From IMG/VR virus record IMGVR_UViG_3300047476_000078, positions 1-29,996 of that record: 29,996 nt of DNA; one strand, 5' to 3'. Shown piece after piece: positions 1 through 29,996 of the stretch; within the stretch, counting starts at the first letter, position 1; the number at the start of each line of letters is the position of its first letter. The translations under genes and the position numbers were made by a program. The notes beneath the pieces are model-generated. The model saw nothing but the letters and a program-made list of their open reading frames with translations. It made no database searches and was not told where the DNA came from. This stretch comes from a virus.

Positions 1-463
1 TGGTGAATGCTGCGCCGTCATACGCCTGAAATCTCACACTGCCAGACCCAGATATACGGCGTCCCTTTACTGTGAGTAGGTATGTCGCCCCCTGAACAAC
101 AGTGATGTCTTGGTAGAAGCCGCCGCTCCCACTTCCACCCGCAACCACGTTCAACTCACCTGCAATGACAGATGACGTTCCGACATTGCCTGAAGTTTGC
201 GTAAACCCTGTAAGCCCACCCGAGAAATCCCCATTCGTCACCAACTCCGACCCCAGCACCAGCCCCTTGGACTTATCCAGAGCCAGCGCAACGGACTGAC
301 CGGGGGTGGTCACAGGCGTGGTGCCTGACGTGTCTTGGAACAATGTCGTCAGGTCAGAAGGGTCATACCAGACGCCGGGTTCGGCAAGGGCGAAGAGGGC
401 AGTCGGGGAAAATGCCACAGCACCGCGACGACGACGGTTCAGCAGAGCAAGCGGCATATTCAT
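1..463 (-). CDS. Phage fibre / structural protein with carbohydrate-binding-like module (3' end outside window)
   Basis: The start is ATG at 463; the frame stays open to the window edge, giving 154 residues without a stop. The N-terminus (MNMPLALLNRRRRGAVAF) leads into a segment containing EPGVWYDPSDLTTLFQD and GQSVALALDKSKG. This is followed by NGDFSGGLTGFTQTSG, which resembles the start of a CBM_4_9-like beta-sandwich. Such modules are common in fibre or spike proteins of phages of Rhodobacterales, so a role in host-surface binding is likely but inferred. It is the last gene of the late block seen here and begins 5 bases after the stop of the 114-aa gene. The ribosome binding site is weak, so translation is probably coupled to the upstream gene. 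Confidence 0.75.
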   Translation of the reverse strand, partial: MNMPLALLNRRRRGAVAFSPTALFALAEPGVWYDPSDLTTLFQDTSGTTPVTTPGQSVALALDKSKGLVLGSELVTNGDFSGGLTGFTQTSGNVGTSSVIAGELNVVAGGSGSGGFYQDITVVQGATYLLTVKGRRISGSGSVRFQAYDGAAFT

Positions 464-467
464 AGGA

Positions 468-812
468 TCAACCCCGCAGAACGACAGTCACAGTCACGTT
501 GTCAGCCGTGCCGCCCGAAGACGTGGGCTTGATATACAGCGCAGCCGTCGAAAACTCAGCCATGCCAGCAGCCGTGAACGTGATGTTCGTCCCCGTGCCG
601 TCCTTCAGCGTCACATAGTTCGTGCCGTCATTCGACACCTGCAACGCAATCGTGGCACCGCCAAACGTGCCAGTGACCTGCACCGAGCCAGCCAAGCCCT
701 GCATGTTCTGGATTTTCACAGGAGACGACGTATCCGCCGTGCTGTAATCCGTCCAGCGATAGGCAGCAGCCCGAACCTGCTCCTCAACCGTGGTGGGGAC
801 AATCGTTGCCAT
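468..812 (-). CDS. Small phage structural protein, unknown function (114 aa)
   Basis: The ATG at 812 has an AAGGA ribosome binding site about nine bases upstream. The product is rich in Thr, Ser, Ala and Gly and alternates hydrophobic and polar residues (for example VKIQNMQGLAGSVQVTGTF and NVTVTVVLRG at the end). This suggests a single all-beta domain. It contains no Cys and no catalytic motif that I recognise. It lies between a 100-aa gene and the fibre gene in the capsid-proximal end of the late block, so a head or fibre accessory role is plausible. I do not recognise the family. Confidence 0.7.
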   Translation of the reverse strand: MATIVPTTVEEQVRAAAYRWTDYSTADTSSPVKIQNMQGLAGSVQVTGTFGGATIALQVSNDGTNYVTLKDGTGTNITFTAAGMAEFSTAALYIKPTSSGGTADNVTVTVVLRG

Positions 813-824
813 CTTCTTGATCCT

Positions 825-1127
825 TTACTTGGCCTTGAAGCGGCCCAGGTTGCCATTCCAAACCCGGAAATGAGCATTGTCCGGGTTCATCAACTCCTTG
901 TGAACGACCTCACGCATTGCGCCGTGGTCGTCCGCGCGGACGCCGTGCTTCTTGGCCCACTCCGCCCACATCTTCAGCGGGATGTTGGCCACCAGACGAC
1001 TCTCGCCCAGGTTCCACATCTCCTCCGACTGCATCGCTTTTGACTTTTCCGCTATCGGCGTGAAGTCGTGGGTCTGCTGAATGTGCAGCTTCCCATCCTC
1101 GACCGTCATTCGTTCCGATAACTTCAT
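825..1127 (-). CDS. Conserved small phage protein, unknown function (100 aa)
   Basis: The ATG at 1127 follows a GAGG about ten bases upstream; an internal ATG at 1109 (MTVEDGKLH) is an alternative start. The protein is charged and predicted mostly helical in its C-terminal half (NIPLKMWAEWAKKHGVRADD, then AMREVVHKELMNPDNAHFRVWNG). There are no signal peptide or membrane segments. It is in the same transcription direction as the capsid genes and shares 5' sequence with the ORF starting at 1218, which is in another frame. The two may be separate overlapping genes or, less likely, one frameshifted product. The function is unknown. Confidence 0.7.
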   Translation of the reverse strand: MKLSERMTVEDGKLHIQQTHDFTPIAEKSKAMQSEEMWNLGESRLVANIPLKMWAEWAKKHGVRADDHGAMREVVHKELMNPDNAHFRVWNGNLGRFKAK

Positions 1128-1218
1128 AGGTCAAGCCCTCGTCAGCCTTGCACGCCTTCTGCGCGTCTCCGAGGCGGAGTATATCACCTCGATTTGTTTT
1201 TACCCAGACCTGAGACAT
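910..1218 (-). CDS. Possible small overlapping gene (102 aa), unknown
   Basis: The ATG at 1218 is preceded by a purine-rich stretch (GGGGGAAGG) directly after the terminator-like hairpin at 1240-1261. The first 35-40 residues (MSQVWVKTNRGDILRLGDAQ, then KACKADEGLTYEV) look like genuine protein and fill otherwise non-coding sequence. The second half overlaps the 100-aa gene in a different frame and reads like shadow sequence, rich in Gly, Arg and Pro. Either this is a real gene with a long overlap, or its first part is joined to the 100-aa frame by a +1 shift. I cannot decide from the sequence. Confidence 0.4.
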   Translation of the reverse strand: MSQVWVKTNRGDILRLGDAQKACKADEGLTYEVIGTNDGRGWEAAHSADPRLHADSGKVKSDAVGGDVEPGRESSGGQHPAEDVGGVGQEARRPRGRPRRNA

Positions 1219-1239
1219 GCCTTCCCCCTATAAAATGAT

Positions 1240-1261
1240 GGGGGCGACCGAAGCCGCCCCC
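1240..1261 (-). terminator. Intrinsic terminator-like hairpin after capsid/decoration genes
   Basis: Read on the minus strand, a GC-rich stem (GGGGGCG paired with CGCCCCC around a CTTCGG-containing loop) lies 8 bases past the stop of the 145-aa gene. It is followed by ATCATTTTATA. The stem has seven Watson-Crick pairs and the T-run is modest, so it may attenuate rather than stop transcription. This would make transcripts of the capsid and decoration genes more abundant than those of the distal genes. Confidence 0.55.
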
Positions 1262-1268
1262 GCCAATA

Positions 1269-1706
1269 TTACACCGCCGCCGAGAACGGGGTCGCCTCAG
1301 AGCCAGTCGAAACCAGCGAACCGCGAACCGACCAGATGCCGGAAGCGATGTCCTGGAGTTCGAGCAGCGAACCACGCACGCCGCCAGTGGTCGAGCCGCT
1401 GAGGGTGATGGTGTCGGTGTCCGAAGCCGTGGGGACAGTCACGCCAGCGATGTCCGTGGCAATCGACACGGTGCCCTGGATCACGTCAGCCGACGACGCC
1501 ACACGGATCACGTGGCTGCCCGACGAGACGGTCGTGCCCACGAAGATCGTGTAGGAAGCGCCCGAACCAGTCGCGGCGGGCAGCGTAACGATGCGGCCCG
1601 TTGCGGAGTTCAGGTTGATGGTGCGGCCAGCGTAGGCATCATCATCAAGCGTGGTGGCGGCAGTGATGGTGATCACGCCAAGGTTGGGTTTGTATTCGGA
1701 AGCCAT
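1269..1706 (-). CDS. Probable head decoration protein (145 aa)
   Basis: The ATG at 1706 is preceded by a very strong ribosome binding site (AAGGAGGAAA). The protein is a Thr/Ser/Gly/Ala-rich, apparently all-beta product with short repeated strands (GVITITAATTLDDDAYAG, TGRIVTLPAATGSGASYTIF). It has almost no charged residues and no Cys. It lies directly after the major capsid gene, 13 bases downstream of its stop, with a strong translation signal and a terminator-like hairpin after it. This is the usual position of decoration or cement proteins. The role is inferred from position and composition; I do not recognise a catalytic or named domain. Confidence 0.65.
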   Translation of the reverse strand: MASEYKPNLGVITITAATTLDDDAYAGRTINLNSATGRIVTLPAATGSGASYTIFVGTTVSSGSHVIRVASSADVIQGTVSIATDIAGVTVPTASDTDTITLSGSTTGGVRGSLLELQDIASGIWSVRGSLVSTGSEATPFSAAV

Positions 1707-1718
1707 CTGCTTTCCTCC

Positions 1719-2591
1719 TTACGAAACGGTGTTGTCGAACACGCCGCCCGATGCGGCCTGATTTTTGCAGACCAGCGTGAGTTCGGTGATAATCTGCCGT
1801 TTTTCGCTATCGCCAGTTTTCGCTAGTTCGGTGTTGCGGGTCGGACGCAGAACGCCGACGGCCCACATATCGTCCTGCATGACGAACACGTCGCGGCTGC
1901 GGTTTTCACGCGAAGGCATGAATTCCACGGTGCCCCACGGGGTCACATACACCGACATGTGCTTGATGACCTTCTCGGCCTCGGCAGTGATGTTCGAGCG
2001 CTGGTTGTTGTTACCCGTGAAGGTCAGCGCCTTGTTCATCTGGAATGCCGACAGATAAACGGTGTCAGGCTTGCCGCCCGAAACCCAAATCTGCTGCATC
2101 ACGCTGTCGAACTTGGTCTGGTCGAAAGCCGTCGGCGTGCCGTCGTCCGTGCGGGCGTTGGTGCCGTCGCCAGTCGGGTCGGCACCGCCGTTGCCAGACT
2201 GGAAGTTGGTGTTCGTGGTCAGCCAAGCGGGAGCGCCAGCAAGACGACGGGGAGCCACCGACGAGCCAGCCGAGCGGGCTTGGTTCGCAAACAGCGCCTT
2301 TTCGATGTCGAGCTTCTGCTCCTTGGCGATCTTCAGAACCTGATACGCCATTTCGCGTGCGCGGCCCGCTTTGTTCAAGCCATCGTCGGTGCCGGGGATG
2401 GCAACGGCGTTCTTGAAAATCTGGGTGTAGTTGCCCAGACGGGTCGTCGCCGTGCGCGCTTCGGGGGCAGTGTCACCGCCTTCGATGTGCGCGTTATCCG
2501 CCGACGAGCGCAGAGCATCGGTCTGCCACTCGTGGAAGGTATTGGTCGCCTTCATCTTGGCGCTCTTCGTGTAGAAGGGCGTTTCTTCCAA
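1719..2591 (-). CDS. Major capsid protein, exon 2 (joined to exon 1 at 2847-2933)
   Basis: This exon encodes about 290 residues of an HK97-fold major capsid protein of the DUF5309 (SU10-type) family. Family features visible are KATNTFHEWQTDALRSS near the N-terminus, RTATTRLGNYTQIFKNAV, ALFANQARSAGSS, the SVMQQIWVSGGKPDTVYLS stretch and GTVEFMPSRENRSRDVFVMQ. The mature message should read ISP then LEETPFYTKSAKMKA, giving 319 aa in all. Taken alone the frame could start only at a TTG at 2603 with no ribosome binding site, and would lack the conserved family N-terminus. That N-terminus is found upstream, across a group I intron. Exon 2 may begin at 2591 (supported by a possible P10 pairing) or 2588 (better fit to family spacing). 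The scaffold gene lies upstream and the probable decoration gene downstream. Confidence 0.93.
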   Translation of the reverse strand: MEETPFYTKSAKMKATNTFHEWQTDALRSSADNAHIEGGDTAPEARTATTRLGNYTQIFKNAVAIPGTDDGLNKAGRAREMAYQVLKIAKEQKLDIEKALFANQARSAGSSVAPRRLAGAPAWLTTNTNFQSGNGGADPTGDGTNARTDDGTPTAFDQTKFDSVMQQIWVSGGKPDTVYLSAFQMNKALTFTGNNNQRSNITAEAEKVIKHMSVYVTPWGTVEFMPSRENRSRDVFVMQDDMWAVGVLRPTRNTELAKTGDSEKRQIITELTLVCKNQAASGGVFDNTVS

Positions 2592-2846
2592 CTGTTGCGG
2601 CAAGGCTCTTTATCCCTGCCTCTCCGAATTTCTTCGGAGTGTCGGACTATATCTTCACCCGCTAGGGGTGCCGCGCACTCGTGGGGCTTTACCGTCCGGT
2701 CTGGACTCCATGCCCTAGTCTCTGAACCTTCCAACCATTCCTGATTGGCTTGGCTGCTGATTGGCTTGTCGCTTTCACGATTTAGCTTTCCAGCAATTCA
2801 CGCGGTTATCTCGCACAGGTCGCCCCGTGGAGGCCCAAAGTTATCT
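2592..2846 (-). ncRNA. Group I intron interrupting the major capsid gene
   Basis: Read on the minus strand, all four conserved group I core elements occur in order. P is AATTGCTGGAAAGCT (2784-2798), Q is AATCAGCAGCCAAGCC (2747-2762), R is GTTCAGAGACTAG (2715-2727) and S is AAGATATAGTCC (2644-2655). GACTA of R and TAGTC of S can form P7. A perfect 7-bp hairpin with a GAAA loop (2622-2639) fits P9. The exon end UCGCCU pairs with GGGCGA (2820-2825) as P1, with a terminal U-G pair that places the 5' splice site after 2847. UCCA (2828-2831) can pair with UGGA of exon 2 as P10. No homing-endonuclease gene fits inside, so the intron is minimal at about 255 nt. The 3' boundary is uncertain by a few bases. 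Splicing should be autocatalytic with a guanosine cofactor, by family knowledge. Confidence 0.92.
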
Positions 2847-2933
2847 AGGCGAGATGTCGTAGATGATGTCTTGCAGGTCCTCGCGGATGCCGCGGACATC
2901 ATAGCTGTCAAGCGTGTTTAGAGGCTGCCCCAT
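2847..2933 (-). CDS. Major capsid protein, exon 1
   Basis: The ATG at 2933 has a strong ribosome binding site (AAGGAG, nine bases upstream), placed just after the scaffold gene stop at 2954. The 29 codons encode MGQPLNTLDSYDVRGIREDL followed by QDIIYDISP. This matches the typical start of DUF5309 capsid proteins, which have a Tyr-Asp / Arg-Glu-Asp-Leu / Ile-Tyr-x-Ile-x-Pro pattern followed by Thr-Pro-Phe. Without splicing, translation runs into the intron and stops two codons later (AGA TAA). The exon ends on the third base of the Pro codon CCT, whose final T forms the conserved U-G pair of P1. Confidence 0.9.
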
Positions 2934-2953
2934 GGCATTAACTCCTTAGTGGT

Positions 2954-3901
2954 TCACTTAAACAGAAGATCGATGAAAGCCTCGGGCTTGCCACCAGTCT
3001 TCCGCGCTGCGTCGATCTGCTTTTTCCGAACAAACTGTTGAGGCTCCGAGCGGCGCGCAACGGGCTTGATCGACTTGGGTGCGGCGGGTGCCTTTTGGGT
3101 CCGCGCAGCCTGCAATTCTCGCCACTTCATCGCGTCATGGAGAACTTGAACATGACGCGCATCGACGATGCCGCCCAGTTCGTCGTCCGTAAAGCCGTAA
3201 GCCTCCGATGCCGTGCTGCGAATTTTGCCCGTGATTTCGCGGGCCTTATTCGGATCGGCAAATTCGGGAATACGCGATTGCAGAAGTTTGCTCTGTTCCG
3301 CGACGAACTCAGCCATTGCCTTCTCTTGCATCTGACGATGAGCCATCGCCGTCTGCTGGATTTGCACTTGCTGCGTCTGGAAGTCTTGCAAGTCCTTCCG
3401 ATACCGCGCTTCCGCCTGCATGTATCCGATGGGGTCTTTGTCCATCATAGCCATGTCAGGGGCTTGCGGGGGAGCCTTAAAGCCCTGCTCTTGGATGGTT
3501 TGCACCACCTGCATGAACTTGGCTTGTTCGGTTTGAAGGGTCTGGTAAAGTTCCGTCGCGGCCTTGCGGGCTTCGGCGGCCTCTTGCATTCCCTTCTGGC
3601 GATGCTTCTCAGCGGACCATGAACGCTTGAGTTCGTCTAGCGTGACCTTCTCTTCCTTGCCGTCAGCTTTGACGGTGTAGAGCGTGGTTGCCTCATTCTC
3701 TTGCGGATCAGTCGCGTCGTCATCGTCGACTTCTTCGGATGCTTCCGCCTCGTAGGCTTCTTCTTCCGGCGCTTCAGTCTCTTGCGCTTCCATTTCAGGT
3801 TCGGTCGCAAGTTCTTCCTGCGGTGCCTCATCCTGAACGGACGGTTCGTCCATAATCAGCAGCGAATTAACCGCCGCCTCAATTTTGTCAGTCGCTTCCA
3901 T
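2954..3901 (-). CDS. Capsid scaffolding protein (315 aa)
   Basis: This is a highly charged, helix-forming protein placed between portal and major capsid genes, the classic position of a scaffold. The N-terminal third is very acidic (ELATEPEMEAQETEAPEEEA, then a DDDD run). The middle is a long Gln/Glu/Ala/Lys-rich coiled-coil-like stretch (ELYQTLQTEQAKFMQVVQTI and MAHRQMQEKAMAEFVAEQSK). The C-terminus is basic (RRSEPQQFVRKKQIDAARKT) and may bind the capsid protein. I chose ATG at 3901 (MEATDKIEAAVN); 31 further codons upstream overlap the previous gene and read like shadow sequence. The gene overlaps the upstream 83-aa gene by 14 bases. Confidence 0.88.
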   Translation of the reverse strand: MEATDKIEAAVNSLLIMDEPSVQDEAPQEELATEPEMEAQETEAPEEEAYEAEASEEVDDDDATDPQENEATTLYTVKADGKEEKVTLDELKRSWSAEKHRQKGMQEAAEARKAATELYQTLQTEQAKFMQVVQTIQEQGFKAPPQAPDMAMMDKDPIGYMQAEARYRKDLQDFQTQQVQIQQTAMAHRQMQEKAMAEFVAEQSKLLQSRIPEFADPNKAREITGKIRSTASEAYGFTDDELGGIVDARHVQVLHDAMKWRELQAARTQKAPAAPKSIKPVARRSEPQQFVRKKQIDAARKTGGKPEAFIDLLFK

Positions 3902-4139
3902 TGCGGTCCTGAGCCTTTTTGTCTGCGACCTTCTCGGCGTCGATGCGCGTCTGAATTGCCGCGATGAACGTTTCCACAGCCCGGACGGCTTCATGCGCCC
4001 GCGCTATGGCCGTTATATCAGATGCGGGGTTCAAAAACAATTGGACGGCATCCTCGCGGATTTCATCTGCAATCGCCCTGAAAGGCTCGTATTCAGCCAA
4101 CTGCCGAGCCTGTATTGCGCGCTGATACACATCAAGCAT
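3888..4139 (-). CDS. Small helical protein between portal and scaffold (83 aa)
   Basis: The ATG at 4139 overlaps the portal stop by 8 bases, so translation is probably coupled. The product is a compact, mostly alpha-helical protein (MLDVYQRAIQARQLAEYEPF through AHEAVRAVETFIAAIQTRID) with a charged tail. It has no Cys and no membrane segment. Its place between portal and scaffold suggests a head-assembly accessory function, but I recognise no family. Confidence 0.8.
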   Translation of the reverse strand: MLDVYQRAIQARQLAEYEPFRAIADEIREDAVQLFLNPASDITAIARAHEAVRAVETFIAAIQTRIDAEKVADKKAQDRNGSD

Positions 4140-6231
4140 TCGGCATCATCCCCATCGGGTTCATCGGCTGCATCGGCTGCGTCATGGCCTGCTCCGCCTT
4201 GATCGCCTGCTCGTTCAGCCGAATGCCGCTGTTGGCGAGGATTTTGGCGGCCTCGATGGCCAAGTCCTGCACCATCTTATCGCGCTCACGGTCGTCCTGC
4301 ATCAGCGCCTTCTGGTAATCCAGTTGCGTCTTCTGCTGGTCAGCCATCACGCGCGCCGACATCTTCATCTGCTCGGCTTGCAGGAAGGCGGCGTTGGGAT
4401 CGCTGCCCATTTGCTGGCCCTGCTGCGCCTGCGCGGCCTGTGCGGCCTGCATCATCAGCATCTGCTCGATCTGCGGATTCATGGGCTGGTAGTAGCGTTC
4501 CGCGTTGTGCAGGCCACTGTGGCGCAGAATGTCGGCCAGCGTGTTGCGGATGTTGGTCATCGTCACGACGCCGTTGGTCGGCCCGTAGGACTGCCAGATG
4601 CCCATCTGCGTTTGCAGCGTCTCCCGCAGCACCATAGCCTTTTCTTCGTGCTTGCCCGTGCCGAGGCCAACGTTCACGACCATATCGCTGTCAGCCGACC
4701 AAGAGCGCGGATCGACAGGCACGAACTCGCCGTTGACGCGCATCATCTCTTGGCCGCCGATATGCTGCTTGGCCAGTTTGGCGATGATCTTGAACGCTTG
4801 CTTCATGCCGCCTTCGGCGAGATGGCGCGCGATAAGTTCGGAGACTTGGTTGGCGGCCTGCACGGCGGCGTTGACGCCTTGGGCTGTCTGCGATTGCAGG
4901 ACATCGGCGTCAAGGCCCATGCCAGCCCCAGAGACGCCCGTCTTGGCGCGGATGGCCTCGTCGTAATAGGTGATGGCAGGCAGAAGTCCGCCAGCCATAC
5001 CGCCGATGGTGATTTCGCGCAGTGCGCTCACGTCCTTAGTGCGAATAATGGCGCCGATCTCGTTATTGAGAACGTCGTCCATATTTACAAGCTGGCTGTT
5101 GACCACCATGCGCGGGTTATTGATGAGCGACATGTTGTCAAGCAAACCGCGCAGGAGTGCGGTGGCCGCGTCTTGGTCGTCCATGATGATTTCGACCAGC
5201 GACCGACCGAAGAAAGCATGGGCTTCCGGGTCAACTTCAAACACCGCAAACGGCATTTCATCGCAGAGTTCGTAATCCAGCATTTCGTAGCTGCCGCCAC
5301 CGCAGAGGAACTTGTAAAGCCGGGGGACGCCCGTGCCTTCGATGTCCATCTTCATATAGGCTTCGGTCAGCGTGATCTTCCGCATGGACGGGTCATTGGC
5401 GTCCTCGTCCGTGTCGGTCGCATCCCAGCCAAGGCGTTGCAGCGTCTCTTCCTCGTCCACGCGCCCGTCCGTCGTGCCGGACATGTTGTAGACGGTTTCG
5501 AAGTCGTAACCCATCGCCACAACGTCTCCCACGCGCATTTCGGCGCTGTGGCCGCAGACATAGGCATCCGCGATACCGCTGGCATTGCGGTCCACGAAGA
5601 AGTCTTCCGGGGCCACCGCGTCGATGCGGATTTCCTTGCTGCGGGTTTCCTTGGCCACCTTCAGGCGATAGGATGCGGGCATGATCGTCATACCCATTTC
5701 GTCAATCATCGCTTCCTGCGTGATTTCCTCTTCCAGAATTTCGATTTCCGGGTCCATCCGCAGGAAAGACACCTGATCTTCGGTCAGGTCGCTGTATTCG
5801 TCAATTTCGATGCTGGCAGGTTCGTCAACGTAAACCTTCCAGATGCCGACCTTCTTCTTCAGCGCGTCGTCAATGGCGTCCGATAGGATTTGGAAACCGT
5901 TGTTCCGCTCGAAGACATAGGCTGCGTAATTGGTCTTCTGCTCAGCTTCCTGCACGGCTTGCGGCTTGCGCGGCACGAACTCGACCGGGCGGCCAGATTG
6001 CAGGAAGACGCGCATCAGCGACGGCTTGACCGCGCGGATGGTGTCCCGGCACTTCGTGGCGACCACGCTTGAACGACCGTCCTCATAGCCAAGATCGACT
6101 TGGCCGTCGAAATACTTCTGCGCCTTGATCCGCTGCGGCGCGATCTCGGCCTCAATGAAGTCCACCGCTTCCGTGATGGCGTTCTTGATCGTGTTCTGTA
6201 TCTGGTCGCGGGATAGCTTCTTCGGTTTCAT
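4132..6231 (-). CDS. Portal protein, P22-like (699 aa)
   Basis: This protein forms the dodecameric ring at the DNA entry vertex; about 700 aa is the usual size for P22-type portals. Visible portal features include the N-terminal helix (EAEIAPQRIKAQKYFDGQVD), SSVVATKCRDTIRAVKPSLM and KKKVGIWKVYVDEP. Then come IRIDAVAPEDFFVDRNA, FAVFEVDPEAHAFFGRSLVE and a long Gln/Met/Ala-rich C-terminal region (MMQAAQAAQAQQGQQMG) that fits a barrel-type C-terminus. The start at 6231 lies 8 bases after the stop of the 735-aa gene. It sits directly before the small helical protein, the scaffold and the capsid gene. Confidence 0.92.
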   Translation of the reverse strand: MKPKKLSRDQIQNTIKNAITEAVDFIEAEIAPQRIKAQKYFDGQVDLGYEDGRSSVVATKCRDTIRAVKPSLMRVFLQSGRPVEFVPRKPQAVQEAEQKTNYAAYVFERNNGFQILSDAIDDALKKKVGIWKVYVDEPASIEIDEYSDLTEDQVSFLRMDPEIEILEEEITQEAMIDEMGMTIMPASYRLKVAKETRSKEIRIDAVAPEDFFVDRNASGIADAYVCGHSAEMRVGDVVAMGYDFETVYNMSGTTDGRVDEEETLQRLGWDATDTDEDANDPSMRKITLTEAYMKMDIEGTGVPRLYKFLCGGGSYEMLDYELCDEMPFAVFEVDPEAHAFFGRSLVEIIMDDQDAATALLRGLLDNMSLINNPRMVVNSQLVNMDDVLNNEIGAIIRTKDVSALREITIGGMAGGLLPAITYYDEAIRAKTGVSGAGMGLDADVLQSQTAQGVNAAVQAANQVSELIARHLAEGGMKQAFKIIAKLAKQHIGGQEMMRVNGEFVPVDPRSWSADSDMVVNVGLGTGKHEEKAMVLRETLQTQMGIWQSYGPTNGVVTMTNIRNTLADILRHSGLHNAERYYQPMNPQIEQMLMMQAAQAAQAQQGQQMGSDPNAAFLQAEQMKMSARVMADQQKTQLDYQKALMQDDRERDKMVQDLAIEAAKILANSGIRLNEQAIKAEQAMTQPMQPMNPMGMMPNA

Positions 6232-6238
6232 CTTTACC

Positions 6239-8446
6239 TCATTGCGCCAGAAGGCCGCGATATGTTCGGCTGACTTGCTCTTGGCCTGGTTCGCTTGTGA
6301 TTATAGCAGAACCCGCACCAGCGCCGCCAACCGTTATAGGTGTGCGCGGCGTAAGTGCTGGGCCACGGGTAGCACCAAGAGCCCGCGCGCCTCCAATGGC
6401 CTCCGTAAAGCCGCGCGCAACGGGGACACGAAGCAAGAACTGCGCGAGTTGAGTTCCGCCAAAAGATGCTGCGACCTTTTGGATGATGCCACCAGCAGCA
6501 GCAGCCGTGTTTGAGGCGTTCACCGCAGTGTTCGTGGCTTTAGCCGCAACATCAGCAAACTGGCTGAAAAGCCGCTGCTCTTCTGGGGTAAATAGGCTGT
6601 TGACGACGCCACGATTTTTCTCAGTCAGGTTTTCCCACGCTTTTTTGAAGTTTACGCCGGAAATCTGCTGCTCTCCGCTTCGGAAAGCACCCTTTGACGT
6701 GTCCATGAGCCGAATAAACGCCTCCTGCCGGAGTTGGTTCCATTCATCAGCAGGAAGTGTTGCTCGAAGCGTAACCAAGTCTCTGGCAAGTCCTGTGTTG
6801 TTGGCTAGGCCGCCAGCAGTAGCCCCGAAAACAACATTTGCCGCGCTTTCTGGGGCTACCTTCAGCACCCTGTCGCCATCGCGCGTCACTTTGTCAGTCA
6901 AAAGATTGAGGATGCCTTTACTTTTCCACTTCGAAGCAAAGTCAGCATACTTGCTTATCGCCTGCCCCCACTTGGAAACAGCATCAGCATCCCCAGAGAG
7001 AAGGGCATTGTTGATTGCCTCCTCAATTTTCTTGTCAAATGCACTAATGACGCGCCCTGCCGCAGCGCCCTCGACCGTGGGCGCTCCGCTGCGAAGGCTT
7101 GAAGCCTGTTCACGCCACTGCATCATGGCGCGAATGTCTCCAGACGATGCTGCTTGGTCGAAGTCATCAAGCAGTGCGGCAACTGTAGGTGCCGTTCTGG
7201 GGCTGAATGCGGATCGATATTCAGCACGCATAGCATCTGCAACTCCAAGAGCCGCATCCGGGTCTACCACAGCCGTGGTGCCGCGTGCCTCAGTGTAGAG
7301 GCGGTTTGTTTCCGCACGCTGCGCCTCTCTGGCGCGGGCCAATGCCTCCTGGGCGGCCATGCCTCCTTCGCCCCTAGATACGGGCGCTGCACCAGGCCGC
7401 AATCCTTCAAGGATTTGGTCAAGGTTTTGCGTTAGTGCCTCTTGTTGGCGCTGGCGCTGGCCAGTCATCAATGCTTCGCCAATCTGGCCGTAAACACCTT
7501 TGCCGACCATATCCTCAAACAATTGCTGTCCGGCGCTGCCAGTGATTTGACCAGTGGTCATGGGGACAGGCGTCGGGAGGTTGCGAGACATGGCGGACAT
7601 TGCCGCAGGGCCAGCATCCACGCCAGCCCTGATTGAGTTCATAATGTTGGCGGCGATAGCGGGCGATACCTGCGCTGGGTCTAACCCAGCACGACGAATT
7701 GCCGCCGCCACGTCAGGCAAAAGGTTGCCGGACGCATCAACAACAGCCGACGGACCCAAGCGAGTAGCCGCGCCCATAGCACTCTGAATGCCGCGCCCGA
7801 TAAGTTCGCCGCCAGCGCCGCCCAGGCCACCAAGGGGAATATCAGTGACTTGGTATGGCGCACCAGAAAGGGCAGAACTTGCTCCTTCTATTAGCGCAGC
7901 TTCAGTCGCGCCAATAGTTGCGCCGCCAAGAAGGCCAGCGGTGGGCAGGCCAATTGTCTGCAATGCGCGCCCGACAGGCATTGCCGCCGCAACGGCACCA
8001 GAACCGCGCATTACATCGCTTACATCAAGACCGGGAGGGTTCGGGTAAAACCGCTGAAACCCAGTAACCTCTCCGCGTTCATTCTTGCGCGGCCAGAGCG
8101 CCACAAGATTTCCGGCGCTATCTTCCTGAAATTGAACATCAGGTTCAATCATTTGGATGCCAGACTTCAGTCGCTCGGGCGTCATTGTGGTCGCCATCAG
8201 CGCCGTCATTCGTGCGGATTGGGCGCTGGTCATAGGCAATTCAAGAGACAAAGGTCCGCCTATGCTCTCTTCGCGATCCGCGCCCGTCAGCCATCGGCCA
8301 GCACGCTCCAGTAGACCAGGCTCCGGCGCTGGCTGCGGGATGTTCCCACCCAGCATCTTCTGCAAAGCAGCAAATGCTTGTTGCTCTGTTTCAGCGGTGA
8401 CGATGTATTTGCTGCCGTCTGGCGTCGTCAGTTCGAAGTCGGCCAT
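6239..8446 (-). CDS. Large internal virion / DNA ejection protein (735 aa)
   Basis: The ATG at 8446 overlaps the preceding stop by one base (TAATG). The N-terminal 30 residues (ELTTPDGSKYIVTAETEQQA) look like a small domain of the kind seen at the start of phage internal virion proteins. A Gly/Ala-rich hydrophobic stretch follows (about 165-225, MPVGRALQTIGLPTAGLLGG), which could insert into a membrane. The rest is long and helix-rich (MTGQRQRQQEALTQNLDQIL; DAMRAEYRSAF; EKNRGVVNSLFTPEEQRLF) and reaches a Gly-rich tail. Length, composition and position beside another large protein and a lytic hydrolase point to an ejected core protein. No transglycosylase motif is evident. Confidence 0.75.
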   Translation of the reverse strand: MADFELTTPDGSKYIVTAETEQQAFAALQKMLGGNIPQPAPEPGLLERAGRWLTGADREESIGGPLSLELPMTSAQSARMTALMATTMTPERLKSGIQMIEPDVQFQEDSAGNLVALWPRKNERGEVTGFQRFYPNPPGLDVSDVMRGSGAVAAAMPVGRALQTIGLPTAGLLGGATIGATEAALIEGASSALSGAPYQVTDIPLGGLGGAGGELIGRGIQSAMGAATRLGPSAVVDASGNLLPDVAAAIRRAGLDPAQVSPAIAANIMNSIRAGVDAGPAAMSAMSRNLPTPVPMTTGQITGSAGQQLFEDMVGKGVYGQIGEALMTGQRQRQQEALTQNLDQILEGLRPGAAPVSRGEGGMAAQEALARAREAQRAETNRLYTEARGTTAVVDPDAALGVADAMRAEYRSAFSPRTAPTVAALLDDFDQAASSGDIRAMMQWREQASSLRSGAPTVEGAAAGRVISAFDKKIEEAINNALLSGDADAVSKWGQAISKYADFASKWKSKGILNLLTDKVTRDGDRVLKVAPESAANVVFGATAGGLANNTGLARDLVTLRATLPADEWNQLRQEAFIRLMDTSKGAFRSGEQQISGVNFKKAWENLTEKNRGVVNSLFTPEEQRLFSQFADVAAKATNTAVNASNTAAAAGGIIQKVAASFGGTQLAQFLLRVPVARGFTEAIGGARALGATRGPALTPRTPITVGGAGAGSAIITSEPGQEQVSRTYRGLLAQ

Positions 8447-9855
8447 TATTCCACCTTTCGAATTGTCACGCCGTCGATGACGACAGGCTGGCTGGAGGCA
8501 GCAGGAGCCTTAAAGTTTGCAAACGGGTCCGGCCTGCTTTGCAGAAGGCGGAATGCTTCCGTCCTGTCAATCTCACCAGCGCGCAGTCTTTGGACAATAT
8601 CAGCGCCCTGTGCGTCGTATTCGGCAATGGCGCGCATCGTGCTAATGATCAATGCGTTGCCACCAGGCTGGTTGACGATGCGCGGGAGAGATTCTTTGAA
8701 CAGATTGAGGTCTGCGTCAGACATCGGGCCGGACCCAGGAGCGCGCTGTTCTGGCACAAGGCTGTTAATGATAGCACGAGCGGCCTGTGCAGCATCAAGA
8801 CCTTCCGTGGGGATGCCAAACTCTCCAGCGGCCAACTTGATTGCACCTTCCGCGCCCTGCGGTGCGTTTGAAAGAATTGTCTCAAGCTGGTTAATGCGAC
8901 CCATGTTTCGGATTGCAGCAGAGCCTGTGGCTGAAATTTGCCCGATGGCGTCCGCATCAAGTTTTGCGAATGCTTCCTCAAACTTCCCGCCTGCACCCGT
9001 GTCTACATTGACCGTCGTCCCGGCCCCACCAATGGCAGTAATCTGACCCTCGGGGGAAAGGTTGAACAGCTTCTGAGCATCCGCACCAGTGAGGCCGATC
9101 TGCGCGCCAGTGACCTGACGATAACCAGCTTGGCTTTCCGACGGGTAAAAGCGATTATCTGGCCCGAATTGTCCCGCTGTGGCGCCGAAAACAGCAGCTT
9201 CTTGCGGTGTTGCAACTCGAAACCCTGGCTGCGGTTTAAGCATATTTTGCAGTTCAATTTGCGCCTTTTGCAGATTAATCGCGGCAAGCGGATCGATGGG
9301 CCTCTCACGCGCCAATGCCTCGTTGATTGCCGGAGCCGCATCGACAGAACCTGTCTCAAGCGCATCGGCCAAGTCGTTATGACCACGCGACCGAAGCCAC
9401 TCCACGGTCTTATTGCGCTGCGCCTCGGTCTCACGCGCTTGGATACCACGCTGCAACTCTCCAACCAGCGCCTGATTGGGGTTCATCGTCATGCCTTCCA
9501 GCGCGATGGCCAGACGCGCACGGGCATCGCGGCCTTCAGGCCCGAAGAAGCCGCGCAAGAAGCCGCCACGCTCCTGTGCGGGTGCCGCAGTCGGCGCAGC
9601 GCCAGATGCCATAGCGGGAGCCGCAGCGGGTGCCGTAGCAGGCGCAGGCGCACTCGGCGCAGGCACTGCTGGCCTTGGCGACGTAGCCGACGAAGTGGGC
9701 AGAGGAGGTCTAGCAGGGAACGAAGACAAGAAAGCCGCCTGCTCGGCGGAACCCATCGGGATCGTCATGCCCCGCGTAAACTCACGCATGGCCGTCCGCT
9801 CGTTCCTGCTGCGATCCGCCGCCATCAAATCCAAGAGCGAAGGCATTTTAGCCAT
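8446..9855 (-). CDS. Internal virion protein with Pro/Ala-rich linker (469 aa)
   Basis: I place the start at ATG 9855 (MAKMPSLLDLMAADRSRNER), one base beyond the stop of the hydrolase gene. A further in-frame extension to 9900 would overlap that gene. Domains in order are a basic N-terminus, a Pro/Ala low-complexity linker (about 48-90) and the motif QERGGFLRGFFGPEG. A helical region with EGMTMNPNQALVGELQRGIQ follows, then a C-terminal region containing NPQGAEG-like helices and ARAIINSLVPEQRAPGSGPM. The shared QERGGF motif with the neighbouring hydrolase suggests a common virion-docking peptide. A role as virion or ejection protein is inferred from context. Confidence 0.72.
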   Translation of the reverse strand: MAKMPSLLDLMAADRSRNERTAMREFTRGMTIPMGSAEQAAFLSSFPARPPLPTSSATSPRPAVPAPSAPAPATAPAAAPAMASGAAPTAAPAQERGGFLRGFFGPEGRDARARLAIALEGMTMNPNQALVGELQRGIQARETEAQRNKTVEWLRSRGHNDLADALETGSVDAAPAINEALARERPIDPLAAINLQKAQIELQNMLKPQPGFRVATPQEAAVFGATAGQFGPDNRFYPSESQAGYRQVTGAQIGLTGADAQKLFNLSPEGQITAIGGAGTTVNVDTGAGGKFEEAFAKLDADAIGQISATGSAAIRNMGRINQLETILSNAPQGAEGAIKLAAGEFGIPTEGLDAAQAARAIINSLVPEQRAPGSGPMSDADLNLFKESLPRIVNQPGGNALIISTMRAIAEYDAQGADIVQRLRAGEIDRTEAFRLLQSRPDPFANFKAPAASSQPVVIDGVTIRKVE

Positions 9856-9856
9856 G

Positions 9857-10522
9857 TCAGGCCCCCAATAGACCGAAGAAGCCGCCGCGCTCTTGGGCAA
9901 TAGCCTTCAGGCGCGGGTCTTCCTTTTGCGTGATGATGTTCAGAAGGTTCGAGATGGGCGATGCCTCGGCGTCCTGTGCGATGCCACGCGATGCCGCAAA
10001 ACGCGACAGCAGGCCCATGCCAGCGAAGGGGTCGGCGGGCTGCATTTGGCCCATCATGGGCGCAGGTTGCCCCATAGGCATTCCAGACTGCATGGTGCCG
10101 CCTTCACCCGCACGCCGAAAGCCAAGCAGGCGATCAGGGGAATACGGCGCAACAGATACCGCATCACCTTGGTTTCCGCCCAAAACAAGGATGTTTCCCT
10201 GCGGGTCATAGCCTTTGAAAAATCCGACATGCCCGTATGGACCAGACGGATCGCCGCGCGAAAAGACGGCCAAGTCGCCTTCTTGCGGCTGATCTACAGG
10301 CTGACCCCAATTCAGGAAAGAGCGGGCCATATTTGACCCCGTTCCCTGAATGCCAGTTTGCTGCAACGTGGCATTCACAAATGCAGCGCACCACGCTGTA
10401 GTGGCAGGATCAAGGTTTGCGCCGCCAGTCGCCAAATAGTCTTGCAGCGCAGCGCGTTGGCCTTGTTCGTCAAGGCCCATTTGCTTTGCGGCAAGAGACA
10501 GCGCGGCGCTTTGATCAATCAT
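9857..10522 (-). CDS. TIGR02594-type peptidoglycan hydrolase, virion-associated (221 aa)
   Basis: The N-terminal 140 residues match the TIGR02594 NlpC/P60-like cysteine hydrolase family. The catalytic Cys lies in TTAWCAAFVNATLQQTGI and the His in GPYGHVGFFKGYD. The conserved GNILVLGGNQGDAVSVAPY and LLGFRRAGEGG follow. It should cleave peptide bonds in peptidoglycan, probably letting the ejection machinery through the cell wall. After residue 145 comes a Met/Pro/Gln-rich linker and a tail ending AIAQERGGFFGLLGA, similar to a motif in the 469-aa neighbour. The ATG at 10522 overlaps the preceding stop (TGATG). Position among virion proteins argues for a virion lysin rather than the endolysin. 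Confidence 0.88.
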   Translation of the reverse strand: MIDQSAALSLAAKQMGLDEQGQRAALQDYLATGGANLDPATTAWCAAFVNATLQQTGIQGTGSNMARSFLNWGQPVDQPQEGDLAVFSRGDPSGPYGHVGFFKGYDPQGNILVLGGNQGDAVSVAPYSPDRLLGFRRAGEGGTMQSGMPMGQPAPMMGQMQPADPFAGMGLLSRFAASRGIAQDAEASPISNLLNIITQKEDPRLKAIAQERGGFFGLLGA

Positions 10523-11160
10523 CAGAGCAGCCCCAGCCCCAGCGACAGATAGTTAAACAGCCCCGGACGCTGCGTGTCCGTTCTGGTCTGCCCGCCCTGC
10601 GGCATCGCACCTAGGGCGGCCAGAGGCGCGGACAGCGAGGCCATCGGTGCGCCCGTGTAGCCCGCGTATTGTCCACGCGCGGCGTCGATCAGTTGCTGCA
10701 TCAGCGCCTGCTGCATGGTGCCTTGCTGCATTTGCTGCTGGTTGATGGCCTGCCCGAAGCCGAAACCTTGCTGTGCAAGGTTTGACATCATGCGTTGCTG
10801 CTCCTGCGCCGCGCCGAGAGCCGTGTTGAAGCCCTGCTGCCGCTGTTGGGCTGCGATGTCACCGAAAGCCCGCCCGTAGTCGCCCAGCATCGTTCCTTCG
10901 GCCACGCCCTGCCGAGAACCGCCGAAAGCGCGGGCTGCGGTTGCCTGCGCGCCAAGCTGGTTCTGGGCGATTTGTGACTGACGAGCCATGTCCATGCCCG
11001 TGCGGTTGATAACCTGCGAGGTATACGGGTTCATGAACTGGCCGATATTCGGCCCTTGCAGTGCGGTATTGTATGCGCCCGCTGCCTGCCCGAAGACGCC
11101 CTGCCCAGCGGGCTGTGGCATGGGCTGCTGCACGTTCTGCGGATTTCCTGCGCCTGCCAT
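10522..11160 (-). CDS. Gln/Ala-rich internal virion protein (212 aa)
   Basis: This is a low-complexity, helix-rich protein with long Gln/Ala/Gly/Met stretches (GFGFGQAINQQQMQQGTMQQ, ARAFGGSRQGVAEGTMLGDY). It ends in a hydrophobic tail (FNYLSLGLGLL). No Cys and no catalytic motif are seen. Such products, placed beside the hydrolase and large core proteins, are typical small internal or ejection proteins of P22- and T7-type phages. This assignment is inferred from composition and context. The start is ATG 11160, 3 bases after the upstream stop. Confidence 0.75.
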   Translation of the reverse strand: MAGAGNPQNVQQPMPQPAGQGVFGQAAGAYNTALQGPNIGQFMNPYTSQVINRTGMDMARQSQIAQNQLGAQATAARAFGGSRQGVAEGTMLGDYGRAFGDIAAQQRQQGFNTALGAAQEQQRMMSNLAQQGFGFGQAINQQQMQQGTMQQALMQQLIDAARGQYAGYTGAPMASLSAPLAALGAMPQGGQTRTDTQRPGLFNYLSLGLGLL

Positions 11161-11163
11161 GAT

Positions 11164-11913
11164 TTATCTCCGACCTGCGTTGCCGCCGCGAAGGGCGGGT
11201 TTGGATGGGGTTGACGGCCTCGGAGCGGGCCGTGCTGGCGATGTGGCAATCACAGGCGCTGGCACAGGTCTAGGCGCCATTGCCCGCGTCACCGTGTTGA
11301 TGATGCTACCCGTCGGGCCGGGAAGGTTGGTGCCAGCGAAACCGCCGCTCATCGGGTCAGGCAGGCCGAAAGACCCCGTGCCACCACCACGCGAAACAGG
11401 CGTTCCCATGCTGAGGCCGCCGCCACCACCACCGCCCGAACTGCCGCCAGACCGCGCCCAATCGAACCCCTGCGGGCCGGGAACGGGTGCAGGCGCAGCG
11501 CCGCCCATGCTGAACGGATAAGCAGGTGCGGCACCCGTGATGGGGTCGATGAACATGCGGTCAATCGCGGCCACCTGACCAGGCATAGCAGCGCGCAAAG
11601 CATCGACCGACTGCTGATACAGCGGGGCCGAGGAGTAACCTTGCAGGCCGCCAGCGAAGGTTTGCGCTTGCGGCATTCCAGCCATCGGATCGGCCACGCC
11701 GGGAAGCCCGAAAGACAGCGCGGCCTGATTGGTGCCTTGCAGCGCCGCCGTTTGCATGGGCGTCATCGCGGCAACATCAGGGCCGAAGTAAGGCGAAAAC
11801 CGAAGCTGCGCGACCTGATCCGCGCGGGCAAGGTTCTGCTGCGCCGCATTCTCCAGCCATGCAGGGATTTGCACCTGACTTGTGGTCGATCCGCCTTTGC
11901 CGCCGCCTGACAT
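11164..11913 (-). CDS. Gly/Pro-rich virion protein (249 aa)
   Basis: The start is ATG 11913 (MSGGGKGGSTTSQVQIPAWL). The N-terminal 130 residues (ENAAQQNLARADQVAQLRFS, FGPDVAAMTPMQTAALQG) look like a helical module often found at the start of phage tail or internal virion proteins. A poly-Gly segment (SSGGGGGGG) and a Pro/Ala-rich basic tail follow, suggesting a disordered C-terminus. It is encoded between the GNAT-like gene and the Gln-rich virion protein. The structural role is inferred and no enzyme motif is visible. Confidence 0.75.
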   Translation of the reverse strand: MSGGGKGGSTTSQVQIPAWLENAAQQNLARADQVAQLRFSPYFGPDVAAMTPMQTAALQGTNQAALSFGLPGVADPMAGMPQAQTFAGGLQGYSSAPLYQQSVDALRAAMPGQVAAIDRMFIDPITGAAPAYPFSMGGAAPAPVPGPQGFDWARSGGSSGGGGGGGLSMGTPVSRGGGTGSFGLPDPMSGGFAGTNLPGPTGSIINTVTRAMAPRPVPAPVIATSPARPAPRPSTPSKPALRGGNAGRR

Positions 11914-11914
11914 G

Positions 11915-12001
11915 TTAAACCCTCTTTCCGATTAGATTGGTCTGTTGCGCGGCAACGTAGACCTGCTGCGCGATGGTATCATAACCAGCCTTTACAAACA
12001 A
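11915..12001 (-). CDS. Possible tiny protein (28 aa), TTG start
   Basis: A 97-base gap between two late genes contains a short open frame that reads like protein (FVKAGYDTIAQQVYVAAQQT then NLIGKRV). It ends one base before the next ATG, in keeping with the tight packing of the block. The only start available is TTG at 12001 and the ribosome binding site is poor. It could instead be a remnant of a longer gene. The function is unknown. Confidence 0.35.
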   Translation of the reverse strand: MFVKAGYDTIAQQVYVAAQQTNLIGKRV

Positions 12002-12010
12002 GATACGGGC

Positions 12011-12370
12011 CTAAACCGCCACTTCCATCGTAACCAGAACGGGCTTCCAGCCGTGTTTGTTCAGAACACGCTGCCAGCCCATGCGTCCGCTCATCGTCAT
12101 GGCATCGCATCCTTGCGATGAACCCCATTCCTTTGCGTATTGCATCATGACCATCAGTTCGTCCATGTCGCCAGCCGCAAGCCAGCAATTCAGGGTCTTT
12201 TTGCGGGGAAAAACGACGATCTCAGTCACGCCGACGGACGCTGAACCTGGCCAAAACTGCGCCCTGCCCGTGGCCACCAGATCGACCACATCCTCAAAAG
12301 TGTGCGTCCCGCCGCCGTATTCTAACGCCGCCTCAATCATCTCACGATAGTCGTGAATGTTCGGCGTCAT
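12011..12370 (-). CDS. Putative GNAT-like virion protein (119 aa)
   Basis: The ATG at 12370 overlaps the previous stop in an ATGA junction, so I reject the longer frame reaching 12472. The sequence has a strand-rich middle (GVTEIVVFPRKKTLNCWLAA), a helix (DMDELMVMMQYAKEWGSSQG) and a C-terminal GRMGWQRVLNKHGWKPV. This last part resembles the final strand-helix-strand of acetyltransferase (GNAT) folds. T7-type phages carry a GNAT-like internal virion protein (gp13), which makes this assignment plausible. No clear acetyl-CoA loop (Q/RxxGxG/A) is visible, so catalysis is doubtful. Confidence 0.65.
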   Translation of the reverse strand: MTPNIHDYREMIEAALEYGGGTHTFEDVVDLVATGRAQFWPGSASVGVTEIVVFPRKKTLNCWLAAGDMDELMVMMQYAKEWGSSQGCDAMTMSGRMGWQRVLNKHGWKPVLVTMEVAV

Positions 12371-13017
12371 TGCTGCACCCTGTTGATAGCAATCGTCACC
12401 GAAGGCGATCCGGGCGCGTAGGCTGTTGACGCGTGCGCTTCCAAAAAGCCGCTGGTGCTGGTCGTCGCCCACATGACATTCAGCACGTCACCCGCCGCCA
12501 TGTTGAAGATCGCCGTCCGCGCGACGACGATGGTTGCGCCGTTGTTGTGCAGGCTGGCCACGATGGTCGAACCAGTCACATCAGACCCGTTAATGCGCGG
12601 CCAAAAGCGAAACTCAATGGTGCTGGCAGAACTGCTGGCAATCTGCGCGGTGAAGGCAATGGAATACAGCCCAGCCTCGACGAAGGTGATCTCGGTCAGC
12701 GGCGATCCCGTCAGCGTGATGCCCTGCGATGACACGTTGTCCAAAGCAATCTTGTAAGCCGTGTTGGCCGCCGCCGCGGTGATGCCCGCGTCTTGGCTGA
12801 AAATCGCATAGCCATCGGCCAAGATAATCTGCCGGAACACGCCGCCCTTGGATACAACGGGATAGCCGTTGACACGATCCCACAGGATAATGCCATCCTC
12901 GGTGGCAGACGAGGTGGCTTCCTTGGACGCAAGTTGCGACAGCGCCTTGGCGAGGTATCGCCGCAAGTCTTCTGCCCAAACCTGCCAACGCTCACCGATG
13001 ACGGGCGGAGACTTCAC
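12367..13017 (-). CDS. Tail/structural protein with beta-sandwich C-terminus (216 aa)
   Basis: The start is GTG at 13017, overlapping the upstream stop in a GTGA junction. A helical N-terminus (ERWQVWAEDLRRYLAKALSQ) may attach the protein to the virion. Residues about 85-216 form an apparent beta-sandwich reminiscent of TNF/C1q-like phage domains (ITFVEAGLYSIAFTAQIASS, TIEFRFWPRINGSDVTGST, AGDVLNVMWATTSTSGF). A fibre or tail accessory role is inferred. Confidence 0.75.
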   Translation of the reverse strand: MKSPPVIGERWQVWAEDLRRYLAKALSQLASKEATSSATEDGIILWDRVNGYPVVSKGGVFRQIILADGYAIFSQDAGITAAAANTAYKIALDNVSSQGITLTGSPLTEITFVEAGLYSIAFTAQIASSSASTIEFRFWPRINGSDVTGSTIVASLHNNGATIVVARTAIFNMAAGDVLNVMWATTSTSGFLEAHASTAYAPGSPSVTIAINRVQQ

Positions 13018-14486
13018 CGCAAGCCCCCCGGCTTCATGTCAAGGCGCGGGATGCCGATCCGCCAGTCAGCGGCTGTGCCGTTGATCCGCATCCGAACCTG
13101 CCTTCCCGTGAACCGCACATCGGTCGGGTTGGCCATGCTATACGGGCCATAGCTGCGCTCGGTGTCGTTGGGATGGAACCGCGTCTTGAACGTTGCCGTA
13201 ACTTGGCCCTGCGTTTTTTCATCCGGGATCAGCATCGTGCAGACAGCCACGTTATCACCCGCGCCGATCTCAATGGGACCGCTTTCCGCGTAGATGCTGG
13301 CCCCGCCGTAAGCCGTCCCGGTTTCGTGGTCGTATGCCTGACCCGTCGCATCCAGCCAAATCGGTGTCGCAAACACGCCGCGATCCACACCCGCCGTGCG
13401 GGACAGCGAACCCAACGACCAGTGGCGCTCTTGGTAGTTAAACGACACGTAGAGGTCGCATTCCGTCGATCCAGAGGACGGGTAGAACCACCAGATTTCC
13501 GAGTTTTGCGCGTTTGAGACGGCCCAAATCTGGGAGCGGTAGGTGTTGTTCAGGTTAGTGAACACGTAGTCCACGACTTCGCTGGGAACTTCCTGCACAG
13601 TGCCGCCAGCGTAAACGAAGAACGACCCGTTCCCCATCCAGAACACGCCTTGATCGACCACGGCAGCAGCCTTGCGGGAGATGACGCCGCAGGCAGAGCC
13701 AACGCGCTCGAAGCCGTAGACGAAAGGCGGCCCCTGATACGTCGCCGTGTGGGCATCGATGTCGGTCAGGATCAGCGTCTGACCGCGCGTGCGGACCGCT
13801 TGCATGATCTGGCCGCTGGTCTGCAATTCCAGATCGCCCGCTTCGTTGGTAGCGGCAGGCGTCCACAGTTCACGGTCTTCTCGGTCAGACCACTGCACTT
13901 TGCGGGGGTTTCCGCCTGCTCCGAGGGCGAACAGAAACCGCTCCTCGGTGACGATCAGGCCAAGGTTGCCAGTGGGCGCATTGGGGATGACAACACCGTT
14001 GTTTAGGACATCCAAGTCCCACGCATACAAGTCGCCGTCCGCGTTGGAGCAGGCCACCAGTTCTTCGCCCCAGTTGTCCAAGGACCAAGTGGTCGCGTCT
14101 GCAAAGCTGCTAGTGTCAGATCGAGGCGTCCCATATGCACCGACGCCGTAAAAACCGCCGCCATAGCCAAGGTTTTGGGCGGCTGTCGCGTTGCCAGTGG
14201 TCAAGCCCGCAGGCGTAATGTCTGTGATTGTCCCAGACTGCGAGACGGCATACAACTTGTCCCACATGCCGACAGCTAGGTAACGGTTGTTGCTCAAATC
14301 ACGCCAAGCGTGCATCCCGCGCGGAATGGCGTCATTGAGGTCGAACCGCGCTTCCCAACCGCCGACAGGCCGCATCGTGCCGTCCGCCCAGCGCACCAAG
14401 GACGTATCACGCCAGCGACCCGCAGACTGCATGTCAGTGCCGTTGCGGAAGACACCAGGCGGAAGCTGAAGCGGGACGAGCGGCAT
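13014..14486 (-). CDS. Tail nozzle / packaged-DNA stabilisation protein, P22 gp10-like (490 aa)
   Basis: The product begins MPLVPLQLPPGVFRNGTDMQ, then RWRDTSLVRWADGTMRPVGG, a start I associate with gp10-like tail proteins of marine and alphaproteobacterial podoviruses. Repeated blade-like segments (RYLAVGMWDKLYAVSQSGTI, RKVQWSDREDRELWTPA, GVFWMGNGSFFVYAGGTVQE) suggest a beta-propeller as in P22 gp10. P22 gp10 forms the hexameric nozzle below the adaptor ring and helps retain packaged DNA. The start is ATG 14486, 3 bases after the previous stop. Length is close to that of P22 gp10. Confidence 0.82.
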   Translation of the reverse strand: MPLVPLQLPPGVFRNGTDMQSAGRWRDTSLVRWADGTMRPVGGWEARFDLNDAIPRGMHAWRDLSNNRYLAVGMWDKLYAVSQSGTITDITPAGLTTGNATAAQNLGYGGGFYGVGAYGTPRSDTSSFADATTWSLDNWGEELVACSNADGDLYAWDLDVLNNGVVIPNAPTGNLGLIVTEERFLFALGAGGNPRKVQWSDREDRELWTPAATNEAGDLELQTSGQIMQAVRTRGQTLILTDIDAHTATYQGPPFVYGFERVGSACGVISRKAAAVVDQGVFWMGNGSFFVYAGGTVQEVPSEVVDYVFTNLNNTYRSQIWAVSNAQNSEIWWFYPSSGSTECDLYVSFNYQERHWSLGSLSRTAGVDRGVFATPIWLDATGQAYDHETGTAYGGASIYAESGPIEIGAGDNVAVCTMLIPDEKTQGQVTATFKTRFHPNDTERSYGPYSMANPTDVRFTGRQVRMRINGTAADWRIGIPRLDMKPGGLR

Positions 14487-14489
14487 GTG

Positions 14490-14960
14490 TCAGACCTGCG
14501 CGTAGATGCGGAAGAACGTGTCAATTTCTTCTGCGGTCTTGCCCGCCGCAGTCCCCATGCTGGCCACCAGCGGGTCATTGCGAAGCACCTCAGACGGGCG
14601 CAGGGCGCGGGCCTTGGCAGCAAAACGCTGATCTGCGGGCAGGCTGTCGATGACGAGCAGAACCGCATTCGGCAGCGTGCCTGCCAGCCATGCGTTGCCC
14701 TCTGCCTCACTGATCCAAGCCTCAGTGACGAGGCCGATCATGAGTTGGGCGAAAGACAGGCGCATGGCTGCGCGCTCGGCGGCCAAGATTTCTTCAGGCG
14801 TCGGCGCGGGAGGAGGCGGGATCAGTTCGAGGCTGTATTCGCCGTCCGACCAGCCGTCTTCCGCAGGGGAGATGCTCCGACCGTCAGGCAGGTTAAACCA
14901 GCCACCTTCAGCGACGGCGAACAGGATGGTTCCGTTCTGTTTCAGGTTCAGCATCGTCAT
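14490..14960 (-). CDS. Phage tail-associated protein, unknown (156 aa)
   Basis: I chose ATG at 14960 ([10 protein letters not shown]) because it forms an ATGA overlap with the upstream stop; ATG at 14966 or 14954 is also possible. The N-terminal half has strands (GTILFAVAEGGWFNLPDGRS), then a short poly-Pro stretch. The rest is a helical domain (AAERAAMRLSFAQLMIGLVT, EAWISEAEGNAWLAGTLP, DQRFAAKARALRPSEVLR). Placement after a fibre-like gene suggests an assembly chaperone or fibre attachment factor. This is inference only. Confidence 0.75.
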   Translation of the reverse strand: MTMLNLKQNGTILFAVAEGGWFNLPDGRSISPAEDGWSDGEYSLELIPPPPAPTPEEILAAERAAMRLSFAQLMIGLVTEAWISEAEGNAWLAGTLPNAVLLVIDSLPADQRFAAKARALRPSEVLRNDPLVASMGTAAGKTAEEIDTFFRIYAQV

Positions 14961-15580
14961 CTCCATGCGGCAAACAGATATCTGGTAGTAGAACCAGGCG
15001 TGTAAGTGACAGGGCCGCGCGCCGTTGGACTTTGCAAGAAGTTATTGTATGTCCCAGCATCAAGCCCAGTAGCCACCACGCTAGGCGCCGCCCCTGAACT
15101 AACAGTCAGCGTAGATGTTCCTTCAAAAAGTCCACCAGTAGCCATGTTTGTCGATGTCATAGCTGACCAAGAAGAGACAGGGGAAGCTGAAGCCGCCGAC
15201 ATGACAATGGCTGGGGTGGAACTAGTGTAGCCAGACAATTCATAGGCACGCCAGACAGAACGCCCGTATGTCCCAGACTGCGTTCCGGTCAGCGTCAACG
15301 ATGATCCTGACGTGCTAACTGGTGTCGTGAAAATATAATATCCATCAACTTGAGCAGCGTTTGTTGGCGTCACCCCCCCAATGGTGATAGTCGCCACACG
15401 CCCGCCTACGTTGCCAATCTGGAAGAACACAACCAGCAAGCGCGCCGCTGTAGTGGCTGTAAGGGTGATAGTGCCCCCTACAAAGCTGTCACTTGCAGAT
15501 GCAGCAGCGCCAACCTGCGCGCTCCATACTGGCGCAGTCCGTATATACCCGCTTGTGCTTGGCATAAGCGGAAACGTCAT
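14957..15580 (-). CDS. Fibre-like / receptor-binding beta-rich protein (207 aa)
   Basis: The ATG at 15580 overlaps the preceding stop by 4 bases; a longer frame to 15619 is unnecessary. The sequence is almost entirely Ser/Thr/Gly/Ala-rich beta segments ([40 protein letters not shown]), ending in [10 protein letters not shown]. Its base composition is more AT-rich than its neighbours (for example 15300-15360). Recent acquisition or fast evolution of a host-range gene would explain this. A fibre tip or adhesin role is inferred. Confidence 0.75.
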
Positions 15581-16314
15581 TGCAGGGCCTGCACGTTTGC
15601 CGAAATGAAGCCATTGCACTTGGTGATGAACACGAAGAAGTCGTGACCGTTCGTCGTGGTGAAGGCGTCCCCAGTTGATCGGCTGAACCCGGACAAGGTG
15701 ACAGCGCCAGCGGACGCGTTATTCGTGATCTGAACGATGATCGTGTAGTCGCCACTCGCGCTGGGTGCCGCAAGCGTGAACGCACCGCCGTTGATAATCC
15801 GCTTGAAGTTCCCGCCAACGGGCGTGGGAGTGTAAGTGCCAGTGGAGAGCGTGCCGTCGTCGTCGGCAGTGGCGGTGACGGAAACAGTCCCGATGGTGCC
15901 TTCGAATGCCACAGTCGGGTTGCCAGATGCACCGTCGCCATTTGTCACGGTAATCCCGGTGCCAGCCGTCACGGTGCGCGCAGCAGCCGTCCCCGCGCCC
16001 GTGCGGGCCACAAGTCCGTTAGACGACAGCCCAGCAATGGCAGTGAGATCAGCATCCAGAGCCTGCTTGGCGTCAAGTTGCGTCTGGATCGCGCTCGTCA
16101 CACCGTCAATGTAGTTAATCTCAGCCGCAGTCGCCGTAATGGCAGTGCCGCCGACCTTCCACAGCCCTTCAGACAGGTTCGGCTTGATCGCCGTCGTGCC
16201 GTCCAGCAGGTCGTCCAGCTTGTCGGCATTGTCGTTGAGGGCTGACCCCCATGCGTTATCGTCACCGCCGACGGTGGGCTTGTTGAGAGCGAAGGTTGTC
16301 GTCGTCGTTCCCAT
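15577..16314 (-). CDS. Tail fibre protein (245 aa)
   Basis: The ATG at 16314 forms a TAATG overlap with the adaptor gene. The N-terminal part contains a typical fibre anchor and repeat pattern ([20 protein letters not shown] then [52 protein letters not shown]). A variable beta-rich region and a C-terminus with [17 protein letters not shown] follow. These repeats are common in phage fibres that bind host receptors. Confidence 0.83.
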
Positions 16315-16925
16315 TATCGCATCCTCATCCGCAGCGGAGAGCCAAATCGAGCCGCGTTGCTTTCATCTTCGATCTCGGTCATCGACTGGGCAAGCAGGCC
16401 AGCCCACACCGCGATCCGCGCGTCGTCCTTTAGGTATGGCGCAGTATGCACCAGAGAGCCGTAAAGGTAAACGTCGGGGTGGTTTGTCAGCAGCCAGTTG
16501 GTATCCCCGTCAGCTGACAGCGCCGTGATCTTGGCGTAATACGTGATTTCGCCCGTGTAGGACGTGCTGGGCGTCGGGAACAACTCAATGTCCGTGCCGT
16601 TATGGGCAAAGTATCCCGGCGCGTCGGTATTGTTGTCAGTGGCCGTGCGATACCGCGTCAAGTCGTCCATGCTGATCTGCGTCAGAACGCGGATCGGGTT
16701 CGCGTCCATCGTGATGCGGATGGTCTCCAGCCAATCGGCTGGCAGCGCCTCGAACTGCGTGTTGATCGTCAGGCTTCCCCGCGTGATCTGGCGGTGTGAG
16801 CGGAGCCTGCGGTTGAACTGCGCGTGGGCCAGCGTGACGAACTGCGGGATGACCGAGGTCAAATCCTGTCTGTTAAGCGTGTCTGCGATGGCCGTCTTCA
16901 GCGTGCCGTAGTTGGTGATGGTCAT
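16314..16925 (-). CDS. Head-to-tail adaptor protein, P22 gp4-like (203 aa)
   Basis: This is a helical protein of the size expected for gp4-type adaptors, which form the ring under the portal. Family-like features are [20 protein letters not shown], then [20 protein letters not shown]. Further along are [38 protein letters not shown] and [20 protein letters not shown]. This protein probably connects portal to the gp10-like nozzle. The start is ATG 16925, 4 bases after the stop of the 86-aa gene. Confidence 0.85.
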
Positions 16926-16929
16926 GGGT

Positions 16930-17190
16930 TCACCACTTTACCTTGTTTGCCCAGAACGCCGCGCTCATCTTGCCCTTGGCAATGTTTTGCGCGTGACGGG
17001 CTTTGAATGCCTCGTTCCGTTTGGAGCCATCCGGCGAACCCTTGACGCCTTGCTGCCCGAAGCGGATCGTCTTCGTCTGGTCGCCTGACTTGGCCACGAC
17101 AACATGGCTTTTCGTGGGGTGGTCAGGCGTCCGCTTGGGCTTATTATAACCCGAAACACCCGCTCTTGCTAGCTTCGGGTCTTTCGCCAT
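16930..17190 (-). CDS. Conserved small basic phage protein (86 aa)
   Basis: I chose ATG at 17190, which overlaps the previous stop by one base (TGATG); a GTG at 17193 would add one residue. The product is Lys/Gly-rich and basic, with KTIRFGQQGVKGSPDGSKRN, then EAFKARHAQNIAKGKMSAAF, then WANKVKW. I associate this pattern with a widespread small phage protein of unknown function found near terminase and adaptor genes. It may bind nucleic acid, as an inference from charge. It belongs to a run of four tiny basic genes. Confidence 0.85.
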   Translation of the reverse strand: MAKDPKLARAGVSGYNKPKRTPDHPTKSHVVVAKSGDQTKTIRFGQQGVKGSPDGSKRNEAFKARHAQNIAKGKMSAAFWANKVKW

Positions 17191-17339
17191 CACTTAGCCT
17201 TCTTCGCCGTCTTTGCCGATGCCTTGAACGCAGCAGCCGTGGGCGCACCCTTGTCACCAGGCTTCCGCATCTTCTCGCCCGATCCGGCCTTGATGCGGGC
17301 GCGTTTGGCGTTCAAATTGGCATAAAGACCCTTGGCCAT
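17190..17339 (-). CDS. Small basic phage protein, DUF6321-like (49 aa)
   Basis: The ATG at 17339 overlaps the preceding stop by one base (TAATG). The sequence MAKGLYANLNAKRARIKAGS, GEKMRKPGDKGAPTAAAF, then KASAKTAKKAK is Lys/Ala-rich and strongly basic. It resembles short proteins annotated as DUF6321 in phages and prophages; this family name is from memory. The role is unknown; binding to DNA or capsid is possible. Confidence 0.82.
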   Translation of the reverse strand: MAKGLYANLNAKRARIKAGSGEKMRKPGDKGAPTAAAFKASAKTAKKAK

Positions 17340-17434
17340 TACTTCTTGCCCTTCATCATGCAGCGGCCCATAGCCTTGCACTTGGCGGGGTTCGGGCAGC
17401 CCTTGCAGGGCGTGAACTTGACGGTCTTTTTCAT
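17339..17434 (-). CDS. Tiny Cys-rich basic protein (31 aa)
   Basis: The ATG at 17434 overlaps the upstream stop by 4 bases (ATGA) and its own stop overlaps the next ATG by one base. It is therefore locked into a coupled chain, the best evidence that it is real. The product reads MKKTVKFTPCKGCPNPAKCK then AMGRCMMKGKK. Four Cys residues (10, 13, 19, 25) could bind one zinc ion. It is too short for routine gene calling. The function is unknown. Confidence 0.75.
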   Translation of the reverse strand: MKKTVKFTPCKGCPNPAKCKAMGRCMMKGKK

Positions 17435-17607
17435 TTCTTCTTTGCCTTTCCAGCTTGGCTGAGAGCGATTGCGATGGCTTGCTTGCGCGACTTGACGACG
17501 GGTGCCTTCTTCGGCCCAGCAGGATCGACGCCGCCGTGGAGCGTGCCGCGCTTATATTCGCCCATCACCTTGGCGACCTTAGCATCGGCTTTGCTGGGTT
17601 TTTTCAT
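17431..17607 (-). CDS. Small basic protein, DUF6496-like (58 aa)
   Basis: The ATG at 17607 overlaps the stop of the ADP-ribosyltransferase-domain gene by 4 bases. The product contains DAKVAKVMGEYKRGTLHGG, then PVVKSRKQAIAIALSQAGKA, and ends in a Lys run. This is the DUF6496 pattern (VM-E-K-G-LHSG ... KSRKQAIAIALSEA), a small family found in phages and bacteria with unknown function. The family call is from recognition. It is Lys-rich and likely nucleic-acid- or partner-binding. Confidence 0.85.
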   Translation of the reverse strand: MKKPSKADAKVAKVMGEYKRGTLHGGVDPAGPKKAPVVKSRKQAIAIALSQAGKAKKK

Positions 17608-19085
17608 TGTGGGCCTCCCAAAAGACCGCTGGTTTGCGGCTGTTGCTGTTGCTGCATCGCCTGCACCACGTCGGCTTGGCTTATGCCAAGCAACGTCGCT
17701 GCGCCAGCAATACCATACTTGCGGACGATTTCGATCAGGTTTTCGTCGAAGACGACGTAGTTGCGTGAGCCGTCGCCCGCGCCGCGCGATCCGGCGTCTA
17801 GGTAGCGGATGCCGGGGATACCTGCTTCACGAAGCTGCTGCGAAAGTGCAATGTTATCCGCAGCCCCCATTAGGCTGTAGCTGTCGCCTGATGCCGTCGC
17901 AAGGTTTCTTCCGAATGTCGATGTAAGGAAATCCTCATTCAAGTCGCTGGAGAACAGAGCGCCACGCTTTTCTGCACTGGCGGCTGCGGCCTCCGCCTCT
18001 CTGATCCTAGCGTCGAGTTCGCCCAGTTTTGCCCACCCTTCGCTCCATCCATCATCGGCAAAAAACGCGTCAAAGTCAGTTGCATCGCTTGGCGTCGGGG
18101 CTTGGGCTGCCAACGCGTCACGCTCCGCCCTTAGCCTTGCCACTTCATCGCGATATTGCCCACCATATCCTTGCAGACGTTGCAAAACTTGCGGCTGCTC
18201 ACTCAGCGGCTTATCCCAGTCGAGGAAGTCTTCCGGGTTCGCGTTGATGTTGACTTCATACATGCTGCCTCTGTTCAACTTGAAGTCAGCAGGATTTAGC
18301 TGCTCAATTTCGGCTGCAATATTCTCAAATGATGCAGCAAGTCGCGCATTTGCTTCCTTGACAGCTTGTGGCTGTCCATCAAGCGCCGCCAGTATCTGCT
18401 GTGCTTGATAACGGAATTTGTTTGCTTCAGATGCTATGACATTCGCAGGGTTTGAGTTTGGACCCATTGCGTCCGCAACCTTCTTTGCGGCAAGGTTCGT
18501 ATCAGCACTTGGATAGCCGCCACCGCGATAATCGACAGGCGTCGTTAGTGCATCCCGATACCCGCGCGCGACCCCCTCATTCTCCGCGAAATACAGCCCA
18601 TGACCGTAGGCCTGCGCGCCTTCGCCCGTGCCGATCTTGGACATGCTGAACTTGTCGAAGTCATGCGGGGAGCCGTGGAAGACGCGGAAGCCGGGAACGC
18701 TCACTCCGCCGAAGTCGTCGACGAGGTAATCCCGCACCGCTGCCATCTGCGGCGATGCTGATGCGCCCAGCAAGGCTTCCTCAACAGCCTGCACCGCAGG
18801 CATGCCGACAACGCGCCCAGCGGCGGCTGGGGCCAGCACGCCAGCCATGTTCGACGCCATGCGGCCACCAGCGGCCAGACGGTCCATCAGCGCCACGTCA
18901 GGCGCGAAGACGGTCTGCGCGTCCTGTCCGGCGCGCTCCATGCTGACGACTGGGTTAGCCTCGGCCAGCAAGCCAAGCTGCGGGCGCAGTTCCGGCGGGA
19001 TGAATTGGGTCAGCAGCCCTTCGAGGGCGGCGCGGCGTTCCTGCCCACGGGCGCGCGAGAAGAAGTCAAACAGACCTTCGGCCAT
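17604..19085 (-). CDS. Phage protein with PARP-like ADP-ribosyltransferase domain (493 aa)
   Basis: The ATG at 19085 has GGGGGA upstream; a TTG at 19097 is rejected. Residues 1-125 form an N-terminal helical, Ala-rich region. From about 133 comes an ADP-ribosyltransferase-like fold. It has FRVFHGSPHDFDKF (His 137), then GAQAYGHGLYFAENEGVARG (Tyr 165), a MYEVNINANPEDFLDWDKPL core, and IPGIRYLDAGSRG. The final strand is SRNYVVFDENLIEIVRKYG (acidic residues 447-448). The H-Y-[E/D] arrangement fits the PARP/diphtheria-toxin class, which transfers ADP-ribose from NAD. An inserted helical segment (about 215-390) separates the halves. The C-terminus is Gln-rich. It lies next to the large terminase; a virion-packaged effector or morphogenetic role is possible but unproven. 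Confidence 0.8.
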   Translation of the reverse strand: MAEGLFDFFSRARGQERRAALEGLLTQFIPPELRPQLGLLAEANPVVSMERAGQDAQTVFAPDVALMDRLAAGGRMASNMAGVLAPAAAGRVVGMPAVQAVEEALLGASASPQMAAVRDYLVDDFGGVSVPGFRVFHGSPHDFDKFSMSKIGTGEGAQAYGHGLYFAENEGVARGYRDALTTPVDYRGGGYPSADTNLAAKKVADAMGPNSNPANVIASEANKFRYQAQQILAALDGQPQAVKEANARLAASFENIAAEIEQLNPADFKLNRGSMYEVNINANPEDFLDWDKPLSEQPQVLQRLQGYGGQYRDEVARLRAERDALAAQAPTPSDATDFDAFFADDGWSEGWAKLGELDARIREAEAAAASAEKRGALFSSDLNEDFLTSTFGRNLATASGDSYSLMGAADNIALSQQLREAGIPGIRYLDAGSRGAGDGSRNYVVFDENLIEIVRKYGIAGAATLLGISQADVVQAMQQQQQPQTSGLLGGPQ

Positions 19086-19118
19086 TCTGTCCCCCAAGTT
19101 CTGAGGGACTGTAGCACA

Positions 19119-20417
19119 CTAGAGGACGCCTTTCAAACCACGCCGCAAGGGCTGGCCCCATTCGTCCTGCGAACCCATCCCGGCCTTGAACACAGCGATC
19201 AGGCCGAAGGCATCGGCCCCGTGCGAGGCGAAGTCATGCTCTGGGCCAAGCCCGATGCCGCGCGCCTCGTCACGCTTTTCGTGATACCAGCCCAGAGCAT
19301 CGCGTCCGCCCTGCGTTGTCTCCTCGTTGAAGCGCATCGACGGAAACAAGCGGCGGGCGGCATCGATCCGCTGCAATGCGGCACCAGCGCCTTGGTTCTT
19401 CACGACTTCGACCTGAAAGCCAACCTCGGTCAGATAGCCCATCGGCGTGACGGCGTAGACCTGATCGTGCTTGCGTCCGTCATGCGGCAGGACGCAGATG
19501 CAGTTCTCGTATCCGTTAGCGCGCATCCAGTTGACGTGCGCCTCAAAGGGCTGGCCAACGGCTTCGTAATAGTCCAGCACACGCACTTCAGCGCCGACAA
19601 ACTGCGCGATCCAGATCGACGTGGCGTCGGACCTAGACGATGTGCCGCCGATGTCCCAGAACGAATAGACCTTCATCAGCGGGTCTCGCGGCACGAAGCC
19701 AATGCGGCCCTGAAGCTGTGCGTCGGTCAGGTGGCGGGCGTAATATGCGCCTTCAAGGACAGTCGCGTATTCGCCCTCCCAGATGTGGCCATATCGCTCC
19801 GGCTGGTTGGCGAGGCAGTCCTTGCGTTCCTGCTCCAGAACATCGGGGAACCACGGGTTATCCGACCAGTTGGCGCGCACGACCTTGGAGCCGGATGGCA
19901 GGTGCGGGCTGCGGAGAAGCTGATCGATGGGATCTGTCGGGCGCGATGGGTTCCAGCTAAACCAGAGTTCCGAGTTTGCCGCGCGGATCGTTGGGCGCAG
20001 AAGCGATAGGGAACGGTCGGACAGCGATTGCGCCTCTTCGACCCACGCTCGGTCAAAGCCTTCCAGCGACTTCACGCTGTCTGCGGTGTGATCCTGCATC
20101 CCTTGGAAGATGATGAGGCCATCGCCTGGGGTTTCGATGACTTCGCGGAATACCTTGAAGCCCTGGGCTTCACCGAGGTTGCAGGCTTGCAGCGTGTCTT
20201 CAATCAGCTTCTTGGCGGACTGCTTGAGTGACTTCTGCACTTCGCGGATACAGACGCTGCGATGGCCTTGGAAGCGCAGATGCTCTTCAACGAGCAAGCC
20301 AGCGAAGAAGCGCGATTTGCCTGAGCCTCGCCCGCCCCACGCGCCCTTGTATCGGGCTGGTTCGAGGAGCGGCATGAAGGCTGCGGCTGTTGGTATGCGT
20401 AGGCTATTCTTTGCCAT
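19119..20417 (-). CDS. terL: Terminase large subunit (432 aa)
   Basis: This is the DNA-packaging motor with ATPase and nuclease domains, resembling the Terminase_3/PBSX type. The Walker A motif GGRGSGKS is at 28-35. HRSVCIREVQKSLKQSAKK follows, and Walker B with catalytic acid is in GFDRAWVEEAQSLS (about 120-132). The nuclease domain includes YSFWDIGGTSSRSDATSIWI (about 250-270). DHDFASHGADAFGLIAVFKA-like residues near the end fit the third acidic position. The start is ATG 20417 (MAKNSLRIPT), overlapping the small terminase gene by 14 bases; the in-frame extension to 20447 lies inside that gene. Length is normal for the family. Confidence 0.93.
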   Translation of the reverse strand: MAKNSLRIPTAAAFMPLLEPARYKGAWGGRGSGKSRFFAGLLVEEHLRFQGHRSVCIREVQKSLKQSAKKLIEDTLQACNLGEAQGFKVFREVIETPGDGLIIFQGMQDHTADSVKSLEGFDRAWVEEAQSLSDRSLSLLRPTIRAANSELWFSWNPSRPTDPIDQLLRSPHLPSGSKVVRANWSDNPWFPDVLEQERKDCLANQPERYGHIWEGEYATVLEGAYYARHLTDAQLQGRIGFVPRDPLMKVYSFWDIGGTSSRSDATSIWIAQFVGAEVRVLDYYEAVGQPFEAHVNWMRANGYENCICVLPHDGRKHDQVYAVTPMGYLTEVGFQVEVVKNQGAGAALQRIDAARRLFPSMRFNEETTQGGRDALGWYHEKRDEARGIGLGPEHDFASHGADAFGLIAVFKAGMGSQDEWGQPLRRGLKGVL

Positions 20418-20799
20418 CAGGCTTTGCCTGCACGATGACCCGCTCAATCACCTGCGGCGTCATCGACCCGTCGCTGGATGTGTGATCCGCCTTGACGGTA
20501 TCATTCCAGTCGGAGCGGAAGCGGTTTTTCATCTGGAAAATATAGCTTGTCGCGTTGAAGCCATCGATGCCGCCGAAGGTTGCGAGGCGGCCCTGATCTT
20601 CCCACCAGGCTTGGGATTTTCGCAGACCTTCCTTTATGGCGTCGGAAAAATCTGGGTAAGTCTTCATCCACTCGTTCAGAGTTTCGCGGTGGATGTCGAG
20701 ATCGTCAGCCATGCCGACGAGGGTTTTTCCGATCCGTCCGCTTTCGATCACGGTATTGCACATTGACGGATCGTATTTTGTTGGCCTGCCTCTTGGCAT
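20404..20799 (-). CDS. terS: Terminase small subunit (131 aa)
   Basis: The start is ATG 20799 (MPRGRPTKYDPSMCN) with an AGAGGA ribosome binding site; the longer frame to 20868 is non-coding upstream sequence. An HTH region is visible (GRIGKTLVGMADDLDIHRET then LNEWMKTYPDFSDAIKEGLR), followed by a helical oligomerisation part (KSQAWWEDQGRLATFGG). This is the usual architecture of TerS DNA-recognition subunits. It heads the late block and overlaps terL. The repeats directly upstream are candidates for its recognition site. Confidence 0.88.
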   Translation of the reverse strand: MPRGRPTKYDPSMCNTVIESGRIGKTLVGMADDLDIHRETLNEWMKTYPDFSDAIKEGLRKSQAWWEDQGRLATFGGIDGFNATSYIFQMKNRFRSDWNDTVKADHTSSDGSMTPQVIERVIVQAKPDGKE

Positions 20800-20845
20800 A
20801 GCAATCCTCTGTCGGTTCCCGGTGCAGATTGTCTTGTCGCTGGTG

Positions 20846-20851
20846 ATCATA
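20846..20851 (-). promoter_or_regulatory. Weak candidate -10 box upstream of terS
   Basis: On the minus strand a TATGAT hexamer lies about 47 bases before the terS ATG. No convincing -35 hexamer is seen at 16-18 bases; the corresponding region is the CTCTTTGGG repeat. If the late block is driven by a phage-activated promoter, a missing -35 box would be expected. This is a suggestion only. Confidence 0.25.
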
Positions 20852-20862
20852 CACCTTCCGCG

Positions 20863-20914
20863 ACCCAAAGAGAAGCCCAGCCGATTTCACCCACCCAAAG
20901 AGAAGCCCAGCCGA
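20863..20914. repeat. Two direct 22-bp repeats, 30-bp period, upstream of terS
   Basis: An identical 22-base unit (starting ACCCAAAGAG and ending GCCCAGCCGA) occurs at 20863-20884 and 20893-20914. The right copy also forms one arm of the terminator hairpin at 20905-20931. The repeats sit 64-115 bases upstream of terS. They may be a partial duplication of the terminator, a regulator site for the late promoter, or part of a packaging initiation site. Confidence 0.8.
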
Positions 20915-20931
20915 GGGAGGGTCGGCTGGGC
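20905..20931 (-). terminator. Intrinsic terminator of the dpdA-transporter operon
   Basis: A perfect 10-bp stem (GCCCAGCCGA paired with TCGGCTGGGC) with a 7-base loop lies 67 bases past the transporter stop. On the minus strand it is followed by TTCTCTTT, a moderate pyrimidine/T tract. It would separate the modification operon from the late block. Confidence 0.7.
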
Positions 20932-20997
20932 CATTTACGGACAGGCGTGTCCAGCAGGGAGGTAGTGCGGGAAGCATACCACGTTATGTGCGGCTGT

Positions 20998-21516
20998 TCA
21001 TCTTGTTTTTCTAAACCTGAGTGCCATCAGGATGGCTGCCGCGACAATTGTCATCCACAGCTTTCCGACGATCTGACCAGCGATGAAGTCGAGCGAACCG
21101 AATGCCAGCCACAGGAAGACCGCGCTATCCACGGCGGCACCGACCAAACCAGAGGCAACGACAGCCAGCACCAGCCGATTGCGCTGAAGCGGAGCATAAA
21201 CCGCAAGGTCTGCAAGTTCGGACAAGATGAAGGCTGCAATAGAAGCAATCACCAGAGCAGGCGGGGAGAACTGGAACGACAAGGCGGCACCAACTGCAAT
21301 TGCGGCCAAGGCCCATTGCCAGCCGAGAAGACGATGAACGGCATCCCGCAGGACTAGTGCGACCCCGATCATAAGCACGCCAGACGGGGCCATTAGGCCA
21401 AAGCCTACGGGGATCAGACAAGGGCCGTTGGGGATACACTCCCCGACATTTCCAATCATCCAGTTTGCGGCTGGAATAGTAGCCGCGTAGGCGGCGAGGG
21501 CGATATATCCGATCAT
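20998..21516 (-). CDS. yhhQ: VUT/YhhQ-family queuosine-precursor transporter (172 aa)
   Basis: This is an integral membrane protein with about five or six hydrophobic segments. It starts MIGYIALAAYAATIPAANWM and contains IPNGPCLIPVGFGLMAPSGV, then LALVLRD-like VLMIGVALVLRDAVHRLLGW. Further on are SELADLAVYAPLQRNRLVLA and GAAVDSAVFLWLAFGSLDF, and the end is basic. This matches the VUT family, which includes YhhQ, the importer of preQ0/preQ1. The ATG at 21516 overlaps the dpdA-like stop by 4 bases; a longer frame to 21705 lies inside that gene and is rejected. Paired with a DpdA-type enzyme, it probably imports the base used for DNA modification. Confidence 0.88.
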   Translation of the reverse strand: MIGYIALAAYAATIPAANWMIGNVGECIPNGPCLIPVGFGLMAPSGVLMIGVALVLRDAVHRLLGWQWALAAIAVGAALSFQFSPPALVIASIAAFILSELADLAVYAPLQRNRLVLAVVASGLVGAAVDSAVFLWLAFGSLDFIAGQIVGKLWMTIVAAAILMALRFRKTR

Positions 21517-22193
21517 ACTGCGAGGTCCATCTGTTGAGGTCTGATTTCCCAGCGTGCTGGGCATTGCGCGCCATCCCAGCGGTCGGCCATTTTTCGTGGC
21601 GTCTGATGCTGGAGATGGTGGTTGCGGGCGATATCGGTGCTGTCCACCGATGCGAAGGGATATTGCTTTCCGGACAACTGCATTCCTCGAAGCATGTGAA
21701 GCCAAGGCATCCTCTTGTGACGCGCAGACAACTCGTTGAACGCTTCATCCATCCGGCGGCACCATGCAGGCGACAGGACCGTGGCGTATTCTGCCGTTGA
21801 TCCCACGCAGACACGGGGCCACTCGTCACAAAGGCGCAGAAGCCTGTGGATGGGTTCGTCCATGTGCCAGACGGGCGCGCCCTTGTGACCATGTGGCCAC
21901 TCACGCAAAAGCGCGTCTTGTTCCTGCGTTCCAGCGTCGATCACGTCTGGGATGACGGCCCACGTTGTCGGGAAATCAAGCCACTGATCGCACCACTGAT
22001 AGTAGGCGCTCCAGTTGGTCTGCTTCCCAGATTTCCAAGCTGAGAACGCGCCGTTGTCCAGCATTACGGATTGTCCGATGCTGTGAACACGCGCCACGTC
22101 TTGAGGTGCGGCGTGAGACACGCAGAAGCATCGCCCTGCCAGTTCCATTATGGCTGAGATTGGCGTTATTGGGGTGCCGTGATAATGCATCAT
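21513..22193 (-). CDS. dpdA: DpdA-type 7-deazaguanine DNA transglycosylase, TGT-like (226 aa)
   Basis: The protein looks like a small phage DpdA (DpdA2-like), related to tRNA-guanine transglycosylase. Two TGT-type active-site regions are visible. VMLDNGAFSAWKSG has Asp 46 where TGT has its D-S-G-G-F motif. PFASVDSTDIARN has Asp 185 where TGT has its nucleophile in DCVxPxR. Between them lie WAVIPDVIDAG, PVWHMDEP, VCVGSTAEYATVL and LHMLRGMQ, expected of a TIM barrel. The Cys/His zinc site of tRNA-acting TGT is absent. It should exchange guanine in DNA for a preQ0-like base. The gene overlaps both neighbours by 4 bases, so the three are translationally coupled. No preQ0 synthesis genes are in the window. 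Confidence 0.78.
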   Translation of the reverse strand: MMHYHGTPITPISAIMELAGRCFCVSHAAPQDVARVHSIGQSVMLDNGAFSAWKSGKQTNWSAYYQWCDQWLDFPTTWAVIPDVIDAGTQEQDALLREWPHGHKGAPVWHMDEPIHRLLRLCDEWPRVCVGSTAEYATVLSPAWCRRMDEAFNELSARHKRMPWLHMLRGMQLSGKQYPFASVDSTDIARNHHLQHQTPRKMADRWDGAQCPARWEIRPQQMDLAV

Positions 22194-22405
22194 CGCTTTA
22201 CCGCCAAATACGAAAACATCCCCGGCCCAGCGCGTTTGCAGAACAGGAACACGCGGGCTTGCGCCTCGGCTTGCGCTGCGTCTTTGCGGTGCGGCCCAGA
22301 GCAGCTTTTGCCGACGCTGTAGACGATCCTGTCCCCCTTCTCCGCCTCTGCCAGCGCAGCCCAGAACTCACCCTGTTTGCGGTCGCTGATGTCGATGGTG
22401 GTCAT
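22190..22405 (-). CDS. Unknown 71-aa protein, first gene of the dpdA operon
   Basis: The ATG at 22405 has an excellent ribosome binding site (AAAGGAGAAA), and its stop overlaps the dpdA-like start. The product begins MTTIDISDRKQGEFWAALAE, then GDRIVYSVGKSCSGPHRKDA, and ends FCKRAGPGMFSYLAVKR. It is basic, with two Cys (35 and 56) and a probable strand-helix-strand arrangement. I do not recognise the family. The tight coupling to the transglycosylase and transporter genes suggests a part in the same process, such as DNA binding or enzyme regulation. Confidence 0.82.
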   Translation of the reverse strand: MTTIDISDRKQGEFWAALAEAEKGDRIVYSVGKSCSGPHRKDAAQAEAQARVFLFCKRAGPGMFSYLAVKR

Positions 22406-22701
22406 TCGGTTTCTCCTTTTGAAGTTTGCACATTACTCACGAACCTACACCGACGCGATAACTTGTAACCCATTGGCCTGTAAGGCTTTTCTAAGGAAGT
22501 TACACATTAAATACTATACTATACTACTACCGTAGACCGTAGACCCCCTATAGGGGCCTTCTCTATGGCACCCCCTATGGGTATATCTATGCCTCTTACG
22601 ACCGAATCCGTGTAAACATGAATAAATTAACAAAATCAAAAGGTTACGCGATAAAACACAGCAAAAACAACGTGCAAACTGCGTAAACATCGCATCACCC
22701 A
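22406..22701. promoter_or_regulatory. AT-rich intergenic region with short repeats (promoter/origin candidate)
   Basis: This 296-base non-coding stretch is the most AT-rich part of the window. It holds three tandem ATACT units (22511-22525), two tandem CCGTAGA units (22530-22543) and a perfect 12-bp palindrome CCCCTATAGGGG (22545-22556). A near copy, CCCCCTATGGG, lies at 22571-22581, and an A/T-rich tract at 22615-22670. On the minus strand the ATACT units read AGTATAGTATAGTAT, which offers several TATAGT-like -10 boxes for the dpdA operon. No gene is seen here. Function as promoter region, operator cluster or replication origin is inferred. Confidence 0.55.
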
Positions 22702-24204
22702 TCACGCCAGCACCCACACGTCCGGGATTTTGCCCTTCCACGCCTTCTTTCCAGCCTCGCGGCGGATCATGCCTGCGTTGAGCATCTTCATCAGGATCGG
22801 CTCTATCACTTCCGGCTTCATCCGCATCCTGTTCGCCAGCACCTTGGTTGATGCGCCCTTCTCGGGGTCGATGTAGTTGATCACCCGCGCGGCGATGGCT
22901 TCCTCTGGGCGATCCTTGGAGTTGTCGTTGGCAAAGACCAGCTTGATCTTGGCGTCCAGTTCGGCGCGGACATAGGCGAAGGCCCAACGCACATGCTCGG
23001 CGGTTCTCTGTGCCGTCGGGATGGCAAGGATAAAGCTGATCTTGGCGATCAACTCATAAGCCCGCCGGATCATCGCCACGGACGCCTCGCCAGTGTTCTC
23101 GCCCATCTCCTCGGCATAAGCGTGCAGCCATTTGGAAACCTTGCGGAGCATTTCGCTGGCGTCGTCGTCGGTCTTCACAGGCTCACGGTCGCCTGAATAT
23201 TCCACGCGACCCGATCCCGATGTCATGATGTCGAAGTTGCCGCCGTGGAAAATCTGCGCCAGCTTCATGGCGAGGTTCTCAGGCATCGGGCGCTTGCGGA
23301 AGCCTTCCCGCTCTTCCGGGTTGTTATCCGTCTCAGCCACGATAATGGCGCGGCCCACGAAGCCCTGAGTGGCTGTCTCTCCGTCCATGATCTGATCGAA
23401 GGTTCCCGGCGTGGTAAATCCCACCACCGACAGAAACGGGCGATCAAGCCCCTCATCCACCATTCGCAGCATACGCTGGGCGCGGGCGATTAGATCATCG
23501 CGGCCATCATCCTCAGCCTTCGACAGCATGGCGCCGAACAGCTTGCGAAGTTCGCGCTTGGTATCGCCCTGCAAAAGCATTCGGCTGTTCGCCTTCGAAT
23601 AACCCGACATGATCGCGCCGAACACGCTTTCAAGGTAAGCCGCGCCACCGCGCCGCTGGGCGTTGCGAACCTTGATCAGAAAAATCCCGATTTCGTCGAT
23701 GATGTAATACGCCGCCTGATGCTCAATCAGGTTCCGCATGATCTCCTGCTCGGACTTGATCCCTCCTTGCAGCGCGTAATGCACACCAGCGGCGATGTGC
23801 AGGTCCGTGAGCGCCTGCATGACCGCCTCCTTGCCAGTGGCCGACGCAGCCACGGCAAAGGCCAGCAGGTTCGCTGTAACGCCGTCACGCATGTCCTCAT
23901 GGCGCAGGCCACCGATGTTGCCTATGGCCGCCAGGGCAGACGCCACGGCCAGCCTGCGGCGCGGGTAACGGCATTGACTGTCGATCCACGCGGCGACATC
24001 CCCAACGAAGCCTGGGGGCGTCAGAAGATCGATGCCATCAAGCGAGAAGGGCGGGGGAAAGCGGTCGTTGCGTTCTGGGGCTTCTGGCGCGGGCGGAGCG
24101 AAGTCTTCGGCGCTAAATTCATCCTGAGAATAAGCCTGCGAGGATTGCCCGAACTTGGCCCCGTTATAGCCAGCTTCGAAATCTGAAAAGTCGTCGGCGC
24201 TCAT
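22702..24204 (-). CDS. DUF3987-like replicative ATPase/helicase (500 aa)
   Basis: The ATG at 24204 (MSADDFSDFEAGYNG) overlaps the upstream stop by 4 bases. After an acidic, Pro-rich N-terminus (1-62), LLTPPGFVGDVAAWIDSQ and RRRLAVASALAAIGNIGG match the start of DUF3987-type phage ATPases. A Walker A-like loop ASATGKEAV (120-128) has Glu where Ser or Thr is usual. Walker B is YYIIDEIGIFL (166-176). A later helix-rich part and a C-terminal winged-helix-like segment (STKVLANRMRMKPEVIEPIL then MKMLNAGMIRREAG) follow. Such proteins act in phage DNA replication as helicase or primase-helicase; no primase domain is evident here. Confidence 0.8.
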   Translation of the reverse strand: MSADDFSDFEAGYNGAKFGQSSQAYSQDEFSAEDFAPPAPEAPERNDRFPPPFSLDGIDLLTPPGFVGDVAAWIDSQCRYPRRRLAVASALAAIGNIGGLRHEDMRDGVTANLLAFAVAASATGKEAVMQALTDLHIAAGVHYALQGGIKSEQEIMRNLIEHQAAYYIIDEIGIFLIKVRNAQRRGGAAYLESVFGAIMSGYSKANSRMLLQGDTKRELRKLFGAMLSKAEDDGRDDLIARAQRMLRMVDEGLDRPFLSVVGFTTPGTFDQIMDGETATQGFVGRAIIVAETDNNPEEREGFRKRPMPENLAMKLAQIFHGGNFDIMTSGSGRVEYSGDREPVKTDDDASEMLRKVSKWLHAYAEEMGENTGEASVAMIRRAYELIAKISFILAIPTAQRTAEHVRWAFAYVRAELDAKIKLVFANDNSKDRPEEAIAARVINYIDPEKGASTKVLANRMRMKPEVIEPILMKMLNAGMIRREAGKKAWKGKIPDVWVLA

Positions 24205-24596
24205 TTTTCCCTGCCTTCTGTTTGTTTTGCCGCCCAAGCGGTGAAAGCCTTTTGCTCCTCCGGCGACATCCGCCGAAATAGCGCGCCAGCTAGGCGCTTT
24301 ATCTGCCGCGATGCAAACAGCGCATACCCGCCGCTCATGCCGCCGAGGCGGTCAACGGCGGCCAAGGCATAGCATTCCAACTCGCCGGGGTGCGCGGTCT
24401 CCACCCAGAAGCGGGCATCTTCGCGGGCGTTGCCATCGACCAGCGACAGCATCGGCATTCCCGCCCCGTTCATTTGCAGCCAATCGTAACACGCCCAGCC
24501 GACAGCCTCAGGATCGTGGCTGGCCCACGCATCCAACTCATGGATGGCCCTCGTGGCAATGTGCGATGCGCGCCACGCAGCGAAATCGCCGTCCAT
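24201..24596 (-). CDS. Early phage protein, unknown (131 aa)
   Basis: The ATG at 24596 overlaps the HTH gene stop by one base (TAATG), and its stop overlaps the ATPase start. The product is Ala/Trp-rich and helical (MDGDFAAWRASHIATRAIHE, HDPEAVGWACYDWLQMNG, GYALFASRQIKRLAGALFRR). It has no recognisable motif. Coupling to a DUF3987-like ATPase suggests a role in replication or its control. Confidence 0.78.
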   Translation of the reverse strand: MDGDFAAWRASHIATRAIHELDAWASHDPEAVGWACYDWLQMNGAGMPMLSLVDGNAREDARFWVETAHPGELECYALAAVDRLGGMSGGYALFASRQIKRLAGALFRRMSPEEQKAFTAWAAKQTEGREK

Positions 24597-24784
24597 TACC
24601 GACCAATCCTGTCCCACTGGTTATCAAAATATTCCGACAGCGCCTCTAAGGTGCGAAGCGTCGGGTTTTCGTTGCGGCCATCGCGGATCGACGCCAGCGT
24701 GTTTCGATGAACGCCCGTCTTCCTTGACACAACATCCAGCTTTCGGTCCTCCAAGCACCACCGTATTTGGACCAGGGTCATCAT
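24596..24784 (-). CDS. Small HTH DNA-binding regulator (62 aa)
   Basis: The ATG at 24784 (or 24781) has a GGAGG ribosome binding site. The protein has a clear Cro/CI-type helix-turn-helix: KLDVVSRKTGVHRNTLASIR, then DGRNENPTLRTLEALSEYF, which is the typical XRE domain end. It has no catalytic or dimerisation domain beyond this. It is the first gene of the leftward early cluster and lies at the divergent control region, so it probably binds the inverted repeats at 24801-24850 and regulates both operons. Confidence 0.85.
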   Translation of the reverse strand: MMTLVQIRWCLEDRKLDVVSRKTGVHRNTLASIRDGRNENPTLRTLEALSEYFDNQWDRIGR

Positions 24785-24800
24785 TCGCAAATCCTCCGTT

Positions 24801-24850
24801 TTGTGCGTTATCGCCCTCTTGACATACGGCGGCGCACAATGCAATGTCAA
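24801..24850. promoter_or_regulatory. Divergent early promoter/operator region
   Basis: Two inverted-repeat pairs are interleaved here. TTGTGCG (24801-24807) pairs with CGCACAA (24833-24839), and TTGACAT (24819-24825) pairs with ATGTCAA (24844-24850). Each arm of the second pair gives a consensus -35 box, TTGACA, one on each strand. Leftward, TATGTC follows at an 18-base spacing. Rightward, the -10 element is weak (CAATGT at 17). The HTH gene starts 17 bases to the left and the Sak4-like gene 69 bases to the right. Regulation of both by the HTH protein is inferred. Confidence 0.55.
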
Positions 24851-24918
24851 GTCACCGGGTTGAGAGCCTGTCCCGGTCAGGCGCGGCACAAGGTGCCAAA
24901 TATGAAAGGAAGCCTTCC

Positions 24919-25704
24919 ATGTCCATCATGGAACTAGCCCGCAAGCCGGTTGATCGGCCTGTGATCGTGACTGTGTGCGGCGATGCCGGACGCGGTAAAA
25001 CCAGCCTAGCGGCTGCGTTTCCAAAGCCGATCTTCATCCGCGCAGAGGATGGGATGCAGGCCATTCCCGCAGACAAACGCCCTGATGCGTTTCCGCTGCT
25101 GCAAAACGCCACGCAGCTTTGGGAGCAAATCACGGCGGTGATCCACGAACCGCACGACTACCAAACGCTGGTGATCGACAGCGTGACCGCGCTGGAGCGG
25201 CTGTTCGTGGCCGATGTGCTGGCGCAAGACCCGAAGGCCAAGAGCATCAACCAAGCCCTCGGCGGATACGGCGCTGGCACGGCTGCGGTGTCTGCAATGC
25301 ACCAGCGTGTCCGCAAGGGCGCGGGGCTGGCAAACGAAAAGCGCGGGATGCATGTGGTCTTCGTAGCCCACGCAGACGTTGAGACGCTGAAACTGCCGGA
25401 CGTTGACGATTACATGCGCTGGACGCTGCGCCTGCCACCGAAGTCGCAGCCGCCTTACACCGACGACGTGGATGTGGTCGGGTTCCTGCGCCTTGTGACC
25501 TACACCAAAGGCGAAGACGGCGACCGCAAGAAGGCGATCAGCACGGGCGACTTGGAAATGGTCGTCCACGCAACGGCGGCCAACGTCTCGAAGAACCGCT
25601 ACGGCATCACCGAACCGCTGGACTACCGCCTCGGTGAAAACCCGCTGGCAAAAGTCATCCCGTCGCTTGGCGGGGCTAAACCTCAAACCGCAGAACAGGA
25701 GTAA
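24919..25704 (+). CDS. Sak4-like RecA-fold ATPase / single-strand annealing protein (261 aa)
   Basis: The ATG at 24919 follows an AAGGA ribosome binding site; a longer frame to 24844 runs into the operator region and is rejected. The AAA_24-type P-loop is VIVTVCGDAGRGKTSLAAAF (Walker A 21-29), followed by IFIRAEDG. Walker B is YQTLVIDSVTALERLF (Asp 87). A sensor strand GMHVVFVAHADVETLKLP and a C-terminal strand-rich part follow. Phage Sak4 proteins are RecA-like annealing or recombination ATPases and often neighbour SSB and exonuclease genes, exactly as here. Strand exchange or annealing of phage DNA is the likely role. Confidence 0.87.
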   Translation: MSIMELARKPVDRPVIVTVCGDAGRGKTSLAAAFPKPIFIRAEDGMQAIPADKRPDAFPLLQNATQLWEQITAVIHEPHDYQTLVIDSVTALERLFVADVLAQDPKAKSINQALGGYGAGTAAVSAMHQRVRKGAGLANEKRGMHVVFVAHADVETLKLPDVDDYMRWTLRLPPKSQPPYTDDVDVVGFLRLVTYTKGEDGDRKKAISTGDLEMVVHATAANVSKNRYGITEPLDYRLGENPLAKVIPSLGGAKPQTAEQE

Positions 25705-25709
25705 TTAAC

Positions 25710-26360
25710 ATGGGTTTTTGGGATCTTTCCGACGGCCAGAACGCCGCCAACACTGGCACCGAATACGAGGTGCCGTCCGGCAATATGGACCCGATCCCGG
25801 CTGGGTCGTCCGTGCTTGCTATGATCGATGAGTGCAAGTGGGAGATGAAGCAGACGGGCGAGGAGTTCATCTCCGCGCGCTGGACGGTGCTTGCGCCTGA
25901 GCAATACAAAAACCGCAAGGTTTTCCACAAGATGTGGGTTTTAGACTTGGACCCCAGCGCCAAGGACGAAGCCGCAGGCCTGAAAAAGCGTGACAATGCG
26001 CGCAAGATGCTTTCGGCCATCGACGCAAACGCGGGCGGAAAGCTGACCGCAAAACCTGGGCGGCCCACGAATGACGATCTGATGCACCTGACCAACAAGC
26101 CGATGGTCTGCACCATGATGGAATGGGAAATGCCGGACACACGCAATGGCGGCACGATGCGCGGCAACTGGGTTTCGGCAGTGGCGTCCAAGGGCAACAA
26201 GGACATCCACATTGCGGACGCAAAACCGCGAGCGGCTGGAAGCAACGCAGCACGGCGCGATGACTTCAGCGCACCCGCTGGGAACGCACCCGCCGGGGGA
26301 TATAGCAAGCCCGCGATGATGGATGACGACGTGCCGTTTGCCCCGGTCTGGTTGATCTAA
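25710..26360 (+). CDS. ssb: Single-stranded DNA-binding-like protein (216 aa)
   Basis: The start is ATG 25710 with AGGAG upstream, inside the end of the previous gene. The OB-fold-like N-terminal part includes SSVLAMIDECKWEMKQTGEE, then FISARWTVLAPEQYKNRKVF and GTMRGNWVSAVASKGN. The C-terminal third is disordered, Ala/Gly/Pro-rich and basic, then ends in an acidic DDDVPFAPVWLI. That ending resembles the acidic DDDIPF tip that SSB proteins use to bind partners. Placement between the Sak4-like gene and the exonuclease supports the call. Confidence 0.75.
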   Translation: MGFWDLSDGQNAANTGTEYEVPSGNMDPIPAGSSVLAMIDECKWEMKQTGEEFISARWTVLAPEQYKNRKVFHKMWVLDLDPSAKDEAAGLKKRDNARKMLSAIDANAGGKLTAKPGRPTNDDLMHLTNKPMVCTMMEWEMPDTRNGGTMRGNWVSAVASKGNKDIHIADAKPRAAGSNAARRDDFSAPAGNAPAGGYSKPAMMDDDVPFAPVWLI

Positions 26361-26370
26361 GCCGGGACAA

Positions 26371-26435
26371 GTTGCCAGCGCCACGAAGGTGGAGAGCCGA
26401 TTACCCTGAGCATTCAGAGGCGCGGCGCTGGCAAC
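26371..26435 (+). other. Structured intergenic element between ssb and exonuclease genes
   Basis: A perfect 12-bp inverted repeat, GTTGCCAGCGCC (26371-26382) and GGCGCTGGCAAC (26424-26435), encloses 41 bases. Inside, CTGAGCATTCAG can form a second small hairpin and GGT...ACC a third, giving a possible three-way RNA. No T-run follows, so it is not an ordinary terminator. It lies 27 bases before the exonuclease start and could be a cis-regulatory RNA or a processing site. Confidence 0.6.
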
Positions 26436-26461
26436 ACCATCAAAACACACAGGAGAGCAGA

Positions 26462-27325
26462 ATGGAACAGCGGACAGAAGAATGGCACGCAGCCCGCAAG
26501 GGGCGGATCACAGCGTCGTCAGTGGGCGCAATCCTTGGCAATGCGCCATATGCCACACGCGCCGACGTGATGCGCCGCATGGTGCGGGAGTGGGTCGGCG
26601 CGCCGGAAGAATTTGAAGGCAACATTGCCACCGAATATGGGGTGAAAAACGAAGCTGGCGCGCTGACGGAATACGTCTTGGAAACTGGGCTGCGCGTTGA
26701 GCCGATTGGGTTTGTGACGCGCGAGGATTGGGCTGGGTGCAGCCCTGACGGGTTGATTGGCGAAGCTGGCGGGCTGGAAATTAAATGCCCCTTCGGGCTT
26801 CGCAAGGGAGATGCGCCTGCATTCAAGTCGCTGGCAGATCAGCCGCACTATTACGATCAGGTGCAGTTTTCGCTGTGGGTCACTGATCGATCTTGGTGGC
26901 ATTTTTACCAGTGGTCGCCGCGCGGCACTGCGATGGAAAAGGTGATGCGAGACTATGAGTGGGCTGCGATCAACCTGCCCAAACTGCGCCAATTCTACGC
27001 GGAATATCTGGCCGAGCGGGAAGACCCAGCAATCCACTTGGAGCCGAAGCGCCCGGTCATCGACACGCCGGAAGCGCACCGCATCGCTGCGGAATACGAC
27101 CAGATTTGCGATGCAATCGACCGCGCAGAGGAACGCAAGAAGGAATTGCTGGCCGATATGGTCCGCATTTCTGGGGGCAAAGATGTCATCTTTGCAGGGC
27201 GCAAGCTGACCAAGATCGAAAAGGCCGGGGCGATTTCCTACGCCAAGGCGATTAAGGCGCTGATGCCGGATGCAGACTTGGAAAAATGGCGCGGTAAAGC
27301 GTCCAGTTATTGGGTGGTCAAATGA
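26462..27325 (+). CDS. YqaJ/lambda-type exonuclease (287 aa)
   Basis: The ATG at 26462 follows AGGAGA; upstream codons to 26372 overlap the hairpin and are rejected. Family features are TEEWHAARKGRITASSVGAI, then ATEYGVKNEAGALTEYVLE. The catalytic core is AGCSPDGLIGEAGGLEIKCP (Asp 96, Glu 106, Lys 108), followed by QPHYYDQVQFSLWVTDRSWW. This is the D...E-x-K PD-(D/E)XK arrangement of YqaJ and lambda exonucleases. A C-terminal helical part (IAAEYDQICDAIDRAEERKK) follows. The enzyme should digest one strand of double-stranded DNA to feed the annealing ATPase. Confidence 0.9.
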   Translation: MEQRTEEWHAARKGRITASSVGAILGNAPYATRADVMRRMVREWVGAPEEFEGNIATEYGVKNEAGALTEYVLETGLRVEPIGFVTREDWAGCSPDGLIGEAGGLEIKCPFGLRKGDAPAFKSLADQPHYYDQVQFSLWVTDRSWWHFYQWSPRGTAMEKVMRDYEWAAINLPKLRQFYAEYLAEREDPAIHLEPKRPVIDTPEAHRIAAEYDQICDAIDRAEERKKELLADMVRISGGKDVIFAGRKLTKIEKAGAISYAKAIKALMPDADLEKWRGKASSYWVVK

Positions 27326-29169
27326 CCCTGCGCCCGTATCAACAGGACGCCGCAGATGCTGCGATAGAGTGGATGAAGCGCAGTGCAGCGCCGTTCATCA
27401 TCGACGCGGCGACGGGCGCGGGCAAGTCGCATATAATCGCAGAGACCGCCCGCGTGATCCACGACATGACTGGCAAGCGGGTGCTGTGCCTCGCGCCTAG
27501 CGCGGAGTTGGTGATGCAGAACCGGGAGAAGTTCCTGGCCACGGGAAACAAGGCCAGCACGTTCTCGGCCAGCGCAGGGGCAAAGGAACTGCGTCATCCG
27601 GTGGTGTTCGGGTCTCCGCTGACGGTTAAGAACAAGATCAGCCGCTTTCAGCAGGAAGGGCCGAGCGGCTACGCTATGGTAATTCTTGACGAAGCGCACG
27701 GCATCACGCCGACGGTGCGGAGCATCATTGACGCCATGCGGAAGGCAAACCCAAACCTGCGCGTCTGCGGGCTGACCGCCACGCCGTATAGGCTGGGATC
27801 GGGATGGATATTCTCAGAACACGATAACGGGCGCGTGAATGGCGAGGACACTGCGCGCGATCCGTATTTTGCCAAGTGCGTCTATAAAATAGACGCGCGC
27901 ACGCTCATTGGCATGGGGTATCTGACACCGCCCATCATAGGGTCGATTAACGCAAGCGGATACGACACCAGCGGCCTTGCGCTAAACAGCAGGGGCCAGT
28001 TCGACCTAGACGCAGTGGATCGCGCCTATCACGGCCACGGGCGCAAGACGGCGGCCATCGTGGGCGATGTTGTGGCGCAATCTGCAAATCGAAAGGGCGT
28101 CATGTTCTTCGCGGCGACGGTGAAGCACGCGCACGAAATCATGGCTAGCCTGCCGCCTGAACTGTCCGAGGTCGTTACAGGCAACACGCCAAAGGCCAAG
28201 CGCGACAGCATCCTGAAGCGGTTCAAGGCGCAGCAGATCAAGTATCTGGTCAACGTGTCGGTGCTGACCACGGGCTTCGATGCCAGCCATGTGGATGTGA
28301 TCGCCATCCTGCGTAAGACGGAAAGCGTTGGGCTGCTTCAGCAGATCATTGGGCGCGGGCTGAGATTGCATGAAGGCAAGACTGACTGCCTTGTTCTGGA
28401 CTACACCACAAACCTTGAAGACCACTGCCCAGATGGCGATCTGTTTGCGCCAGTAGTGAAAGCCGGAAAGGGCGGCGGTGGCGAAGGCGGCATGACTTGC
28501 GAATGCCCAGCGTGCGGATATGAAAACGAATTCACGGCTAATCCGCAGTATCTAGATTACCAGCGTGATGCGGCTGGGTATGCGGTAGATCTTGACGGCC
28601 AGCAGGTGATGTCTGACTTCGGCCCGATCCCCGTGCATTTCGGTCGGCGCTGCTTTGGGCGTGTGCAGACAGGGCGGCGCGGAGAATATGAGCGGTGCAG
28701 CTATCGATGGACATTCAAGGAATGCCCGCACTGCCAATCCGAAAACGACATTGCAGCGCGGTATTGCACCGCCTGCAAGGGGGAAATCGTTGACCCGAAT
28801 GAGAAGCTGCGCGCGGACTTCAAGGCCCTGAAACGTGACCCAACGCGCTGGCAGACGGATCGCGTTGTGAGCATGTCGGCATCGCCCAACATCAGCCGCA
28901 GCGGGAACAAGACCCTGCGCGTTGAGTGGGTGACGCCTTACAGGCAGTTTACGACGTGGGTGATGCCAGAGGCATCGAACTTGCGCGGGCAGGCGTCTTG
29001 GGCTGCGTTTGATGGGGCCACGCAATGCGGAACCGTTGCGCCAAACACCATCACATATCGCAAGGACGTGGAAAGCGGCTTCTTTGAGATCCGCGCGTAT
29101 AACAGGCCGGAGGACATTGAGCCGGAGGCCCCAAGCATCGAGGACAAGAAGACATATGCGGCTCAGTGA
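27322..29169 (+). CDS. SF2 (DEAH) helicase with C-terminal zinc clusters (615 aa)
   Basis: The ATG at 27322 overlaps the exonuclease stop (ATGA). Helicase motifs in order are the Q-like RPYQQDAADAAIEWM at the start, Walker A AATGAGKS (29-36), DEAH (123-126), and GLTATP (150-155). The second RecA domain has VSVLTTGFDASHVDVIAIL (313-331) and QIIGRGLRLHEGK (341-353). After the helicase core come two Cys-rich clusters, CECPACGY (393-400) and a CPHC ... CTAC set (468-485), each likely to bind zinc. The last 120 residues form a beta-rich domain. It is a UvrB/RecQ-like phage ATP-dependent DNA helicase of the recombination or replication module. Confidence 0.88.
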   Translation: MTLRPYQQDAADAAIEWMKRSAAPFIIDAATGAGKSHIIAETARVIHDMTGKRVLCLAPSAELVMQNREKFLATGNKASTFSASAGAKELRHPVVFGSPLTVKNKISRFQQEGPSGYAMVILDEAHGITPTVRSIIDAMRKANPNLRVCGLTATPYRLGSGWIFSEHDNGRVNGEDTARDPYFAKCVYKIDARTLIGMGYLTPPIIGSINASGYDTSGLALNSRGQFDLDAVDRAYHGHGRKTAAIVGDVVAQSANRKGVMFFAATVKHAHEIMASLPPELSEVVTGNTPKAKRDSILKRFKAQQIKYLVNVSVLTTGFDASHVDVIAILRKTESVGLLQQIIGRGLRLHEGKTDCLVLDYTTNLEDHCPDGDLFAPVVKAGKGGGGEGGMTCECPACGYENEFTANPQYLDYQRDAAGYAVDLDGQQVMSDFGPIPVHFGRRCFGRVQTGRRGEYERCSYRWTFKECPHCQSENDIAARYCTACKGEIVDPNEKLRADFKALKRDPTRWQTDRVVSMSASPNISRSGNKTLRVEWVTPYRQFTTWVMPEASNLRGQASWAAFDGATQCGTVAPNTITYRKDVESGFFEIRAYNRPEDIEPEAPSIEDKKTYAAQ

Positions 29170-29599
29170 TTTTCAGGACATCGCCAAAGATGGCGTGCTG
29201 ACGTTTGGCGACTTGTCATTTCGCGGCAAGTGTCCGCCGGAGGAGCAGGAGCAAATCACGTTCTTCGGTCGGCTTAGGCGCATACACCCAGACACATGGG
29301 GCCGAATAGCATTGCACCCACGCAATGAAGGGCTGCGCGTTGGCGGGCAGTTTGGCGCGGTGTCTAAGCACAAAGCGGAGGGAATGACGCCAGGTGCTGC
29401 TGACATCATCATCCCGGCGCGGGTCGCGTTTGTCTGCGAATTGAAACGGCGCGATCCGACGATTGGCAAATGGCAGGACGGGCAGCGTGAGTATCTTGCT
29501 GCATCTGCTAAGGCTGGCGCATTTGCCTGCGTGGCGCTTGGCTGTGACGCGGCGTGGCAGGCGTTTGAAGCGTGGCTGGCGGCCAGCGACCTAGCCTAG
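29156..29599 (+). CDS. VRR-NUC domain nuclease (147 aa)
   Basis: The ATG at 29156 overlaps the helicase gene by 14 bases; an upstream extension to 29009 lies within that gene and is rejected. The protein matches the VRR-NUC family: PPEEQEQITFFGRLRRIHP, HPRNEGLRVGG, MTPGAADIIIPARV, then FVCELKRRD and a Gln-containing helix KWQDGQREYLAASAK. The G-x-x-D and E-x-K residues (Asp 83, Glu 95, Lys 97) form the metal-dependent active site. VRR-NUC enzymes cut Holliday junctions or other branched DNA, fitting its place after a helicase and exonuclease. Confidence 0.9.
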   Translation: MRLSDFQDIAKDGVLTFGDLSFRGKCPPEEQEQITFFGRLRRIHPDTWGRIALHPRNEGLRVGGQFGAVSKHKAEGMTPGAADIIIPARVAFVCELKRRDPTIGKWQDGQREYLAASAKAGAFACVALGCDAAWQAFEAWLAASDLA

Positions 29600-29815
29600 C
29601 TTGCGGCCATATATGGCTTCTAATTCCGTAAGCCTGCGTTGGATAGCGGCCTTGGCTTCATCATCAAGCCGACCGTCTCGGTGCAGTTGCAGCATGTATC
29701 CTTTGAGTTCATCGACCCAAAGGATTGTTGCCACTTTCTCCGCGTGGCTTGGGTCTTGCCCGCGCGCCGAAACGCGCAGGCAGTGCCATTCAGGTTTTGT
29801 GCGGCTGAGGCTCAC
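29591..29815 (-). CDS. Small helical protein, unknown (74 aa)
   Basis: The start is GTG at 29815, overlapping the upstream stop (GTGA), and the gene overlaps the VRR-NUC end by 9 bases in a tail-to-tail arrangement. The product starts MSLSRTKPEWHCLRVSARGQ and contains a long charged helix (DDEAKAAIQRRLTELEAIYG). No domain is recognised. This gene belongs to a leftward unit that enters from the right of the window. Confidence 0.7.
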   Translation of the reverse strand: MSLSRTKPEWHCLRVSARGQDPSHAEKVATILWVDELKGYMLQLHRDGRLDDEAKAAIQRRLTELEAIYGRKLG

Positions 29816-29996
29816 TCATGCTCCCCGCGTGCGTGGTCGATGGCGAAGCGGACAAAGCCCGGATGCGGTCCAGATTTCGGCGTGACCTGATACGAGGTGA
29901 CAGGTCCCTGTGACGTGCGCCCAGAACCAAAGCGGTATTTGAATTGCGCTTCCATGTCGCCGCCGTGGGTTTCAACAAGGCCGTCGATGATGGCTT
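29812..29996 (-). CDS. 3' end of an unknown gene (partial, 60 codons visible)
   Basis: The minus-strand frame from 29994 to the TGA at 29812 reads like protein: AIIDGLVETHGGDMEAQFKY, then GPVTSYQVTPKSGPHPGFVR and FAIDHARGEHE. The start lies outside the window. Its stop overlaps the GTG of the next gene, so the two are probably translationally coupled. I recognise no family. Confidence 0.6.
   Translation of the reverse strand, partial: AIIDGLVETHGGDMEAQFKYRFGSGRTSQGPVTSYQVTPKSGPHPGFVRFAIDHARGEHE

Follow-up and report, generated by a model that had tools for sequence, protein, structure and literature searches.

Group I introns in the major capsid genes of phages have been described before. 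In the mycobacteriophage LittleE, splicing of the capsid-gene intron was shown by RT-PCR together with protein sequencing, the lactococcal phage Tuc2009 being also cited there for a capsid-gene group I intron (PMC3706429), while in crAss-like phages members of the Delta and Zeta groups carry group I introns in their major capsid protein (MCP) genes (PMC7886860). The psbA intron of the cyanophage S-PM2, found along with the free-standing enzyme F-CphI, represents collaborative homing (PMC6083498). In a 2014 review the targets given as typical for phages are polymerases, ribonucleotide reductases and terminases, capsids being unmentioned (PMC3984707). Concerning the SU10-type capsid genes, no report of an intron was found in the open-access literature.

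The intron presented here is located in the window, i.e. the whole analysed stretch of 29,996 bases—the IMG/VR virus record IMGVR_UViG_3300047476_000078—with its capsid gene on the minus strand and with an SU10-type portal and a Terminase_3 among its other genes. It resembles that of LittleE as a group I intron in a major capsid gene, preceded by U, ending with G and having intronless relatives; the LittleE insertion, however, is 819 bp long, contains a LAGLIDADG-like ORF and interrupts another capsid gene, whereas the window intron consists of 258 nt without an ORF and occupies a different site in a gene of the SU10 type. In crAss-like phages the MCP gene is likewise a repeated target, sometimes with several introns per gene, but those introns were found through their endonuclease domains, whereas the window has a minimal intron at a defined SU10-capsid site. 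With the psbA intron of S-PM2 it shares the lack of an ORF and, presumably, mobilisation by a nuclease encoded elsewhere; introns with the core motif of the window do occur in viral psbA genes, although the host gene is a different one and F-CphI is known there. Among the best isolate matches were the introns of Felix O1-like Salmonella/Escherichia phages, lying within DNA polymerase genes or beside them, their similarity (79% identity) being partial, covering only a part of the core, and their host gene being another one. Since capsid-gene group I introns were known before, the window intron is ordinary in kind and is informative rather as a member of a capsid-site family. The explanation of the locus as a whole, held with high confidence on sequence grounds, would be an IA-type self-splicing intron between capsid codons 29 and 30 that is laterally mobile by means of a nuclease acting in trans.

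The interrupted capsid gene

The first exon (2847..2933, minus strand) comprises 29 codons starting with the ATG at 2933, is preceded by an AAGGAG ribosome-binding site approximately 10 nt upstream and is homologous to the uninterrupted genes of about 80 intronless relatives. Its product is MGQPLNTLDSYDVRGIREDLQDIIYDISP, after which the frame enters the AGA TAA of the intron. The second exon, including the stop codon (1719..2588, minus strand), begins with GAAGAAACG at position 2588 in the corrected join, matches the PF17236 profile and is colinear with the solved capsid chain 9ny2_A through the junction. The joined protein was recognised by SU10_MCP (PF17236) with an E-value of 2.4e-81 over residues 12–314—a run performed with one extra Leu at the junction, taken over from the first-pass annotation—and, in the corrected form, aligned with 9ny2_A free of gaps at the junction. 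It shares 73–95% identity with the 80 closest IMG/VR capsids, all of them uninterrupted. Based on this homology, the host gene of the intron is the SU10-type major capsid gene; the profile match and the alignment with 9ny2_A thus agree with the first-pass annotation, which had placed the intron in that gene. It had also rightly foreseen that ordinary ORF calling yields a truncated capsid gene with a TTG start (1719–2603), an annotation that is now corrected.

The intron itself (2589..2846, minus strand) follows U2847 and ends with G2589. Its 3′ end had been placed at 2592, i.e. 3 nt off, giving a junction IYDISP-LEETPF one residue longer than the DISP-EETPF of the relatives. When joins requiring a U ahead of the intron and a G as its last base were scored against the intronless capsids, the best one was 2846..2589 with a score of 274 (259 for the earlier end). 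The corrected product reads IYDISP/EETPF, without the extra Leu, as do about 80 intronless relatives and the solved capsid; the ligated exons would read TCGCCT/GAAGAAACG and the tryptic peptide expected of the corrected joined capsid is EDLQDIIYDISPEETPFYTK.

It could be supposed that no splicing takes place and that the capsid protein, devoid of its first 29 residues, starts at a TTG within the intron (2603 or 2591). An in-frame TTG ORF is indeed present, and the site-A introns compared all have NTG (ATG or TTG) as their last three bases, with the GAAGA of exon 2 following immediately. The same terminal NTG is, however, found also in introns lying in other reading phases (phase 2 in L117 and phase 1 in L211); being independent of the phase, it is more likely to be structural, and its role as a start codon was rejected. 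Moreover, the first 29 capsid residues align to the solved chain 9ny2_A, the helices of the intron covary, and exon 1 is preserved as protein, its changes being mostly silent: in comparison with L002 it exhibits 16 nucleotide differences but only two amino-acid changes, which indicates coding selection and translation as a part of the capsid. A start inside the intron is therefore scarcely credible, and the spliced reading is followed below.

Intron fold and the predicted splicing reaction

The Rfam model RF00028 matched positions 2856–2622 of the minus strand with 84.4 bits (E-value 2.3e-20), well above its gathering score of 50, so that the covariance-model check proposed in the first-pass annotation gave a positive result. 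All the elements listed there—the P, Q, R and S core, a P1 with a terminal U.G and a P9 hairpin—are present, the further helices being P7.1/P7.2, P8 and P9.1. In P1 (2833..2850), the exon GCCU (2850–2847) is paired with the guide GGGC (2836–2833), the U.G closing the helix at the 5′ splice site and the intron ending with G2589. P2 (2810..2832) has nine pairs, one bulge and a GCGA loop. P3 (2671..2805; 2805–2801 with 2675–2671) encloses P4 (2796–2791 with 2759–2754), P5, P6, P7.1 (2715–2712 with 2687–2684) and P7.2 (2706–2703 with 2697–2694). The guanosine-binding helix P7 (2645..2720), a pseudoknot contained in the RF00028 match, is formed by R (2720–2716) and S (2649–2645). P9 (2639–2633 with 2628–2622) is capped by a GAAA loop, and P9.1 (2620–2614 with 2605–2599) harbours the TTG at 2603–2601. 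All these helices are on the minus strand, as is P10 (2585..2840), in which the intron CUUU (2840–2837) faces GAAG of exon 2 (2588–2585). P10 had been suggested as possible; the CUUU:GAAG pairing can form with the corrected 3′ end but not with the one assumed earlier, and it should be noted that it consists of four pairs only, one of them being G.U.

Covariation was counted in an alignment of nine complete introns, each including short stretches of the flanking exons, using the structure written from the window sequence. Standard pairs occupied 95.9% of 660 cells, in contrast to 32–44% if the partners were slid by 1–3 columns; for P1 and P10 the paired cells amounted to 94% and 78%, respectively. 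Two-sided changes were seen in 36 of the 74 helix pairs, a number equalled by none of 500 shuffles. They concern seven of nine pairs in P2, three of four in both P7.1 and P7.2, six of seven in P9 and four of seven in P9.1. The P3/P7 core, P4–P6 and P8 are thus present with compensatory changes, P7 and P6 themselves being invariant in the nine introns and hence giving no covariation signal of their own. The window intron folded alone by energy minimisation reached −96.5 kcal/mol (z −3.4 against shuffles), the fold recovering P1–P6, P7.1/P7.2, P8, P9 and P9.1, while the P7 pseudoknot is beyond that method. Extra helices P7.1 and P7.2 inserted between P7 and P3 are the arrangement of subgroup IA. 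With both of them covarying, the window intron is, as judged by its predicted structure, an IA-type group I intron. Neither a promoter nor a terminator was found inside the region.

The intron is very probably active and should excise itself. In the pre-mRNA, the guide GGGC would pair with the exon GCCU to form P1, a guanosine bound in P7 would attack after U2847, and the freed exon 1 would then attack after G2589, aligned by the CUUU:GAAG pairing of P10. Ligation would lead to a capsid protein of 318 residues containing IYDISP/EETPF, while in the unspliced mRNA translation would stop after 30 residues, at the TAA of the AGA TAA with which the intron opens.

Introns in related capsid genes and their spread

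Among the 80 closest IMG/VR capsids none has a group I intron at the site of the window, and none was found anywhere in 49 records of these closest relatives. Contigs with the same site filled were retrieved by a search pattern that combined the S element with the capsid exon. Among the matches listed, about a dozen other contigs are filled, the same codon boundary being occupied in L082 (and L091), L083/L084, L088/L096, L092/L095, L094, L097, L098 and L099; further same-site introns come from a second scan (L212) and from relatives of L097 (L216, L249 and L253). In the neighbourhood of L097, six contigs are filled and the sites of L226, L227, L228 and L231 were empty on inspection. A second site, located 3 nt downstream (SPT/ETPF), houses a minimal intron in L087/L100 and an intron with an HNH ORF in L090, L089 looking alike. 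Introns with the same core occur elsewhere in the capsid gene in L084 (its second intron), L117 (two), L182 and L211, and apparently also in L126, L154, L157 and L202, their boundaries being not fixed. On the plus strand of L084, a single capsid gene is interrupted by two minimal introns of group I (972–1221 and approximately 1890–2100). On the minus strand of L089 (strand positions ~2730–5657), the SU10-type capsid gene appears to be broken up into three pieces or more, one insert carrying an HNH-like ORF and another a LAGLIDADG-like one. When prophage copies were sought in bacterial genomes, the pattern matched 21 times; as none of these loci matched the capsid profile and the 14 that were read out lay away from any capsid site, they were treated as chance matches.

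The intron and its host gene often have different degrees of similarity. The introns of L094 and L098 are 96% identical, the capsids sharing 38% of amino acids, and L084 and L097 have all 250 intron bases in common, with exons identical at 80% of nucleotides. On the capsid tree of 89 rows with 12 carriers, occupancy has to change state 10 times, and well-supported branches force eight or more of these changes. The filled L216 (intron of 255 nt) differs from the empty L217 in three positions within 16 bases upstream and 10 positions within 39 bases downstream of the site, whereas beyond −16..+39 both sequences are identical until −117 and +234; such a cluster of differences flanking the site is what repair templated by a donor would be expected to leave behind. 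Between L253 and L252 the only differences near the site are those at −1 and −4, turning TCTCCA into the P1-competent TCGCCT. Broad comparisons with distant partners showed no sign of co-conversion. It is in relatives, and not for the window's own copy, that lateral transfer accompanied by co-conversion of the exons is seen.

Taken together, the intron family appears to spread laterally and the pattern points to DNA homing, in which the intron would enter empty capsid alleles site-specifically, through repair of a break copied from an intron-bearing gene. Since the nearest kin of the window are all empty, we infer that its own copy arrived by homing, too. The natural plus/minus pairs L216/L217 and L253/L252 offer a test of homing into an essential and very highly expressed gene.

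The window intron has no encoded homing endonuclease, as the first-pass annotation had noted, there being no ORF in it beyond short fragments; the introns of the neighbouring site in L090 and L089, by contrast, carry HNH-like ORFs. The whole window contig, which ends approximately 1.7 kb past the capsid gene, was found to be devoid of HNH, HNH_3 and Endonuclease VII domains, and HNH_3 was not detected in 22 intron-bearing records either. An intron without a nuclease of its own requires that the cutting enzyme act in trans, and such an enzyme is what the homing proposed here would involve. One candidate is an Endonuclease VII-like gene that some carriers have 1.5–3 kb downstream of the capsid gene and that could drive homing as F-CphI does for the cyanophage psbA intron, the collaborative-homing enzyme F-CphI belonging to that family (PMC6083498). 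Each of the six filled contigs near L097 possesses the gene, in L084, L088, L096 and L097 it lies on the downstream side of the capsid gene, and it is absent from 49 intronless relatives of the window. The gene is, however, also carried by no fewer than 17 contigs of that clade in which the site is empty, including L217 and L252, nearly identical to their filled partners, although an enzyme able to cut the empty site would not be expected to last there. The association is confounded by ancestry. The Endonuclease VII-like ORFs were therefore not assigned as the mobilising enzyme, a role that seems unlikely for them, and homing is ascribed here just to some nuclease acting in trans.

The first-pass annotation had further seen splicing efficiency as a possible control point, the intron being kept because it tunes capsid output. 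The introns of this lineage do sit in very highly expressed genes, such as those for the major capsid protein and psbA, yet conserved DNA in a gene possessed by every phage is also what a homing target requires. The intron is, moreover, missing from all 80 closest relatives, and its presence and absence are scattered among close relatives, including the pairs L216/L217 and L253/L252 with nearly identical capsid genes. Such gain and loss suggests that the intron is a passenger, mobile and neutral; a role in regulating the output of capsid protein is unsupported and looks very improbable.

Host genes of the intron lineage and other loci of the window

When viral contigs were scanned with the intron core as the only criterion, at least 119 stretches were obtained, the downstream frames of which were grouped and the representatives labelled. 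Among the matches listed, groups of major head proteins total 32 of 107 downstream frames (~30%, an approximate value), spanning eight PHROG families (1328, 1005, 10, 267, 247, 1357, 752 and 334). They are followed by psbA, encoding the photosystem II D1 protein, with 20–23 of 110 upstream frames among the matches listed, and by genes for RecA/UvsX, ribonucleotide reductase and DNA polymerase as well as intron-borne endonucleases. The view that a capsid gene is a rarer home thus does not hold: capsids are the commonest host class of the lineage among the matches listed, and capsid-gene group I introns had already been published (PMC3706429; PMC7886860). These contigs make it clear that there is nothing unusual in this lineage residing in capsid genes. 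Whether they represent the principal home of one lineage of small introns, mostly lacking an ORF, in environmental phages, with several neighbouring SU10-type sites repeatedly colonised across distant phages by trans-acting nucleases, is a proposal to which we would give an even chance. The repeated colonisation of several capsid sites may be the part that specialists do not expect, and introns of capsid genes may systematically escape notice in viral metagenomes.

Elsewhere in the window, two adjacent genes on the minus strand (20998–22193) match queuine tRNA-ribosyltransferase (phrog_887) and phrog_4899, a family of unknown function; the latter gene resembles a queuosine-precursor transporter, the pair being perhaps a 7-deazaguanine module. 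At 20897–20978 (minus strand), matches to the small RNAs ar14 and anti-hemB, both below the gathering scores, coincide with CCUCCC motifs and a terminator-like hairpin. Finally, a Sak4-like annealing protein, a single-strand binding protein and a RecE-like exonuclease are encoded consecutively on the plus strand (24844–27325), this recombination module being on the strand opposite to the structural genes.
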